Below are positions 1 through 64,000 of a stretch of 64,000 nt of DNA, one piece after another; the stretch's first letter is position 1; every line of letters starts with the position of its first letter. The notes beneath the pieces were generated by a model. It searched no databases. It saw only the letters and a list, made by a program, of their open reading frames with translations, and was not told the DNA's origin. Origin of the DNA: Candidatus Bathyarchaeia archaeon (GTDB lineage: Archaea > Thermoproteota > Bathyarchaeia > Bathyarchaeales > DTEX01); the NCBI GenBank assembly GCA_038882715.1, contig JAVZNR010000003.1, forward strand, positions 1 through 64,000, written 5' to 3'. The position numbers and the translations under genes were made by a program.

Positions 1-90
1 ACGTTAATGTTACTGGCTATGGCCCTCTACACGGCTCTCTTCGCAGCCATACTAATACATGTTTTCTTAAACAGGAACAAGTTTCTATAA
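1..90 (+). CDS. C-terminal end of a membrane protein (partial)
   Basis: The window opens inside an open reading frame that reads from base 1 to a TAA at 88-90. The 29 visible residues are mostly hydrophobic (LLAMALYTALFAAILIHVF) and end in a short basic tail (LNRNKFL), the pattern of a last transmembrane helix with its end in the cytoplasm. The family cannot be named from this fragment. Confidence 0.5.
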   Translation, partial: TLMLLAMALYTALFAAILIHVFLNRNKFL

Positions 91-149
91 CGTCCCTACA
101 CCAAAACCAATTTATTTTTGAAAAGATAAGATATTTGGGCGAAACATAG

Positions 150-767
150 TTGTATTCTCTTGGGCTTCCCTCTAAATTTCGCAAAACCGTTAAGGTGCCA
201 GCGGATTGGCTTCATGAGGCTTTACCGCAGTTTCTTACGGAAAGATCTATGGAAGAAGATAGCGAAGGAAGGATGTTTAAGTCTGCTGTCGGCTGGCGGG
301 TCGGCGCCACGCTTAAAATGCGGGTGATCCCTGAAGGAGACGTTAGCTCGCTTGAATTCGAGTTTAGCTATCGTAGGCTTATGCTCACCATCTTGATTGC
401 TCTTATAATTCTCATAGCATTAAGCATAACCCTATCGTCGTTAATCCCGCTTCTTCTACTGTTGGCGGCAATACCCCTACTCGTCTATAAGACGAGCCTA
501 GATATAAATGAATTTTTAAGGAGGGTTGGCGACACTCTTCTAGGCTTAGAGATCGAGTATCAGCGGAGAAGACTCATGGAGGATAGAGCCAGATGGCGGA
601 GCGACAAGAGGAATGTTGAAGACCTTTACAGAAGATTACGCGAAAAACACATTAAGACATGGGGAAGCACCTTCACCCTAGAGTATAAGATAAGGGAGTA
701 TGAAAGGCAGGGATTAACTAGGGACGAAGCCATAAGAAAGATTGCTGAAGAGGAAGGAATCTTCTAA
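150..767 (+). CDS. Hypothetical protein with two central membrane helices
   Basis: 205 residues from a TTG start. I do not recognise the family. Residues 1-75 are soluble and mixed in charge. Residues about 76-112 form two closely spaced hydrophobic helices (LTILIALIILIALSI, then LIPLLLLLAAIPLLV). Residues 113-205 are highly charged and probably helical, ending in a GLTRDEAIRKIAEEEG segment like the short helical tails often found on archaeal membrane proteins. It converges on the next gene, with only 4 bp between the stops. It is probably a small membrane-anchored protein with a cytoplasmic helical tail. Confidence 0.6.
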   Translation: MYSLGLPSKFRKTVKVPADWLHEALPQFLTERSMEEDSEGRMFKSAVGWRVGATLKMRVIPEGDVSSLEFEFSYRRLMLTILIALIILIALSITLSSLIPLLLLLAAIPLLVYKTSLDINEFLRRVGDTLLGLEIEYQRRRLMEDRARWRSDKRNVEDLYRRLREKHIKTWGSTFTLEYKIREYERQGLTRDEAIRKIAEEEGIF

Positions 768-771
768 ACGC

Positions 772-1452
772 TTATCTTTTAGAGGCTTTAGAACAGTATC
801 TGACGTATGCCAGCGCCACGATTGAAGTTAACCATGCAGCGATATTCTGGCATAGCAGATACTTCCACGCGACATTAATGCCCGTTAACGCTTCAACCAG
901 AGGCTGGGAGGCTCTTCTAAACGAGGCGGCTGATGAGCCTATAAAACCTTTCAAGAGCAAATTCATCTGCCCAAACTGTGTAACTAGGCTTCTAAGTAGG
1001 CTGCCGCTTAAATATAGGCTTACTGCAAAGTTATAGAGGGCTGAAGGACACAACAGTGTGAACGTTATGATCAGCGAGATGAGGAATAAGGATACTGCGA
1101 TAAATGCGCCCTCGAAATCTCTGCGGGAAAAAAGGGTGGAAGCTCGGCTTATTAATGATTGCGGTCTGCCATGAGGCTTCGCTGACGCTGTTCTAGGCGA
1201 TGCTGGCAGATTCCTCATCAAGTAAACTAGGTCAAGCAAAAGTATGAGTATGACGTTTAGTGGAAGCAGGTGGAATAAAATGCTTATACGTAGTTCCGGA
1301 AACCCGCTGAAAAGTGTTAAATGTGTTGGGTCAACCAGCCCCTCGGAGATGAAATAGGTTACTAAAAGGTATTGAGATAAGATAGCGGCTACTGTACATA
1401 GAATGTAGACGCTGAAACTCTTCAAGCTTAAATTTAGGGGCTTGTGTAGCAA
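772..1452 (-). CDS. Hypothetical multi-pass membrane protein
   Basis: 226 residues with about five hydrophobic stretches: near residues 13-35, 55-78, 118-138, 140-155 and around 200-217. A basic, Ser/Arg-rich loop lies at about 80-112. The layout (paired helices, basic cytosolic loop, helices) recalls Yip1-type membrane proteins, but no diagnostic motif is visible, so this is only an analogy. It is transcribed alone and convergently with the upstream-strand membrane protein. Confidence 0.55.
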   Translation of the reverse strand: MLHKPLNLSLKSFSVYILCTVAAILSQYLLVTYFISEGLVDPTHLTLFSGFPELRISILFHLLPLNVILILLLDLVYLMRNLPASPRTASAKPHGRPQSLISRASTLFSRRDFEGAFIAVSLFLISLIITFTLLCPSALYNFAVSLYLSGSLLRSLVTQFGQMNLLLKGFIGSSAASFRRASQPLVEALTGINVAWKYLLCQNIAAWLTSIVALAYVRYCSKASKR

Positions 1453-1612
1453 AACGCTTCACTCTTTCTTGCCTTAACAAATCCTTCTCTATATCTAAAG
1501 GCGAGGGCCGATAAGCTTTTCGGTGCGCTGGGAACCACTCAATATAAATTATCGTTAATTCGCCAGATTACACGTGCCCAGCCTAGTTTAAGCATGGGGT
1601 GAAAAAGTAAGG

Positions 1613-1652
1613 TTTTAATATGCGGCTTACACTTCTTATTGATGAGTGAGGT
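1613..1652 (+). promoter_or_regulatory. Putative TATA box and Shine-Dalgarno of the corrinoid methyltransferase operon
   Basis: TTTTAATAT at 1613-1621 is a plausible archaeal TATA element; transcription would start near 1643. GTGAGGTC at 1645-1652 is a purine-rich Shine-Dalgarno-like site just before the TTG start at 1656. The rest of the 203-bp gap from 1453 shows nothing else recognisable. Confidence 0.4.
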
Positions 1653-1655
1653 CTT

Positions 1656-2288
1656 TTGTCTTTAGAGGATCTTGTCAACTCATTTGTTAATCTCGACGAG
1701 GAGGGGGTTCTCAAGATCGTTGAGATTCTTCTCAGGGAGGGTAAAGATCCATCCGAGATTCTTGAGGCGTGTAGGAGGGCGACAACGCTTATTGGTGAGA
1801 GGTTTGAGAGGGGCGAGTACTTTCTCTCGGAGCTTGTTTTCGCAAGCGAAATATTTAATGGCGTTATGAGGCTAATTCTCCCGGAGCTTAAGAGGGAGGT
1901 TAAGCCGGCTGGCACGATAGTTTTAGGCACGGTTCAAGGCGACATTCATGACATAGGTAAAAATATTTTTAAGGCTTTTGCGGAGACCGCTGGTTTTAGG
2001 GTTATAGATTTAGGAGTTGATATTCCCCCAGAAAGATTTGTTGAGGCTGTTAGGGTTCATAATCCTGATATAGTTGGCATGAGCGGGCTGCTAACTATAA
2101 GCTACGAGTCCATGAAGAAGACTGTTGAAGCCCTAAAGGAGGCCGGGTTAAGGGATAGGGTTAAGATTATAATTGGTGGTGGAAGGGTGGACGAGCACGT
2201 AAAGCGGTATGCTGGCGCAGATGAATGGGCTGATAACGCTATGCTAGGCGTAAAGAAATGTAGGGAGATGTTAGGTTTAGGGGGTTGA
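1656..2288 (+). CDS. Corrinoid (B12-binding) methyltransferase protein, MtbC/MttC type
   Basis: A 210-residue corrinoid protein that carries a methyl group on cobalt between a substrate methyltransferase and a second methyltransferase. Residues 1-80 match the helical cap domain of methionine-synthase-like B12 proteins. The B12-binding Rossmann domain follows, with the DxHxxG motif at residues 96-101 (D96, H98, G101); H98 would be the lower axial cobalt ligand. A GGG turn near residue 174 fits the nucleotide-tail pocket. Length is typical of MtaC/MtbC/MttC. The TTG start follows GTGAGGTC. Its stop overlaps the TTG start of the URO-D gene downstream, so the two are probably translationally coupled. 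The methyl donor cannot be read from the sequence. Confidence 0.9.
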   Translation: MSLEDLVNSFVNLDEEGVLKIVEILLREGKDPSEILEACRRATTLIGERFERGEYFLSELVFASEIFNGVMRLILPELKREVKPAGTIVLGTVQGDIHDIGKNIFKAFAETAGFRVIDLGVDIPPERFVEAVRVHNPDIVGMSGLLTISYESMKKTVEALKEAGLRDRVKIIIGGGRVDEHVKRYAGADEWADNAMLGVKKCREMLGLGG

Positions 2289-3531
2289 ACATTATGGTGA
2301 GGGCGGAATTAAAGCCTCCGGAAGAGCTTTTGAAAGAGAGATTCGGAAGAGTCGAGAAGGCTGTAGAGCTAAGTGAGCCTGACAGAGTACCGTTAATAAT
2401 ATTTACTTGCGGAGACATTCTGCGCAAATACGCTACAGGCTACGAATTGTATTTCAACTACGATAAGGCCCGAGAAGTATCGGTTAAATTTGTAACCGAG
2501 TACCCGGCAGACGTATTCCTTGCAGCCCTAGCGGCTGAAGGCTTCGTATTCGCCCTAGCCTTCTCAGACTATCCGGATATAGCGCCCTCCATCAGGTTCT
2601 GGACTGGACCAATGCATGACACTCTAGGAGACAAGTACACTAAGTGGCCTGGTAGAGAGCTCCCTGAAGACAGCATATTCCAGTTTATCGGCGGACAATT
2701 CATGGATGCCAAGGAATACTGTAGGCTGTCCGAGGACCCCGTGGCTTTTGTAAACGAGATTATTTTTCCAAGAGCATGCGTTAATCTTGAGAAGGCCGGG
2801 TCTTCTAAGGCTAACGCTGCCTTAATAAGGCTTGGGTTTGAAGCCTCCAGATACCTTAGGTTCCTAGGCGAGTCGGCTGCGGATCTGGCTAAGGTTGGGA
2901 TACCCTCACTCCCATTAACGTTCGCTTATGCCCCACTAGATTTCATAGGCGACTTCCTCAGGTACCCAACCGGAGCTCTGCTAGACGTCCGCAGGCATCC
3001 GGATGAGGTTAAGCGGGCATGCGAGGCATTAGTTGAACCGATAATTAAGGTTGCGTTATCCCTTAAGCCCGCCGGAGCCAAATACGCGTTTATACCATTA
3101 CATCTCAATGAGTACCTTTCACCTAAATTATACAACGAGTTTTATTGGCCTACGCTCAAAAAGATTATAGTGGAGCTTTATGGGCAGGGGATAAGGTCAC
3201 TTGTGTTCTTTGAGGGATGGCATGACCCGCACCTAGAAACGATACTGGAGCTGCCTAAAGGTTGGGGCATAGCCTACTTCGAGAAGACCGACGTCAGGAA
3301 AGCGAAGAAAATCTTAGGCGGGCACACGTGTATAATGGGGGGATTCCACCATCACTACTGCTAGAAGCCACACCAGACAAAATTAAGGAGTACGTGAAAA
3401 GTCTTTTGGGCGAAATGAAGCCCAACGGAGGCTTCATACTATCGCCCGGCGTAGCAGATATCCCGAGGGCGGTTCCACCTGAGAATTTACGGGCGCTGAT
3501 AGAGGCCGTAGAGGAATATGGAAGATACTGA
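2285..3531 (+). pseudogene. URO-D family methyltransferase (MtaA/MtbA-like), interrupted by a one-base frameshift
   Basis: The frame from 2285 gives 359 residues. The remainder of the same protein continues in another frame to 3531. Restoring one G in the G6 run at 3338-3343 yields a continuous protein of about 415 residues with the join reading MGGIPPSLLLEA, typical of this family. The zinc-type H-x-C (H347, C349) lies just before the break. Such proteins move methyl groups from a corrinoid protein to a thiol or folate-like acceptor. Translation may start at TTG 2285, overlapping the corrinoid gene, or at ATG 2294. Because the downstream part is fully conserved, a homopolymer sequencing error is likelier than true decay. 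The exact acceptor is unknown. Confidence 0.8.
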
Positions 3532-3552
3532 AGTCTCTCTTAAAATCCCTCA

Positions 3553-3570
3553 TTATTTTTTCTTTTCAGT
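3553..3570 (+). terminator. T-rich terminator after the methyltransferase operon
   Basis: A pyrimidine run (TTATTTTTTCTTTTCAG region) lies about 20 bp after the URO-D stop. Archaeal termination commonly uses such T-rich tracts without a hairpin. The remaining bases up to 3643 hold nothing else I recognise. Confidence 0.4.
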
Positions 3571-3643
3571 CCTATGTTGCTCTCTTGTACTCTAAGCGAG
3601 CTTCTCTAGGCTTATATCTCCTCAGCTAATAGATCTAAGAACT

Positions 3644-6160
3644 CTAATTACATAATTTCACCTTCAGAGTGGTTTGCTTGGCATTTAATGCTGACACCGT
3701 TAAAGTTAGCTCCTTTTCCCTATCCCTCATATTCTTCACTTTTATCTCCACCCTCCTAGTTTCATTGGGTAGCAGGTCAAAGTAGTTGTCGCTAGCATTT
3801 GTAACATAATCTTCCTTCACATCTAGGTTTACGAGCCTTGCGTATCCGTCAGTTCCCACGTCAGCCACTACTATCAGATCATTATCCTCCCTTCTGGCAT
3901 CTAAAACCTTTAATTTAAGGAGCGTCTCTGAAAACGAGATATCTCTATGTTTTGTTAATAATAGAGTGTTTCTTCGAGTTTTCCCATCGACTTTTAGGTC
4001 AAATACTATAATTGTTCTAGACGGGTCGGTTACGCCTAGATCTTCAGGCCTATACTTCGCTAAAACAATGGATGAGTTGGCTGGCGCCGTAAATTCCTTC
4101 TTTAAACTTTTAGTTACGACCCCCTCTCTCAAATCGACAACATTAATCTCAAGTATCCCCCTAATCTCGTTTAATTCATCGTTTATAACCCATACCTCAA
4201 TCACCCCAGCCCTATATAACGGTGAAACCATGACCGGCTCAAATGCTCTTTTAGCGAAGTAAAAGCCCATCTTAGGCCTACCATAGTAATCCACGGTCTC
4301 CCAGCATATGTTTGGCCATGGCGCATTAAAACTCCAGTATAAAACGCCGCCGCACCCAAACTTTCTTCGCCTACAATGTTCGATCGCCGTCTTAAGGGCG
4401 TCGGCTTGAACAAGCATTGAGAGAAATACATATTCGTGTAGAAACCTCGGTTCGCCGTAATCCTTCATGTAGGGTATAACTTTCTCCGGTACATGATAAT
4501 GATATAGCCAGTAATCGTTCATCGGCCACAGATTATTAGTTGGAATGAACTTTAGCAGAGTTTTAATGTCAGGGGCCGCCTGCATACCGAACTCGCTCAT
4601 AAATCGGGTTTCATCGTTCAAGTACCCCTCTATTGGAATTAGGCCGTGATAGACGTCCCAATTATGCCTGTCACCCTCCATCATATCATTCGGGTTACTG
4701 CCGCCCCATGGGCTTGAAGGCCAATATGGCCTAGATTCGTCAAGCCTTGACACAACTTTAGGTATTACTTCAAAATCTATTTTTGGCCTTGTTAGTCCGA
4801 AACCGCTAAGGTAATCGAACATTTCATTCTCATTGTTGCCGCACCACAATATTATTGAGGGATGGTTCCTAAGCCTTCGAACTGTCGCCTCAACCTCCTT
4901 TTCAATGGTTCTTAAGAATTTTTCGTCGTCTGGGTAATGTCCACATGCGAACTGGAAATCATGCCATAACATTATTCCGAGCTCATCGCATAAATCGTAA
5001 AAGTCGTCGTGCTCTACTAGGCCGCCTCCCCAAACTCTAAGCATATTATGGTTTCCGTCAACAGCTAATTTGAGCAGGTCTAAGTAGCGTTCCCTATTTA
5101 TCCTTGAGATTAAAAGGTCTGCTGGTATCCAGTTAGCCCCTTTACAGAAGACCTTAACGCCGTTAATTTTGAAGTAGAAAACTTTACCATTACTGGTCTC
5201 GTTGGATTCTGTAACGAGCTCAACCGTTCTAATTCCGAAACGGGTGCAATACTCGTCTTCAACGGCCCCATCAATTAAAAGTTCGGAGCGAAGAGTATAG
5301 AGATTCTGCTCACCATATCCTATGGGCCACCAGATCTTCGGGTTGTTAATGTCTAGGGTGAACCTATAAGAGTTTATTTCCTCCTTAAGATCCAGCGTGG
5401 TCTCCACGTTAAACCTCGATTCTCCGCATTCCCCACACAGCTTTAGGAGGGCTTTAACCTCGCTTCTCGAATCGATCTCTACACAGATTTCCACTTTAGC
5501 CTTATTCTCATCTATACTTAGGCTTAGGGTTCTAGCATATAGGTCTCTAATCAAAGCCTTATCGAAAGAGATTAGTTTTACGCTCCGCCATATGCCAACC
5601 GTTAAAAGTTTAACGGCCCAATCCCATCCATACTGATACTGCGCCTTTCGAGCATAGAGTCGAACGTAGCTTCCGTTCCATAGGAGGTTCTTCTCGCTGA
5701 AGCCTCCAGCCCGCCTTATGGTCTCATACCATGGTGCGCCAAGCCTAACCGCCAAAACATTATATTCCCCATACTTAAGATGCTCCGATACATCTATCGA
5801 TAACGGCGTGAACATGTCCTCGCTATCAGCCAAACGCTTCCCATTAAGCCAAATATTCGCGAAGGTATCTAAACCATCAAAAACCAAAAGGTTTCTTCCG
5901 CCCCTAAATTCTTCCGGCACATAAAATCTGCATCGATACCACCAATCTACCCTTTCAACCCACTCCCTTCCATCACAATTTTTGCCATAGAAAGGATCCT
6001 CAATTAAATTATAGTTTAGCAGTGTTTCGTGAACCTCGCCTGGAACCCTAGCATCAAGCCACCATGAATCATCGTAGTCCTCCCTAAACTGTCCATTACT
6101 GACACCGAAATCAAAATGCTGAAGTTTCCATAAGCCGTCTAGATTTATGACTCTCTTCAA
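3644..6160 (-). CDS. Beta-mannosidase, glycoside hydrolase family 2
   Basis: 838 residues, matching the usual 800-850 of family 2 beta-mannosidases, which remove terminal beta-mannose from mannans or N-glycan cores. An N-terminal jelly-roll sugar-binding domain (about 1-190, with the typical LDGLWKL start and VPGEVHETL) is followed by an immunoglobulin-like domain (about 190-300) and a TIM barrel. The acid/base glutamate is in GNNE near residue 440 and the nucleophile in SEFG near residue 521. No signal peptide is seen, so it acts in the cytoplasm, probably on imported oligosaccharide. A TTG start follows a GAGGTGA Shine-Dalgarno. It is a single-gene unit. Confidence 0.92.
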   Translation of the reverse strand: MKRVINLDGLWKLQHFDFGVSNGQFREDYDDSWWLDARVPGEVHETLLNYNLIEDPFYGKNCDGREWVERVDWWYRCRFYVPEEFRGGRNLLVFDGLDTFANIWLNGKRLADSEDMFTPLSIDVSEHLKYGEYNVLAVRLGAPWYETIRRAGGFSEKNLLWNGSYVRLYARKAQYQYGWDWAVKLLTVGIWRSVKLISFDKALIRDLYARTLSLSIDENKAKVEICVEIDSRSEVKALLKLCGECGESRFNVETTLDLKEEINSYRFTLDINNPKIWWPIGYGEQNLYTLRSELLIDGAVEDEYCTRFGIRTVELVTESNETSNGKVFYFKINGVKVFCKGANWIPADLLISRINRERYLDLLKLAVDGNHNMLRVWGGGLVEHDDFYDLCDELGIMLWHDFQFACGHYPDDEKFLRTIEKEVEATVRRLRNHPSIILWCGNNENEMFDYLSGFGLTRPKIDFEVIPKVVSRLDESRPYWPSSPWGGSNPNDMMEGDRHNWDVYHGLIPIEGYLNDETRFMSEFGMQAAPDIKTLLKFIPTNNLWPMNDYWLYHYHVPEKVIPYMKDYGEPRFLHEYVFLSMLVQADALKTAIEHCRRRKFGCGGVLYWSFNAPWPNICWETVDYYGRPKMGFYFAKRAFEPVMVSPLYRAGVIEVWVINDELNEIRGILEINVVDLREGVVTKSLKKEFTAPANSSIVLAKYRPEDLGVTDPSRTIIVFDLKVDGKTRRNTLLLTKHRDISFSETLLKLKVLDARREDNDLIVVADVGTDGYARLVNLDVKEDYVTNASDNYFDLLPNETRRVEIKVKNMRDREKELTLTVSALNAKQTTLKVKLCN

Positions 6161-6317
6161 GATTTCACCTCAAAATAAATTTAGTTTAATGAGCATTTAA
6201 AGCGTGAGCATAACAAATATTCTATTGATGCTTTAGCATCCTTAGGGCTTAAAGGATACGGATGATTTATCCTGATCGCTGTGGTTAACGAGGCGATCAG
6301 CTTTAAGATTCTTTCGA

Positions 6318-6926
6318 TTAAGATAAGGCCTCAATTATGAGTTGACAGAATTCCGGTAGGTCGTCCGGCACCCTACCGGTTATTATGTTTCCATCTCTGA
6401 TGGCAGGCTCGTCCACAAATATGGCTCCAGCGTTCACCAAATCATCCTTAACCGCCGCGTAGCTTGTCACCCTTTTACCCTTCACTAGCCCAGCGGATAT
6501 TAAAATTTGGGGGCCGTGGCATATTGCGGCTAAGATTTTTCCCCGCTCATATGCTTTCCTAACAAGTTCTAGGACTTCAGGCGTTATTCTCAGGGAGTCG
6601 GGGGAGAATCCTCCGGGGAAGATTAGTGCATCGAAATCATCTAGGTTAATTTCGTTTATTCCCTTTATGGCGTAGCGTCCGCCCTCCTCGAAAACCTCAA
6701 GTGGTATTGGTGTTCCATATCGTCCGGTCACGGGTTTACCTTTAACGGATGGTCTGGGATGAAGCCCCCTCTCAACTGGAACTATGACCACCTCTGCCCC
6801 TTCCTCGCTGAGCCTTAAAAACGGATAAAGGAGCTCTACATCCTCGAATTCATGGGCAACTATTATAGCCACTCTGCGGTTTTCAAGCCTATGCTTTGGG
6901 CCAACCCGCTTAACATACTTTAACAT
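6318..6926 (-). CDS. DJ-1/PfpI family protein (class I amidotransferase fold)
   Basis: 202 residues of the DJ-1/PfpI superfamily. The nucleophile elbow AAICHGPQ places Cys136 next to His137, and the IFPGGFSPD loop (about 102-110) and the early AHEFEDVE segment carrying the conserved acidic residue are present. Members act as small-molecule glyoxalase/deglycase-like enzymes or intracellular peptidases; activity cannot be chosen from sequence. The gap upstream (6927-7042) separates it from the PPC-domain gene, so it may have its own promoter although it lies on the same strand. Confidence 0.88.
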   Translation of the reverse strand: MLKYVKRVGPKHRLENRRVAIIVAHEFEDVELLYPFLRLSEEGAEVVIVPVERGLHPRPSVKGKPVTGRYGTPIPLEVFEEGGRYAIKGINEINLDDFDALIFPGGFSPDSLRITPEVLELVRKAYERGKILAAICHGPQILISAGLVKGKRVTSYAAVKDDLVNAGAIFVDEPAIRDGNIITGRVPDDLPEFCQLIIEALS

Positions 6927-7042
6927 AATTTAAGATTAACCAACATAAAATATAAAGTTGTCCTTAAGCGATTTTTAGTGGAAATGAATGGGATGGAGAA
7001 ATCTGGAATTATGCGCGTTTAAGGCTTATTGTACGCTGGGCT

Positions 7043-7510
7043 TCAGGACTGACTTTTTAGCCTTAAGATGCCTTTTTCATCGCGTTTTCTTGTTAGGTTT
7101 GCGCCAACTATCTCTATTATCGCTATCTCAGCTAAATATAGTGTCCGGCAACCTTCTTCCAAGTGTCCAGCATACGCGTAATCCTTATCTGACACTACGG
7201 CGTGAAGATGCGGTTTCCCATCGGTTACTATGCCCATCACCGACGCTAGCTCTAATGGTGTATCCTTCCAACGCTTAAAGAACTCTTTCGGCGGATAGCC
7301 CGTTGTCGTAACCATGTGTAGTACGCACTCGCTCAGTGTTCCAATGGCTGAAAAGACTACTGCATCCTTTATCCCCTCCCTCTTCACGAGCTCGTTGATG
7401 CTCTCTAAAACATAGTCCCCCGGATCAAGCCTTAAGAGGAATATTCTACCAGTTCTTTCAGCCGTAAAATACTCCATTGAGCCGCGCCTCCTATAAGACT
7501 TATCTTTCAT
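7043..7510 (-). CDS. PPC domain (DUF296) protein
   Basis: 155 residues forming one PPC/DUF296 domain: RIFLLRLDPGDYV, a central AVVFSAIGTL strand-turn and HLHAVVSDKDYAYAGHLEEG, which carries histidines matching the family's metal-binding cluster. In plants the domain sits in AT-hook proteins; stand-alone prokaryotic copies form trimers of unknown function. The start ATG overlaps the stop of the VOC gene by 4 bp (ATGA), so both come from one transcript. A metabolic rather than DNA-binding role is suggested by the neighbouring small-molecule enzymes, but this is inference. Confidence 0.85.
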   Translation of the reverse strand: MKDKSYRRRGSMEYFTAERTGRIFLLRLDPGDYVLESINELVKREGIKDAVVFSAIGTLSECVLHMVTTTGYPPKEFFKRWKDTPLELASVMGIVTDGKPHLHAVVSDKDYAYAGHLEEGCRTLYLAEIAIIEIVGANLTRKRDEKGILRLKSQS

Positions 7511-7953
7511 CCCTCCCTCATATAGTACAGGAGCTCCAGAATCGCTCCAAGGCTTCTTCTAGCGTCTAGGTAAATGTATCCGCCGCCCTTAAACATCCCT
7601 TTCTGCTCCTCAACCGCACCTAGGCTCAGAATCCTCCTAGCAGGCTCATCAGCATTATCGGTTGTGAACGCTATGTGATGGATGCCGCAGCCGTGCTTCT
7701 CGAGGAAATCGCTCCAAGTGCTTGGGCCGTCTAGAGGCTGGATCAGCTCTATAACGATGTTCTCTAGCCTGAAGAAGGTTAGCTTAGCTCTTCCACGTGA
7801 GGGTTTACCTCTAAAAGTCATCCGTGTATGCTCCCAGTCCTCAGTCTCAATTATCGGCTGCGGTTCTAATCCAAGCAGTTTAGCCCACGTTTCCCTAGCC
7901 TTCTCAATATCGCTCACGACTATACCTATCTGCACAGCGCTCTTAAACTCCAT
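7507..7953 (-). CDS. VOC-family (glyoxalase/epimerase fold) protein
   Basis: 148 residues with two beta-alpha-beta-beta-beta units of the vicinal oxygen chelate fold. Candidate metal ligands sit at the four expected strand positions: Gln in VQIGIVV, Glu in IVIELIQP, His in GIHHIAF and Glu in AILELL. This Q/E/H/E set resembles glyoxalase I more than methylmalonyl-CoA epimerase. It is encoded between RraA-like and PPC-domain genes, 18 bp after the former and overlapping the latter. A substrate cannot be assigned. Confidence 0.82.
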   Translation of the reverse strand: MEFKSAVQIGIVVSDIEKARETWAKLLGLEPQPIIETEDWEHTRMTFRGKPSRGRAKLTFFRLENIVIELIQPLDGPSTWSDFLEKHGCGIHHIAFTTDNADEPARRILSLGAVEEQKGMFKGGGYIYLDARRSLGAILELLYYMREG

Positions 7954-7971
7954 AGATGCTCACCATCATGC

Positions 7972-8652
7972 TTAAAGAGTTAAGCCGAGCATATCTAGAT
8001 AAGGCTTCTGCGAGGCTCTATCCATAGCCATCTGCCTCTCCGCCCTCTCAACCACTTGGAGAGCTATTTTCCTCGGAACCACCACAACGCCATCGTCGTC
8101 GCCGACAACTATGTCTCCGGGATTAACCGTTACGCCGCCTATAGAAACGGGGATATTGATGAATTCCGGCTTTATCTCAAGTCTGCCAACAACCTCAGTC
8201 CTGCCTATCGCCCTACAGAAAACCGGAAACCTTATGCGCTGGATCTCCCAAGTATCCCTGCAGCCGCCGTCCAGAACGACGCCTTCAACACCTTTAGCCT
8301 TAGCGACCAGAGCTATCATTGAACCCCAGAAGCCAACGTCTAAACATCCATCGCAATTAATGGCTATGATTGTTCCGGGACCAGCGCTCCTCATGAAGAG
8401 ATCGTAGTTGGCTCTAACCCTATACCACTCTTCAGCATACTTATCGTACTCTTCTGGACTCATTGACGGGATCTCCTCCTGAACCTTTCTGGCCTGAACA
8501 GTTAAAGCTAAGCCAGCGATTCTTATACCCGAGTAGATCGGGCGTATATCCCGTGAAACCAGCGTCTTCTCATGGAAACCGAATCTATCTAGAGCGTCTA
8601 CGACGTCGGCAACCCTAATGCTTCTAAACCTACTAATTAAATCGTGGCTCAC
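7972..8652 (-). CDS. RraA-like / HMG aldolase-type protein
   Basis: 226 residues of the RraA fold. The family motif GGCRD (G129, G130, R132, D133), preceded by VEGVVLD, is the metal and oxaloacetate/pyruvate binding site of 4-hydroxy-4-methyl-2-oxoglutarate (HMG/CHA) aldolases. VGDDDGVVVVP near residue 185 is also typical. Bacterial RraA that inhibits RNase E is a specialised relative; aldolase or decarboxylase activity is more likely here. It is the first gene of a leftward run with the VOC and PPC proteins. Confidence 0.86.
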   Translation of the reverse strand: MSHDLISRFRSIRVADVVDALDRFGFHEKTLVSRDIRPIYSGIRIAGLALTVQARKVQEEIPSMSPEEYDKYAEEWYRVRANYDLFMRSAGPGTIIAINCDGCLDVGFWGSMIALVAKAKGVEGVVLDGGCRDTWEIQRIRFPVFCRAIGRTEVVGRLEIKPEFINIPVSIGGVTVNPGDIVVGDDDGVVVVPRKIALQVVERAERQMAMDRASQKPYLDMLGLTL

Positions 8653-8723
8653 GGCGTTTCAACCCCCGGCATAATGTAGAGTGAGGGGAAGAGTTATTAA
8701 TAATTGACTGTTATCTCGATTTT

Positions 8724-9632
8724 ATGCCGAACGTGGACATGATCGCGGTGGCGTGCTCCGAGGGCGTAAACATTTATTGTCCTAAAAGCGGTAGATTTTC
8801 ATTCTTTAACAGCCCATACTTTCCGCACCGCAACTGTACTGGCGTAGATATTTACCCAAACCTTGAATTCGGGGAAAACGCGCCGTCACCGGTCTCCGGC
8901 GAGGTTGTAGCCATAAAGGAGGTTGACTACTTTGAGGATAGAGGTTTCGGGTGCTCCAAAGTAGACTACTTAGTCATACTGAGAAGCCTAGAGAATAAAG
9001 AACGATTCATAAAGATACTTCACGTTAAGCCCTCAGTTGACATTGGCGATGAAGTGGCTGTAGGCGGGCGGATAGGAGCCCTAATAAGGTCGGGGTTCTT
9101 TGATTTCTGGACAGATCCACACATTCACGTGGAGGTTAGGCAGCCAAACGACCCTATCCGTGCGAGGGGCGGATATAGGGTTAAAAGGCTAATTGAGATA
9201 AGCGAAGAGTGCGGAGATGCGCTAAGCCAGAGTCAAATAGAGGGCGTCGTTATAGAGTCTAGGCGCGAGTACTCTTTAATCGCCTTGGGCAGCGATGTTG
9301 AACGCGGCGTACCGGTTAGCGTAGGCGAAAAAATTGGACTCGTAGATGGAGGCATACCGCACTATGGTTTCTTTGGGGTTCATGTGGACTTTACCCCGAA
9401 GCTCGGGGAGGAGGTGAAATTTTTAGGTGTGACTTTGGGTTCAGTAAAATCGGTTTTCAACGGCATGTGTTTAGCCGAGTGCTCCAACGTGTCATTCAGC
9501 CTTAACGGTAGACCGGTTAGATTATCGCTTTACCTGTTCCCGTCATCAAAACCGGTGATGAAAATTGTTCCGCAGAAGCCCGGCGACTTGTCCCTCAAGA
9601 GATTTGAGAGGGTTGAGCTGAGCGTGGGATAA
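8724..9632 (+). CDS. M23-like (lysostaphin/duplicated hybrid motif) protein
   Basis: 302 residues. Residues 30-165 resemble the M23 metallopeptidase fold: H35...D42 (FPHRNCTGVD), a beta region with SPVSGEVVAI typical of the duplicated hybrid motif, and the HxH pair H133/H135 in PHIHVEVR. Residues 170-300 are a second all-beta region not recognised. There is no signal peptide, unusual for an M23 peptidase, and archaea lack murein, so a different substrate or a non-enzymatic carrier role is possible. It starts at ATG 8724, divergent from the RraA operon. Confidence 0.65.
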   Translation: MPNVDMIAVACSEGVNIYCPKSGRFSFFNSPYFPHRNCTGVDIYPNLEFGENAPSPVSGEVVAIKEVDYFEDRGFGCSKVDYLVILRSLENKERFIKILHVKPSVDIGDEVAVGGRIGALIRSGFFDFWTDPHIHVEVRQPNDPIRARGGYRVKRLIEISEECGDALSQSQIEGVVIESRREYSLIALGSDVERGVPVSVGEKIGLVDGGIPHYGFFGVHVDFTPKLGEEVKFLGVTLGSVKSVFNGMCLAECSNVSFSLNGRPVRLSLYLFPSSKPVMKIVPQKPGDLSLKRFERVELSVG

Positions 9633-9708
9633 ACGGTTTAAGAACGAAACCCTTTTAAGAGTTAAGTAGGAACCATTATTGAGGTTAAAGTTTCTGCGGG
9701 GGTTCGCG

Positions 9709-10044
9709 TTGAAGCCGGTAATTAGGCGTGAGAGCGAGGTGCCTTTCAGCTCCGGCACACCTTTCCCAACAAAAATACTCTTATCTAAACTTGATACGGC
9801 TACAGCCAGCGTTAGGCTGAGCATGCTGGGTAGAGGCGATAAAATCGGCATACACAGCCACGAGGAGAATGATCAGATAGAGTATTGCATTAAGGGTAAA
9901 GCCATAATGTTCATTGAGGGTTTAGGTGAAAAAGAAATAAGCGAGGGAACATTCACATACGTGCCTAAAGGCGTAAAGCACAGTTTAATTGAAGTCATTG
10001 AGCCTATAACGATCCTAACGGTCTTCGTACCACCGCTCTTCTAA
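9709..10044 (+). CDS. Small cupin-domain protein
   Basis: A single cupin domain of about 111 residues. Motif 1 HSHEENDQIEYCIKG provides the H-x-H...E metal ligands, and motif 2 TYVPKGVKHSL provides the last histidine. Such single-domain cupins bind a metal and serve as isomerases, dioxygenases or sugar-binding regulators; the role here is unknown. TTG 9709 lies after GCGGGGGTTCGCG, a better Shine-Dalgarno context than the more distal TTG at 9679, which would add ten residues. Confidence 0.82.
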   Translation: MKPVIRRESEVPFSSGTPFPTKILLSKLDTATASVRLSMLGRGDKIGIHSHEENDQIEYCIKGKAIMFIEGLGEKEISEGTFTYVPKGVKHSLIEVIEPITILTVFVPPLF

Positions 10045-10064
10045 CAACGCCTACTAAAGAAAAC

Positions 10065-10286
10065 TTAGGATTTGGCGGTTGAGGCTTTTTCTCTACCGGC
10101 TCTCTCTTCCTGCCCATAGTAGGCTGTCCACTTCAGTTTACGGGGGTCGCGGCCCAAATATAGATGGTTCTTTCTACATTTGCTTGAGCAGAACCATAGT
10201 ATGGTGCCATCATTATTAACGTACATTATTCCTGTTCCGGGGCTGAACTCGTGTCCGCAGAACGAGCATCTTCTGGGTCTAGGCAT
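10065..10286 (-). CDS. rpl24e: Large ribosomal subunit protein L24e
   Basis: 73 residues. The treble-clef zinc finger is complete: CSFCG at the N-terminus and CSSKC further on, followed by the typical [12 protein letters not shown]. It binds 23S rRNA. It is third in the archaeal L7Ae-S28e-L24e operon; the ndk and infB genes that often follow in other archaea are absent here, since the next gene is the convergent cupin. Confidence 0.96.
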
Positions 10287-10317
10287 CGCTCCTTCAACCT
10301 TCCCTAAAGGTGGAAGA

Positions 10318-10563
10318 TCACTTTATTTTTCTAGCCTCCCTCTCGGTCTCCCTCAGCATTAATATGTCGCCTAACCTAACAGGCCCCTTAACGTTCCTCG
10401 TAATTATCCTGCCTTTATCGGGCCCATCAAGTATGCGGACTCTAACCTGCTCTATTTCGCCGGTTACGCCGGTGCGGCCAATTATCTGTATTACTTCAGC
10501 TGGCGTCGGGGCTTCTTCTCCGGCTTCCTCGGCTTCTTCCCGCCTTGCCGCCTTACGACTCAA
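10318..10563 (-). CDS. rps28e: Small ribosomal subunit protein S28e
   Basis: 81 residues with the S28e OB fold: [23 protein letters not shown] and the C-terminal [10 protein letters not shown] signature. The first 20 residues are an acidic extension ([12 protein letters not shown]) longer than in many archaea. A TTG start follows AGGGGAGG at the end of the L7Ae gene, 5 bp away, indicating one transcript with L7Ae. Confidence 0.96.
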
Positions 10564-10568
10564 TAGGT

Positions 10569-10943
10569 TTAGCCTCCCCTAATCTTTTGGACTCGGCTCA
10601 CAATCTCTTTAATGAGATCGCTTGCCTCGCCGGGCTCAATCACGCATACTGATGCTGCCGCAACCTCTATTCCGGCGGCTGAACCGAGCTTAGCTTTGCT
10701 TGGAACGTACACGTAGGGTATCTTTCGCTCATCGCATAGCAGCGGCAGGTGGGCTACGACCTCAGGTGGATCAACGTCTTCAGCTATGACGACGAGCTTC
10801 GCCAATCCCCTTTCAACGGCCTTCGTTGTCTCGTTTGTCCCCCTCTTAACTTTACCGGTCCTGCTGGATATTTGCACGGCTTCGTAAACCGCGTTCACTA
10901 GCTCGCTTGGAACATCAAACTTAACGTAGAATGGTTTCGGCAT
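10569..10943 (-). CDS. rpl7ae: Ribosomal protein L7Ae
   Basis: 124 residues. The kink-turn binding segment [13 protein letters not shown] and the [18 protein letters not shown] core are diagnostic. In archaea L7Ae serves the large ribosomal subunit, box C/D and H/ACA guide RNPs and RNase P. It is the first gene of the S28e-L24e operon. The ATG start is preceded by GAGGTT and a TATA element. Confidence 0.97.
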
Positions 10944-10980
10944 ATATATTCAACCTCATCAACTTAACTTTCGGTTTCAT

Positions 10981-10992
10981 ATATTTTAAACC
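10981..10992 (-). promoter_or_regulatory. TATA element of the L7Ae operon
   Basis: The minus strand reads GGTTTAAAATAT, about 42 bp upstream of the L7Ae ATG. A start site near 10960 would leave a short leader containing the GAGGTT Shine-Dalgarno at 10952-10957. Confidence 0.5.
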
Positions 10993-11059
10993 TAAAAACT
11001 ATAAGTTTCTCCCTATATATGTTGCGGTTAAACTTTAATAGGAGAATGCTTATAACAGC

Positions 11060-11089
11060 GTTTTTCCGCGCTGAAGAAGCGGAGAAAAC
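11060..11089 (-). terminator. Hairpin terminator after the LarA gene
   Basis: GTTTTTCCGC and GCGGAGAAAAC form a stem of about ten pairs with one bulge around a nine-base loop. It begins at the LarA stop codon and lies before the L7Ae promoter, so it could end the LarA transcript. Confidence 0.4.
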
Positions 11090-12369
11090 TAATCTTCAAC
11101 AGACGGTATAATGTATGGCCCCTCAGGTATAGCGATTATCTTCGCATCGCTTCCAGCAATCCTATACGCCTCCTCAATAGCCTCTTCAGGGCTTGAGGAG
11201 GGGATCATATGCATCTCCTCAATCACGCTATGCTTAATGTTCCTTGTTACAAGGATGATCCTCGCATTCTTCAGTATTTTCGCCAGTATCTGCGCCTCCC
11301 ACTGATCCTTGATCGGCTCCTCGCGCCTTATCCTCTCTAAAACCTCGTCCGGCGTTTTAGATTCAGCCATAAGCCTATAGAACTCTTCGTGCCCTCTACC
11401 TACGCCATCAACACATTCAGCGAACATCACTATGACTCCGCCCCTCCTAACAACCAGCTCCCCGGTCGCCATACCCTTAACAGCCTGATATAAATCTCTG
11501 TCAAGAGGATAGCCTCCATTACTAGTCACAACAATATCCGCTTTCAGGGGCGCCTTTACTCTAACATATTTGTCTAGGAAACGTACGCCCTCCCTATGAG
11601 CCTTAAACACGTCGCCTGCAAAAGCCCCCACAACCCTATGCCTCTTATCAATAACAACATTGACAACATACATTTGTCTCCGAGTTATCTTCACAGCTTC
11701 AACCATATCCTCATGTATAGGGTTGCCTTCAAGAACGCCGTAGCGTGCAAGCGGATGCATTATCATCTTAAAACCATGGTTGTTGAAGATTGCTTCCTTG
11801 CTGGCCACGCCGGGCAGTATCGCTTTTCTCCCGCCACTATAGCCGGCGAAAAAGTGGGGTTCGATGAGCCCCGTGAGTATTATGAGGTCTGAGTCAATTA
11901 AGTGGCGGTTAACAGACAGCCTTGTTCCGAAAGATGTTTCACCAACATAAACAAGCTCGCTTTCGCTCTCGGCGTCATGGTCTATAACGTCTATATCCCC
12001 AATAATGTTTCCGCCGAGAAATTCTAGAGTTAGATCTCTCGGAGCCGGCTTATGAAGCCCATAAGCCACCAGAACCTTCATCTCCCTGTCTTTCACACCG
12101 GCGCTTTTAAGGGCTTCAATTATCGGTGGGAGAAGAACCCTGTTCGGCGTAGCCCTCGTGTAATCGCTTACGACAATGCATACGCTACGCTTACCTAGAG
12201 ATAATTCTGCTAATCGGCCGCATCCTATGGGATTACTTAACGCGTCTTGGACAACTTTGACCTCATCGATCTTGCGGTCGAAATCCCTAGACCATAAAAT
12301 AGATATGACCCTCTCATCCGGCAGATCTAGATCAACTAGGGTTTTCCCATATGGTATAGAAACTATCAT
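11089..12369 (-). CDS. larA: LarA-type nickel-pincer racemase (lactate racemase family)
   Basis: 426 residues, the usual LarA length. Residues aligning with the Lactobacillus plantarum enzyme are all present with a constant offset of two: H106 (GLHKP), H172 (EPHFF), K182 (SGGRK) and H198 (FNNHG). Lysine binds the nickel-pincer nucleotide cofactor and the histidines act as acid/base and metal ligand. It therefore probably racemises or epimerises a 2-hydroxyacid, though family substrates vary. The cofactor genes larB, larC and larE are not in the window. It lies 47 bp before the CMK-like gene's end, same strand. Confidence 0.9.
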   Translation of the reverse strand: MIVSIPYGKTLVDLDLPDERVISILWSRDFDRKIDEVKVVQDALSNPIGCGRLAELSLGKRSVCIVVSDYTRATPNRVLLPPIIEALKSAGVKDREMKVLVAYGLHKPAPRDLTLEFLGGNIIGDIDVIDHDAESESELVYVGETSFGTRLSVNRHLIDSDLIILTGLIEPHFFAGYSGGRKAILPGVASKEAIFNNHGFKMIMHPLARYGVLEGNPIHEDMVEAVKITRRQMYVVNVVIDKRHRVVGAFAGDVFKAHREGVRFLDKYVRVKAPLKADIVVTSNGGYPLDRDLYQAVKGMATGELVVRRGGVIVMFAECVDGVGRGHEEFYRLMAESKTPDEVLERIRREEPIKDQWEAQILAKILKNARIILVTRNIKHSVIEEMHMIPSSSPEEAIEEAYRIAGSDAKIIAIPEGPYIIPSVED

Positions 12370-12416
12370 TGTGGGGAACTACCTGCGTCAATTAGATTGT
12401 TTGGGCGCATATGCTT

Positions 12417-12938
12417 TTAAGATGATCGCATCGCCGACAAGCTCTTAATGACGTCGGCGATAATGTCAGCTACTTTAGCAAAAGTCTTCGCGTTTGTCCT
12501 TATCGAGAAGTCGAAGTCCTCTGAGGAGACCTCATCCTTATTAAAGAACCTTTTAACAATGACGTTTCGATCCCTATCGCTTCTCTCAACGTCTTCACGC
12601 GCCTCATCTAAGGGTATCCCGCGTCTGCTGGCTACGTGTCTAATTCTCTCCTCTAAGGAGGCGTTTAAGAAGATTTTTATTATATCTTTTCTGTCAAGTA
12701 GGAAGAAGGCGGATCTCCCCTCAATTATTATGTTGTCTCTCTGCTGCAATATCTCCTCAAGCTTATTTTTTATTATGAGATCTATGTCAACCTCTCCGGA
12801 TCTGCTCAACGTTTCAAAATCTTTTATCATTGTAAGTATCCTGCTCGTGTTTAAAACATCGAGCCCAAACTTTCCGGCAAGTATCTCAGCAACCTCAGTA
12901 CACCCTGAACCTAAATAACCGCATATAGCTATCTTCAT
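12417..12938 (-). CDS. Cytidylate kinase-like P-loop kinase
   Basis: 173 residues of the NMP-kinase P-loop fold. The Walker A loop is GYLGSGCTE (residues 7-15); the usual lysine is replaced, as in archaeal CMP kinases that have GSGTT. The NIIIEGRSAFFLL segment and LEERIRHVASRRG lid with arginines are family-typical. Phosphorylation of CMP/dCMP is plausible, but other small-molecule kinase roles are possible. It stands between GluRS and LarA on the same strand with gaps of 80 and 47 bp. Confidence 0.72.
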   Translation of the reverse strand: MKIAICGYLGSGCTEVAEILAGKFGLDVLNTSRILTMIKDFETLSRSGEVDIDLIIKNKLEEILQQRDNIIIEGRSAFFLLDRKDIIKIFLNASLEERIRHVASRRGIPLDEAREDVERSDRDRNVIVKRFFNKDEVSSEDFDFSIRTNAKTFAKVADIIADVIKSLSAMRSS

Positions 12939-13018
12939 CGCTTAAACCCTCTCATGAAAGGTTGAGATACGTCAAAAATATACTGGTGAGAAAGCGTTAA
13001 TAAGCTTTAATCTTGAGT

Positions 13019-14782
13019 CTATTTGTGGGCGAAGAAGACTGTTATCTTTTCACCCACGCTGTCAACTCTAACAAAGCCGAAACGCTCAAATTGAACAATC
13101 TTATCCACTGAAACAGCCCTAAAAGACTCCTCAACAAGACCGCTCACTATGGAGTTGTCGGGCATGAAAACATGGCATGGTATTCCGCTCCCCTCCGGAA
13201 GCCAATGGATTAGCGGTGCGCCAACCTTCTTAGCGTCGTAATACGACTCGCTGTGAAACGACGCATCTATGCGGTCTTTGCCAACATGCTCTATCTTCAC
13301 GTTAAAGAGCTCCATTAAGCGCACAACATCGCCAGCCTTCATCTTCTCAGCGTCTTGGCCGGACACCAGAAAGCTGAAGGCTCCTTCAAAAGGCTTTATG
13401 CTGAAGGCCCTATAGCCTCTCTCGGGGCGATCTGGATGTAATAGTATATGCGCCGTAAACTCTTTCGTGACACCTTTAACCAGCAGCTTAACCGGATCCC
13501 ATACGAAGAAATATCTGTCAGCTATCGGATCAATTATCTTCCTGTTGTAGGCGTATAAATTGTCCCAGCTTATAGTTATGTCAGCCGGCCTAGGCCCTAT
13601 ATCAATTATGAGTCTCTTTATGGCTTCAGGCGTTATCCCCCTGCGCTTAAGCGCCAGAAAAGTCGCCAGCCTCGGATCATCCCAACCCGTATAAAGCCCC
13701 TCCTTAACGCCCTTAACTATCTTTGACTTGCTTAGTGAGGCGCCCTCAATTTTAAGTCTCCCGTAATGTATTGCCTCAGGGTAAGCCCAGCCGAAATACT
13801 TGTACAGATATTTCTGCCTCTCCTGGTTTGTTAAATGCTCTTTCCCGCGTATAATGTGGGTTATCCCCATTAAGTGGTCGTCTATCCCGCACGCAAAATT
13901 GTATAGGGGCCAGACGCGGTACTTTGATCCAACCCTCGGATGGGGATGCTTCCTCGTATCTATTATCCTGAAGGCCGGCCAATCCCTGACAGCGGGGTTT
14001 GGGTGGCTTAAATCAGTTTTTATGCGCATAACCGCTTCGCCCTCAGCGTACGCTCCGCTCAACATGCGCTCCCATCGGCGCAGGTTCTCCTCCGGTGTTA
14101 GGCCTCTGCATGCGCAGGGTTTGCCGGCCACAACCATGCTGTGGAAATCCTCCGGCTTACATGTGCATATGTACGCGTAGCCGTCTCTAAGCAGCTTTTC
14201 CGCGTGCTCGTAGTAGATCTCTATCCTATCGCTTTGAATATACTCCTCGTCTGGAACGCAGCCCAGCCACTCTAAATCCTTCCTGATCAGATCCATGAAC
14301 TGCAGCGAGGATCTCTTAAGCCTCGGATCGGTGTCCTCGAATCTCAGTATGAAGCGCCCATTATACATGCGCGCGTACTCGTGGCAAAGTACTATCGCTC
14401 TAGCTGAACCAAGATGGAGAACGCAGTCTGGGTTAGGCGCAAACCGCGTTACAACACGCCCATACTTCTCAACGTTCGGCAGTGGCGGAAGAGTTTTCTC
14501 CGCGGTTTTCTCACGCATACGCTCTGCCGCTAAGGCTTCAGGCCATAGAGCCTCCAGCGTTCTCTTCTGTTCTTCAAGGGACATGCTGTTAACTTCCTGA
14601 ACTACGCTGTCCACTATGGCCAGAATCTCCTTAGCCATGCTTCTGAGCTCGGGCTTTTCACCGAGCAGCTTGCCCACAACAGGTTTGCTCTGCGCTTTTC
14701 CGCCATAAGAGACAGCGTTCAGTAAGGCTAGTTTCCTTATAGTTTCCTTAATAGAGCTTAGATCTATCCTCTGGGCGCTCAA
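13019..14782 (-). CDS. gltX: Glutamyl-tRNA synthetase, archaeal type
   Basis: 587 residues. It charges tRNA-Glu (and usually tRNA-Gln for later amidation in archaea). The class I signatures are seen as CVLHLGS near residue 123 (HIGH) and SLSKSK near residue 350 (KMSKS). The beta-barrel anticodon-binding C-terminal half, as in GlnRS, and the N-terminal archaeal extension (1-95) mark it as the archaeal/eukaryotic type. It is the last gene of the leftward superoperon, 33 bp after the prenyl synthase. Confidence 0.97.
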   Translation of the reverse strand: MSAQRIDLSSIKETIRKLALLNAVSYGGKAQSKPVVGKLLGEKPELRSMAKEILAIVDSVVQEVNSMSLEEQKRTLEALWPEALAAERMREKTAEKTLPPLPNVEKYGRVVTRFAPNPDCVLHLGSARAIVLCHEYARMYNGRFILRFEDTDPRLKRSSLQFMDLIRKDLEWLGCVPDEEYIQSDRIEIYYEHAEKLLRDGYAYICTCKPEDFHSMVVAGKPCACRGLTPEENLRRWERMLSGAYAEGEAVMRIKTDLSHPNPAVRDWPAFRIIDTRKHPHPRVGSKYRVWPLYNFACGIDDHLMGITHIIRGKEHLTNQERQKYLYKYFGWAYPEAIHYGRLKIEGASLSKSKIVKGVKEGLYTGWDDPRLATFLALKRRGITPEAIKRLIIDIGPRPADITISWDNLYAYNRKIIDPIADRYFFVWDPVKLLVKGVTKEFTAHILLHPDRPERGYRAFSIKPFEGAFSFLVSGQDAEKMKAGDVVRLMELFNVKIEHVGKDRIDASFHSESYYDAKKVGAPLIHWLPEGSGIPCHVFMPDNSIVSGLVEESFRAVSVDKIVQFERFGFVRVDSVGEKITVFFAHK

Positions 14783-14815
14783 GGCAGACAGCTCCCCGAT
14801 AGGGCTTCATCTGAA

Positions 14816-15898
14816 CTAAATTTTTCTTTGGATAAGATACTCTGCGAGCATCTTAATCTTTTTCTTTGCTTCAGACTCGGGTAGAAGATTCTCTACGGCT
14901 TTCCAGCTGTCCTCAACTATCTTTGACGCAACCTGCTTAGCGTATTCGACTGCACCATACTTCTTGATTATCTCGATGGCTTTCTTCTTTAAGGCTTCGT
15001 CCCGCGTGTGCATGCCAAGTATTCTCAGCAGCTCCTCCCTATCATTTTTGTCGGCTTTCCTTAGGGCGTGAAGCACCATCAGCGTTATTTTCCCCTCAGT
15101 TATATCCATGCCTAAGCCGCCTTTCCCCTTAGCGAACTCTTCACCGACAATGTCTAAGATGTCGTCTTGGATCTGGAATGATACTCCTATGGACTCTGCG
15201 AAAAACCCGATCTTCTCTGCGGTCTCTTCGCTTGCACCGGCTAAAACAGCGGCCATCTTAGCGGCCATCCTAGCTAGGGTGCCAGTCTTATAGGCGCACA
15301 TCTGCAGATAATGCTCTTCAGTCAGGTTCTCCGCCTGAACTAAACCCCTATGCCAAGCTATGTCGATCGCCTGACCAAGGCTTAGGTTAGCCATCTCATG
15401 CACATATATCTGATATAGTTTTCTAGCCTTTTCAGCCGGTATTTTATCGCCCTTCTCGCTTAGAACTATTAGGGGCAGGAAGTACATGGCTTGCGAGAGG
15501 TTTATGGCGACGTCTAATCCGAAAATCCTGTATGTGCATGGCTTACCCCTCCTCATTTCAGACGAGTCCTCGATGTCGTCCGCTATAAGCGTGCCGTTAT
15601 GGATAACCTCCGGTATTATTGCGAAGTCTAAAGCATCCTCCATGTCGCTTCCGCCTAAAGCCTCATATATCAGCAGGAAGAGGGCGGGGCGCCAGCGTTT
15701 ACCGCCCCTGTCAAGGAAATCCCATAGGGGCGCGCTCACAGCCTTATTTAACGCTTCGAAGTCCAGCCGATATCTTGGCGGAATAACCTTAAAGATCAAC
15801 GTTTCCCCGGAGAGCGTTCGCGGCAGATATTTTTCAATACGCTCGTTTATGATCTTGGCTTTCTCTTCAAGTAAAGCCTCTACGTCTATTTGAGCCAT
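14816..15898 (-). CDS. idsA: Geranylgeranyl/polyprenyl diphosphate synthase
   Basis: 360 residues, all-helical trans-prenyltransferase. The first aspartate-rich motif is DDIED near residue 107 followed by RRGKPC, and the second is QDDILD near residue 245. It condenses IPP with allylic diphosphates, probably to C20 for archaeal ether lipids; chain length cannot be fixed by eye. It follows IDI2 after only 6 bp and precedes GluRS, a conserved archaeal order. Confidence 0.95.
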   Translation of the reverse strand: MAQIDVEALLEEKAKIINERIEKYLPRTLSGETLIFKVIPPRYRLDFEALNKAVSAPLWDFLDRGGKRWRPALFLLIYEALGGSDMEDALDFAIIPEVIHNGTLIADDIEDSSEMRRGKPCTYRIFGLDVAINLSQAMYFLPLIVLSEKGDKIPAEKARKLYQIYVHEMANLSLGQAIDIAWHRGLVQAENLTEEHYLQMCAYKTGTLARMAAKMAAVLAGASEETAEKIGFFAESIGVSFQIQDDILDIVGEEFAKGKGGLGMDITEGKITLMVLHALRKADKNDREELLRILGMHTRDEALKKKAIEIIKKYGAVEYAKQVASKIVEDSWKAVENLLPESEAKKKIKMLAEYLIQRKI

Positions 15899-15904
15899 AT
15901 TCTT

Positions 15905-17053
15905 CTAAATCCTCCTCCTAGCGTAAACATCGGGGTCAAATCCTCTCGCCTTAAGCCATTCGGCTGTCCTCCCCAATATTATTAGGGGCGTCCTCTTCAA
16001 CTTTTCTATTGAGTCCGCGCCCACCAGAAACATTATGCTCCTCAACTGGATGATCAGCGTGTTTAAGGCGCTTCTCGTCTCCTCGTATCCTCTGTAAGCG
16101 GGAGCAAGGATTGGCTTAGCGATCCCTGCCAGCGAAGCCCCTAGGGCTATGGATTTAGCCACATCCATCCCGGATCTTATTCCGCCGGACGCTATAACCG
16201 GCAGTTTTACGGTCTGCGTAACTTCAACTAGGCTTACGACCGTCGGTATGCCCCAGTCCCAAAGCATCAATCCGAGATCGCGGCTAAGTGGAGAACCCTG
16301 CTCAACAGCCCTATAATATTCGACGGCAGCCCAGCTTGTTCCACCAGCCCCAGCGACATCTATGCAGGCTACGCCAGCCTCCTCAAGCATCTTAGCGACC
16401 TCGGCCGATATGCCTCCGCCAGTCTCCTTAACTATTACGGGCACATCTAGGCTACCGGCGAGCACCCTTATCCTATCTATTATTCCAGCGTAAACTTTCT
16501 CGCCCTCCGGCTGAACAACCTCTTGGAGGGGGTTCAAGTGCACTGCTAGGGCGTCAGCCTCAATCATCTCGACGGCGCGCCTTATCTTGGAAATATTGTT
16601 CTCGGCTGCGAGCTGGGGGGCGCCTATGTTGGAGACTATGAAGGCTGTGGGAGCCTTCTCCCTAACAATCCTATATGTTCGCTCTAGGCTGGGGTCTTCA
16701 AGCGCCGCCCTCTGGCTTCCAACGCCCATGCCTAAACCCAGATCCTCAACAGCCCTAGCTATTGCAGCGTTTATCTCTATGGATCTCTCTGTTCCACCGG
16801 TCATACCCTCAACTATTATTGGGGCTGAAAAATTATGGTTTAGGAAAACTGTTTCGGTTCTCACGTCGTCTAGGTTTACCTCTGGAAGAGCCCTATGTAT
16901 TAGGAAAACGTCCTCAAACCCAGCCGTTATGCTTTTTGCCTCAACATCCCGTTCAAGGCATATCCTTAAGTGATCCTCCTTCCTACTCGTTATCTTGTTT
17001 ACGCCCCTCTTTCCTTCATCTCTTAATGATCCTTGTTCCAATAACCTCTTCAC
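15905..17053 (-). CDS. fni: Type 2 isopentenyl-diphosphate isomerase
   Basis: 382 residues of the FMN-dependent IPP/DMAPP isomerase. ITSRKEDHLRI, MTGGTERSIEINAAIA, GVGSQRAAL, HLNPLQE and the phosphate-binding SGGIRSGMD region are all diagnostic. It converts IPP to DMAPP to start prenyl chains. The first 18 residues overlap the isopentenyl phosphate kinase gene by 38 bp; GTG 17053 and TTG 17041 are the only near starts, and no start lies at the usual family position closer to ITSRKEDH. Confidence 0.96.
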   Translation of the reverse strand: MKRLLEQGSLRDEGKRGVNKITSRKEDHLRICLERDVEAKSITAGFEDVFLIHRALPEVNLDDVRTETVFLNHNFSAPIIVEGMTGGTERSIEINAAIARAVEDLGLGMGVGSQRAALEDPSLERTYRIVREKAPTAFIVSNIGAPQLAAENNISKIRRAVEMIEADALAVHLNPLQEVVQPEGEKVYAGIIDRIRVLAGSLDVPVIVKETGGGISAEVAKMLEEAGVACIDVAGAGGTSWAAVEYYRAVEQGSPLSRDLGLMLWDWGIPTVVSLVEVTQTVKLPVIASGGIRSGMDVAKSIALGASLAGIAKPILAPAYRGYEETRSALNTLIIQLRSIMFLVGADSIEKLKRTPLIILGRTAEWLKARGFDPDVYARRRI

Positions 17054-17822
17054 CCTTCAAGGCTCTATAAACGTTACTAGGCTTTAAAGCATTTATAATG
17101 AGCACCTCGACGCCGACAGATGCCGGAGCCATCAATTCAGAGAGCTTCCCCATCATTCCACCCGTCACATCAATGAATCTTGAGCCGCCAACCCTGCCCA
17201 CTAAGCTCTCTAAGTCGTCGACGGTTATCTCCGCGATCAGCCGCGCGTTGGAATCCGCCTTCGGATCAGCCGTATATAGGCCGTCAACGTCGACACCGAC
17301 AATTATTCTCTTCGCGCTCAACTCAACGGCCAGCCTAGATACTATTTGGTCGCCTGAGAGTATTGCGAAGCCAGCGTCACGGTCGAAGACAGCGTCGCCG
17401 TATAGGACTGGGATGAAGCCTAGCTTAACAGCGTTTTCCAGCGCATCCATGTAAAGGCTATGGATTCTGCCGCTCCTAGTAACTATGAATGATGATGGCG
17501 CTAAGCTGAACGCTGGAAGCCCTTTATTGAGCAGGGCTTCGACAACCAGAGCGTTCAGCGAGATCATAGCGTTATGCGTTTTAGAGAAACCTATCATTTG
17601 GATCGGCTCCTTAAGGCCGCTGGGAATCTTGTATTCGGCTGCCAGCGGATGCCCGAAGCTGCCTCCCCCATGAACTACTATCAGCCGTGAAGGCTGCGCC
17701 TCCAGCGCCTCAGATATCTCCTCGGCAAGCCGCTCTATCGCGTTCATGTTTGGGGTTAACGCTTTATCCTTAAACGTTATAACCGACCCGCCCAGCTTAA
17801 GTATCGTCAGATTACTGCTCAA
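17016..17822 (-). CDS. ipk: Isopentenyl phosphate kinase
   Basis: 268 residues of the amino-acid-kinase fold. LKLGGSVIT is the nucleotide/phosphate-binding start, and GGGSFGHP contains the catalytic H58 specific to isopentenyl phosphate kinases. It makes IPP from isopentenyl phosphate, the last kinase step of the modified archaeal mevalonate route. It overlaps mevalonate kinase by 11 bp and IDI2 by 38 bp, so the genes are translationally coupled. Confidence 0.96.
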   Translation of the reverse strand: MSSNLTILKLGGSVITFKDKALTPNMNAIERLAEEISEALEAQPSRLIVVHGGGSFGHPLAAEYKIPSGLKEPIQMIGFSKTHNAMISLNALVVEALLNKGLPAFSLAPSSFIVTRSGRIHSLYMDALENAVKLGFIPVLYGDAVFDRDAGFAILSGDQIVSRLAVELSAKRIIVGVDVDGLYTADPKADSNARLIAEITVDDLESLVGRVGGSRFIDVTGGMMGKLSELMAPASVGVEVLIINALKPSNVYRALKGEEVIGTRIIKR

Positions 17823-18801
17823 CCCTAACGCCCTCCCGGCTCATACATGTTATGAACGCTCTTCCACCTGCGCTCCTAATAGCCTCAACGATTTGATCAG
17901 TTTTCCCTGGAGGGGACAACGCTATGATGCAGCCTCCTCCGCCAGCTCCGGTTAGCTTCGCGCCGAGCGCCCCAGCCCTCCTAGCGGCGTAAATAAGCCT
18001 GTCGAGCATTTCGTTGGATACGCCTAAGGCGCATAGGAGCGCGTGGTTGATGTTCATTAGGTCACCTATGGTCTCAAGGTCGCCGTTTTGGAGGGCTTTA
18101 ACGCCTAGGTCAACTATGGCTTCGCCTGAATCCATTATCCTATCCACCACATTTGGATAGCGCTTCCTTACCTCGCTGACACGTAGAACCATTTCTCCGG
18201 TTATCCGCTTAACACATGTGTCACCGATGATCAGCGGTAGATCTAGCTTGGCGTCAAGGCGCCTTATGCCCTCGCCTTTACGGTAAACTATGAGCCCGCC
18301 GTAGGTTGATATTGCCGGGTCAACGCCGGACGGGTTCTCGTGGACTGTTCTCTCGGCTTCAAACGCGGCTCTAAAAATATCGTCTTCACCAACATTTAGT
18401 TCGAGAAGGCTGCTCACAGCGGCTGCAGAAGCCACGGAGACAGCGGCCGATGAGCCCAGCCCAGCTGCAACCGGGATTAAGGAGTCAACCTCTATTCTGA
18501 CCCCCAAATTACCTTCCCCTGCAAGCGACAGAATTTTTCTGGCTGCGACGTATATTGGCAGAAGTCTCTCCCCGCCCTCTAGGCCCCCCATGATCGGCTG
18601 ATAGGCTCCGTCGATTGTGAATAATCCTGAGACGCGCATAGATTTAGATTCAACAATTATTCTTCCGCTGTTCTCTGGCCTCGCGGTGGCGTAAGCCCTC
18701 AGGTTTATCGCCATAACTACCGATGGCTTACCGTAGACGACGAAGTGTTCGCCGAATAAAATAACCTTCGCCGGAGCTGAAGCCTTAGATAGGCTCTTCA
18801 A
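17812..18801 (-). CDS. mvk: Mevalonate kinase (GHMP family)
   Basis: 329 residues. The GHMP ATP-binding motif PVAAGLGSSAAVSVA is at about 111-125, the N-terminal APAKVILFGEHFVVYG is diagnostic for mevalonate kinase, and GAKLTGAGGGGC is the third motif. It phosphorylates mevalonate at the 5-position. It sits directly before isopentenyl phosphate kinase and 17 bp after MEMO, as in many archaea. Confidence 0.97.
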   Translation of the reverse strand: MKSLSKASAPAKVILFGEHFVVYGKPSVVMAINLRAYATARPENSGRIIVESKSMRVSGLFTIDGAYQPIMGGLEGGERLLPIYVAARKILSLAGEGNLGVRIEVDSLIPVAAGLGSSAAVSVASAAAVSSLLELNVGEDDIFRAAFEAERTVHENPSGVDPAISTYGGLIVYRKGEGIRRLDAKLDLPLIIGDTCVKRITGEMVLRVSEVRKRYPNVVDRIMDSGEAIVDLGVKALQNGDLETIGDLMNINHALLCALGVSNEMLDRLIYAARRAGALGAKLTGAGGGGCIIALSPPGKTDQIVEAIRSAGGRAFITCMSREGVRVEQ

Positions 18802-18818
18802 ATGGGGCCCCTTTTCTT

Positions 18819-19703
18819 CTACCTGCTTATCATGATGGCGGCGTAACCTACGACTGCGGATTTGTCTCCCGTTATGTCTCCGCTAGTCTTATAGCTGAGC
18901 AGCTCAGCGCTCTTGGCGCCAACCTCCTTCGCGGCGGATACTAAGGCTACCACTGGGCCGTAGCCGCAGGCGGTTATATTACACGACTCTAAAATTGAGT
19001 AGAAGAGCTCCTCGTTAAGCTGTATGACCGCTTTTATGGCCTCCATGTCCTTCTCATATGCCTGCCTATGCGGCTCATAGTGGGTCCAATCCGTTGAAGC
19101 TATTATGGCAGCGTTCCTGTTCTGTATGGCTTTAGCCAGCGCTCTGCCAACTTCTCGCCCAGTCTCCAGATCCTGCATTAGAAAGCATATTGGAACAAAC
19201 TTGAACGATAAGCCAGCTAGACCATAAATGTACTGTAGGAAAGGCAGCTGAACCTCTATTGAATGCTCGTAGGCGTGCGCTGAATCATCCACATCAATTA
19301 TGTCTGATTGGCGGAGAACCTCTTTGGCCAGATCGCTGTCAACCTCAACGTCTCCGAGGGGTGTGCGCCACACACCCTGATCCATTATGGCAACGCCGCT
19401 TCCAATACCTTGATGGTTCGGCCCCAAAATAACGAAGACGTCAACTTTTCCGTCTAGGGCTAGGCGGTAATACGCGTTAGCGGCCACCGGGCCGGAATAC
19501 ATGTAGCCCGCGTGGGGGCATATGAGGCCAACTATGTTTCTGGGGCCTTTTTCAGCCACGGCCGGAACCTTGCCCGGGCCGAACCTATGTGTGAAGCACT
19601 CCTCTATCTGCCTACTTAAGGAGGTTTTTGAGCCAGCGTAAAAGCTCCCAGCATACTTTGCATACCTGATTTTAGGTGACAGAGTATTCTCCTCCGTAAT
19701 CAA
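18819..19703 (-). CDS. MEMO1 family protein
   Basis: 294 residues of the MEMO family, which shares the fold of extradiol (LigB-like) dioxygenases. AGSFYAGS, CPHAGYMYSGPVAANAY, ILGPNHQG, AYEHSIEVQLPFLQ and STDWTHYEP place the conserved histidines and cysteine. The biochemical role in archaea is unresolved; its invariant position between S2 and mevalonate kinase is widespread. The start is uncertain because it opens with TTG and the sequence before KIRYAKYAGSF is not conserved. Confidence 0.93.
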   Translation of the reverse strand: MITEENTLSPKIRYAKYAGSFYAGSKTSLSRQIEECFTHRFGPGKVPAVAEKGPRNIVGLICPHAGYMYSGPVAANAYYRLALDGKVDVFVILGPNHQGIGSGVAIMDQGVWRTPLGDVEVDSDLAKEVLRQSDIIDVDDSAHAYEHSIEVQLPFLQYIYGLAGLSFKFVPICFLMQDLETGREVGRALAKAIQNRNAAIIASTDWTHYEPHRQAYEKDMEAIKAVIQLNEELFYSILESCNITACGYGPVVALVSAAKEVGAKSAELLSYKTSGDITGDKSAVVGYAAIMISR

Positions 19704-19759
19704 TCTAGAATAAGGGTTCTCCGAAAATATAAAGTGTTAGCTTAAAAAAATAGGGTTTT

Positions 19760-20443
19760 TCAGATGTTCTCCTGCTGAGCCTGAGTTTTCTCGACGAGCT
19801 TAACCTCAAACTCGTCTATTGGCACTGGAAGGTCTCCGTCGGGCGGGATCTCACCCCTCTCGCGTAAAATCTGCCTGGCCAGCAGCCAGTATATTACTGC
19901 GAGGGCTCTTCTACCCTTATTATTTGTCGGTATAATCAGATCTATGTTTGTGAAATCGTTATCCGTACTGCATAAAGCCACAACCGGTATGCCTATTTTA
20001 ACGGCTTCCCTAATGGCTTGAGCATCCGCGCGTGGATCTGAAACCAGAACAACGTCCGGCTCAATCCTGCCGGGGTAAAGCGGGTTCAAGAACAATCCCG
20101 GAATGAATCTTCCAAGAATAGGTGTCGCCTTAGTGTACTCGCAGAACTTTGCGACGGGCTCTCTGGCATAGAGCCTAACGGCTGTTGCAGCGACCTTCGG
20201 CGGATCAAATCTGCTGAGGAACTTTGCCGCGATCCTTATTCGCTCATCAATCTTCTTTATATCCAGGACAAATAAGCCGTCGCCCCTAACCTTATAGATG
20301 AAGGGCTCCATATCCCTAGTCTTAATCTTTGTTCCAATGTGTACTCCAGCCGAGAGGAGGACGTCTTGCGGCAGAAGAAGGGCTTCAGCGGCCACGGCAT
20401 CTGTCTCATCTTTAGTTTTATCTTCAGGCATCAATATCTTCAT
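19760..20443 (-). CDS. rps2: Small ribosomal subunit protein S2
   Basis: 227 residues. LLSAGVHIGTKIKTRDMEPFIY, GRFIPGLFLNP and the EPDVVLVSDPRADAQAIREA segment are typical archaeal S2/SA. It binds the 16S rRNA head-body junction. It is 11 bp after enolase in the same operon; a slightly larger gap (56 bp) separates it from MEMO. Confidence 0.97.
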   Translation of the reverse strand: MKILMPEDKTKDETDAVAAEALLLPQDVLLSAGVHIGTKIKTRDMEPFIYKVRGDGLFVLDIKKIDERIRIAAKFLSRFDPPKVAATAVRLYAREPVAKFCEYTKATPILGRFIPGLFLNPLYPGRIEPDVVLVSDPRADAQAIREAVKIGIPVVALCSTDNDFTNIDLIIPTNNKGRRALAVIYWLLARQILRERGEIPPDGDLPVPIDEFEVKLVEKTQAQQENI

Positions 20444-20454
20444 CCCCAGTAAAC

Positions 20455-21705
20455 CTAAACTTTTAACCTAGCCATTTTAGCTTTCTCGCCCAAGATCTCT
20501 TCAATGTATATTAGCTCATTGATTTTAGCTATTCTCTCGCCGCCTACAACGCCCGTCTTTATTATGGGGCAGCCGAAACCTACGGCTAGATGCGCGATGT
20601 GGAAGGCTGTTGTCTCACCAGACCTGTGGGAGACTATGGGCACGTAGCCGCTCTCCTTAGCGAGCCTAACCGCCTTCCAAGCACCCGTTAAGGTTCCGAC
20701 CTGATTCACCTTTATTATTATGGCGTTTCCAGACCTCTTCTCCACGCCTATCTTTAGGCGATCCTCGTTTGTAACGAATAGGTCGTCCCCGCAGATCAAG
20801 CAGCCCTTAACCTTAGATGTGAGCTCGCTGAAACCTTCGAAATCTTCCTCGTGGAATGGGTCCTCAACGTAAATAAGCCTGTATTTTCCTATTAAGTCTA
20901 AGATGTAATCTAGCTGCTCGCCCGGATCCCTTTCAACGCCCTCATTCACATATATGTACCGCTGTTTATCCGGATCCCACAATGATGATGAAGCCACATC
21001 CAGCCCAACCCTACATTCAAACCCGACTTCGCTGGATACTTCCTCACACGCCTTTGAGACAACCTCAAGCGCCTTCTCGTTAGGTATGGTTGGAGCCCAA
21101 GCCCCCTCGTCGCCCTTCCCACCAGTAAAATACGGATCCACCTTAACGAGCAAGTCTCTAACCTTCCTATGAACCCGAACGTTTGCCTCAGCCGCCGCCA
21201 TGAAGTTTGGGGCGCCTACCGGTAGGACAAGGAACTCCTGTATGTCGGGAGCTTTACCCAGAGCATGCCTCCCGCCGCCGAGGACGTTTCCAAGAGGGTA
21301 TGGCAGCTGACACGCCAGATATCCGCCCAGATATTGGAAAAGCGGCATATTATATGAGTTGGCTGCGGCGTCGGCGGCCGCCAAGGAAACCGCGTAGGCG
21401 GTGTTTCCGCCAATATTCATAAAGTTCTTTGTTCCATCCACATCATGTAGGAGTGCGTCTATCTCCTCCTGTTCGTCGGCGTTCATGCCTATGAGCTCGG
21501 GCGCGATGATCTCCTCAACCTTTCTTATGGCTTCATCAACCCCTCCCTGCGGATACGCTACGGCTTCAGCTTTCCCCTTGCTTGCGCCGCTGGGCGCCGA
21601 TGCAACGCCGAACCCATCCACAGTGGTTATCTCAACCTCAATTGTTGCTTCCCCTCTACTATTAAAGATTTTTCTGGCTTTGACATCCTCAATTAAAGTT
21701 GACAT
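20455..21705 (-). CDS. eno: Enolase
   Basis: About 416 residues. It interconverts 2-phosphoglycerate and phosphoenolpyruvate. SRGEATIEVE, GAPSGASKGKAEA, the magnesium-binding aspartate/glutamate cluster (GLDVASS, YVEDPFHEEDF, GDDLFVTN), the KVNQVGTLTGA lysine and SHRSGETT all appear in order. ATG 21705 has GAGGAG at suitable distance; GTG 21714 would place the Shine-Dalgarno too close. Placement between RpoN and S2 is the conserved archaeal arrangement. Confidence 0.97.
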   Translation of the reverse strand: MSTLIEDVKARKIFNSRGEATIEVEITTVDGFGVASAPSGASKGKAEAVAYPQGGVDEAIRKVEEIIAPELIGMNADEQEEIDALLHDVDGTKNFMNIGGNTAYAVSLAAADAAANSYNMPLFQYLGGYLACQLPYPLGNVLGGGRHALGKAPDIQEFLVLPVGAPNFMAAAEANVRVHRKVRDLLVKVDPYFTGGKGDEGAWAPTIPNEKALEVVSKACEEVSSEVGFECRVGLDVASSSLWDPDKQRYIYVNEGVERDPGEQLDYILDLIGKYRLIYVEDPFHEEDFEGFSELTSKVKGCLICGDDLFVTNEDRLKIGVEKRSGNAIIIKVNQVGTLTGAWKAVRLAKESGYVPIVSHRSGETTAFHIAHLAVGFGCPIIKTGVVGGERIAKINELIYIEEILGEKAKMARLKV

Positions 21706-21710
21706 ATTTA

Positions 21711-21929
21711 TCACTGCTCCTCAACCTCAGCCATCTTCTCATAAAACCTTATTATATCATCTATTATTTCAATATGCGAGAGAAGCATGCGCCTACAACA
21801 GTAGCGCGTTAAACCCAAACTATCTAAAACTTTACCCGGATGCTCTCCGCTCTTAACTCTCCTAGCGAACTCCTCCCATTTATCTCCAATAAGCTTACCG
21901 CATGTGAAACATCTAACCGGGATTATCAT
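21711..21929 (-). CDS. rpoN: RNA polymerase subunit N (Rpb10)
   Basis: About 72 residues from ATG 21929 ([12 protein letters not shown]), the canonical start of the family. The unusual zinc ligand set CFTCG plus adjacent CC in TRYCCRRML is present. It lies in the assembly platform with subunits D, L and P. Upstream in-frame ATGs at 21938 and 21965 would add short non-conserved extensions. The rpoK gene that commonly follows it in other archaea is missing; enolase follows directly. Confidence 0.96.
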
Positions 21930-21961
21930 ATCACTCATCCTTCCTAAAAGTAAGCAATATT

Positions 21962-22390
21962 TCACCTATAACTCTTCTGGTCCCTGGCCCTAGCGCCTGG
22001 GCCGCCAAACTTTTTAGGTTCCTTTCTCCTCGGGTCCCCAGCTATCAGCGTCCTATCGAACTTTAGGAAGGCGGATTTCAGGGATGCGCTCTTAGTCCAT
22101 TTTACAAGCGCCCTTGCGATAGCCATCCTAGCCGCTTCAGCCTGCCCCATGAAGCCGCCTCCCGCAACGTCGACGTTTATATCCAAGTCCTTCCAGACAT
22201 CTTCGCCGGCTTCCATAAGCACCTCTAGAATCTTTAAACGTGCAACTTCAGGCTCGTATATTTCTAAAGGTATATTGTTGATGCGGATCCTACCCATACC
22301 GGGCTTAACTACAGCCCTCGCTATGGCCGTTTTCCGTTTTCCGCTCACAACTAAAACTTTCTTCGCGGGTAAAGCTGGCATCACATCCAC
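21962..22390 (-). CDS. rps9: Small ribosomal subunit protein S9
   Basis: 142 residues. [39 protein letters not shown] and the basic [17 protein letters not shown] tail, whose last residues reach the P-site tRNA, are diagnostic. It lies 7 bp after L13 in the same operon. Confidence 0.97.
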
Positions 22391-22397
22391 CTCCCAC

Positions 22398-22844
22398 TCA
22401 ACCGATAATGTACTTAGATAGCTCGGAGACCGTTATACGCGGCCCCCTCAACCTGCTGGCGTCGGCTTCTGGTATGGTTTCCATAGGCTTACCCTTAAGA
22501 TCCTCCGGCACACTCATATAGACTCTCAGCCTTTTTAAGGCTTCTCTTCCACGAGGCTGCTTGTAAGGCAACATTCCACGTATAGCCCTCTTAACTATGC
22601 GGTCTGGTCTCCTGGGGTGTAGAGGCCCCCTTCCAGGGTGCCCTATCTGAAGGTAATCGTGATACTGCTGAATTATCCTATATTTATCGCCAGATATAAC
22701 CGCGCCCTCAGCGTTCACAACTATAATCTTCTCTCCGTTGAGAAGCCTCTTAGCGATCACGCTAGCCATCCTTCCGAGCACAAGACCCTTCGCATCAATT
22801 ATAGTTATTTTACCGCTGTCTTGACCGCTCAACTGCCCTTTCAC
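22398..22844 (-). CDS. rpl13: Large ribosomal subunit protein L13
   Basis: 148 residues. [47 protein letters not shown] are archaeal/eukaryal L13 signatures. The GTG start overlaps the L18e stop (GTGA), indicating coupled translation. Confidence 0.97.
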
Positions 22845-23203
22845 CCAATTATCTTAACATTTGAGCCTTTAGGATTCAATTCTATAAGCTCAGGTATGGA
22901 TAAACATTTCCCTTTAGCGTCAACTATTTTTTGGCGCGCCTGCCTCGAGAAGTCGAATGCGGCAACCGTAACCGAATGTGTAAGTAAACCAGACCCTAAA
23001 ACCTTTCCTGGAACAACAACCACGTCGCCATCCTGCGTGTAGCGGTTTATCCGGCTTAAGTTGACCGCCACTCGTCTTCTGCGCGGCTTAGAGAGATGTT
23101 CGGCCACGGTTCTCCATATTCTGGCATTATTCTTCCTAGCAGCCTTCCTCAACGTGTACAGTAATCTTATCAGGTTAGGGTTTGTAGTCTTCACGCTCCT
23201 CAT
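22841..23203 (-). CDS. rpl18e: Large ribosomal subunit protein L18e
   Basis: 120 residues of the L15/L18e family: TNPNLIRLLYTLRKAARKN, the basic RRRRVAVNLSRINRYT region, and VVVPGKVLGSG. Its start overlaps the RpoD stop (ATGA). Found only in archaea and eukaryotes. Confidence 0.97.
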   Translation of the reverse strand: MRSVKTTNPNLIRLLYTLRKAARKNNARIWRTVAEHLSKPRRRRVAVNLSRINRYTQDGDVVVVPGKVLGSGLLTHSVTVAAFDFSRQARQKIVDAKGKCLSIPELIELNPKGSNVKIIG

Positions 23204-24015
23204 TCCCTCAACCCCTCAAGCAGCTTCATAAATTCAGTAAACTTCTCCTCATAGATTTTTAACGCCTCAAAAATTATGCGCTCCACGGGTAAGGAACCTG
23301 TTGACTCAACATAAAATATGAATGTGGTGTCATCCCAGCTTACCTGTATCGGTGGGGGCTTAATCCTGCAGACCCTGACGCAGTCCGTGCATAGCGTGCA
23401 CTCCATCTCCCTTACGACGACAACCTTATCTCCCTCTTTGGCGAAAACCTTTCTCGGGCAGATTTCAACGCATTTCCCGCATCCATCGCACCGGGCATAA
23501 TCTATATTCACTATCGGCTTATACCTGTAGGTGCAGGCTGAAACAGGCTGCCACTTAGCGTGATCCTTCCCTCTGCCAAGCTTAGCATATGCCTCAAGCA
23601 TTATTTTTTGCCCAGGCGCGAGCTTAACCACCGGGATCTTGTCGCTTACCGGAACTATGTTTGGGTTTTCTGAAACAAGGTCTCCGGAGTAAACTGTGCG
23701 CACACTGCCCTTAGCCTCAACGTTAAGCGTTAATACCGCTCTACAAAGAGGGCAACCCAACTCGCTTTTACAGGTACATTTTTCAGGAAGATTGTAGGAG
23801 TCTAAATCCGTCTTTAGGGGTATTAAACCAAGCCTTAAAGCGAGAACCTCATCATGTAGAACCGACGAGTTCTCATATATTACAATATCGTCTATGGCCA
23901 TCGTCGGGACTTCAGATAGAATTATTCTTCTAAGCGTGTTGGCCAGTGAAGGGTTTATACCCTCAATTATGAAATGTGCTGTTAAATCGCTCCTCTCAAG
24001 CACTGTTACGCGCAT
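23200..24015 (-). CDS. rpoD: RNA polymerase subunit D (Rpb3/alpha-like) with ferredoxin-like domain
   Basis: 271 residues. The N- and C-terminal alpha-like dimerisation segments (NTLRRIILSEVPTMAIDDI, and the final LKIYEEKFTEF helix) flank a ferredoxin-like insert with two complete C-x2-C-x2-C-x3-C motifs: CDGCGKCVEIC and CTLCTDCVRVC. This implies up to two [4Fe-4S] clusters. A separate CTCKSELGCPLC segment in the first half could bind zinc. D pairs with subunit L in the assembly platform. A 115-bp gap after S11 may hold an additional promoter. Confidence 0.97.
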   Translation of the reverse strand: MRVTVLERSDLTAHFIIEGINPSLANTLRRIILSEVPTMAIDDIVIYENSSVLHDEVLALRLGLIPLKTDLDSYNLPEKCTCKSELGCPLCRAVLTLNVEAKGSVRTVYSGDLVSENPNIVPVSDKIPVVKLAPGQKIMLEAYAKLGRGKDHAKWQPVSACTYRYKPIVNIDYARCDGCGKCVEICPRKVFAKEGDKVVVVREMECTLCTDCVRVCRIKPPPIQVSWDDTTFIFYVESTGSLPVERIIFEALKIYEEKFTEFMKLLEGLRE

Positions 24016-24130
24016 AGTCTAGTTCCTCTACGCTGACGGAACATTAAGCAATACTATATTGCTCCTCACATAAGAGCGCAGAGAAATATTTCAACCTTTC
24101 CCCTGAAAACACCCTCTGTAGGCTTAAGGC

Positions 24131-24535
24131 TTATACTCTTCTACCCCTACGCCCACCAGGACGCCTACATCCATCATGAGGAAGCGGCGTAACCTCTTCT
24201 ATGCGCCCAATCATTTTGAAGCCAGCTCTGGCAAGAGCCCTTATAGCCGCCTGAGCCCCTGGGCCAGGCGTCCTAGGCCCGGTTCCTCCGGGCGCGCGAA
24301 CCTTTATGTGTATGGCGTTTATACCTTTATCTTTAGCCACCTGCGCCGCGTATGCGGCTGCCCTCATAGCCGCGTATGGCGTGGACTCCTGCCTATCGGC
24401 TTTAACAAACATTCCTCCGGAGGCCCTTGCAATTGTCTCTGCGCCGGATAGGTCAGTTATATGAACTATCGTATTGTTATATGAGCTATATACGTGGGCT
24501 ACACCCCACCTTAAATCGGACTTCCTGCTGCTCAT
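24131..24535 (-). CDS. rps11: Small ribosomal subunit protein S11
   Basis: 134 residues. [43 protein letters not shown] and the C-terminal [14 protein letters not shown] are diagnostic. Its ATG overlaps the S4 stop by 4 bp. Confidence 0.97.
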
Positions 24536-25086
24536 CCTGCCCTCACACCTCCCTCAGCTTTAGGCGCGGCCTCTATAGATATTCTTAATGGATGATCCGG
24601 ATTGCTGAGCGGGCTTGCAGGCGCATAAGTTACGCTTTCCTCCTCATCTTTAGGCACCAGGTATCCCGGCGAGTAAACAACCCTGCCATTAACAGCTATG
24701 TGGCCGTGAACTATTAGCTGGCGGGCTTGGTAGGGCGTTTTAGCCAACCCCTTCCTAAACACTATCGTCTGCAGCCTCCTCTCAAGGATATTTTCAACAG
24801 TCATGTCTAAAACATCGTCCAGCACAGCGTTCTCGGGAAGCATCCCCAGACGCTTCAGCTTACCGAGAAGCTGAGCCTCAAGTTTAACCCGGCGCTCAGC
24901 GCTCATCCCTAGCAGGGATCTGGCGACCCCTCTAAACTTTGACAGCATTGTTTTCGCACGCCAGAGTTCACGCTTATTCCTTAAGCCATACTGGCCTAGA
25001 AGCACGAGCTCATTCTGTAGGACATCGCTTCTCCAAGGGAATCTCGGCGACTCATACTTCTTTTTCGGCTTCTTTGGGTCGCCCAT
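24532..25086 (-). CDS. rps4: Small ribosomal subunit protein S4
   Basis: 184 residues. The archaeal/eukaryal N-terminus ([17 protein letters not shown]) is followed by an S4 RNA-binding domain (about 105-165: [34 protein letters not shown]). It nucleates small-subunit assembly. Five bp separate it from S13. Confidence 0.97.
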
Positions 25087-25091
25087 GCGAT

Positions 25092-25544
25092 CTATCCCCT
25101 CTTCTTCTTGGCTACACCGACAGTCTTACCGGTTCTACCGGTAGTCCTAGTTCTCTGCCCGCGAACCTTAAGCCCATATGCGTGGCGGTAGCCGCGCCAA
25201 GACCACAAGGCTTTCTCGCGCTCTATGTCGGCTTTAACCTGTAGATCTATGTCTGAGGAAATTATGTGTCTGTCCTCACCTGTCTCGACGTCCTTGCGGC
25301 GGTTGAGGAGCCATGCTGGGAGACCGCTCTTATCTAAATTCTTTATGAGTTTCTCAATCTCCTCAATCTTTTCGCTAGGAAGATAACCTATACGCGTCCA
25401 GGGTGAGAGCCCCACCTTTTCAGCTATGATGCCGGCCAGCCTTAACCCTACGCCTTTAACATCACTTAGAGCGTCCACTAGGGTTTTCGACCCATCTAAA
25501 TCTCTATCTATTATGCGAACTATATGCCTGTATTCGGTCGCCAT
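25092..25544 (-). CDS. rps13: Small ribosomal subunit protein S13
   Basis: About 150 residues from ATG 25544 ([11 protein letters not shown]), the usual archaeal start. A TTG at 25571 would add nine residues. [19 protein letters not shown] contains the helix-hairpin-helix and [21 protein letters not shown] the tRNA-contacting basic tail. It is the first gene of the large superoperon running to GluRS. Confidence 0.97.
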
Positions 25545-25590
25545 TCCGTTGACCTTCCACGCTTTCAGCAATTATCAAGGAAAGTGCGAC

Positions 25591-25605
25591 TTTTTATTTA
25601 AATAT
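25591..25605 (-). promoter_or_regulatory. TATA element of the S13 superoperon
   Basis: The minus strand reads a TTTAAATA-type box within an A/T-only stretch. Expected transcription start is near 25572, giving a leader of about 28 nt before ATG 25544. The rest of the 185-bp gap to 25756 shows no RNA gene I recognise. Confidence 0.5.
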
Positions 25606-25756
25606 ATCGCTTAACTCTACCCTTTAAAGCCGAGTTTTCCAGCATAGGCTATGTGCATGTAGGAAATAAACTTGTTTTGATGGAGGGTAAAACGTTGACC
25701 AAAAAGCATTAATCTTTTGTCAGCTAAAACATATATTAAGGTATGGGGGGCGGCTT

Positions 25757-25987
25757 TTGGTTTCAGCATGCGTGTTGATAAGGACTGAGCATGGAAGATT
25801 TGAGGATGTTGTTAAAGCGATGAAACAGTTAAGAGGCGTTAAAAGAGTTTTTCCAGTTTTAGGAAGATACGATGTTGTAGCGGACATTGAGGCTGCAGAC
25901 ATGAAGGAGCTGGGCTCAACGGTTCTTAGGATCGGTAGGTTGAGCGGCGTCGTCTTCACCGAGACCCTTGTGGAGATAGAGGCTTAG
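25757..25987 (+). CDS. Stand-alone RAM (Lrp/AsnC ligand-binding) domain protein, copy 1
   Basis: 76 residues forming one beta-alpha-beta-beta-alpha-beta RAM domain without the DNA-binding helix-turn-helix. SACVLIRTEHGRFEDVV and PVLGRYDVVADIEA are the ligand-cleft and oligomerisation strands. Such proteins bind amino acids or other small ligands and may pair with full-length Lrp regulators. TTG start after GGGGGGCGGC. It is tandem with a related copy 18 bp downstream. Confidence 0.85.
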   Translation: MVSACVLIRTEHGRFEDVVKAMKQLRGVKRVFPVLGRYDVVADIEAADMKELGSTVLRIGRLSGVVFTETLVEIEA

Positions 25988-26005
25988 CAATTTGGGGTGG
26001 AAGCC

Positions 26006-26230
26006 ATGTTAAACGCGTGTATATTAGTGAAGGTTGTTCCAACTAAAGCTGAAGCGGTTTTAGAAGCCATTAGGAAAGTTAGCGGCGTAAGAAAAGCGTA
26101 CTTCACATATGGAAGGTTCGATATAGTGGTTTTTCTTGAGGCAGGGGACTACGCTGACCTTAGGAAGGCGACGACTATAGTGAATGGGATAAACGGTGTG
26201 AGGAGCACCGAAACCCTAGTGGAAGCATAA
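26006..26230 (+). CDS. Stand-alone RAM domain protein, copy 2
   Basis: About 74 residues from ATG 26006, preceded by GGGGTGG; GTG 25997 would add three residues. It has the same RAM layout as copy 1, sharing ...AC(I/V)L(V/I)..., GR(F/Y)D(I/V)V and the STETLVE/TETLVE end. The two look like a diverged tandem duplication. DtdA follows after 45 bp. Confidence 0.85.
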   Translation: MLNACILVKVVPTKAEAVLEAIRKVSGVRKAYFTYGRFDIVVFLEAGDYADLRKATTIVNGINGVRSTETLVEA

Positions 26231-26275
26231 ACCGATATAACAACATACCCTTTTTTATTTTAAGGATGGAGAGAG

Positions 26276-27094
26276 ATGATATTTTTCATAGCTTCTAAAA
26301 TGGATGTCGCTGGATTAAATATAGCTAGGAAGCTCATAGAGCTGTTTGAGTTTAAAGAGGGCGATGAGCTTTTCCTCGGAAACCCGGTTTACGTGAAGAG
26401 GGTTAGGGGGTCGGAGACGGCTAAGCTCGTTTTCGTCAACGATGAGCCTGTTAAGACGCAAGACATCCCGTATCCCAGCGACCTGAAGATAGCAATATTC
26501 ATATCGAGGCACAGCAGTAGAAGCGGAACACCGACGCTGTCAGTCCACACTCCGGGAAACATCGGCGAAGCATCCCTAGGCGGAATAGCTGGAAAAGTGT
26601 CCATTTCGCCGGCAAGCGCCATGAAAGCCGCCTTGCTTGAGATGAAGAAGGCTCAGGAGGAGATGAGCCTCCCCTACGAAGTCTCCTACGAATGCACGCA
26701 TCACGGCCCCTCGCTGGATTTCCCAGCAATGTTTGTTGAGCTCGGCAGCTCAATCGACCAGTGGCGTGACCCTAAGGCTGCTGAAGCGGTTGCTAGGGGA
26801 GCTATGGCGGCGGCTGAAAACGAAAATGTTTATCCAGCGGCTTTAGGCGTCGGCGGGCAGCACTATAACGATAAGTTTACCCGAATAGCTTTAACGAGCG
26901 ATATAGCCTTCGGCCACATGATTCCAAAATACGCTTTAAGCCACCTCGATGAGCCTATGCTCAGACAGTGTATAGAGCGCACAGTTGAGAAGGTTGAAAA
27001 GATTATTTTAGACTGGAAGGGTATGAAAGGCGATGATAAAGGCAGATTAATGGAGATTATAGGGAGAATAGGCCTAAATACAGAGAAGGTTTAG
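26276..27094 (+). CDS. dtdA: D-aminoacyl-tRNA deacylase, archaeal type (DtdA/GEK1)
   Basis: 272 residues. It hydrolyses D-amino acids from mischarged tRNAs. Diagnostic segments are the early SKMDVAGLNIA, IFISRHSSRSGTPTLSVHTPGN, YECTHHGPSLDFPAMFVELGSS and LGVGGQHYNDKFT, carrying the conserved histidines. The ORF converges on L10 with the stop codons overlapping (27091-27094). Confidence 0.95.
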   Translation: MIFFIASKMDVAGLNIARKLIELFEFKEGDELFLGNPVYVKRVRGSETAKLVFVNDEPVKTQDIPYPSDLKIAIFISRHSSRSGTPTLSVHTPGNIGEASLGGIAGKVSISPASAMKAALLEMKKAQEEMSLPYEVSYECTHHGPSLDFPAMFVELGSSIDQWRDPKAAEAVARGAMAAAENENVYPAALGVGGQHYNDKFTRIALTSDIAFGHMIPKYALSHLDEPMLRQCIERTVEKVEKIILDWKGMKGDDKGRLMEIIGRIGLNTEKV

Positions 27095-27960
27095 GAGCCC
27101 TGCCTCTTTTTAATCTCGGCCTCTAGGGCTAGAGCCTCCATATGCGCTCTTAAGAGTAGTTCTGGCAGGGTCTCCGGTAGGAAGACCCCTGCGTTTAGGG
27201 CTAGGTTCCTAGCTTCAAAGACGGCTCTATGCAGCAGAAAAGTTATTGTTTCCGGCATAGGATATACGGCATTGAGTGCTAGGTTTATAGCGTATGCGTG
27301 GGCTTCCCCAATGCTCTTTTTGTAATCCTCAAAGTTGAGCTTTAAATCGTTCTCTGAGAGCACAAATCCCTCATCATATATGGCTTTAAGCGATAGGCCG
27401 AGCTCTATCGGTTTGAGGCCGAGCTTCGAGAGGGCTGCCGCAAGGCTCTCGTTTATAACCTCACCCTTCCTAGCCACAACAGTGTCCTTGCTGACCCATA
27501 CGCTCCCGCTCTCGATGCGCGTCGGTATGCCGACGGCGTTCAGCTGGCTGATTATCGGCCCGGGCGGTAGACCGGTGTTGCCCGCCGGAACAACTATGTC
27601 TTCGGTCGCTATGTCTCCGGCCTTAGCTGGCACCTTAACCTTGCTTCTCTCTAGGAGTAGCGCCAGCTTAAATGGGTTATGGTTCGTGAATATGTAGACG
27701 TTTGAACCCTGCATATATTTCTTTAGCTCATCTACGTTGGCGTACCCCAGTTCTCTAAATGCGCGTTCAACCAGAGTGTTCTTGTAAACCTTTAGTTTAG
27801 CTATGCCCTCAAGCTTACGCCTTATCTCCTGCAGCTGCTGAGCCCTGACCTTATGTAGGCCTGCGATACCTATAGTGCGGTAGCTTGCCGCTAAATCTTT
27901 TATCTCCCTAATCTTCTCAGACTTGTCTAGTAGCGTCCTGCGGGCTTGAACCAGCAACAT
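27091..27960 (-). CDS. rpl10: Large ribosomal subunit protein L10 (P0), short C-terminus
   Basis: 289 residues. The rRNA-binding domain, the archaeal P0 insert (PAGNTGLPPGPIISQL) and the helical spine that binds L12 dimers (AYAINLALNAVYPMPETI, ARNLALNAGVFLPET) are present. The protein stops at EAEIKKRQGS and lacks the charged, L12-like end common in archaeal P0. No L12 gene follows, although it usually does. It overlaps L1 by one base (TAATG). Confidence 0.94.
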   Translation of the reverse strand: MLLVQARRTLLDKSEKIREIKDLAASYRTIGIAGLHKVRAQQLQEIRRKLEGIAKLKVYKNTLVERAFRELGYANVDELKKYMQGSNVYIFTNHNPFKLALLLERSKVKVPAKAGDIATEDIVVPAGNTGLPPGPIISQLNAVGIPTRIESGSVWVSKDTVVARKGEVINESLAAALSKLGLKPIELGLSLKAIYDEGFVLSENDLKLNFEDYKKSIGEAHAYAINLALNAVYPMPETITFLLHRAVFEARNLALNAGVFLPETLPELLLRAHMEALALEAEIKKRQGS

Positions 27961-28637
27961 TAATCCTCCTCGATCTTAACCTTAATCGGGGGGCCCATAG
28001 TCGCTTTAACGTAGATTGAGGCTATATTCTTGATTCCCCTTTTAAGTTTTCCCTCAATCCTACTTAAAACCGCCTCAATATTATCGATTAACTCATCATC
28101 GCTCATATCCTCTGTTCCAACCCTGCAGCTCAAGACAGGTTGACCCCTAGTTCTAACCATAACCAATCTCCTGTGCCGCTCAACCTCGCGCTCTATGTCC
28201 ACCGTTGGGGGCACGGGCGTAGGCATTTTACCCCTAGGGCCGAGTATCGCGCCGAAAACTCTGCCGACTAGAGGCATTAACGGCGCCGTCGCAATGAAGG
28301 AGTCGGATTGTTTGGCTATCTGCCTCTGCCTCTTCTTATCGCCCATGAGGCTTTCAATCTCCTCCCTCTCCAGAACCATGTCTGCGCCGGCTCTCCTAGC
28401 CCTTAAAGCAGCGTCGCCGGAGGCGAAGACGCATACGTTAACTTTTTTCCCTATTTGGTGTGGCAGCTCGATAGTCTCCTGTATCCTGTTCTCGGCTTTA
28501 CTTACGTCGACATCCCGGAGATTTATGATGAGCTCTATGGATTGCTTAAAGTTTTTCTTCGGAGTTTTAGCCCTCAGCTCCCTTATTGCTTCAACCAGAC
28601 TGCTTCTTTCCACGGGCATTTTCAGGCTCAACCCCAA
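27960..28637 (-). CDS. rpl1: Large ribosomal subunit protein L1
   Basis: 225 residues. FKQSIELIINLRDVDVSK, GPRGKMPTPVPPT and a final KATMGPPIKV are typical archaeal L1, the L1-stalk protein. It can autoregulate its mRNA in methanogens. It begins 39 bp after L11; the start is GTG/TTG-like, residue 1-3 being less certain. Confidence 0.96.
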   Translation of the reverse strand: MGLSLKMPVERSSLVEAIRELRAKTPKKNFKQSIELIINLRDVDVSKAENRIQETIELPHQIGKKVNVCVFASGDAALRARRAGADMVLEREEIESLMGDKKRQRQIAKQSDSFIATAPLMPLVGRVFGAILGPRGKMPTPVPPTVDIEREVERHRRLVMVRTRGQPVLSCRVGTEDMSDDELIDNIEAVLSRIEGKLKRGIKNIASIYVKATMGPPIKVKIEED

Positions 28638-28676
28638 TAATGTAAGAATTACGTGGATGTTTGAAGGATAAAAATG

Positions 28677-29192
28677 TTATTGTTTTGTCTCCTCAGCGCT
28701 TTTAATTGCATCATCATATTTTCCTTCATCGATCTCTCTCAGAACCGTTTTAGGATCCTTACCATCAACTGTAACACCCATGCTAACACAGCTGCCGATA
28801 ATCTCTTTAACAGCCGCCTTTAAAGTCTTAGCCAAGAGATTGCTCCGCTTTATCTTAGCGATCTTTATGACCTGCTCCATTGATAGGTTGCCAACTTTCT
28901 CGGCGTTAGGTTTCCCAGAGCCCTTCGCTATGCTAGCCTCCTTAATAATTAGGGCTGAGGTGGTCGGTATGCCAACCTCAACCTCAAAGGTCTTCGTCTC
29001 CGGGTCAACGATCACTTTGACCGGAACCTTCATCCCAGAGTATTCCTTAGTCAATTCGTTAATCTTGTTCACCACGGCGACAACGTTTACGCCTAGAGGC
29101 CCGATGGCCGGGCCTATAGGTGGGCCTGCTGTCGCCTGCCCGCCGCTCACAACTAGCTCAACAATTCTTTTCTCAGCCGGCATTCTTCTCAC
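28677..29192 (-). CDS. rpl11: Large ribosomal subunit protein L11
   Basis: 171 residues. [23 protein letters not shown] is reduced here to its diagnostic core [13 protein letters not shown]; the C-terminal rRNA domain ends [15 protein letters not shown]. It forms the GTPase-associated stalk base with L10. Its start overlaps the Spt5 stop by 4 bp. Confidence 0.97.
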
Positions 29193-29656
29193 TTCCCCTT
29201 TGAAACTAGTCTCACATAGTCTGCGTGAACAGTAACTGGCAACGTGAATGTTGCCTCCAATAACTCTATGGTTATCTCACCCTTACTTTTATCTATGTCA
29301 GTTATCTTAGCTCTCATGCCCCTAAACGGCCCGCTTATAACCTCAACGATATCGTCAACATCGAGCTCATCGATAACTGATTTTACCACAACATATTTCT
29401 CAATTTCCGAGAAGGGCAGGGCGCCTGAAACCCTTGATTTAACATGCTTTATGTTGGCTGTGGCCCTCTCAACCCAGTGGGGACCGTCAGCCTCAATAAA
29501 TACGTAACCCTTAAGGTTTTCAGGTACAAGTATGGCCTTAACTGGAATATTGTTTGTTTCAACGCGGCCCATTATGATCATGGCGACGTTCCTCTCTTGG
29601 CCGACAGTCGTGCTTACGGCAAAGAATCTTGATTCCTCAGCACCCATTTCAGCCAC
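29189..29656 (-). CDS. spt5: Transcription elongation factor Spt5/NusG
   Basis: 155 residues: NGN domain ([19 protein letters not shown] through [18 protein letters not shown]) followed by a KOW domain ([21 protein letters not shown]). It binds the RNA polymerase clamp for processivity and links to the ribosome. It overlaps SecE by 8 bp, the classical SecE-NusG-L11-L1-L10 order. Confidence 0.96.
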
Positions 29657-29876
29657 CCACCAGATACCAGTATAGGCTGAGTAGCTGGACGCTTGCCCTA
29701 ATGAAGGAGGCGAGCATGTATACTGCGAAGCCTATTGATCCAACTATGGCTACTCCTAGAAAACACAGTTTTATGGAGAGCCAAAGCTCATCCCTATCAG
29801 GTTTCCTAGCGAGCTTGAGCAGTCTTGCGCTAGCCTTTATAAATGACGTTAGCCCCAAATTAAATTCCACCGTCAT
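29649..29876 (-). CDS. secE: Preprotein translocase subunit SecE (Sec61-gamma)
   Basis: 75 residues. An amphipathic helix with LLKLARKPDRDELWLSIK leads into a single transmembrane helix (FLGVAIVGSIGFAVYMLASFI), the archaeal SecE layout. It clamps SecY. It is the first gene of the Spt5-L11-L1-L10 operon, and its TATA box lies so close that the transcript is probably leaderless. Confidence 0.95.
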   Translation of the reverse strand: MTVEFNLGLTSFIKASARLLKLARKPDRDELWLSIKLCFLGVAIVGSIGFAVYMLASFIRASVQLLSLYWYLVGG

Positions 29877-29893
29877 TTACTCAAAGAGGTAAG

Positions 29894-29905
29894 CTTATAT
29901 AAAAG
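29894..29905 (-). promoter_or_regulatory. TATA element of the SecE operon
   Basis: The minus strand reads CTTTTATATAAG. Its centre is about 23 bp upstream of the SecE ATG at 29876, so transcription should start at or next to the ATG (leaderless mRNA). Confidence 0.6.
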
Positions 29906-29980
29906 TGTAGCGCCGCAACATTTAGCCGCCTAGCTTATTAACGAAAACGTTTTACGCTATGCGCCCATAATTATTTTCTG

Positions 29981-31150
29981 GTGTCATTTATGGTTTTCAT
30001 GGATCTACGCAAACAGAAGATTAGAAGAAGTAAAGAGGAGATGCTTAAGCATCTAAAGAGCTTCCGTTTAGAACCCAAGTTTTCAATCGGCGTCTGGTAC
30101 TTCTATCCGGGCGGCGGAAGGTTTCATGAACCCTACGTAGAGAGGGGTTCAATCCACGATGTGCTTAGGAAAGTCGCCGTAATGTACGATAAAGGGGTTA
30201 TCGACTCAACATTCGGTTTAGAGGCCCATTACCCAAATGAGGTCAACTACGATCTGCTGGACGAATATAGGAGCCTCCAGAAGGAGACCGGTGTGAGGCT
30301 GATAACCGTTGTTCCGGGATTATTCTATGATAGGGTCTTCGAGTTTGGGTCTCTATCGAACCCTGATCCGAAAGTTAGGAGGATAGCATTACAGCGGACA
30401 ATAGAGACCTTGAGGCTGGCCAAAGAGATAGACGCGGATTTCGTTGTTGTTTGGCCCGGTATAGACGGCTATGAGAACCCCATAGGAACAGAGTTTTACT
30501 CAATGTGGGATAACTTTGAGACCGGTCTCGCCGAAGCCATGGACGCTGTTCCGGGCGTTAGGGTTGCTATAGAGCCTAAACCCTACGAGCCTCGCGGAAA
30601 CAATATTTATAGGAACACCGCTAACGGCATTTTAATGGCTAGAAATGTTGAGTCTCTGCTGAAATCCGAGGAGAATAGGAGGCTTCTATCTGAAGGCCAC
30701 GCGCTTGTGGGATTGAATCCAGAGGTTGGCCATGTCTTGATGGGGCATGAGGAGCTAGCCTACGCTTTTGCCTCAATTATGCGTGAGGGGAGGCTTGCGC
30801 ACACTCACTGGAACAGTCAGCCTCTAGGAAACTATGATCAAGACTTAAACGTCGGTGTGCTCGGCTTGGATCAAATGTACGCGGCGCTGCTAGTGCTGAA
30901 AATGTATGGCTATGAGGGGCGCTTCGGGATAGACATAAACCCTGAGAGGATGCCTGTCGAAGTCGCCATAGCATTAAACGTTAACGCTTTGAGGGCTGCA
31001 TGCGAGAGAATAAACAGTTTAGATTTCGATAGGCTTGTGGAGGCGATGTATGATCCGGCGAACAATAGGGGTGTAGCCGAAGACGTTATGACGAGATCCT
31101 TAGCGCCAGCCTTAACCCGCCTAATAGATATAACGCGCCTATTCAAGTGA
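29981..31150 (+). CDS. Xylose-isomerase-like TIM-barrel protein (sugar isomerase)
   Basis: About 389 residues. The TIM-barrel pattern and metal-site residues resemble xylose/L-rhamnose isomerase-type proteins: GLEAHYPNEVNYD, VVWPGIDGYE, RVAIEPKPYEPRGN (Glu, Lys), GLNPEVGHVLM (Glu, His), AHTHWNSQ (His) and FGIDINPER (Asp). It probably interconverts an aldose and a ketose or acts on a related polyol. GTG 29981, ATG 29990 and ATG 29999 are all possible starts. It is 22 bp from the GH4 gene, and the two may share a sugar pathway. Confidence 0.75.
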   Translation: MSFMVFMDLRKQKIRRSKEEMLKHLKSFRLEPKFSIGVWYFYPGGGRFHEPYVERGSIHDVLRKVAVMYDKGVIDSTFGLEAHYPNEVNYDLLDEYRSLQKETGVRLITVVPGLFYDRVFEFGSLSNPDPKVRRIALQRTIETLRLAKEIDADFVVVWPGIDGYENPIGTEFYSMWDNFETGLAEAMDAVPGVRVAIEPKPYEPRGNNIYRNTANGILMARNVESLLKSEENRRLLSEGHALVGLNPEVGHVLMGHEELAYAFASIMREGRLAHTHWNSQPLGNYDQDLNVGVLGLDQMYAALLVLKMYGYEGRFGIDINPERMPVEVAIALNVNALRAACERINSLDFDRLVEAMYDPANNRGVAEDVMTRSLAPALTRLIDITRLFK

Positions 31151-31172
31151 TCAAGCGACTTATAGGGCGGCG

Positions 31173-32519
31173 GTGGAGAGTGGAGGATTGAAGCTCGTCG
31201 TTATTGGCGCCGGCAGTTTGGCTTTCACGCCGGAGCTTTTAGCTGAGATGGCCACTTCAGATGTGTTTAAGGGTATAGAGATAGGGCTTGTGGATATAGA
31301 TGAAGAGAAGCTCAGGGTGATGGAGAAGATAGCTTCGAGGGTTATCGATGAGACGCGCGCCGAAATCAGTGTTGAAGCCAGCGCTGATAGAAGAGAGCTC
31401 CTGAGAAACGCCGACTTCGTCGTTATAACTATCGCTGTCGGCGGGGTTAAGGGCATAGAGACCGATGTTAAGGTTGCTGAGAAATACGGCGTATATCACA
31501 CTGTAGCGGACACAGTTGGCCCGGCCGGCTTCTCGAGGGCCCTTAGACATATACCGCCTATCGTGGAGATATGCAGGGACATTGAAAAAATATGCCCCAA
31601 GGCAATAGTTTTCAACGAGTCGAACCCCTTAACCACTATATGTAGGGCTGTTAGAAAAACGACTAAAGTTGATATTGTGGGCTTATGTACGGGTGTTAGG
31701 GGGCCGCGCCACATCCTATCGAGGGTTTTAGGATGCAGGCCTGAAGACGTCAGATTCATTTCGGCTGGGGTCAACCATTTGACGTGGATTCTAGAGGCGT
31801 ATGTGGATGGGAAGAATGTTTACCCGGAGTTTAAGCAGAAGATGAGGATTATGAGGGACGAAGCCCTTAAACATGGTAAGCCCTTCAACGCGCATGTTTC
31901 CGTCGAGCTCATGGAGACCTTCGGCCTATATCCGGTTCAAGGCGACGCTCACGTGGCTGAGTTCTTCCCATACTTCCTGCGCCCAGAAACAGATTATGGA
32001 GCGAAATACGGGCTTAAGCTCTTTCCGGGAGACACGATTTACAGCGAAGAGTGGCGGAGCAGGGTTTGGGACATGGTTTTAGGCTGGGCTGAGGGGAAAT
32101 ACCCCATAAAGGAGCTGGTTGAGAAAAGGATGGGTGTAACCGAGCACTCATTCGTATATGAACTCATGGAGATAATTTTAAGCGGCAGAGTTCAGTTCTT
32201 TGAGGGCGTTAATATACCTAATGACGGATGCATAGATGGGCTGCCGGATGAAGCCATAGTTGAGATCCCAGCCGTAGTTGGCCCATTCGGTTTCAGGGGC
32301 CTAAAAGTTGGAAGGTTGCCGAAAAGCATAGAGGCGATACTGCAGCACAGAGTGGCGCAGCAGGAGCTCACGGTTGAAGCGGCCTTAACCGGAGACAGGG
32401 AGATTGCGCTGCAGGCATTGTCCCTAGACCCCATGGTTCCGACGCTGAGCGTGGCTAAAAGGATGCTGGACGACTACATTGAGGCGCATAAGGATTTCCT
32501 TCCACAATTCCAGAGGTGA
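31173..32519 (+). CDS. Glycoside hydrolase family 4 enzyme (NAD- and metal-dependent)
   Basis: 448 residues. VIGAGSLAFTPEL is the NAD-binding glycine loop; the catalytic metal ligands are the Cys in VGLCTGV near residue 170 and the His in GVNHLTW near residue 201. FNESNPLTT and GDAHVAEFFPYF are family 4 hallmarks. These enzymes cleave glycosides by an oxidation-elimination route; alpha-galactosidase, alpha-glucosidase, galacturonidase or phospho-glycosidase are all possible. No signal peptide, so it is cytoplasmic. Confidence 0.9.
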   Translation: MESGGLKLVVIGAGSLAFTPELLAEMATSDVFKGIEIGLVDIDEEKLRVMEKIASRVIDETRAEISVEASADRRELLRNADFVVITIAVGGVKGIETDVKVAEKYGVYHTVADTVGPAGFSRALRHIPPIVEICRDIEKICPKAIVFNESNPLTTICRAVRKTTKVDIVGLCTGVRGPRHILSRVLGCRPEDVRFISAGVNHLTWILEAYVDGKNVYPEFKQKMRIMRDEALKHGKPFNAHVSVELMETFGLYPVQGDAHVAEFFPYFLRPETDYGAKYGLKLFPGDTIYSEEWRSRVWDMVLGWAEGKYPIKELVEKRMGVTEHSFVYELMEIILSGRVQFFEGVNIPNDGCIDGLPDEAIVEIPAVVGPFGFRGLKVGRLPKSIEAILQHRVAQQELTVEAALTGDREIALQALSLDPMVPTLSVAKRMLDDYIEAHKDFLPQFQR

Positions 32520-32572
32520 GAGCGGCTGAACCCCCTTTAATCACCAAGCATTTTTTCTTAATGGCCTCCCAG

Positions 32573-33136
32573 CTATTCTTGTAAACCCCTAAAGGGCTCA
32601 GAGGGATAGCCCCTCCTCTCCCAGTATCCGAGCTTCTCGTCCTTTAAAACCTCCACTCTGTAAACCCATTTAGCCCACTTGTAACCATACATTCCGGGGG
32701 CGACGAGCCTAGCCGGATAGCCGTGTTCGATCAGTAGGGTTGCGCCGTTCATTTTTAGGGCGAGCATAACGCACATCTTCCTAACATAATCCATCTTGTG
32801 GTTAGTGGAGTAGCCGTCTAGGGAGTGGAAGAGTAGGGTTGAGGCGCCGTCTTTAGGCCGAGCTATATCGAGCAGCCGCCTCACGAGGACGCCTTCCCAT
32901 TCGGCGACCCCTATCAGGGAGCCGCCGGGCATGTTGTCGTAGCATTCCAGAACCTCAATTAATCTGGTCTGCGGCAAAGCCCTTATCTCGTCGTATGAGA
33001 GGGAGAGCGGCTTCTCAACGTATCCGTCCACTGTAAGGCGCCATTCCTCAATATTTACGTTTGGGATCTCACCCTTCTGGATAATGAAGAACTTCTCGTT
33101 AGGGGTTAATGACACGCCCAACCTTAACGCAGCCAC
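32573..33136 (-). CDS. Sulfite-oxidase-like molybdopterin oxidoreductase
   Basis: 187 residues of the SuoX/YedY molybdopterin fold. C65 in LIEVLECYDNMPGG is at the position of the molybdenum-ligating cysteine. HSLDGYSTNHKMDYV and the LIEHGYPARLVAPGMYGYKWAKWV segment, close to the GxPLRLxxPGxYGxKxxKW consensus, are diagnostic. It is shorter than sulfite oxidases and has no heme, dimerisation domain or signal peptide, so the electron partner is unknown. A terminator-like hairpin separates it from the URO-D-like pair upstream. Confidence 0.88.
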   Translation of the reverse strand: MAALRLGVSLTPNEKFFIIQKGEIPNVNIEEWRLTVDGYVEKPLSLSYDEIRALPQTRLIEVLECYDNMPGGSLIGVAEWEGVLVRRLLDIARPKDGASTLLFHSLDGYSTNHKMDYVRKMCVMLALKMNGATLLIEHGYPARLVAPGMYGYKWAKWVYRVEVLKDEKLGYWERRGYPSEPFRGLQE

Positions 33137-33177
33137 ACTTAACTCTTTAGCAAATAATATTCAGGTCAACTCAGCAT

Positions 33178-33199
33178 AAAAGGGTTTTGTGAACCCTTC
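33178..33199 (-). terminator. Perfect hairpin downstream of the URO-D-like operon
   Basis: AAGGGTT and AACCCTT (33180-33186 and 33192-33198) form a perfect seven-pair stem round a five-base loop. On the minus strand it is followed by TTTTATG and comes right after the stop of the URO-D-like gene, the look of an intrinsic terminator. A related hairpin lies at 39615-39634. Confidence 0.55.
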
Positions 33200-34285
33200 T
33201 TACCTAGCGCCATACTTCTCCACCAGCCTCAGAACCCTATACGCTTCCTCCACATCGCTACACCATGTTTGCAGGAATAATCCCCCATGCTTAAGCTCCT
33301 CTAATAGGATTCTTACTTCCCATGGCTCGCAGCTTATATGGAGGCACTTCCCCGAATCCAGTATCTTCCGGCATACATGTATCCACTTGGATGCCGGCGG
33401 CGAGCCTGCCCCCGGAACCCACTGTATCCCATCTATCGAGTCCACCTCTAGAAGTATGTCCAAGTTGCCCAGAGCCATAGGTCCATCCAAATGGAATATC
33501 GAGTTGTCAAGATGCCTAGACAAGGCTACCTGCTCCTCTAGGAAAAACTCTCTAAACATTTTTGGGGAGACCAGCCCAGAAAAATCGTCTTGTAGAGGGA
33601 AGAATTTTCCTCTGGAGTAGGCTGGTATCCAGCTTATTGAACCCTTCTGGACGCGTGAAATCTTCCGGTAAAAGGCTTCAAACACCTCGATGCATATTTC
33701 AGTCAGCCTCCCAATAACTCTTTTAACCTCTTCCGGATGGGTGTAAAGCGCCCTCACAAGGTTCCGCGTACCCATCATGGCTGCTAAAGAGTCTCCGCCA
33801 TAATGAAGGTCCGGTATGCCTACGAGAAAGTTTCCTTCAGCGGCCTCGCAGACAGCATCCATTATATTATTCATTGCCCTCCACCACCTGTTAGATTCGT
33901 TCAGGGAGGGCTCGAAGCCCTCCAAACTATTTAGGAAGGGCTTAACCCATGAAGTATGCTCATCTAGGAATATGAGGTCGCCGCCGAGGAAAGCCGTGAG
34001 CTGATTGGGGCCTAGGTTCGGCCAGTAGGCTGGTATAGCGTCGCCTAGAAAAGCTGTGCTCTCAAAGTAGAGTTCAACCTTCTTCAACACGTAATCTATG
34101 TTCGTCCACTTCTCCTCAACTGTTTTAACAGCCGGCAGCGTTACGCTCCGCTCAGGTTTTCTAGGGGCGGTTATGTGGATTAAAGGCCGATCCAGAATCT
34201 CCCTGTCCCAGAAGGCGTCGAAGCGCTGTTTTATGGCTTCAAAATCTACCTCGCTTAAATAGGATCTCAAAACGCTGCCTCCCAT
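33200..34285 (-). CDS. URO-D-like protein 1
   Basis: 361 residues related to the uroporphyrinogen decarboxylase/methyltransferase superfamily: WVPGAGSPPASKWIHVCRKIL, HISCEPWEVRILLEEL and FLQTWCSDVEEA are typical of a divergent branch often annotated only as URO-D-like. The H..C pair in HISC could bind zinc. There is no partner corrinoid gene beside it. It is second in an operon with URO-D-like protein 2, 11 bp apart. True heme synthesis is unlikely because the substrate-binding arginine signature of HemE is not seen. Substrate unknown. Confidence 0.75.
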   Translation of the reverse strand: MGGSVLRSYLSEVDFEAIKQRFDAFWDREILDRPLIHITAPRKPERSVTLPAVKTVEEKWTNIDYVLKKVELYFESTAFLGDAIPAYWPNLGPNQLTAFLGGDLIFLDEHTSWVKPFLNSLEGFEPSLNESNRWWRAMNNIMDAVCEAAEGNFLVGIPDLHYGGDSLAAMMGTRNLVRALYTHPEEVKRVIGRLTEICIEVFEAFYRKISRVQKGSISWIPAYSRGKFFPLQDDFSGLVSPKMFREFFLEEQVALSRHLDNSIFHLDGPMALGNLDILLEVDSIDGIQWVPGAGSPPASKWIHVCRKILDSGKCLHISCEPWEVRILLEELKHGGLFLQTWCSDVEEAYRVLRLVEKYGAR

Positions 34286-34296
34286 AGCCTCACAGC

Positions 34297-35376
34297 TTAA
34301 TATCCGCCGGTTTCAGAATATATTTTAACCGGGTATCTGCCATGTTTCCTCCAAACGCTTGTGGCCGCCAGCAGCCCCTTCTCCCTATATCCCGCCGGTA
34401 TATCCTCTGTGATCGATAGCATGAAGCGGTCGCCGGGAGCAGCCTCCCTCAAGAGACTTAAAACGTATTCTTTGACTCTGCTGGGGCTCTCCAGGAAGAT
34501 TGATTCAGGAATGTTGAGGCTTACGATTTTCCCATCCCATGCCTCTCTAGCCTCCTTCAGCGGCAGGTCGCCCATGGGTGGAGGCGTAAACGCTTCAACA
34601 GCGTCTAGATCCGTTTTCGCAACCAAGTCTTTTAGAGCCTTAAGCTTCCCATCCATGTGATCCTCTAAGATCTTGTCATGCTTGCGTAGAAGCCTATGCT
34701 GCCTACTGTAGAATGGCATAACGTATTTCTCATAGAGTTTCGGGCTCACTATCACGCTATTTATGTTATCTGTTCCATTCACAACTTCAGCCGGGGACTC
34801 CGCTATTATCTTATAGCGCTCGTCAGCCCTCTTCTCTAAAGCCCTCAGAAGCCTCTCAAACTCTTTAGGATACCTGTGGAGCGCAACAGCGAACATCTCA
34901 TACCCCATAAGCTCGATTTGAAGCTCTTGAATCGGCGAGCGCCCAGCCCAAACGAACACTATTCCATCATCGCCTAGATTACGCTCAGCGTCTAGGAAAG
35001 GCTTATAGTCGGGAACATACCGCGTATCCTCAGCTATAAACTCAACAACCTCAAAGTCCGCCAAGCCCTTAATCGGATGCTCTACGATCCAAGATGAGCC
35101 TGCGCCCTCCTGTAAACCGATTCTCTGCTTCATCGAAACGCTGCCAACAGGGGTATGGAAGCTCGTATATACGATGTTGCCTAGACTCCTCGTCTCAACG
35201 CGGACATGAGGCATCTCAGCCCTCCAAACCGGAGCTGAGACCTTTAAGCCTAAACCCATATTCCTAAGCCTGCGCTCAAAGTAGCCCCTAGGAAGCAACC
35301 CATCATAAATTAACCATGGTATTCTATCGGGTTCCCCGCCGCGGTAAACGGTCATCACCCTCCTCCTCACATTCAA
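34297..35376 (-). CDS. URO-D-like protein 2
   Basis: 359 residues of the URO-D superfamily: PDRIPWLIYDGLLPRG at the N-terminus, DHMDGKLKALKDLVAKTDLDAVEAFTPPPMGD in the barrel (active-site loop) and MLSITEDIPAG at the C-terminus. The pattern matches uncharacterised URO-D proteins of sugar and methyl-transfer loci more than HemE. TTG start at 35376 follows a perfect GGAGGTG at 35382-35388. First gene of the operon with URO-D-like protein 1. Confidence 0.78.
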   Translation of the reverse strand: MNVRRRVMTVYRGGEPDRIPWLIYDGLLPRGYFERRLRNMGLGLKVSAPVWRAEMPHVRVETRSLGNIVYTSFHTPVGSVSMKQRIGLQEGAGSSWIVEHPIKGLADFEVVEFIAEDTRYVPDYKPFLDAERNLGDDGIVFVWAGRSPIQELQIELMGYEMFAVALHRYPKEFERLLRALEKRADERYKIIAESPAEVVNGTDNINSVIVSPKLYEKYVMPFYSRQHRLLRKHDKILEDHMDGKLKALKDLVAKTDLDAVEAFTPPPMGDLPLKEAREAWDGKIVSLNIPESIFLESPSRVKEYVLSLLREAAPGDRFMLSITEDIPAGYREKGLLAATSVWRKHGRYPVKIYSETGGY

Positions 35377-35381
35377 ATCGA

Positions 35382-35388
35382 CACCTCC
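35382..35388 (-). promoter_or_regulatory. Strong Shine-Dalgarno of URO-D-like protein 2
   Basis: The minus strand reads GGAGGTG five bases before the TTG at 35376. It decides the start in favour of TTG rather than the in-frame GTG codons just inside the gene. Confidence 0.7.
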
Positions 35389-35523
35389 ATAAACCTCAAG
35401 AAAAACTTAGTTTGGGAGAGCATTTAGCAGGTAGCCTAATCTTAAAGCCTTCATGTTAGGTTTGCGGGCGAGTTTAAAGTCTAGCAGCAGATATACGCAT
35501 TATATCTTTTATCTTTTGATCGA

Positions 35524-35913
35524 TTAAGCGTACTTCCTGCATTTATAGCAGTACCATCTCTGATATTGGGGTATCCACGTAAGCGGGCCTTTGCAGGTTG
35601 GGCAGACCGGCGCCTGCGCCTGTTGTGGCTGTACCTGCTGCACTTGCTGAACCTGTTGTTGCTGGGGCTGCTGCGCCTCTAAAACCTGCGCTGGCCGCGG
35701 TTTCAAGAGGACGAAGTCTCCTACGGATTGCACTTCCTCCCAAGGCACCTCTCTTGTTGAGCCGTCTTTCCCCTCCACGTATAGCGATATGCCCATTCTT
35801 CCGATAGTGAAGCTTATATCCCTAACAGTCCCCACTAGATAGCCGTCCCCATCTATGACCTGCATGCCGATTAAACGCTCTCTCGTCACGCTTCTCTCTC
35901 TCGCCTGCGCCAT
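35524..35913 (-). CDS. PRC-barrel protein with glutamine-rich linker and C-terminal zinc ribbon
   Basis: About 129 residues from ATG 35913, preceded by GGAGAG; TTG 35937 would add eight. Residues 1-70 form a PRC barrel (GMQVIDGDGYLVGTVRDISFTIG, VPWEEVQSVGDFVLLKP). Residues about 72-95 are an unstructured Q/V-rich linker (QQPQQQQVQQVQQVQPQQ). The C-terminus is a CPTC...CYKC zinc ribbon. PRC barrels in archaea occur in RNA-related and cell-division (CdpB-type) proteins. The linker and ribbon suggest a tethered interaction module. Confidence 0.8.
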   Translation of the reverse strand: MAQARERSVTRERLIGMQVIDGDGYLVGTVRDISFTIGRMGISLYVEGKDGSTREVPWEEVQSVGDFVLLKPRPAQVLEAQQPQQQQVQQVQQVQPQQAQAPVCPTCKGPLTWIPQYQRWYCYKCRKYA

Positions 35914-36021
35914 ATGGATCTCTCCAATCAGCCTCAAGATCTATTATTTTGAAGCATAGTTAATTTAAGCTTTGTTGGGCAGCGATAAATTAATAAGGTT
36001 GGAAGACCATAAAAGTAGAGC

Positions 36022-36705
36022 ATGTCGAAATCAATAGAATCCATTTCTAAAGGCTTAGATATCTCAATGAAGAACCCTATGCTGCTGGCCCCCTTCGCCG
36101 CCCCAATTATCGTGCAATGGTTTTTCTCCGCGCTCGCCCAATTGTTCCCCATAAGATACTATTTTATCGAGGCGCCGAACCCATTCATACTCATGTTCGG
36201 CTCATTCGTCGCCGCGATTTTAGGCTTCGTGGCCGCCTGCATGCTCATAGATATGGTTAACGACGTCCTTAACGGTCGGCCGATAGATTTACGCAAGAGC
36301 CTGAACCTTGTAGTTAGCAGAATCGGCACGTTGATCGTCACTGCTGTGATTGCGGCTTTATTCAGCATAACCGTGATATTGCTTCCAATAGCCATGTTCA
36401 TAGTCGTCATAGCTATAATTGAGGAATTAGACGCTGTTGAAAGCGTGAAGAGAGCCTTTAATTTCGTGTTAAGTAATGTGGGTGAAGTCGTGGTCTTCAT
36501 TATCCTCGTAATAATTGTAGGCGCAGCGTTCTCGTATGTTTTCTCGCTAATCCCAATAGTCGGATCATATATAGGGGCAATAGTAAGCTGGCTGTTAAAC
36601 GCCATCTTCACCGTTTCAGCAGCATACTTCTACATCTCGTTAAGACCTCCTCCACCTCCACCGCCACCGCCGCCTCCTCCACCTCCGCCCCCTCCGCCAG
36701 AATAA
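36022..36705 (+). CDS. Multi-pass membrane protein with an 18-proline C-terminal tail
   Basis: 227 residues. About four to five membrane helices: around 18-35, 50-78, 95-125, 150-175 and 178-200, with loops carrying ELDAVESVKRAFNFV, a pattern like DUF4013-type integral membrane proteins. The end is an uninterrupted run of 18 prolines plus one glutamate, encoded with mixed CCT, CCA, CCG and CCC codons, so it is not a simple nucleotide repeat. The tail should project into the cytoplasm. Function unknown; it neighbours zinc-ribbon and SPFH proteins. Confidence 0.8.
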   Translation: MSKSIESISKGLDISMKNPMLLAPFAAPIIVQWFFSALAQLFPIRYYFIEAPNPFILMFGSFVAAILGFVAACMLIDMVNDVLNGRPIDLRKSLNLVVSRIGTLIVTAVIAALFSITVILLPIAMFIVVIAIIEELDAVESVKRAFNFVLSNVGEVVVFIILVIIVGAAFSYVFSLIPIVGSYIGAIVSWLLNAIFTVSAAYFYISLRPPPPPPPPPPPPPPPPPPE

Positions 36706-36841
36706 TCGCCCTCACATAAAAAGGATATTTTTCGTAGGAAATCAACGTGTACCGCCCAAAAAAAGGTTTGAACGCCGCCTCAATCAGAACAAAGATTTAA
36801 ACTATCAAAAAAGAGAAAAGCGCTCATCAACCCCTAGGGCG

Positions 36842-36890
36842 CAAATATTTTAAGTTTTAACATTTTACAGTTTTAGAGAGTGTTGGAGGA
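36842..36890 (+). promoter_or_regulatory. Putative promoter and Shine-Dalgarno of the arrestin-like gene
   Basis: AAATATTTTAAG at about 36843-36854 is a TATA-like box, and GGAGGA at 36885-36890 is a strong Shine-Dalgarno just before the TTG start at 36897. The rest of the 191-bp gap is A-rich and shows no other gene. Confidence 0.45.
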
Positions 36891-36896
36891 TCACTA

Positions 36897-37493
36897 TTGT
36901 CGTTCCTGAAGAAGATGGCTGAGAAGGTTACGCCCCCAAAAGTCAATTTAAAATTAAATCTTAGCGGGGACGTCTTCTCTCTTGGCGGCGATCTTAAAGG
37001 AGAATTGATAGTGTCTTCTGACGAGGATTTTGACGCCGAAGACATTAGATGCGAGATACAGTGTGTTGAGTCGGCTAAGGTTCAGAAACGGTTCTACGAC
37101 CAAGCCCTGAAGAGGGAGGTTATTAGGGAGGTTTGGGAGTCCGCCACGCTATACTCCGCAAAACCAAGCCTCAGCGGGCCCATACATATTTCAAAGGGTT
37201 TTTCAGGCAGCTTTCCCTTCAGCATCCCGATCCCGATCACAATGAAGCCAACCTCTAAGGGGATAGATAGAAGGGTTATGTGGACAATTAAGGGCGTCGT
37301 GGCGGTTAAAGGCAGGCCGGATGCCGTTAGCCCAACTCTTGAGGTTCAAGTCGCCCAGCCGACAGCCGCCCCAGTTATAAAGGAGAGGGAAGTTATCCGC
37401 GAAGTAGTTATGGTTCCATGCAAATACTGCGGGACGCTCTTCCCGCAAACGGATACAGTATGCCCCCACTGCGGCGCTAGAAGAACAGCGTAG
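36897..37493 (+). CDS. Arrestin-like (Spo0M-type) protein with C-terminal zinc ribbon
   Basis: 198 residues. Residues 10-150 have the all-beta arrestin-like pattern seen in Spo0M/Vps26-type proteins: PKVNLKLNLSGDVFSLGGDLKGEL, DIRCEIQCVES and PFSIPIPITMKPTSKG...VMWTIKGVVAVKGR. Residues about 170-195 carry CKYCG...CPHCGAR, a zinc ribbon. A short KEREVIREVV helix links them. It converges on the SPFH gene, which ends in the same kind of ribbon. Suggested role: adaptor or membrane-associated scaffold; not demonstrated. Confidence 0.72.
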   Translation: MSFLKKMAEKVTPPKVNLKLNLSGDVFSLGGDLKGELIVSSDEDFDAEDIRCEIQCVESAKVQKRFYDQALKREVIREVWESATLYSAKPSLSGPIHISKGFSGSFPFSIPIPITMKPTSKGIDRRVMWTIKGVVAVKGRPDAVSPTLEVQVAQPTAAPVIKEREVIREVVMVPCKYCGTLFPQTDTVCPHCGARRTA

Positions 37494-37590
37494 TCTAACT
37501 TCCCTAGACCTTACAGAATAAAAAGATCTAGGGAATTGGCGCTGCGCCCGAATCGTCCGTCAGGTTACTCGTTATCATTGCTTAGATCTA

Positions 37591-38634
37591 TTAAGCCAGC
37601 TTCTCCCCACAATTTTGGCAGAACTTTGCCCCCGGCTGAACCTCGCTTCCACACTTCGGGCATTTAACTGAAGATTGCAGCAGTGAGCCGCAATTTATGC
37701 AGAATTTCGCACCCGCCGGGTTCGCTGTTCCGCATTTCGGGCATGTTAAACCGGCTGCAGCCGCCTGTAGGGGTGCGCCGCAATTGCTGCAGAACTTCGC
37801 TGTTGACGGGTTCTGGAAGCCGCATTTTGGACATAATATGAATTGCTGTGCTGGTGCAGCTGGGGCTGCTGGCGGCTGGAATAACGGCGGAATCACCACC
37901 ACGCCTGCGCCTACGGCTGCGCCGGGGCTTTTCGATAGACTTTCAGCTGTCTTCTGAACCGTCTGCATCCTTAGGACCTCGTTGGCTGAAACCCCAGTTC
38001 TAAGGAAGAATATTCTGTCCCTCCACTCAGGTGTAGTGTCGATTCCCTCAAACTTCACGTCGATTAGCTCCAGCCCAATCCTCTTAAAGGCGTCGTAGAG
38101 GGCGTTCTTCGCCAAGAAGCTGGTTTCGTCGAGTTTTCCGTAGACTTCGGTTAGCGAGTATTGGCTTAATGTGTCGATTAATCTCTCATTGAAGTATCCT
38201 CTAAGAAAATCTTGGAGGCTGCTTGTGGTGTATGCTCCCTGCCCGCCAACAACCTCGTTCACGAAGAGGTTGGGCTCCTCAATCCTAAACCAGAAGCTGC
38301 CATAAAACTTTAGGGGAGCCAGCTCCTTAGTTTGGCCCTGGGCGCCGAATCTCCCCTGAAACTGCTTCAGCGAGACAAATATTACTGTTGCTCTGAATGG
38401 AACTTTATCGAACCCAGATATAACTGATAACACTTTTGTGAGCAACGGTAAGTTCGCTGTTGTCAGGACATGTCTACCAGCCCTAAAGACATCGTACGCT
38501 TTACCATCTCTGAGGAAGACGGCTGCCTCGTACTCGTGAACAATCAGGTTGTCTCCCCAAGCGATCTCCTCACTAGGATACCTCCAGACTATGTCGCTTT
38601 CTCTCGCGCCAACCCACTCAATAACCTTAGGCAT
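37591..38634 (-). CDS. SPFH-domain protein with three C-terminal zinc ribbons (YdjI-like)
   Basis: 347 residues. Residues 1-230 form an SPFH/band-7-type domain of the virion-core/YdjI branch (EWVGARESDIVWRYPSEEI, GRHVLTTANLPLLT, FYGSFWFRIEEPNLFVNEVVGG). A Pro/Ala-rich linker follows, then three double-CxxC ribbons: CPKCG...CSNCG, CPKCG...CINCG and CPKCG...CQNCG. There is no transmembrane helix. Its start directly follows the TAA of the helical protein (TAAATG), so translation is coupled. SPFH proteins organise membrane microdomains; YdjI acts with PspA-type proteins in Bacillus. The archaeal role is inference. Confidence 0.82.
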   Translation of the reverse strand: MPKVIEWVGARESDIVWRYPSEEIAWGDNLIVHEYEAAVFLRDGKAYDVFRAGRHVLTTANLPLLTKVLSVISGFDKVPFRATVIFVSLKQFQGRFGAQGQTKELAPLKFYGSFWFRIEEPNLFVNEVVGGQGAYTTSSLQDFLRGYFNERLIDTLSQYSLTEVYGKLDETSFLAKNALYDAFKRIGLELIDVKFEGIDTTPEWRDRIFFLRTGVSANEVLRMQTVQKTAESLSKSPGAAVGAGVVVIPPLFQPPAAPAAPAQQFILCPKCGFQNPSTAKFCSNCGAPLQAAAAGLTCPKCGTANPAGAKFCINCGSLLQSSVKCPKCGSEVQPGAKFCQNCGEKLA

Positions 38635-39180
38635 TTAACCCACCATCCCCCTGAGAATTTGAACTCTTCTATCAATTAATGCGTCCAGCTCCTCGGCTCT
38701 CGATATTAATTCATTCATAAGTCTCCTCCACTCTTCTCTTCCGGGCTCGGCTCTAACTAGGGATTCAGCGCCCGCCTTAACTGCCTCAGCCTTTTCTATT
38801 AAACTTAAATCATGTTGAATAACCATGTCAAGCTTATCCTCCCTAACTTTAACAGCGTCAAACATCCCAGCGTATCCGGCAACAGCCCTATCTATACGCT
38901 GTATTACCCTGTCGAGGCGGGACATAAGTGCATCAAACCTCCAGGCATCTTCGCTGGAAATTTTCTGCGCTATAATGGGGTTAGCTAGGCTTCTTCTCAC
39001 AGTATCCTTAGCCATCTTAAGCCTATTAACGATCTCCATCCTAACGAGTCTGTCGCTTTCCCTACGCAGCTCTTTCTCCTTATATCCCCGATACCCGGGA
39101 ATGTAGCCGGCTATTCTCTCCAGCAGCCCCATCTCTCCACGAACCTTCTCCAATTTTTCCGGCTTCTTCTCTTCGCTCAT
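38635..39180 (-). CDS. Helical SPFH-partner protein of unknown function
   Basis: About 181 residues from ATG 39180, which overlaps the membrane-protein stop (ATGA) and has GGAGGAGAA upstream; the alternative at 39195 would add five. It is almost all helix: a conserved-looking IPGYRGYKEKELRRESDRL segment (about 22-45), then long amphipathic helices (DALMSRLDRVIQRIDRAV, LSLIEKAEAVKAGAESLV). Lack of membrane helices and coupling to the SPFH gene suggest it binds that protein or the membrane. An ESCRT-III/PspA-like role is attractive but not supported by a clear motif. Confidence 0.7.
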   Translation of the reverse strand: MSEEKKPEKLEKVRGEMGLLERIAGYIPGYRGYKEKELRRESDRLVRMEIVNRLKMAKDTVRRSLANPIIAQKISSEDAWRFDALMSRLDRVIQRIDRAVAGYAGMFDAVKVREDKLDMVIQHDLSLIEKAEAVKAGAESLVRAEPGREEWRRLMNELISRAEELDALIDRRVQILRGMVG

Positions 39181-39524
39181 CCTTTTCTCCTCCAATATTC
39201 AAGCAAACCTATTGATGCGAGAAGAATAAGCAGTAAGCCAAACAACACTATCACATTTATAAGCCTGTAAAGGGCGAAGGATAAGCCTACGATAAACATT
39301 ATCAGCCCCCAACTCAAATAATATAAGTAGTCTCCCCGCGCCTTTAAAGCGTAGATAAGCGTATAGGCCCCAAGGGGGCTGATGATAAATGCAATTAAAT
39401 TTAATGGGTCAAATGCGAGAAGGCCTCCACCATAAATTATCGCCGCCACGCCCAGAGATATGGCGAAAACGAAGAGCGCGCCTAAACCATAACCCATCTT
39501 CTCGGATCTCGCAGACTTTTTCAT
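39177..39524 (-). CDS. Small four-helix membrane protein
   Basis: 115 residues with four closely spaced membrane helices (about 13-35, 37-55, 67-87 and 88-108) and short loops. First gene of the three-gene operon with the helical and SPFH proteins; its stop overlaps the next start by 4 bp. It could anchor the SPFH assembly to the membrane. No family recognised. Confidence 0.7.
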   Translation of the reverse strand: MKKSARSEKMGYGLGALFVFAISLGVAAIIYGGGLLAFDPLNLIAFIISPLGAYTLIYALKARGDYLYYLSWGLIMFIVGLSFALYRLINVIVLFGLLLILLASIGLLEYWRRKG

Positions 39525-39614
39525 CCAACTACCTTCAGCATTGAAGACTCATTAATAGCTATATTTTTACAGATATAAATCTTCTTAAAGAACAGTATCC
39601 TATATTTCTTAGAT

Positions 39615-39634
39615 AGAGGTTTTGTGAAACCTCT
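39615..39634. other. Perfect eight-pair hairpin in a divergent intergenic region
   Basis: AGAGGTTT and AAACCTCT are exact inverted repeats round a TGTG loop. It sits in the 226-bp gap between the divergent membrane-protein operon and the frameshifted exported-protein gene. GGTTTTGTGAA is shared with the hairpin at 33180. It could be an operator or a structured 5-prime element; nothing else in the gap is recognised. Confidence 0.45.
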
Positions 39635-39750
39635 CTTAACCTCATCTTTATTGGCTGAAAGCCATACTTCTTAGAATTAAGGCAGGGCGGCAGTAGGCGT
39701 TAAAGGCTTATTAAGTTAATCCTAAACAAATATTTCTGTGGCGTTAAAAG

Positions 39751-40816
39751 ATGAAACATAGATTTAAAGAGGCCATAATATTTCTAATATTGCTCATCGC
39801 CTTTGGGCTAGCGCCCAGAGAATCTTTATCGGTTAACGCTGCTAACGTGAACGAAGATTTTTCAGCGGTTTTCGTAGAGAGGATCAGTGTATCTCTTAAC
39901 TGCACAACCGCCGAGCTCCAGGTTTTAAGCATGGTGGTCTCTAACGATATATCGTTAGTGCATTTCCCACCCAAAGTAGATATGGGTAAAAGTGAGCTCG
40001 CCAGCGTGGTTAGCATAATAGTCGTCTTTACCAGAACTTTCTCGAGACTAGTGTTCGCCTTCAACAACACTGATACTGAAGCGTCGAGATTACTCGCGGA
40101 CTCCGTGAAAGGAACCATGGAAGAGGCTTTTGAAGAGGCTTTCACATGGAGCTCCACCGAAATAATTGAAGGGCACTGCGTTGTAACTTATGCTGGTCTA
40201 GGTAAGGGCGACTTAACAGGATACCTAAGCTGGCTTATGGATAGATGCTTAGCCCAAGATTTAGGGGGGATTCTCACTCACATTCATCCCAATTAGCGGT
40301 GAGGAGAACGCCTTCATCGAGATTATTGCCGATAGGAGCGAGGAGACGGGTGAACTGGTATATCTCATGGCCGTAGGATACTATACCAGCGTGCCGGTTG
40401 GGGCTGGACCGCATAAAATAGACTTTCTGAGGCTACTAAATGTTGAGTCGCTTGCCCCCTCAAAGTACGTGTCACCCTTATACTGGGGTACTTCTTCAAT
40501 CGTGGACTTCGTAATACTCTCTAATGAAACGGTTTCTTATGTAACCTCTGAGCCAGGCGCGGCTGTCCTCTTCTCCAGCGAAAGCCTTGCCTACCCCATG
40601 TCTAGGGGCTGGTATATGGTTCCATCGGACTGGCTGGAGCCGCCTCAGCGGTTGCATGTTTTCTTCTCTTTTGGAGATAGCCTCTCACCTGTAGAGAAAC
40701 TTACCTTAACTTTCAGCGGCCTAATAATACCTGAAATCGACAGCGCAACCCCATTGATCGCCCTAATGCTGGCGGCATCCGCGATCATGGTTATTAAAAG
40801 GAGGACCGCTAGATAA
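39751..40816 (+). pseudogene. Exported, C-terminally anchored protein, interrupted by a one-base frameshift
   Basis: The first frame (181 residues) opens with a signal peptide (basic MKHRFKEA, then IIFLILLIAFGLA). The protein continues in another frame from FSLTFIPISGEE to 40816 and ends in a hydrophobic anchor (TPLIALMLAASAIMV) plus KRRTAR. Removing one G from the G6 run near 40264-40269 gives one protein of about 354 residues. I do not recognise the family: a beta-rich extracellular region with few cysteines. A homopolymer error is the simplest explanation; a genuine broken gene is possible. Confidence 0.7.
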
Positions 40817-40897
40817 AGGATTGCTGCCCATAAATGTCAATATTATTTTCTTTTTAGTCTATGTTAAAGGTTAAATGCCTGAGCTAAGTCTATTCCA

Positions 40898-41791
40898 TTG
40901 TCTATGTCTTCAATCGATATCGCCGTGGGGGCGTTACGCCAGCTTGAGGCTGAGGACATAAAGATTCTAGCGAAGATAGAGGTTGACATGAGCCGCCATA
41001 AATATGTGCCTGAAAAAGATATTTTGAGGATGAGCGGTTTAGCCGAGAAGGAGATCAAGTATAGGCTTGAGAAGCTAAATGGTTTAGGTCTGATTCACCG
41101 TTGGGTCGGCCCCTACATTGGCTACGCTCTGAGCACGGCTGGATACGACTGCTTGGCTTTAAACGCGCTGGTGAAGGCGGGCGTCATAGAGTCTATCGGT
41201 AAACCTTTAGGCGTGGGTAAAGAGTCAGACGTCTACGATGCTTTAACTGGGGGCGGTGAGAGGGTAGCCGTGAAATTCCACCGCTTAGGCAGGGTGAGCT
41301 TCCGGCAAACTAGAAGGTTTAGGGACTACCTGCTAGATAGAAGGCATGTTTCATGGCTCTATCAGTCGCGTTTGGCTGCTGAGAGGGAGATTGAAGCCCT
41401 GAGGCTTGTTTACCCATGCGGCGTATCTGTCCCAAAGCCGATTGGGCATAATAGGCATGTTGTCGTCATGGGTATGATAGAGGGCGAATGCCTATTCAGG
41501 CTTAAGGATATACCTAACCCCGAAGCCGTTTTAGATGAAATCCTAGAGAACGTGAGGTTAGCTTACCTTAAATCAGGGGTTATACATGGAGACCTAAGCG
41601 AGTTCAACGTGATCTTAACCCCGCTAAACCGCGTGCTGATAATTGATTGGCCCCAATTCGTCAGGGCGAGCCACCCGAACGCCGAGGTCCTACTGAAAAG
41701 AGACGTCTGGAACATTATTAAATTTTTTAGGAGAAAATTCGGTGTGATTAAAGGGCTGCAGGAAGCCCTAGACTACGTGAAGACCCTTTGA
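40898..41791 (+). CDS. rio2: RIO2 serine protein kinase
   Basis: About 297 residues. An N-terminal winged helix (1-90, DILRMSGLAEKEIKYRLEKL) specific to RIO2 is followed by the RIO kinase fold: GVGKESDVYDAL (P-loop), AVKFHRLGR lysine, VIHGDLSEFNV (catalytic Asp near 232) and IIDWPQF (metal-binding Asp). It acts in late 40S/30S subunit maturation. TTG 40898 or ATG 40904 may start it. Confidence 0.96.
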   Translation: MSMSSIDIAVGALRQLEAEDIKILAKIEVDMSRHKYVPEKDILRMSGLAEKEIKYRLEKLNGLGLIHRWVGPYIGYALSTAGYDCLALNALVKAGVIESIGKPLGVGKESDVYDALTGGGERVAVKFHRLGRVSFRQTRRFRDYLLDRRHVSWLYQSRLAAEREIEALRLVYPCGVSVPKPIGHNRHVVVMGMIEGECLFRLKDIPNPEAVLDEILENVRLAYLKSGVIHGDLSEFNVILTPLNRVLIIDWPQFVRASHPNAEVLLKRDVWNIIKFFRRKFGVIKGLQEALDYVKTL

Positions 41792-41838
41792 ACCCACCTT
41801 CTGTCTTCCCGGTCGGCTTAAACGTTTAAGTATAATTT

Positions 41839-43128
41839 ATGTTTAAGGTATTAATTAGTATGCCAGTCTCTGAAAGGAAGCTTATTGTTGGGGTTGACCC
41901 GGGGTTAAATTGCGGGCTAGCTATTCTATCGCTTAACGGTGAGCCGATCCTAATAGAGAGCCATAGAGGCTGGTCCATGTCTAAAATAATTGAGAGGATA
42001 ATAGGTTTCGGCGAGCCCACAATTATTTCGAGCGATGTTTCCCCGGCCCCAAGCCTTCTTGAGAATCTCGCTAGAAAGCTTAACGCCGTGTTGTTTGAGC
42101 CCGCGTTTTCAATGAGCATCGAGGAGAAGCATCGGTTAACGCGGCTTTACGCTGAGCGATATAATGTTAAGGCGGAGAACGCCCATGAGGTTGACGCTTT
42201 AGCCGCAGCGATAAAGGCTTATCAGCATTATAAGAGCAAGTTTGATCAGGTTGACGCTAAGCTGAAGGATGCTGGCGGAGAAGTCTCCCCGAACGATGTT
42301 AAGGATCTTGTCGCTAGAGGCTACAGCATTTCTAGGGCGATAAAGTTTCTTAGGGAGCGAAGGGTTGAGAAGAGCCCTGTGATCGGAGCCGCCTTAACAA
42401 GCGAGGAGAAGATGAAGGAGATCATAGAGAACCTCACGCAGAGGCTTATGCTGGAGAGGGAGAGGAATAGGATTCTGAGGGAGGCGAACAGGGAGCTTCA
42501 GCTTAAAGTGAAGGCTTTAGAGGCTGAGATCGAGAGCTTAAGGGAGGCTTTAGAGAAAACTCGTAGCGAGCAGATTCTCCAGATAAGGCGGGAGCGCGAG
42601 TTCAGGAAGCTCCATGAGGAGATAAGGGTTCTCAGGGATAAGGTTTCAGAGCAGGAAGCCCAGATAGAAGCGTATAGGCAGATGCTTAGTAGGCTACAAT
42701 CTTTAAGCGGCTCAGAATCTAGGGAGGGGCTAATCCTGCTAAAGCCGATTGAATCGTTCACTAGAGAGGGACTTGATAAAGCCTTCAAGATATATAATGT
42801 CAGGGCGGGAGACGTGGTCTTCATAATGGATCCGAGCGGTGGGGGTTCATCAACCGCTGAAAACCTAGCTAAGAGGGGGGTTAAAGCGGTCATTATTAAC
42901 GGGGCCATGTCTCATCAGGCTCTAGAGATCTTTGAGAAACATTATATACCGGTAATCCCAGCCGGCGAGCTAAACGTTAAGTGGATTGACGGTTTACCCT
43001 ACGCTGACCCCAAGGATGTAAAGCGCGTAATTAAGGATGGAAGAACGCTGAGCTCCGTGAACAGCGTTGAATCATTAAAGGAGATTGTAAGGGACTATTT
43101 GAGGGAGATCATGGATCAGGAAGCCTAG
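41839..43128 (+). CDS. DUF460 protein with RNase H/RuvC-like N-terminal domain
   Basis: 429 residues of the archaeal DUF460 family. Residues 15-130 show an RNase H-like nuclease core: GVDPGLNCGLAIL, TIISSDVSPAPSLLENLARKL and AHEVDALAAAIKAY with acidic residues at the expected places. A coiled coil fills about 190-290 (long Glu/Arg heptads). The C-terminal domain has FIMDPSGGGSSTAENLAKRGVKAVI. It is probably a nucleic-acid enzyme. Start ATG 41839, with internal ATG 41860 possible. Confidence 0.85.
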   Translation: MFKVLISMPVSERKLIVGVDPGLNCGLAILSLNGEPILIESHRGWSMSKIIERIIGFGEPTIISSDVSPAPSLLENLARKLNAVLFEPAFSMSIEEKHRLTRLYAERYNVKAENAHEVDALAAAIKAYQHYKSKFDQVDAKLKDAGGEVSPNDVKDLVARGYSISRAIKFLRERRVEKSPVIGAALTSEEKMKEIIENLTQRLMLERERNRILREANRELQLKVKALEAEIESLREALEKTRSEQILQIRREREFRKLHEEIRVLRDKVSEQEAQIEAYRQMLSRLQSLSGSESREGLILLKPIESFTREGLDKAFKIYNVRAGDVVFIMDPSGGGSSTAENLAKRGVKAVIINGAMSHQALEIFEKHYIPVIPAGELNVKWIDGLPYADPKDVKRVIKDGRTLSSVNSVESLKEIVRDYLREIMDQEA

Positions 43129-43181
43129 GCAAAACATTATTATCTTGTTCGGCTCAGTAGATTTATCTTGGGTGCCGGAGA

Positions 43182-43451
43182 ATGGTTCAGGAGTTTATCG
43201 AGGTTGAGGATGCCGGAACTTTCAGGCTTGTCGCCGAGCAAGCACCGTTCGTGATACGTAGGGATCCATATTTATTTGCACAGTACTTTTCATCAATGAT
43301 CTTCATAAATGTCGCTAAGCTGGAGGATAGGGAGGTTAAAAGGCTATTTGACATGTTACGCGGTAAGACGATCGTCGTGAAGAGCCTCGTTAAAGCCTCT
43401 TCAATATCAGATTTTCTTGAGAAGGCTGAGGGGGTAAGAAAGCAAACATAG
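43182..43451 (+). CDS. Small hypothetical protein (89 aa)
   Basis: 89 residues, not recognised. Mixed alpha/beta with a DPYLFAQYFSSMIFINVAKL segment and no transmembrane helix or cysteine. ATG 43182 follows GGTG-containing sequence. It follows DUF460 by 53 bp on the same strand and may share its transcript. Confidence 0.6.
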   Translation: MVQEFIEVEDAGTFRLVAEQAPFVIRRDPYLFAQYFSSMIFINVAKLEDREVKRLFDMLRGKTIVVKSLVKASSISDFLEKAEGVRKQT

Positions 43452-43464
43452 CGCTCTGCGGGAT

Positions 43465-43863
43465 CTAGGGGAAACATCCCTCCCTTAAAAGTCTCTCGAG
43501 ATCTCTAAAGTTTCTGACGATTACGTCAGAGTGCTCTATTATCCATGGGCTTGGATTTTTAAGCCTGCAGACAACAATGGTCTTCTTACCTTTAAGCTTG
43601 GCGTAAAACAGCTCCATGCATGTTCCAGCGGAGAGCCTAGGCATATAGGCGACTAAGACATCGCATCTATCAATATCTTCAAGATCCCTTTTAATGAAGT
43701 CCCTTGGAAGAGCCTGACCAGCCCGATAAACTATTTTTTCGCGGAGCCACGGGTCTATAACCTCGTAGCCATGCTTCGCTAGAATGCTTCTTATCCTATC
43801 CCTATAGTTCTGCCTGCCCTCCATCCCCTGAATGGGCCCCGAAATAAAAGCTACTTTAGCCAT
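43465..43863 (-). CDS. Nucleoside 2-deoxyribosyltransferase-like protein
   Basis: 132 residues with the family pattern: FISGPIQGMEGRQNYRDRI (ISGP.. ribose site), DIDRCDVLVAYMPRLSAGTCMELFYAKLKGK (Asp and the catalytic Glu in ELFYA). Members transfer deoxyribose between bases or cleave nucleoside monophosphates. The convergent neighbour ends 13 bp away. Confidence 0.83.
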   Translation of the reverse strand: MAKVAFISGPIQGMEGRQNYRDRIRSILAKHGYEVIDPWLREKIVYRAGQALPRDFIKRDLEDIDRCDVLVAYMPRLSAGTCMELFYAKLKGKKTIVVCRLKNPSPWIIEHSDVIVRNFRDLERLLREGCFP

Positions 43864-43946
43864 TCTTCGCCCGCGCCCTCTTCAATTATATTAACGTTAA
43901 TTTTAAATTAAGAGAGCCCGTAGATATTCGTTTAAGGTGAAGGAGT

Positions 43947-44363
43947 ATGGTTAATGTTGAAGGATACGAGGTTCTTGAGGGGCTCTACTATTCTAGAGAG
44001 TGGATGTGGGTTAAGATTGAGGATCGTAGGGCTAGGATAGGCGTAACCGACTATGCGCAGAAGCAGATGCGTGAAATAGTATTCGCTGAGCTACCGGGCG
44101 TCGGGGCAGACGTTAGGCGCGGGGAACCCTTCGGGACAATTGAATCCGTTAAAGCCGTCTCCGACCTAGTCTCCCCATTAAGCGGAAGAGTTGTCGAAGT
44201 GAACGATAGGGTGAGCGAGAGGCCGGAGCTAATCAATGAAGACCCATACGGCGAAGGCTGGCTTATAATTATTGAGCCAGCAAACCTTGAAGAAGACCTT
44301 AAGGCGCTAATGACCTTTGAGCAGGCTGTTGAATGGTATAGGGAAATCGCCAAGAAGAGTTGA
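43947..44363 (+). CDS. gcvH: Glycine cleavage system H protein
   Basis: 138 residues. The lipoyl domain has SREWMWVKIEDRRARIGVTDYAQ, and the lipoylated lysine is K69 in GTIESVKAVSDLVSPLSG. NEDPYGEGWLIII closes the fold. It shuttles the aminomethyl group in glycine cleavage. The P, T and L proteins and lipoate ligase are not in the window. It is 7 bp upstream of a disulfide reductase, which hints at redox of the lipoyl group, but that enzyme is not a standard dihydrolipoamide dehydrogenase. Confidence 0.95.
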   Translation: MVNVEGYEVLEGLYYSREWMWVKIEDRRARIGVTDYAQKQMREIVFAELPGVGADVRRGEPFGTIESVKAVSDLVSPLSGRVVEVNDRVSERPELINEDPYGEGWLIIIEPANLEEDLKALMTFEQAVEWYREIAKKS

Positions 44364-44370
44364 AGGCAAG

Positions 44371-45714
44371 ATGGCTAGGAAAATAATTATTATCGGGGCT
44401 CACGCAGCCGGCTGCGACGCCGCTGCAGCCGCGAGGCTTACCGATAGAGAGGCTGAGATAATTCTGCTTACAAATGAGCGCTACGCCGGATACTCTCGAT
44501 GCGGGCTGCCCTTCGTCATAGGCGGACACATAAGGAGCTTCCAGGACCTAATTGTTTTCCCGCAATCCTACTTTAAGATGAATAGGTTGGACCTGAGGCT
44601 TGAATCAAACGTCACAAACATCGACGTTAACGCTAAAACCGTTGAAGTCCAATATAAGGATGGTAGCATAGAAAAACTCCAATACGACAGCCTTATAATC
44701 GCTACTGGCGCGAGGCCCGCTATGCCGCCTATTAAGGGCAGGGAGAAGCAGGGCGTCTACGTGCTGAGAACAATCGACGACGGAGAAAGGATTGATCAGG
44801 CGGTTAAGGAGGCTAAGTCGGCGGTCGTTATCGGGGCGGGCTTAATTGGCCTAGAGCTAGGCGTCGCGTTCGTTGAGCGGGGTTTAAAGACAACTGTCGT
44901 GGAGCTTCTGCCCCAGATTCTCCCAGCGATGCTTGACAAGGACGTAGCCGACTTCGTTCAGAGGGAGCTGGAGAAGAATAATTTGAGGATAGTTACTGGG
45001 AAGTCCGTTGAAGAAATATTAGGCGGCGAGAAGGTTACCGGCGTAGCTGTAGCCGGCGAACAGATTCAAGCCGACATAGTGGTTGTGGCGACCGGCGTTA
45101 GAGGAAACGTTGAGTTAGCCCAGAAAGCCGGCATAGAGCTCGGAGAAACAAAGCTGATTAAAGTTAACATGCGCATGGAGACTAATGTTAAAGACGTTTA
45201 CGCATGCGGGGACTGCGTTGAATCAATAAACCTCATCACTAAACGCCCAACAGTATGCCAGCTGGGGACAACAGCCGTCCGCCAAGCGAGGGTCGCTGGG
45301 ATAAACGCCGCTGGCGGATACGCCATATTTCCAGGCGTCTTGGGGGCAGCCGTCACAAAACTATTTGATTTAGAGATAGGCGCCGTGGGTTTAACGGAGG
45401 CCTTCGCTAAGAGGGCCGGTATAGAGACTGTTTCCATGACGCTTAGCGGTAAGACTAGGGCATCGTATTATCCGGGCGCCATGCCGCTGAGGATAAAGCT
45501 CATCGCCGACAAGGAGACCGAGAAGATTGTTGGAGCCCAGATAGTCGGCGGGGAAGGCGTGGCTCAGAGGATAAACGCCTTATCCTTCGCAATACTTAAA
45601 GAGATGAGCGTTAAAGAGCTTGCGAAGGCTGAGACATGCTATGCGCCGCCCCTCTCTGAAACATGGGATCCCATGATATTGACGGCTCAAGCGCTTCTCC
45701 GAAGAATTAAGTAG
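44371..45714 (+). CDS. CoA-disulfide reductase / NADH oxidase-like flavoprotein
   Basis: 447 residues from ATG 44371; an in-frame upstream start would overlap gcvH by 47 bp and add 18 non-conserved residues. FAD-binding GAHAAGCDAAAAARL is atypical (GxHAAG) as in this family; the single redox cysteine C44 in YSRCGLPFVIGG is diagnostic. The NADH motif VVIGAGLIGLELGVAF, and the second FAD motif VYACGDCVES follow. Family members reduce CoA disulfide, persulfides or oxygen. It is paired with gcvH. Confidence 0.9.
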   Translation: MARKIIIIGAHAAGCDAAAAARLTDREAEIILLTNERYAGYSRCGLPFVIGGHIRSFQDLIVFPQSYFKMNRLDLRLESNVTNIDVNAKTVEVQYKDGSIEKLQYDSLIIATGARPAMPPIKGREKQGVYVLRTIDDGERIDQAVKEAKSAVVIGAGLIGLELGVAFVERGLKTTVVELLPQILPAMLDKDVADFVQRELEKNNLRIVTGKSVEEILGGEKVTGVAVAGEQIQADIVVVATGVRGNVELAQKAGIELGETKLIKVNMRMETNVKDVYACGDCVESINLITKRPTVCQLGTTAVRQARVAGINAAGGYAIFPGVLGAAVTKLFDLEIGAVGLTEAFAKRAGIETVSMTLSGKTRASYYPGAMPLRIKLIADKETEKIVGAQIVGGEGVAQRINALSFAILKEMSVKELAKAETCYAPPLSETWDPMILTAQALLRRIK

Positions 45715-45759
45715 TTTTCTACTCCCCTCACTTTTTTCTAATCGCCCTAAACATATTTT

Positions 45760-47106
45760 TCAGAAGAAGTCTGAGAGAGACCTCTGCCTAGCGCCCTCGA
45801 CACCTCTCTTCTTCGGCTCTTCTCTATCCGCCTTATCTGATTCAGCGTCGCCTTCAGCTTCCCTCGCTACACCTAAACCCTTCTCGGGGAAAATTATTAT
45901 CTGCCCATAAACGCCGTCATACCCCGGGATAACTTTAACCCTCCCCTCCCTAACCCTCACTACGGCTTCAGCTATTAGCGGGTTCGCTGCCCTCGCTATC
46001 TCATCGAAGCCAGCGTCCATTAGAACAGCGTACTCGTTGCCGAACCTAGATATTAAAGCATTATATATGCTCCAAACCCTCTGGGAGCTTGGGGAGTTTG
46101 CGCCTATAACCGCCGATATAACCTCCGATAATGGAAGGAGATGCATGTATCCGGGTGAGTTGGGGGGCCTAAAGCCATACGGCCTATCGGCCAGCTCCTC
46201 CACGCGTTGCTCAACCCCCTTCGTAAGCCTCTTATGGCATACCGGACACTTATTCCCAGCTTTTATCGCTTCTTCAGGTGGAAGGGAGACGCCGCAGGCC
46301 CTGTGCCCGCTCCAATGGTATTTACCGTACGCGGGGTCGGTTTCGATCGTAAGCTTAAGGATGTTAGCGTCCTTCCTCCTTATGGAGTCTACTATGTCTA
46401 GGTATGTTAAGCGTTTAACATCGAAGAGGTTTGCTTCACGGCCGATCCTCCAAGGCCAGCTGGAGTGCGAGTCGCTGTTCGATAGAAGCGTGAACCTGTC
46501 TAGGGCGCTTAGGCGCCAGTTCATCGGCGGATTGGACGATAGGCCGGTCTCTAGGGCATATATGTGCTTCACCATGTCTTGGTAGCAGTCCTCCATCCTA
46601 TCGAATCCGCTGAACGCCCCGAAGACGCTGAACCATGGCGTCCAAGCGTGCGCTGGAAAGACTATGTTGTCGCCTGAGACCTCGATGACCTCCTCGACGA
46701 GCTGGGCTGCAGACATGTTTAAAGTTGGTCTGCCGTCGGCTTCTAGGTCGCCGTACTTGGATAAGCGGTCGTTTATCTGCTCGGCGACCTCTATGCTCGG
46801 CGTTAAAATTACGTGGTGAACCTTTTTGCTCTCGCCGTTGAAGGAGAAGACCGTTGAAACCTCCCCTGTGATCATGAACCATACTTGGGCTCCCGGCATG
46901 CTTACGGGCTCGTAGAGACCTATCCCATAAGCGTCCTCCAGGTTCTCTTTAAGCTCGCGGAGCCATTTCGGATGCGTGAAGTCTCCTGTTCCAACGAGCG
47001 TTAAGCCCTTAATCTGAGAGAAGCGAACTATCTTAGGAATATTCATGTTTGTGCTTGTGGCTCGACTATACCTGCTATGTATATGTAGGTCAGCTATAAC
47101 CCTCAT
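45760..47106 (-). CDS. Endonuclease Q (PHP-domain DNA repair endonuclease)
   Basis: 448 residues from ATG 47106, which sits about 26 bp from a TATTTAATTG box at 47131-47140 and is probably leaderless; TTG 47133 would add nine. The PHP metal sites are DLHIHSRYSRATS, TGDFTHP, HAWTPWF and SNSDSHS. Zinc-binding cysteines lie in RACGVSL and CPVCHKRL. It matches EndoQ, which nicks 5-prime of deaminated bases such as uracil and hypoxanthine. The last eight residues QRSLSDFF form a canonical PCNA-binding PIP box after a charged, disordered linker. Confidence 0.9.
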   Translation of the reverse strand: MRVIADLHIHSRYSRATSTNMNIPKIVRFSQIKGLTLVGTGDFTHPKWLRELKENLEDAYGIGLYEPVSMPGAQVWFMITGEVSTVFSFNGESKKVHHVILTPSIEVAEQINDRLSKYGDLEADGRPTLNMSAAQLVEEVIEVSGDNIVFPAHAWTPWFSVFGAFSGFDRMEDCYQDMVKHIYALETGLSSNPPMNWRLSALDRFTLLSNSDSHSSWPWRIGREANLFDVKRLTYLDIVDSIRRKDANILKLTIETDPAYGKYHWSGHRACGVSLPPEEAIKAGNKCPVCHKRLTKGVEQRVEELADRPYGFRPPNSPGYMHLLPLSEVISAVIGANSPSSQRVWSIYNALISRFGNEYAVLMDAGFDEIARAANPLIAEAVVRVREGRVKVIPGYDGVYGQIIIFPEKGLGVAREAEGDAESDKADREEPKKRGVEGARQRSLSDFF

Positions 47107-47318
47107 GCTTGTCGGCAACCAGATATTATTCAATTAAATATGCATATAACTTCCTTAAGAACATTTTAGGCGCATAAGCGGCTGAAAACCGGGTGTAAGA
47201 GCCCGCCTTATACGGCGATATTATTCTGGAAATGCTCTGAATAATAGATCATCTAATATACTTTGGAACCCATCCTTTTATTTGGAGGGTTTAAGGGGCG
47301 CGGGGCGCAGCCTAGGAA

Positions 47319-47576
47319 ATGTTTGAAGAGTGGATTGAGAAAAACATGGCTAAGATAAGCCTCTATTTTAGGAGCGGATCCGGCAGCTTAAAGTTTAGGT
47401 GTCCGCTATGCGGTAAGCCTTTACGTAAGCGTAGCCTCGCCGGAAAGTTCGAGTGTAGGAACCCTAAATGCAAGCTTATATACGTTGAGCTTAGAGAGGG
47501 CGAAGTTAGGTTTCACGTGGAGCCAATAATGAACATAAAATATGATATCAGCCGCCTCATCCGGGTTGAAATATAG
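47319..47576 (+). CDS. Small zinc-ribbon protein
   Basis: 85 residues. A single four-cysteine ribbon with C28-x2-C31 and C46-x4-C51 (CPLCG...CRNPKC) sits in the middle of a small mixed alpha/beta protein. No family recognised; such proteins in archaea often bind nucleic acids or partner proteins. ATG start. Confidence 0.65.
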   Translation: MFEEWIEKNMAKISLYFRSGSGSLKFRCPLCGKPLRKRSLAGKFECRNPKCKLIYVELREGEVRFHVEPIMNIKYDISRLIRVEI

Positions 47577-47621
47577 GTTGCAGGGGGCCTTTCGCACTTC
47601 CGCAGTTCAGCATCCGGCTGT

Positions 47622-48800
47622 TTAAGCGGCTACTATAAGGGCTGAGGTTGCGAGCACCAGTATGGCGGCTGAGACGAATGGTGCGGTCGGCCCGAAAGCC
47701 TCGTAAATCACCATGAAGAATATTGGTCCGGTGAGTCCTCCGGCGTCCATGAATGTTCGGTATACTCCCATGGCGCTTCCCCTGAGGGATTGCGGAGCTA
47801 GGTCGGATAGGAGAACCATTAGGGATGTTAGAACCATGCCGCGCCCGAAACCCTCCACGAAAGATATTGTGGAGATTATGAGGCTTGAAGCTGGCGCATT
47901 TGTGTAGGTGTAGAGGCTTAGGGCTTCTATCAGCATTCCGGCGGCGATTACCGGTTTTCTCCCTATCCTGTCTGAGAGCCTGCCCGATATGGCTGTGGAG
48001 GCTATTATGCCGAGCGTTCTCATGCTGGTGATTACGCCTATAATCTCGACAGGCACGTTTAGGTGGAGGTTTAGGAAGAGCGGGAAAACGGTGCCTGCTA
48101 TGCCTGTCCAGACAAACATTCTTGAGAAGGAGCCTATGTAGACTGATGTGAGCCCCATGTTCCTTAATCCGGGGAGAACTTTTCTGATGGATAGCAGTTT
48201 TCCTCTGCTTTCAAATCTTTTTGCGCCCACCTGCCGTAAGCCCTCGGAGAGGTAGGCTATGGTGAACGATGCGGCGCCCAGTATGGCGGATACTGCGAAA
48301 ACTTGCCTGTAACCCGTTATGCTCGCCATGAAGCTGCCTATCGGGGCTCCAATGAAGCTGCCTATGAACTCTATTGATTGGAAGGTTCCTAGGGCGGTGC
48401 CCCTGCCCGAGTGGAATATGTCGAATATTATGGCTGAGCTGCTCATGAAGAATAGGCCTGTCCCTAAGCCCCATAGGGTTCTCCCAGCTATTAAAATATA
48501 TATGTTGTTGGCTAGTGAGCAGAGCGCTGCCCCGATAGTGGATGCGGCTAAACCCAGTATTAGGAGGATGCGCCTGCCCACAATGTCGGATAAAACTCCC
48601 GACGGGATCTCTAGGAAAACCCGGAAGAAGAACCATACGGAGGATACTAGGCCAACCATGACGCCTGAAGGGTCTAGTTCGTAGGCGAATATGGGGAGGA
48701 AAGCCGAAACAAGGCTCATGTTTATCATGAGCATGAAGGAGGCGGCTAAAATCTCAAAGTATGCTCTTGGGTAGTTTTTCAGGAACCCCATTACAGTCAT
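47622..48800 (-). CDS. Major facilitator superfamily transporter
   Basis: 392 residues with twelve predicted helices and the MFS motif A loops: GVLSDIVGRRILLILG in the first half and GRLSDRIGRKPVIAAG in the second. RGTALGTFQS and RGSAMGVYRTF mark helix 5 and 11 regions. Multidrug or sugar export is likely by analogy; substrate unknown. A TATA box lies about 50 bp upstream. Confidence 0.9.
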   Translation of the reverse strand: MTVMGFLKNYPRAYFEILAASFMLMINMSLVSAFLPIFAYELDPSGVMVGLVSSVWFFFRVFLEIPSGVLSDIVGRRILLILGLAASTIGAALCSLANNIYILIAGRTLWGLGTGLFFMSSSAIIFDIFHSGRGTALGTFQSIEFIGSFIGAPIGSFMASITGYRQVFAVSAILGAASFTIAYLSEGLRQVGAKRFESRGKLLSIRKVLPGLRNMGLTSVYIGSFSRMFVWTGIAGTVFPLFLNLHLNVPVEIIGVITSMRTLGIIASTAISGRLSDRIGRKPVIAAGMLIEALSLYTYTNAPASSLIISTISFVEGFGRGMVLTSLMVLLSDLAPQSLRGSAMGVYRTFMDAGGLTGPIFFMVIYEAFGPTAPFVSAAILVLATSALIVAA

Positions 48801-48846
48801 CGGGCCGCCGAGTTATTAACGAAACTAGTGTTTTTGCATCAACTTG

Positions 48847-48856
48847 CTTTTATATG
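48847..48856 (-). promoter_or_regulatory. TATA element of the MFS transporter gene
   Basis: The minus strand reads CATATAAAAG. Predicted transcription start near 48825, about 25 nt before the ATG at 48800. Confidence 0.5.
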
Positions 48857-48887
48857 TTACCTGAATCTCGCGTTAGCCTATCGGGCC

Positions 48888-48921
48888 CTTAAGCCGGGTT
48901 TCTAGGCCTAATGGGCTTAAG
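48888..48921 (-). terminator. Inverted repeat after the two-helix membrane protein
   Basis: CTTAAGCC (48888-48895) and GGCTTAAG (48914-48921) are an exact inverted repeat round an 18-base loop. A T-run (48931-48936 on the minus strand) lies between the upstream gene and the repeat. It could terminate that gene before the MFS promoter; weak evidence. Confidence 0.3.
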
Positions 48922-48961
48922 ACGGTGGATAAAAAAGGGTTGTTGATGGTTTTTCGGTTTT

Positions 48962-49309
48962 CTAGGTTTCAGCGGCCTTTGAAGGGGCCGGCGGCCTAGT
49001 TCTGTACATCTGTATTCCCTGCGCGGCTATCTTTGAGGCGATGTAGCCGAGCACGAGTATTAGCAGTATTGGGATAATGTAGGCGACTACGCGTGTGATT
49101 ATTATTGCTAGGCCGCTCATAAGTTCCCCCGCTCCTTGACCGTTGATCCTAGGCGCCGGGATCAGCTCCGCGAACGCCGCCAGCCTTTCCGGGTAGAGCA
49201 GTAGGATTAGGCCGCTGTAAAATGTGAAGGCGAGTAAAGCTACCCCGACGAAGAACACTATTATGCCGGATATGGATCCAACCTTGCTAAGTGAGTCAGA
49301 ATTGCTCAA
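48962..49309 (-). CDS. Small membrane protein with two helices
   Basis: 115 residues. Helix one is about 13-36 (SGIIVFFVGVALLAFTFYSGLILLL) and helix two about 68-95 (AIIITRVVAYIIPILLILVLGYI), separated by a Pro/Gly-rich loop. The C-terminal RTRPPAPSKAAET tail should be cytosolic. Family not recognised. Confidence 0.6.
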   Translation of the reverse strand: MSNSDSLSKVGSISGIIVFFVGVALLAFTFYSGLILLLYPERLAAFAELIPAPRINGQGAGELMSGLAIIITRVVAYIIPILLILVLGYIASKIAAQGIQMYRTRPPAPSKAAET

Positions 49310-49395
49310 TTTAAGCTATCACCCTAATTCTTTTCTGAACAGTTCTTAATTGAAGTTAAAGTGGAGCCGTATCTTATAAGACTTATCGCCGCTAT

Positions 49396-49716
49396 CTATT
49401 TTATAATTGTTTCCCACCTACTCCCGCATCCCTCATATATTTCCTTAACCTTCGCAATGTGTTCTCTTAGGGCGTCTAGGATGAAGGCTTCGAGGGAATA
49501 GTGCCGCTTCGACTTGAGCTTCATCGTCCACTCTATATCTCTAACCAGATAGTCGGGTATCCCGATCTCAACAAAGTTCTCTTTTAGCCATCTTCTCACG
49601 GCTGCTTTTACGGTGACGTAGCGGCCTCCGGGTAGGCCTACAATCTTACCCTCGTCTTCGAGCTGCTGGAGGGCTTCGTAGACCCGATATATGTCGATTA
49701 GCTGGATTTGCGGCAT
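49396..49716 (-). CDS. Hypothetical protein, possible DNA-binding helix bundle
   Basis: 106 residues, not recognised. Helical, with a VYEALQQLEDEGKIVGLPGGRYVTVKAAV segment that could form a winged-helix-like turn and a charged C-terminal helix (SLEAFILDALREHIAKVKEI). No cysteine pair or membrane segment. Single gene. Confidence 0.5.
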   Translation of the reverse strand: MPQIQLIDIYRVYEALQQLEDEGKIVGLPGGRYVTVKAAVRRWLKENFVEIGIPDYLVRDIEWTMKLKSKRHYSLEAFILDALREHIAKVKEIYEGCGSRWETIIK

Positions 49717-49770
49717 TTTAGCGCAGACAAAAGTATATCTTTTCTGGCAGAGACCCGATTCTTCAACGCT

Positions 49771-50403
49771 TTAGTCTCCGTTCAATGGAAAAAGCTTCTC
49801 CCAGTCTATCTTAAACATGGCGACGATTATCAGCGCTAGAAGAACAGTTGTCACCAGCATCGTTAATAGAATGTTTTCCCCTCCGCCGAAAACCATCTCT
49901 ATGAAGGTTATTGAGAGGCGGCCGCCTAAAGCCAATATAAAGCTCATTAATATTTTTCCGGCTAAGCATGGTATAAGAGCCTTAACGAAGCTATAACGCA
50001 TTATCCCTAGAGGTATAAAGAGCAGGTCGTCTGGAAGCGGTGTGAGGGAAAAGGCGAAGATCGCTAAGGGACCATATCGATTAAAAACCTTCAGCATATA
50101 CTCCATCTTCCTCTTCCTCTCATCACTTATGACTGCTCTGCCGAGGTAACCCATAACGTAGCCTGAGAACTCACCTAAGGCCGCTCCAATCCCGGCGGAA
50201 AAAGCCAATAGAACCGGATCCAACCATTTGCCAAGCGTAAATATTATTATCGTGTAGGGTATTGGGACAACGATTGATAATGTCCCTATAAAGCATACAA
50301 AAAATATTCCTAGATAACCATATTGAAGCGCGATTTCTCTTAACCAAGCGTTGATTTGGTCGGAAGACAATAAATCCTGCATAACACTAATCCAATTCAA
50401 CAT
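49771..50403 (-). CDS. DedA/VTT-domain membrane protein
   Basis: 210 residues, VTT (SNARE-associated) domain: LGIFFVCFIGTLSIVVPIPYTIIIF, GALGEFSGYVMGYLGR and a polar FSLTPLPDDLLFIPLGIMRYSFVKALIPCLAGKI core with re-entrant loops and conserved Arg/Pro. DedA proteins scramble or flip polyprenyl-linked lipids and lipids. Hydrophobic throughout; ATG start. Confidence 0.85.
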   Translation of the reverse strand: MLNWISVMQDLLSSDQINAWLREIALQYGYLGIFFVCFIGTLSIVVPIPYTIIIFTLGKWLDPVLLAFSAGIGAALGEFSGYVMGYLGRAVISDERKRKMEYMLKVFNRYGPLAIFAFSLTPLPDDLLFIPLGIMRYSFVKALIPCLAGKILMSFILALGGRLSITFIEMVFGGGENILLTMLVTTVLLALIIVAMFKIDWEKLFPLNGD

Positions 50404-50480
50404 TTGGTCATCAGCCAGTAAACCAGCACCTAAATATCTAAGGCATTATATTGCTTAAAAATGTTTTTAGCAGCGCTCAG

Positions 50481-50493
50481 AAATTTTAAATTC
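50481..50493 (+). promoter_or_regulatory. TATA element of the PolB gene
   Basis: AAATTTTAAATTC lies about 36-48 bp before ATG 50529; expected transcription start near 50513-50518, giving a very short leader. Confidence 0.4.
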
Positions 50494-50528
50494 TCTAAAA
50501 CACACATATATTTTTGGATAGGTTAAGG

Positions 50529-53231
50529 ATGCAGCAGCAAAAAAGTTTGGACGAGTTTTACCGCGTGTTTAAGACTGAAAAACGGGAGGATAACGGAGAG
50601 CTAGCGTCAAATTTAGATGAAGAAGCGGAATTTGAGGAAGAGGTTATTCAAGAGCTACCGAAGTATGCTGAAGAAGAAAGGTTCGCGCCGAAAAATCTGC
50701 CGCCCTCATACTTGGTCTCAGCCGGCTATGATGGTTCTAGGAGGGTTGCCTACCTAAAGCTCTATGAGCCGGCTTCACAGCGAATATACTTTTGGTACGA
50801 TAATACGGGCCATAAACCCTATCTGCTAACCAACATTCCAGTAGAGGAGCTTGAGAAGCTTGAGAGGGTTGTTAATCATCCGGGCTTTGATCACTTAGAA
50901 AGGGTTGAAAAATATGATGCTTTGTTTGACCGGAAAATCACTGTGACCAGAGTTGTCGCAAAAGACCCGCTTGCTATCGGCGGCAAACCGAAGGGCTGCT
51001 TAAGAGAAATAATCCCGGAAGACTACGCGGCCACTTTCGGAAGGTTGAGGGAGGCTAAGGTTTGGGAGGCCACGATTAAATATTATCAATGCTACATTTA
51101 CGATAGGGGTCTTCAGCCGGGCATGCTCTATAAAATTGAAAACGGTGAACTACATCCATATAGGCATGAGGAGGCTGAAGAAAACATTAAGAAGATAGCT
51201 GAGGGTCTGTTAAGGGAGGCTGAAGGCGACCTTATACCGTACATAGAAGATTGGGCTAGGCTTCTTGAGTATCCTGCTACAAAGATGCGTCGCGTGGCCC
51301 TTGACATAGAGGTTTATTCGCCTATTGCGACGCGTGTTCCAGATCCGGAAGAGGCTTCTCAGCCGGTAATATGTGCTTCGCTAGTTGATTCAGATGGGCG
51401 TAAAAGGGTTTTACTTCTTAAACGCGCTGGCATCGAAGAAGGTGATATGAATCTTCCAAGTGATGTCTCAATAGAATTTTACGCTTCGGAGAGGGATCTA
51501 ATACAGTCGATCTTTAATGCATTAAACGATTATCCTTTCGTGATAACCTTTAATGGAGACGACTTCGACCTCAATTACCTTTATCATAGAGCGAAGAATC
51601 TAGGGTTCTCGAAGAGTGACGTCCCAATAGATAGGAGCCAGAAGACCTGCCTATTGAAGTACGGCGTCCACATTGATCTTTACAGGTTCTTCTTAAACAG
51701 GTCGATTCAAATATATGCTTTCGGACAGAAATATCGCAACGCAACCCTAGACGAGATTGCACGAGCTCTGCTAGGTAAATCTAAAATTGAGTTGACGAAG
51801 CCCCTATCCGAAATCTCCTACGGCGAGCTCGCAAGGTACTGTCTTAACGATGCTGAAATAACTCTGGAGCTCACTTCCTACAACGATGATCTTGTGATGA
51901 AGCTTCTAATGGCATTAACTAGGATAAGCCGAATGCCCATGGAGGACGTGAGCAGGCAGGGCGTTTCAAAGTGGATTCGCAGCTTCATATACTATGAGCA
52001 CCGTAGGAGAAACATCCTTATCCCAAACAGCGACGACATAGTTAGCGCCAGGGGGACAACGGTGACGAAAGCTATCATTAAAGGTAAGAAGTATATGGGC
52101 GCTATAGTTGTTAAGCCGACTCCCGGAGTGCACTTCAACGTAGCCGTAATGGACTTTCAAAGCCTGTATCCATCCATAATTAAGGTTTACAATTTAGGCT
52201 ATCAAACTGTGAGATGCCCGCATGAGGAATGCAGAGACAATATTGTTCCTGAAACACCCCACTGGATATGTAGAAAACATAGGGCGCTTGAAAGCGCGCT
52301 TATAGGCTCACTGAGAGACTTAAGGGTTAAATGGTATAAGCCTAAAGCCAAGGACAAATCCCTTCCAAGCGAGCAGCGAAACTGGTACAATGTGATACAG
52401 AGCGCGTTAAAGGTTATTTTAAATGCTTCTTACGGCGTCTTTGGAGCTGAAATATTCGATCTTTATTGTCCACCCGCTGCTGAGGCGACAGCAGCCATAG
52501 GGAGAAGCATAATCACTCAAACGATAAATAAGGCTCGTGAACTAGGGATCGAGGTAATATATGGCGACACCGATAGCCTCTTCCTTAAGAACCCGATCTC
52601 CGAGCAAATTAAAACTCTGTCCGAGTGGGCTGAAAAGTCTCTGGGAATGGAACTAGATGTCGACAAATATTATCGATATGCTGTTTTAAGCTCGAGGAAA
52701 AAGAATTATTTAGGGGTTTTAGAGGACGGGAGCGTGGATGTTAAGGGGCTCACTGGAAAGAAGCGGCATATACCATTATTCATAAAAAGATATTTTGACA
52801 AGATTGAGGACATATTAAGCCGCGTTAAAACACCGGCTGAATTCGATGTGGCGAAAAAGGAAATCGAGAAGACGATACGCGAATGCTACATGAAGCTCAA
52901 GAACCGCGAGTGGGAAGACATAAACGATTTAGCCTTCGAGGTCGTTTTGGGGAAAGTGCCGGGAGCGTACGATAAAACCACACCTCAGCACGTGAAAGCC
53001 GCGCTCATACTTATGGCTAAAGGCGTCGAGATAAAGGCAGGAGACACAATAAGGTTCGTGAAGGTCACTAGGGAACCGTTTGTTAAACCAGTCCAGCTGG
53101 CAACGTCGAAGGAGATAGATGTCGACAAATACGTCAGCTACTTGAGGTCAACGTTCGACCAGATTCTAGATGCATTAAACTTGGAGTTCGATGAAATAAT
53201 AGGGTTAACGAGGCTCGAACAATTTATGTGA
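50529..53231 (+). CDS. polB: Family B DNA polymerase (PolB1-like) with N-terminal PIP box
   Basis: About 900 residues from ATG 50529; TTG 50514 would add five. The proofreading domain has LDIEVYSP (Exo I), TFNGDDFDLNY (Exo II) and YCLNDAEITL (Exo III). The polymerase domain has DFQSLYPSI (motif A), KVILNASYGVFG (B) and YGDTDSLF (C). A Cys-rich insert CPHEEC...CRKH between palm and fingers is shared with crenarchaeal PolB1. QKSLDEFY at residues 4-11 fits a PCNA-binding PIP box. It is the likely replicative or major repair polymerase. Confidence 0.96.
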   Translation: MQQQKSLDEFYRVFKTEKREDNGELASNLDEEAEFEEEVIQELPKYAEEERFAPKNLPPSYLVSAGYDGSRRVAYLKLYEPASQRIYFWYDNTGHKPYLLTNIPVEELEKLERVVNHPGFDHLERVEKYDALFDRKITVTRVVAKDPLAIGGKPKGCLREIIPEDYAATFGRLREAKVWEATIKYYQCYIYDRGLQPGMLYKIENGELHPYRHEEAEENIKKIAEGLLREAEGDLIPYIEDWARLLEYPATKMRRVALDIEVYSPIATRVPDPEEASQPVICASLVDSDGRKRVLLLKRAGIEEGDMNLPSDVSIEFYASERDLIQSIFNALNDYPFVITFNGDDFDLNYLYHRAKNLGFSKSDVPIDRSQKTCLLKYGVHIDLYRFFLNRSIQIYAFGQKYRNATLDEIARALLGKSKIELTKPLSEISYGELARYCLNDAEITLELTSYNDDLVMKLLMALTRISRMPMEDVSRQGVSKWIRSFIYYEHRRRNILIPNSDDIVSARGTTVTKAIIKGKKYMGAIVVKPTPGVHFNVAVMDFQSLYPSIIKVYNLGYQTVRCPHEECRDNIVPETPHWICRKHRALESALIGSLRDLRVKWYKPKAKDKSLPSEQRNWYNVIQSALKVILNASYGVFGAEIFDLYCPPAAEATAAIGRSIITQTINKARELGIEVIYGDTDSLFLKNPISEQIKTLSEWAEKSLGMELDVDKYYRYAVLSSRKKNYLGVLEDGSVDVKGLTGKKRHIPLFIKRYFDKIEDILSRVKTPAEFDVAKKEIEKTIRECYMKLKNREWEDINDLAFEVVLGKVPGAYDKTTPQHVKAALILMAKGVEIKAGDTIRFVKVTREPFVKPVQLATSKEIDVDKYVSYLRSTFDQILDALNLEFDEIIGLTRLEQFM

Positions 53232-53301
53232 TGGAGCGAAACCCAGAACGGCGTTTTGCCCTACAATAATGTCTTTTAAATGAGAACGGGGTTGAGGGTT
53301 T

Positions 53302-53460
53302 ATGGGTAAGCGTTTAAGGGCTGGAGGATTCGGCATAAAGATAGGAACGACGAAGTCTAGAAAGACCATAAAGTTTTTCTCGCTGGAAAATCATCTAGCT
53401 AATGGTGTTTTCAGCCTATCTACTTTTAGATTTATTCCTTTAAAGTCGCATGGCGCTTAA
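53302..53460 (+). CDS. Possible small basic protein (52 aa)
   Basis: An open frame ATG to TAA inside the 387-bp gap between PolB and the next gene. The product is basic (KRLRAGG, TTKSRKTIK) and starts 8 bp after GAGGG. No family recognised, and no homology can be checked here. The rest of the gap holds a small hairpin and a promoter-like TTTAAATTC. Confidence 0.3.
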   Translation: MGKRLRAGGFGIKIGTTKSRKTIKFFSLENHLANGVFSLSTFRFIPLKSHGA

Positions 53461-53546
53461 TGTGCTCTCTCAATATAGAAAGTATTTACGTTAAGAAACT
53501 CTTGAGCCCAATGTAATTATGTGTAGATCTTTCAGAGATACATGAG

Positions 53547-53568
53547 GCTATTAACAAATATTAATAGC
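53547..53568. other. A/T-rich perfect hairpin in the PolB-downstream gap
   Basis: GCTATTAA and TTAATAGC are exact inverted repeats round a six-base loop. It lies about 20 bp before a TATA-like element for the 121-residue gene, so it may be an operator or chance A/T pairing. Confidence 0.25.
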
Positions 53569-53618
53569 GCGACCCTCGCATAGATCTTTAAATTCCCCTA
53601 AAATGGAAGGGGTCTAAT

Positions 53619-53984
53619 GTGGCGGAGCCCATAGGGAGGAAATCTATAAGGAAGACTTTGGAGAGCTTGAAGACCTACGTAAACCTTAAATCTGACCTCT
53701 TTAAAGTCGAGGAGAAATGCTTCTACAAGATGCTCGAGGACATTAAGAGAGAGATTGATGAGGAAGATAAGAGTAAAAAGGAGATAGATTTCATAAGCAC
53801 AGTTCTAGACTACAGCAACAGTGTAAGCGACCTGATTAGAGCTCTACTATTATATATTGAGGCCCTCGAATCCTACATATCTGAACTCGACGAAACATTT
53901 GATAGCCTACTAGAGGACGCGAAGAAAACGGCTGAACAGCAGATACAGGAGATAAAACGCGACAAGCCACCATTCTATGGCTGA
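53619..53984 (+). CDS. Small coiled-coil hypothetical protein
   Basis: 121 residues, almost all helix, from GTG 53619 after GGAAGGGG. Heptad-like stretches: SIRKTLESLKTYVNLKSDLFKVEEKC, DIKREIDEEDKSKKEI and a C-terminal SYISELDETFDSLLEDAKK. No membrane helix, no known motif. It resembles helical scaffolds in length, but no function is assignable. It precedes the triosephosphate isomerase gene by 110 bp. Confidence 0.6.
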   Translation: MAEPIGRKSIRKTLESLKTYVNLKSDLFKVEEKCFYKMLEDIKREIDEEDKSKKEIDFISTVLDYSNSVSDLIRALLLYIEALESYISELDETFDSLLEDAKKTAEQQIQEIKRDKPPFYG

Positions 53985-54067
53985 TGCTGATATGGAAGGC
54001 GGCTAAAGTCGCGCCGTTTTTAAGCATCATTTTTATCCTTAAACTTTAAATCATTTAGACAGAATAA

Positions 54068-54796
<729 letters not shown>

Positions 54797-54841
54797 AAAC
54801 TCGAACAATTGTCTCGAGGAGACTTTGGGGCGGGGGATCAA

Positions 54842-55732
54842 GTGAAGGTTGGGGTCGACTGCGCATTATGCTTATTTCAGAGAGGCTACTTTGAGGTTCT
54901 CGAGGCAACAGAGGATCCAGAGTTAAGGTTTAGGGCATTAACCCAGATTTTCGACATGTTAGCTAAAGGTTTTCGACGGGATGCTGTACCAGCGGTTTTA
55001 GGCACGATGCGCGAAAGAATAATTAAACGTGTTACGGGCAACCCAGATCCATTTGCGGATAAGAAGCGAATGTGTAACATGGAGGCTATGAAGCTTCTTC
55101 CAATGGCTGAGAGAATAGTTTCTGAAGCTAGATCCGATGAGTTAAGGTTTAGGAAGGCTTGTCTATGCGCTATTGTGGGCAACGTCATGGAGTTTAATAT
55201 TCCGGGGCACACGTTCAATTTCAGCGATCTACGTAAGCTCATTTTTGAAGCCGAGCAGAGTCTGGCGATAGACGATATATCTGAGGCTTTTAAAGCCGCT
55301 AAAAGATCTAAGCTGACTGTTTACCTGGCGGATAACGCTGGCGAAATAGCCTTTGACGCGCTGCTCATTAGGGAGCTGAAAAAGATCGGCAATAAAGTTG
55401 TTGTCGCGGTTAAAAGTGAAGCTGTCTCCAATGACGCGACTATGGAGGACGCCCTACAGGTTGGTTTAAACATGATTGCCGATATAGTGACTACAACCGG
55501 AAGCGATATGATGGGGCTTATATTGTCGGAGTGCAGCCAAGACTTTCTAGAAATATATGGCTCCGCGGATCTTGTAATCGCAAAGGGTATGGGGAACGCT
55601 GAAACGATAACCGAAATGGAGTTAAACGCACCGCATCTACTTCTCCTCAGAACGAAATGCGTTAATGTAGCCAATTACTTTGGTGTTGAAAGAGATAAAA
55701 ATGTAGCTAAACTCATGCACCCAAAACAATAA
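54842..55732 (+). CDS. DUF89 damage-control phosphatase (ARMT1-like)
   Basis: About 296 residues. The metal-binding motif LADNAGEIAFDALLI is diagnostic, with DCALCLFQRG and RKACLCAIVGNVMEF as conserved cysteine/Asp segments, and SDMMGLILSE near the active site. Archaeal members remove phosphate from side-products such as damaged sugar phosphates. GTG 54842 has GGGGGAT upstream and is preferred to TTG 54809, which would add eleven residues. It follows triosephosphate isomerase, fitting a repair role for triose-derived by-products. Confidence 0.88.
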   Translation: MKVGVDCALCLFQRGYFEVLEATEDPELRFRALTQIFDMLAKGFRRDAVPAVLGTMRERIIKRVTGNPDPFADKKRMCNMEAMKLLPMAERIVSEARSDELRFRKACLCAIVGNVMEFNIPGHTFNFSDLRKLIFEAEQSLAIDDISEAFKAAKRSKLTVYLADNAGEIAFDALLIRELKKIGNKVVVAVKSEAVSNDATMEDALQVGLNMIADIVTTTGSDMMGLILSECSQDFLEIYGSADLVIAKGMGNAETITEMELNAPHLLLLRTKCVNVANYFGVERDKNVAKLMHPKQ

Positions 55733-55747
55733 ACTGTGTGAAAAATA

Positions 55748-56374
55748 ATGCTGACCAAGCTTAAACATAAGATTCAAAAGATAGTTTCCGCGGAAGCCAG
55801 ATTGATGCATAGCGCTGGCCTAAAACCGAATGTCGTAAGCGCCATGGGCGTGGTGTTCGGCCTTCTTTCAGGCTTAGCCTACTGGGCTGCCGGGGTCTCG
55901 CTAGCCGATTTAAATGCCTATAGAATCTACTTATCTACAGCAACTGTTCTTTTAATGCTCTCAGGCTTCTGTGACGCTCTGGACGGAGCGCTGGCTAGAC
56001 TTTACGGCGAAGTGACCGCGCTGGGCGGCTTCCTAGATTCGCTGCTTGACAGGTATGTGGATTCAGCGGTTTTATGCGGCTTAATTTTAAGCGGTCTCTG
56101 CGATCTTTTCTGGGGATTTTTAGCCCTCATAGGTTCGCTGCTAACGAGTTATGTTAGGGCTAGGTCTGAGGCGGCTGATGTGCCGATGGAGACCGTGGGC
56201 ATTATGGAGAGGGCTGAGAGAATAATTGTGATAATCGCCGCAAGCATAATAAGCGCCCTTTTGGCTGAAGCAACTGCTCTAAGGGTCAGCATAATTTTTT
56301 TAGCTATAGCATCAAATCTCACAGTTATTCAGAGAGCTCTCTACTTCCGCAGAAAGGTCTCCCAAAAACAATAG
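55748..56374 (+). CDS. CDP-alcohol phosphatidyltransferase, probably archaetidylinositol phosphate synthase
   Basis: 208 residues, five to six membrane helices. The CDP-alcohol motif is complete: D76-x2-D79-G80-x2-A83-R84 ... G93-x3-D97-x3-D101. It would exchange CMP of CDP-archaeol for an alcohol phosphate such as inositol phosphate, in ether-lipid head-group synthesis. The archaeal AIP synthase is the closest pattern; archaetidylserine or glycerol phosphate synthases cannot be excluded. Linked to prenyl lipid production by function, not by operon. Confidence 0.87.
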   Translation: MLTKLKHKIQKIVSAEARLMHSAGLKPNVVSAMGVVFGLLSGLAYWAAGVSLADLNAYRIYLSTATVLLMLSGFCDALDGALARLYGEVTALGGFLDSLLDRYVDSAVLCGLILSGLCDLFWGFLALIGSLLTSYVRARSEAADVPMETVGIMERAERIIVIIAASIISALLAEATALRVSIIFLAIASNLTVIQRALYFRRKVSQKQ

Positions 56375-56382
56375 ATGACCGC

Positions 56383-56673
56383 TTATGGTTTAAGGGGCAT
56401 CTTTACCTTTCGCTCTTCCCTAGCCCTTACTTTAACTAAGCCCCTATAAACGGCGCATGAAATACAATAGTATAATGTCTCGGTTCGGCTAGATATATAG
56501 GCGCCCTTCTGCCTAAGCTCCTTAGCTAAAGCAGAGTCGACAAGCGAGATACGGCGCGTAACCTTCTTAGCCTTATCCCGTGGAACAAGTTCACCGCACC
56601 CACTGCAGTGGACTAGGTCGCCCCTACCCTTCTGCCCCTTCGAACGACCCCTATTCTTACGCTTATAGGGCAT
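56383..56673 (-). CDS. rps26e: Small ribosomal subunit protein S26e
   Basis: 96 residues. Basic N-terminus MPYKRKNRGRSKGQKG, zinc finger CSGCG...CISCA and VPRDKAKKVT are diagnostic. It lines the mRNA exit channel. It is a single-gene unit convergent with the lipid synthase; S26e is found in only part of the archaea, mainly the TACK group. Confidence 0.94.
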   Translation of the reverse strand: MPYKRKNRGRSKGQKGRGDLVHCSGCGELVPRDKAKKVTRRISLVDSALAKELRQKGAYISSRTETLYYCISCAVYRGLVKVRAREERKVKMPLKP

Positions 56674-56768
56674 AGATCAGCATCCTCACATATTTTTCTC
56701 TGTTCTCTTGGGATTAAAAGGCAGAATATCTTATTATACCTTACGCTTCCCAATTATTTTACAAACAA

Positions 56769-56783
56769 AAATCTTAAATACTT
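56769..56783 (+). promoter_or_regulatory. Putative TATA box of the ABC transporter operon
   Basis: AAATCTTAAATACTT about 70-80 bp before ATG 56852; transcription would start near 56808. GGGGTGG at 56837-56843 is the Shine-Dalgarno. A second A/T-rich box near 56818-56832 might be used instead. Confidence 0.4.
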
Positions 56784-56851
56784 AATTCTCTTGTATAGAA
56801 CTCTGTGTACTATAGGAATTTTTAAATTAAAAAATAGGGGTGGTTTAGTTA

Positions 56852-58144
56852 ATGTCGGCTCAGCTACCACGGCTTTTAGTCTTCCTAGTGATAGGATTAG
56901 TTATAGGAGCTGGCTTAACATACGCTTATCTGAGCGCAACTTATGCGGAGCTGAATGTGACGGTAAGAAATCTAAACGATAAAGTTGCAGCTCTACAAAG
57001 CATGCTCGGCGAGTTAAACAAAACGGTGGAATATAAGATTGGCGTCAGCCTACCATTGACAGGCGAGCTTGCGGATGTCGGTGTTCAATGGAAGACAGTT
57101 GTGGAAATGGCCATCGAGGACTTAAACAGAGAGATGATGAAATACGGTATAAGAGCTAAATTTACACCCGTTATACAAGACGATAAGACTTCGCCCACAG
57201 AGGCTCTAGTTGCCGTCCAAACACTTCACCAAGCGGGCATAAAAGTCATAATTGGACCGGCTGCCAGCTCGCAAGTTAAAGCTGTGAAAAGTTATGCTGA
57301 CGACAATAAAATAGTCATCATATCGCCCTCATCAACCTCCCCAACACTAGCGATACCGAACGATTATATATTCAGGACGGTCGGGTCAGACGCCGGGCAA
57401 TCAAGGGCGCTAGCAGCGCTCGTTAAATCTCAGGGAATTAATAAAGTGATAGTTTTTCATAGAGATGATGAATATGGCGTGGCGTTTGAGGAGTTCTTTA
57501 AGAAAGAATTTTCAGCCTTAGGTGGTATAGCGATAGGGATGAAGTATGCGTCTGGTCTACCGGATTATGCCAGCGAGGTTGCGCAGCTCAGCGTGAGAGC
57601 TAGAGAGGAGAGGGTTGAGGGCATAGTGATGATAACTTTCGACACTGATGGGGTTAACATATTGAGCCATGCTAGCCGAGATCCATTCCTATCATCATTA
57701 AGATGGTTCTCAAGCGAAGGCGTGCACGGTGCGAGAGGTCTGCTTGAAGAGAATATAGCGAGTTTCATTAAGGTTACAAATCTGCTGGGGACTAGACCGC
57801 TTTTCAGGGAGAACCCGCTGCTTAAAGAGTTCGCCGCGCGATATAAGGCTAGAACAGGGCATGATCCCCCGGTTTTCTCAGCGAACCTATATGACGCCGT
57901 CATGCTCGCTGGATGGGCTATTGTCAGGGCTGGAAAGTATGAGGGAGAAGCAATAAGAGCGGCTTTAGTAGAGGTTGCTAACAGATATTATGGGCCTTCT
58001 GGACTGACGATGTTTGACGAGAATGGAGATAAGCTCCTGCAGGATTACTCCATATGGACGGTTAAATTCAGCGAGCAAGAGCGGAAATACGTTTACCTTG
58101 ATGTGGGGAGCTACTCTGCAGGCGTAATCACCATGGGAGAGTAG
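56852..58144 (+). CDS. livK: Branched-chain amino acid type ABC substrate-binding protein
   Basis: 430 residues. Membrane anchor at about 8-28 (LLVFLVIGLVIGAGLTYAY), a Ser/Thr and coiled linker, then a type I periplasmic-binding fold (Peripla_BP_6): KIGVSLPLTGELADVG, GPAASSQVKAVKSYAD, IISPSSTSPTLA and RTVGSDAGQSRAL. No lipobox cysteine, so the N-terminal helix itself tethers the protein outside the cell. Ligand (branched-chain or other amino acids, amides, aromatic acids) is not certain. Confidence 0.93.
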   Translation: MSAQLPRLLVFLVIGLVIGAGLTYAYLSATYAELNVTVRNLNDKVAALQSMLGELNKTVEYKIGVSLPLTGELADVGVQWKTVVEMAIEDLNREMMKYGIRAKFTPVIQDDKTSPTEALVAVQTLHQAGIKVIIGPAASSQVKAVKSYADDNKIVIISPSSTSPTLAIPNDYIFRTVGSDAGQSRALAALVKSQGINKVIVFHRDDEYGVAFEEFFKKEFSALGGIAIGMKYASGLPDYASEVAQLSVRAREERVEGIVMITFDTDGVNILSHASRDPFLSSLRWFSSEGVHGARGLLEENIASFIKVTNLLGTRPLFRENPLLKEFAARYKARTGHDPPVFSANLYDAVMLAGWAIVRAGKYEGEAIRAALVEVANRYYGPSGLTMFDENGDKLLQDYSIWTVKFSEQERKYVYLDVGSYSAGVITMGE

Positions 58145-58240
58145 AAAAGGATAAAAAGTAAATCTTTTCTACTCCTTTATTTATTTGTTTCTAGTTAATG
58201 GAAATGAATCTTTATTCGAGAGATGGACGGTGAGACCTGA

Positions 58241-59215
58241 TTGGTGGCGGAGCTGGCTAATGTGATTAACATGGCGTGGTACATCTGCATATATAGTTTA
58301 ATGGCTGTACCCTTAACGCTAAGCTATAGAACAAGTAAGGTTCTAAATTTCGCCCATGGCATATACGCTACTGTCGGCGCTTATATGCCAGTTTTAATAA
58401 GTAAGGGCTTAAAAATGAGCGTGCCATTCATCCCAGTAATTTTCGTCTCGTTCGCCTTTGGAGCCACGCTAGCCGTGATAACTCATGTTCTTGTTTTCTC
58501 GCCGCTAATTAAAAGGAGATCTACGCCGGTCACATTAATGATAGCTTCGATGGGAGCATGGATCTTTATTAAATATATGTTTTATGCTGTTTTAGGGGTC
58601 CTACAGAAAACTTGGTTAACCCCCCTATTCTATGTGTCTCCCGATATAGATGTTCCATCAACATTATCTCTAGTTGGAATTGAGGTAAACGCAAAGTTTC
58701 TATTTACTTTGGCATTAACGGCTATAGTCTTTGCGCTATTAGCGTTCTTCTTAATGAAAACTAAAACGGGTATGGCGGTTAGAGCTATTGCAGACAATCT
58801 TGAGCTAGCACAAATATCTGGGATTTCAAGAGAAAAAATACTTATGGTTACGTGGGCTATTTCTGGAGGGCTTGCAGCTATCGGTGGATTAGCTTGGTCA
58901 TTGTTCGCTTACGTCTCGCCGGAAACAGGTGACTCCGTGATCTTGCAAGTATTCGCATGCTCAGTTATTGGGGGTCTGGTAAGTTTACCGTTAACATTTA
59001 TCGGCTCAATAATAATATCTTTCACAGAGAATGTGCTCATAGTTTTTCTCCACAGCTATCTTGGAATCGAATACAGCTTTCGCCCATTCCTTTCCTTCTT
59101 TGTTTTGGTGATGACGATTTTGATAAGACCGCCGGCTGGGGCTGGCGGCGGCTTACCCTACAGATATCTTCCTAAGGTTAAAGCTATGTGTAAAAGCATC
59201 TTTAGAATGAGGTGA
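58241..59215 (+). CDS. livH: LivH-type ABC permease
   Basis: 324 residues with eight or more helices: NVINMAWYICIYSLMAVPLTLSYRTSKVLNFAHG (family start, here in part), MAVRAIADNLELAQISGI and a long final GGLVSLPLTFIGSIIISFTE stretch. The NFAHG motif and AIADN (permease coupling region) are typical. TTG 58241 with GGTGAG upstream; GTG 58244 is an alternative. It lies 96 bp after LivK in the same operon. Confidence 0.92.
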   Translation: MVAELANVINMAWYICIYSLMAVPLTLSYRTSKVLNFAHGIYATVGAYMPVLISKGLKMSVPFIPVIFVSFAFGATLAVITHVLVFSPLIKRRSTPVTLMIASMGAWIFIKYMFYAVLGVLQKTWLTPLFYVSPDIDVPSTLSLVGIEVNAKFLFTLALTAIVFALLAFFLMKTKTGMAVRAIADNLELAQISGISREKILMVTWAISGGLAAIGGLAWSLFAYVSPETGDSVILQVFACSVIGGLVSLPLTFIGSIIISFTENVLIVFLHSYLGIEYSFRPFLSFFVLVMTILIRPPAGAGGGLPYRYLPKVKAMCKSIFRMR

Positions 59216-59221
59216 GAAGCG

Positions 59222-60343
59222 GTGTTTGACTTAATAGGCTTCTTGATTTCCTGGCTAACCCTCTTCGGGATCTACGCTATCCTATCTTTATGCCTAAATA
59301 TGGAGATCGGATACACGGGCATGGCTAATTTCGGGCTTGTAGCCTTCTTTGGGATAGGGGCGTTCGTAGCATCCTATACATCAATGAGTATTTTCCTCTC
59401 ATTCTACGGTTACGATTACCCGGTTTACAGTCTAGACGCTATAATCGCCATTGGAAAAGTTGCTGGAAGAACGCCGTGGCTAAACATAGTCGTCTTCCTG
59501 TTTTCACTAGCCCTCTCATTTCTCGTAGCAGGTTTATCCGGATACCTTATTTCGTATCCCACATTAAGGGTTGGCCCCGCCTTCCTTGGGATAACCATAC
59601 TAAGTTTTGGAGAGATGTTGAGGGTATTCATGAAGCACTTTACGCCTACGGGAGGCGCGTATGGCATACTTGGAATCCCCCATCCATTCGCATGGGTTTC
59701 AGACCCCGCGCTAAAAAACCTTTCATTCCTAGTACTAACATTAGCAATCTTAGCTGGAACACTTGTTTATTTCGAGCTTTTAGCCAACTCGCCTTACGGC
59801 AGGGTTTTAAGGTCAATAAGGGAAGATGAAGTAGCATCATTATGTATTGGTAAACCGGTTCCAAAGATAAAGGCGGAATTGCTTTTTGTTGCCTCGGGCA
59901 TAAGTGGTGTTGCAGGCGCGCTATACGCATTTTATCTTGGGTCAGTGACTCCAGACATGTTTATCACAACTGTTACTTTCGAGGTTTGGAGCATGGTTAT
60001 ACTTGGCGGAAGAGGAAACAACTTCGGGTCTCTGCTTGGAACATTAGTATTCACCTTGCTTAATAGGGCGACATCCGTCTTAAACTTCATGCTTCCCGGA
60101 CTTTTAATCGATCCAAACTATATTAGATGGATGATTACTGGCGCCCTAATAGTCATAATTCTCATATACAAGCCGAAGGGGCTTCTTCCTGAAAAACCCG
60201 TAAAGACAGAGGCTTGGAAGATTTTTGAGAGAGAAAAGGAGAAGAAGCATGTTTCGAGAAGAGCGTTAACCGATGTTGTTTCCAAAGCATTAGCCTACTT
60301 AAAAACGGCATTGTATTGGCTTATTGGGAGGGAGTCTGGTTGA
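59222..60343 (+). CDS. livM: LivM-type ABC permease
   Basis: 373 residues. GYTGMANFGLVAFFGIGAF, LRVGPAFLGITILSFGEMLRVF, RSIREDEVASLCIGKP and the late VILGGRGNNFGSLLGT are family signatures. The C-terminal 50 residues are a charged cytosolic tail. It starts with GTG 59222 six bp after LivH. The stop overlaps the LivG start (TTGA). Confidence 0.92.
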   Translation: MFDLIGFLISWLTLFGIYAILSLCLNMEIGYTGMANFGLVAFFGIGAFVASYTSMSIFLSFYGYDYPVYSLDAIIAIGKVAGRTPWLNIVVFLFSLALSFLVAGLSGYLISYPTLRVGPAFLGITILSFGEMLRVFMKHFTPTGGAYGILGIPHPFAWVSDPALKNLSFLVLTLAILAGTLVYFELLANSPYGRVLRSIREDEVASLCIGKPVPKIKAELLFVASGISGVAGALYAFYLGSVTPDMFITTVTFEVWSMVILGGRGNNFGSLLGTLVFTLLNRATSVLNFMLPGLLIDPNYIRWMITGALIVIILIYKPKGLLPEKPVKTEAWKIFEREKEKKHVSRRALTDVVSKALAYLKTALYWLIGRESG

Positions 60344-61104
60344 CAGACCCCATACTATTAGTTCAAAATGTGAGCAAAAGATTCGGCGGCGTTGAAGCGC
60401 TTAAAGATGTCAGCCTTAAGGTGGAAAGGGGATCTATAACGGGGTTAATAGGCCCAAACGGCAGTGGTAAAAGTACGTTATTCAATATTATAACTGGATT
60501 TTATAAGCCTGATTCCGGCAGCGTTTTCTTTGAGGGAAGGCGGATAGACGGGTTAAATCCGAATGAAATATATGATATGGGGATAGCGAGAACTTTCCAG
60601 ATACCGAGACTCTTCAGCTCGCTCACAATCCTCGAGAATATGATGTTGAGCCCAAAGGGGCAGAAAGGAGAAAAACTGTTTAGAGCGCCTTTTAGAAAAG
60701 AGTGGATAAAAGAGGAATTGCAGATAGCTAGTGAAGTTAAAAGCCTCCTAAAAGAGTTTGAGATGGATGGGATCTACAATTCATATGCAGCAAGCCTGTC
60801 AGGCGGACACATCAAAATGGTTGAAACAAGCAAGGGCATACTCGGAAGAGCCAAATTAATACTTTTAGACGAGCCGACGGCGGGCGTGCATTACGCTGTT
60901 GGCAGAAGCCTCTTCGAATATATAAGCTACTTAAGGAAAACGCGCAACTTAACATTCTTTATTATTGAGCATAGGATAGATCTGCTTTTTGACTACGTGG
61001 ATTACGTTTATGTCTTACATATGGGTAAAGTTCTCTCTCAAGGAACACCCGAGGAAGTATCAGCGGATCCTAAAGTAATAGAATCTTATATAGGTGGTGG
61101 CTGA
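60340..61104 (+). CDS. livG: LivG-type ABC ATPase
   Basis: 254 residues from TTG 60340, overlapping the LivM stop (TTGA) with GGGAGGGA upstream. Walker A GPNGSGKST, Q-loop ARTFQIPRLF and Walker B LILLDEPTAGVH are canonical and the H-loop His is in IIEHRIDLLFDYVDYVYVL. The signature region reads LSGGHIKMVETSKGIL, unlike the LSGGQxxxxxxAR consensus of many ABC ATPases; LivG proteins are known to vary here. Pairs with LivF to drive transport. Confidence 0.92.
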   Translation: MTDPILLVQNVSKRFGGVEALKDVSLKVERGSITGLIGPNGSGKSTLFNIITGFYKPDSGSVFFEGRRIDGLNPNEIYDMGIARTFQIPRLFSSLTILENMMLSPKGQKGEKLFRAPFRKEWIKEELQIASEVKSLLKEFEMDGIYNSYAASLSGGHIKMVETSKGILGRAKLILLDEPTAGVHYAVGRSLFEYISYLRKTRNLTFFIIEHRIDLLFDYVDYVYVLHMGKVLSQGTPEEVSADPKVIESYIGGG

Positions 61105-61106
61105 GA

Positions 61107-61811
61107 ATGGCGCTTCTCGAATTAAATAATGTGACGTCAGGATATGGAAGGATGATAGTTCTGGAGAAAATAGACATGTACGTTAATGAGGGTGAAATAG
61201 TTTCACTTCTGGGGCCGAACGGCGCTGGTAAAACAACCCTTCTAAACACAATATCTGGTTTAGCAGACGTCTTTGAGGGCGACATCATATTTAACGGTGT
61301 GAGCATTAAAGGCAGAAGCCCAGATAAGATCGCGGCTATGGGAATAGGTTACTCGCCACAACAACAAAACATTTTTCCAAACTTCACTGTGGAGGAAAAC
61401 CTGATACTCGGCGCATATCTACGGAAGGACAGGGAAGTAAAAAAGGACATCGAGGAGATTTTTGAGATTTTTCCAGAAATAGAGAGAAGAAGGCATAATT
61501 TGGCGAAGACTCTTAGCGGCGGAGAGAGACAGATGCTTGCTGTTGCTAGAGCATTAATGCTGAAACCTAAACTCCTACTGTGTGATGAGCCGACGGCGGG
61601 ATTGGCGCCCAAGGTTGCGAGTATGCTGGCTAAAAAAATGAAGGAGATAAGGGAGCGCGGGACAACGATAATTATGGTTGAACAGAACGCTAAGATAGCT
61701 TTAAGCGTATCCGATAGAACATACATTTTAGCTGGGGGCAGAATCGTATCGCATGATTCCTCAGCCAACCTTCTCATGAAGAAAGATCTTGAACAGCTCT
61801 ACTTCAAGTAG
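61107..61811 (+). CDS. livF: LivF-type ABC ATPase
   Basis: 234 residues. Walker A GPNGAGKTT, GYSPQQQNIFPNFTVEENL (Q-loop), LSGGERQMLAVARALM (signature), LLLCDEPTAGLAPKVA (Walker B) and the H-loop in MVEQNAKIALSVSD are all standard. It is 2 bp after LivG and closes the five-gene LivKHMGF operon. Confidence 0.95.
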   Translation: MALLELNNVTSGYGRMIVLEKIDMYVNEGEIVSLLGPNGAGKTTLLNTISGLADVFEGDIIFNGVSIKGRSPDKIAAMGIGYSPQQQNIFPNFTVEENLILGAYLRKDREVKKDIEEIFEIFPEIERRRHNLAKTLSGGERQMLAVARALMLKPKLLLCDEPTAGLAPKVASMLAKKMKEIRERGTTIIMVEQNAKIALSVSDRTYILAGGRIVSHDSSANLLMKKDLEQLYFK

Positions 61812-61867
61812 CTCTAAAATACAATTTTTCAAAATGTTTTTCAATCCCCTCTTATTATCTTCATTTT

Positions 61868-62560
61868 ATGCAGGGAACAATCGTCAATGCTATCGCGGTC
61901 ATCGTTGGCAGCTTAATCGGAATTTTTCTGCGCGGTAAATTTCCAGATAGAGTTAAAGGCATTGTTTTTCAGGGCATAGGTCTCGTAACCCTATTTATCG
62001 GTTTTCAGATGGCTTTAAAGACCAGTAACCTCATTATACTGTTTTTTAGTATGCTCATCGGCGCTATTACAGGCGAGGTTCTTAATGTTGAGGGGCGGAT
62101 TGAGGGCTTTGGAAATTTTGTTAAGTCGAAGTTTAGTTCCGGGGAAGATAAGTTCGTTGAAGGTTTTATAACTGCCTTCCTAATCTTCTGTATGGGTTCC
62201 ATGACTATCGTCGGCTCGATAGAGGATGGCTTAAACGGGAACCCAAGCATTCTGTACGCTAAATCTATGCTTGACGGCTTCGCATCCATATCGCTTGCGT
62301 CTGTTTTAGGCTTCGGCGTCCTCTTCTCAGCTATACCGCTACTACTGTATCAAGGCGGAATAACGCTGCTGGCGTCGCTCTCAAAAGCCTTCTTCACAGA
62401 GACCGTAGTAAATGAGCTCAGTGCTGCGGGAGGCATAATATTAATAGGGCTAGGAATAAATCTCCTTGAGATAAGGAAGATAAGGGTCGCGAATCTGCTG
62501 CCATCATTAGTGTTCTCCGCAGCCATAACATATCTATTGCCATGCTTACATATCATTTAG
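61868..62560 (+). CDS. DUF554 (YqgA-like) membrane protein
   Basis: 230 residues, seven or so membrane helices. GTIVNAIAVIVGSLIGIFLRG, GLVTLFIGFQMAL and FCMGSMTIVGSIEDGLNGNPSILYAKSMLDGFASI are diagnostic for the family. Function of YqgA is unknown; transport is suspected. It starts 56 bp after LivF and overlaps none of the kinase gene. Confidence 0.9.
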   Translation: MQGTIVNAIAVIVGSLIGIFLRGKFPDRVKGIVFQGIGLVTLFIGFQMALKTSNLIILFFSMLIGAITGEVLNVEGRIEGFGNFVKSKFSSGEDKFVEGFITAFLIFCMGSMTIVGSIEDGLNGNPSILYAKSMLDGFASISLASVLGFGVLFSAIPLLLYQGGITLLASLSKAFFTETVVNELSAAGGIILIGLGINLLEIRKIRVANLLPSLVFSAAITYLLPCLHII

Positions 62561-62571
62561 AAGGATTCGAA

Positions 62572-63492
62572 ATGTTCGATATAGTGACCGTAGGGCATTT
62601 TGCAATAGACCTCATATTGCCACCCGGTGAAGTAAAGCCAAGAAGAAGGTTTGGTGGCCCACCGACGTATGTGTCGCTATCCGCTGGCAAGCTTGGCTCA
62701 CGGGTTTCAGTCATATCGAGGGTTGGAGGAGACTTTCCAGCAAGATACGTTGAGTGGCTTGAGAAGAGGGGCGTTGACTTATCCGGCCTAAAGATCTGCG
62801 AAGGCTCTAGAACCACAAGTTTCCTAATAAAGTATTATCGGGACGGGAGCAGAGACATGTTTCTTAAGGGCAGAGCGCCGCCAATATCTGTTGAGGATCT
62901 GCCTCAGTCGCTGGAGGCTAAATCTATTCATATATCGCCTATAGCTGGCGAGGTCTCAGCGGATTTGATCAGAGTGTCCAGCGGCATCACGCCCACAGTA
63001 TCCCTCGACCCCCAGGGGTTACTTAGACGCTTTGACAGCGATGGGAGAATGAGCCTCCGCGGAGTAGATAGCCCAGATTTTCTCAGATACATTAAGGTCT
63101 TCAAGTCTTCTGAGAGGGAGATGAAGGTTTTTACTGGAATAAGCGACATTATTGGAGCCCTGAGAAAGGTTAGGGCTTATGGTGTAGATGTAGCGATAGC
63201 TACGATGGGGGATAGGGGCTCACTGATATCGTTTGATGATAAAGTCTTCAGCGTGCCAGCCGCCAAATCTAGGGTTATTATGGATCCGACTGGTGCGGGA
63301 GACGCGTTTATAGGTGCCTTCCTATCCGAGTACGTTAACGGTGAAGATCCATTATGGTGCGCGTGTGTTGGAGCAGCGGCAGCCTCGTTCCTCATAGAGA
63401 GGATTGGGCCTAAAGGGTTTAAAGGCAGGAAAGACGTTTATAGAAGGGCGTTGGAAGTTTACAGTAAGGCTTTAATCCTCAACCATATATGA
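62572..63492 (+). CDS. PfkB-family carbohydrate kinase
   Basis: About 306 residues from ATG 62572, 11 bp after the DUF554 stop; ATG 62542 would add ten residues inside the previous gene. GGPPTYVSLSAGKLGSRVSVIS and the second PfkB signature DPTGAGDAFIGAF with the catalytic Asp are present. It phosphorylates a sugar or nucleoside (ribokinase/fructokinase family); substrate not determinable. Confidence 0.9.
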   Translation: MFDIVTVGHFAIDLILPPGEVKPRRRFGGPPTYVSLSAGKLGSRVSVISRVGGDFPARYVEWLEKRGVDLSGLKICEGSRTTSFLIKYYRDGSRDMFLKGRAPPISVEDLPQSLEAKSIHISPIAGEVSADLIRVSSGITPTVSLDPQGLLRRFDSDGRMSLRGVDSPDFLRYIKVFKSSEREMKVFTGISDIIGALRKVRAYGVDVAIATMGDRGSLISFDDKVFSVPAAKSRVIMDPTGAGDAFIGAFLSEYVNGEDPLWCACVGAAAASFLIERIGPKGFKGRKDVYRRALEVYSKALILNHI

Positions 63493-63530
63493 GGGAAAAT
63501 GTTTAGCTAGTGTTAGAGAGGGTTCCCCGG

Positions 63531-63740
63531 ATGGGTAGGGTTTCTAAAGGCGCTAAATGCAGCGTTGAAGGGTGCGATAAAGAGGCTGTCCGCTCTCTGG
63601 ACTCTGGAAAAGTCCATGCTGCTGGCTTGAAGGTTAGGGATGAGCGGAGGGTTTTCCTCTGCAAAGAACACTACAAGGAGTATAAGAAGGCTTTAAAGAA
63701 GGATAAGATTGTTGATAAGTGGAGAAGAATAATCTCCTAG
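63531..63740 (+). CDS. Small zinc-finger-like protein
   Basis: About 69 residues from ATG 63531; GTG 63510 would add seven. A C10-x4-C15...C44-x2-H47 arrangement (CSVEGC and CKEH) suggests one zinc site in a basic, helical protein. It lies between the sugar kinase and threonyl-tRNA synthetase genes, same strand. Function unknown. Confidence 0.6.
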   Translation: MGRVSKGAKCSVEGCDKEAVRSLDSGKVHAAGLKVRDERRVFLCKEHYKEYKKALKKDKIVDKWRRIIS

Positions 63741-63812
63741 TCAAAGGGAAAATTTATTTTTATAAATGGGTATCAATGTATAATTGTTCTACTTAATGCG
63801 GGGCGTTAGCGC

Positions 63813-64000
63813 TTGAAGATACTTCAGCTCCACTCAAACTTCATAGAGTATCGCCCGGTTGAAAGGGAGATACCCTCCGCCGAGGGTGTCGAGGAAAGGC
63901 TTTATCGCCTAGAGGATTTAGTTGTACTATTCACCTGCGTGGAGAAGAACGACACTGTTGATGTGGCTCATAAAGCCATAGACGAGGTGAAAGAGTTCCT
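63813..64000 (+). CDS. thrS: Threonyl-tRNA synthetase, archaeal type (N-terminal part)
   Basis: TTG 63813 opens a frame that runs off the window. The first 62 residues (MKILQLHSNFIEYRPVEREIP, then LEDLVVLFTCVEKNDTVDVAHKAIDEV) match the archaeal N-terminal editing domain, which resembles D-aminoacyl-tRNA deacylases and removes serine from tRNA-Thr. Coding space is clear of stops to 64000. No strong Shine-Dalgarno is visible. Confidence 0.88.
   Translation, partial: MKILQLHSNFIEYRPVEREIPSAEGVEERLYRLEDLVVLFTCVEKNDTVDVAHKAIDEVKEF

Follow-up and report, generated by a model that had tools for sequence, protein, structure and literature searches.

Six neighboring genes between positions 35,524 and 39,524 of the window (the whole 64,000-nucleotide stretch of archaeal DNA that was analyzed) encode proteins with the look of a membrane scaffold, which raises the question of whether they form one system and, if not, which of them belong together. 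An earlier note, made from the sequence alone, had described six such genes, and all six open reading frames are indeed present, as follows.

Gene A, 35524..35937, minus strand: PRC barrel with a zinc ribbon; stands head-to-head with B and probably lies outside the E-D module.
Gene B, 36022..36705, plus strand: polytopic membrane protein with a polyproline tail; makes up the separable pair with A and probably lies outside the E-D module.
Gene C, 36897..37493, plus strand: one arrestin-like lobe by prediction, followed by a zinc ribbon, and convergent with D; starts at a TTG preceded by GGAGG.
Gene D, 37591..38634, minus strand: SPFH protein (YdjI-type, PF13421) with three C-terminal zinc ribbons and without a membrane helix.
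Gene E, 38635..39180, minus strand: predicted helical-bundle protein; the open reading frame extends to a TTG at 39195, the ATG at 39180 being preferred.
Gene F, 39177..39524, minus strand: hydrophobic protein, probably with four transmembrane helices; first gene of the F-E-D operon and proposed membrane anchor.

In Pfam, A matches the PRC barrel (PF05239, 34 bits against a cut-off of 21.2) and carries one CxxC..CxxC pair at its C terminus, D matches Band_7_1 (96.5 bits; cut-off 24) and Band_7 (68.7 bits) and has three zinc ribbons, and C, with one ribbon, gives a marginal match to Arrestin_N (25.7 versus 24.9 bits). The C-terminal CxxC ribbons reported earlier for three of the six proteins are thus confirmed, in A, C, and D. 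Pfam returned no match over the cut-off for B and none of significance for E and F. Hydropathy places several membrane segments in B, which ends in an 18-proline run (36640-36705), and in F, which is strongly hydrophobic and would accommodate about four membrane helices; it places none in A, C, D, or E, the last of which is all-helical by prediction, and in D no hydrophobic segment exceeds 1.6. The operon structure also held up: the TGA of F overlaps the ATG of E as ATGA at 39180-39177 on the minus strand, with a GGAGG just upstream, the TAA of E abuts the ATG of D, and the arrangement is conserved in relatives. Given the ATGA overlap and this Shine-Dalgarno sequence, translation of E probably starts at the ATG at 39180 rather than the TTG at 39195, and the consensus of the E family likewise begins at that position. 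An Rfam scan of the window gave no match, and there is no sign of a defense or phage origin, because PADLOC returned nothing and PHROGs matched only the zinc ribbons of D. On one side of the cluster, at 33200-35376, lie neighboring open reading frames of 361 and 359 aa that resemble uroporphyrinogen-decarboxylase/methyltransferase-type proteins. On the other, at 39751-40816 on the plus strand, two open reading frames in different frames (181 and 149 aa) together resemble one exported, C-terminally anchored protein and are perhaps a single gene split by a frameshift or sequencing error.

Comparison of gene order with other archaea singled out two of the six genes, with the E-D order being kept across much of Thermoproteota. 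Of 114 distinct E loci, 104 are followed immediately by D in the same orientation and 109 have D within five genes, counts that measure the association of E with D and not of D with E, the loci having been chosen on E; the gap is mostly −1 to +5 nucleotides (counted over 97 loci). The five loci without D comprise one near a contig end (L086), one with only short open reading frames at the expected position (L092), one with a short D fragment at the contig end (L164), one near a contig edge with an unlabeled gene next to it (L165), and one that is the second E copy of its genome (L174). E was found in 40 of the 61 genomes searched, and its profile matches 86 of 161 Thermoproteota genomes, many of them single-contig, in neighborhoods that are mostly again E-D. 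A scan of 84,980 species genomes yielded 172 relatives, the best 80 of which come from Bathyarchaeota, Terraquivivens, Caldarchaeum, Calditenuaceae, Nezhaarchaeota, Geocrenenecus, Thermofilum, and others; a plasmid search with E gave no real match. The pair itself occurs in Bathyarchaeia, Caldarchaea-like lineages, Nezhaarchaeota, Thermofilum, and other Thermoproteota, and the existence of a module centered on E-D is well supported. One genome, G002, carries two E-D copies (contigs C73 and C89; loci L032 and L071), the second directly followed by B.

A and B behave differently, and the earlier placing of both in the same system as D and E was not supported by the comparison. At least seven genomes within the genus have them head-to-head, about 85-110 bp apart, and in five of seven (G003, G006, G007, G009, and G010) the pair is not adjacent to an E match, G006 and G007 even carrying A, B, and C with no E match at all. 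The pair adjoins E-D in the window and in G004, and in whole or part in G002, L075, and L090; co-occurrence of A or B with E is absent (Fisher p = 1.0). It is true that the order A-B-C-D-E-F is shared by the window and L033, that a Nezhaarchaeota contig (L090) reads E-D-A-B-C, and that L075 reads F-E-D-C-B, as might be expected if all six genes served one pathway. Given how often the pair lies elsewhere, however, we consider a single pathway including A and B improbable. Rather, A-B appears to be a module of its own, mostly independent of E-D and probably outside the E-D module. In the relatives with the pair beside E-D, B retains a proline-rich tail wherever the sequence reaches the gene end; the tails in L033, L075, and L090 are shorter than in the window. 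A, for its part, shares the PRC barrel (34 versus 21.2 bits) with the archaeal PRC-barrel division proteins, which work with SepF/FtsZ and whose role in Haloferax has been described (PMC10936438).

The genes that do accompany E-D include F. Either F or a related protein, f, is found before E or after D and within five genes of E in 61 of the 114 loci, and the profile of the window F matches a 4-TM-like protein that relatives encode downstream of D (hhalign probability 93.5, E 2e-7). A further protein, Y, lies within five genes of E in 60 of the 114 loci; it has an N-terminal zinc ribbon, some forms have membrane helices, and the motifs of its second domain, set beside the published account of YdjG (PMC11237479), make that domain read as YpeB/YdjG-like. 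Among the 61 genomes Y occurs only where E does (26 of 26), even when the two are unlinked (Fisher p 2e-7, a test that ignores kinship and overstates independence). The genome of the window has no Y, the only match there being a 27-bit one to the zinc ribbon. On a Vibrio coralliilyticus plasmid (L178:5718-6323), the gene for a Y-type protein that ends in a hydrophobic segment lies near a YdjI-type SPFH gene (E 6e-17), which suggests that the SPFH-Y pairing is present in bacteria too.

What kind of protein, then, is D? On sequence grounds it is an SPFH-zinc-ribbon protein of the YdjI type; its own genome contains no other Band_7 or Band_7_1 match, and its family, PF13421, also matches Bacillus subtilis. 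In Bacillus, YdjI is anchored by the membrane proteins YdjG/H and binds PspA (PMC8581546). The comparison with YdjI and PspA drawn in the earlier note is apt, and D shares with YdjI the family, the C-terminal zinc ribbon, and the lack of a membrane helix. The likeness to pspA-ydjGHI (PMC8581546, PMC11237479) extends to a small operon that includes one or more membrane proteins and may, beyond the window, extend to Y, which resembles YdjG as described in its zinc ribbons, YpeB-related domain, and, in some cases, membrane helices. The archaeal module nevertheless differs in several respects. PspA (PF04012) exceeded the cut-off in none of the 61 genomes, that of the window included, although the positive controls matched, and E stands in its place; neither F nor B matches TPM, the domain of YdjH, in Pfam; an arrestin-like protein, C, is linked to the module; and Y is missing from the window genome. 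Archaeal stomatin-NfeD (STOPP) operons likewise consist of two genes, for an SPFH-class protein and a partner, but Pfam gave no NfeD match for either E or F. In some genomes (as at L160:5173-6168) D ends not in zinc ribbons but in a short helical tail that looks SHOCT-like by eye.

The position of E next to a YdjI-type SPFH gene, together with its all-helical character, is what one would expect if E had diverged within the PspA/ESCRT-III superfamily and the module were a true phage-shock system. E is absent from Pfam as a family and carries the conserved motif PG-x-R-GYKEKE-x-R-x-E-x-D-x-L-x-R. All 39 aligned members match NCBIfam NF047596 (LIMLP_15305, from Leptospira; best 4e-18), but the window E scores 49 bits, far below that family's cut-off of 210; we found no paper on E, and LIMLP_15305 appears once in the literature found, as a neighbor in a Leptospira RNA table. 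Neither PF04012 (PspA_IM30) nor PF03357 (Snf7) matches the window E or is among the families listed for the 39 members. An AlphaFold2 model from 39 sequences (pLDDT 79.6) has four main helices of 22-31 residues and a low-confidence N terminus that contains part of the PG-x-R-GYK motif; it thus appears as a bundle, without the long hairpin known for PspA. Foldseek gave no PDB match to the model below E 0.1, and the 50 best PDB matches include no PspA or ESCRT-III entry. The hhalign comparison of E with CdvB and PspA was negative, but it is uninformative, since the CdvB-PspA control also failed. With neither a sequence match nor a matching fold among the best 50, a tie of E to PspA/ESCRT-III is not supported, and we regard membership of that superfamily, and with it a true phage-shock system, as very unlikely.

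The remaining gene, C, had been attached to the operon, like A and B, by location alone. For C, repeated adjacency and fusion now argue for a real link, whereas A and B form the separable pair described above. C adjoins E-D convergently on the downstream side in the window, Terraquivivens, and Nezhaarchaeota, divergently on the upstream side in other Bathyarchaeia, and in the same direction in L093, and both L065 and L067 encode it as a fusion with Y. E is present in 23 of the 26 genomes with C (Fisher p 0.001, again ignoring kinship and overstating independence); in these 23 relatives C is adjacent to E-D in 10 and away from it in 13. With 198 aa, C comprises one lobe and a ribbon rather than the two lobes of an arrestin. 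Folds were compared on L065, a homologue about 36% identical to the window C, in which the natural C-Y fusion was modeled with a pLDDT of 84.1 and a pTM of 0.55. The N-terminal domain of that model retrieved Spo0M (E 1e-9) in Foldseek, followed by TXNIP, ARRDC3, and Vps26. Judged from this homologue model, C is a single arrestin lobe, nearest B. subtilis Spo0M and the N-lobes of α-arrestins; it shares the Spo0M and α-arrestin/Vps26 fold but differs in having one lobe followed by a zinc ribbon and in its SPFH context.

An SPFH protein with zinc ribbons next to β-sandwich proteins resembling cargo adaptors is also a feature of the archaeal ESCRT loci with Meth_adaptin (PMC10936438). However, the cluster in the window contains no ESCRT-III match, Snf7-type matches in this genome lying only on other contigs (C5 and C7), and its putative adaptor has an arrestin lobe in place of the adaptin appendage.

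From gene order and domain content we infer that the module is a PspA-free, YdjI-like membrane scaffold in which E is an obligate partner of D, F the probable anchor, and C a probable adaptor, a reading that we hold to be somewhat probable. Thermoproteota would have an ancient membrane-scaffold complex centered on D and E, similar to Bacillus PspA-YdjGHI but without PspA. Having no membrane helix of its own, D would assemble at the membrane's inner surface, anchored by F and, where present, by membrane-bound forms of Y. E, whose gene immediately precedes that of D with little variation in spacing, would act as a dedicated binding partner that caps or completes the D assembly, in the place PspA takes in Bacillus, and C, with its arrestin lobe and zinc ribbon, may serve as an auxiliary adaptor, delivering membrane proteins to the scaffold. 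Such a complex would organize or repair the membrane locally or sort membrane proteins. The physical interactions, membrane position, and function of the module are in each case proposed from the same features. The membrane-stress or vesicle role suggested earlier is likewise an inference, and SPFH proteins also act in other ways. Prohibitin and HflKC work with FtsH in membrane-protein quality control, and SPFH families have such roles elsewhere. The module could accordingly be an SPFH cage whose zinc-ribbon and arrestin adaptors, a role that the arrestin lobe and the ribbons would fit, present substrates to a protease. Among the gene families tracked, however, the recurrent neighbors of E-D are F, Y, and C alone, and no constant protease or AAA ATPase was recognized among the neighbors, some of which are unlabeled, so we consider quality control a rather unlikely explanation beside the scaffold.

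No described archaeal pathway with such a set was known to the earlier note, and none appears in the papers found, which include none on an archaeal SPFH-arrestin set. What is new is a version of the YdjI-type SPFH module built around E, a helical family that has no name; the two-gene E-D unit, itself unnamed, is conserved through much of an archaeal phylum. A bolder possibility, which we put forward only tentatively, is that E-D is an undescribed membrane machine that replaces PspA in much of Thermoproteota and acts in repair or sorting with an arrestin-type cargo adaptor, outside ESCRT. If the module is the archaeal equivalent of PspA-YdjI, it would answer how archaea that lack PspA watch over their membranes, and it would, if true, tie arrestin-type adaptors to SPFH scaffolds outside the eukaryotes.
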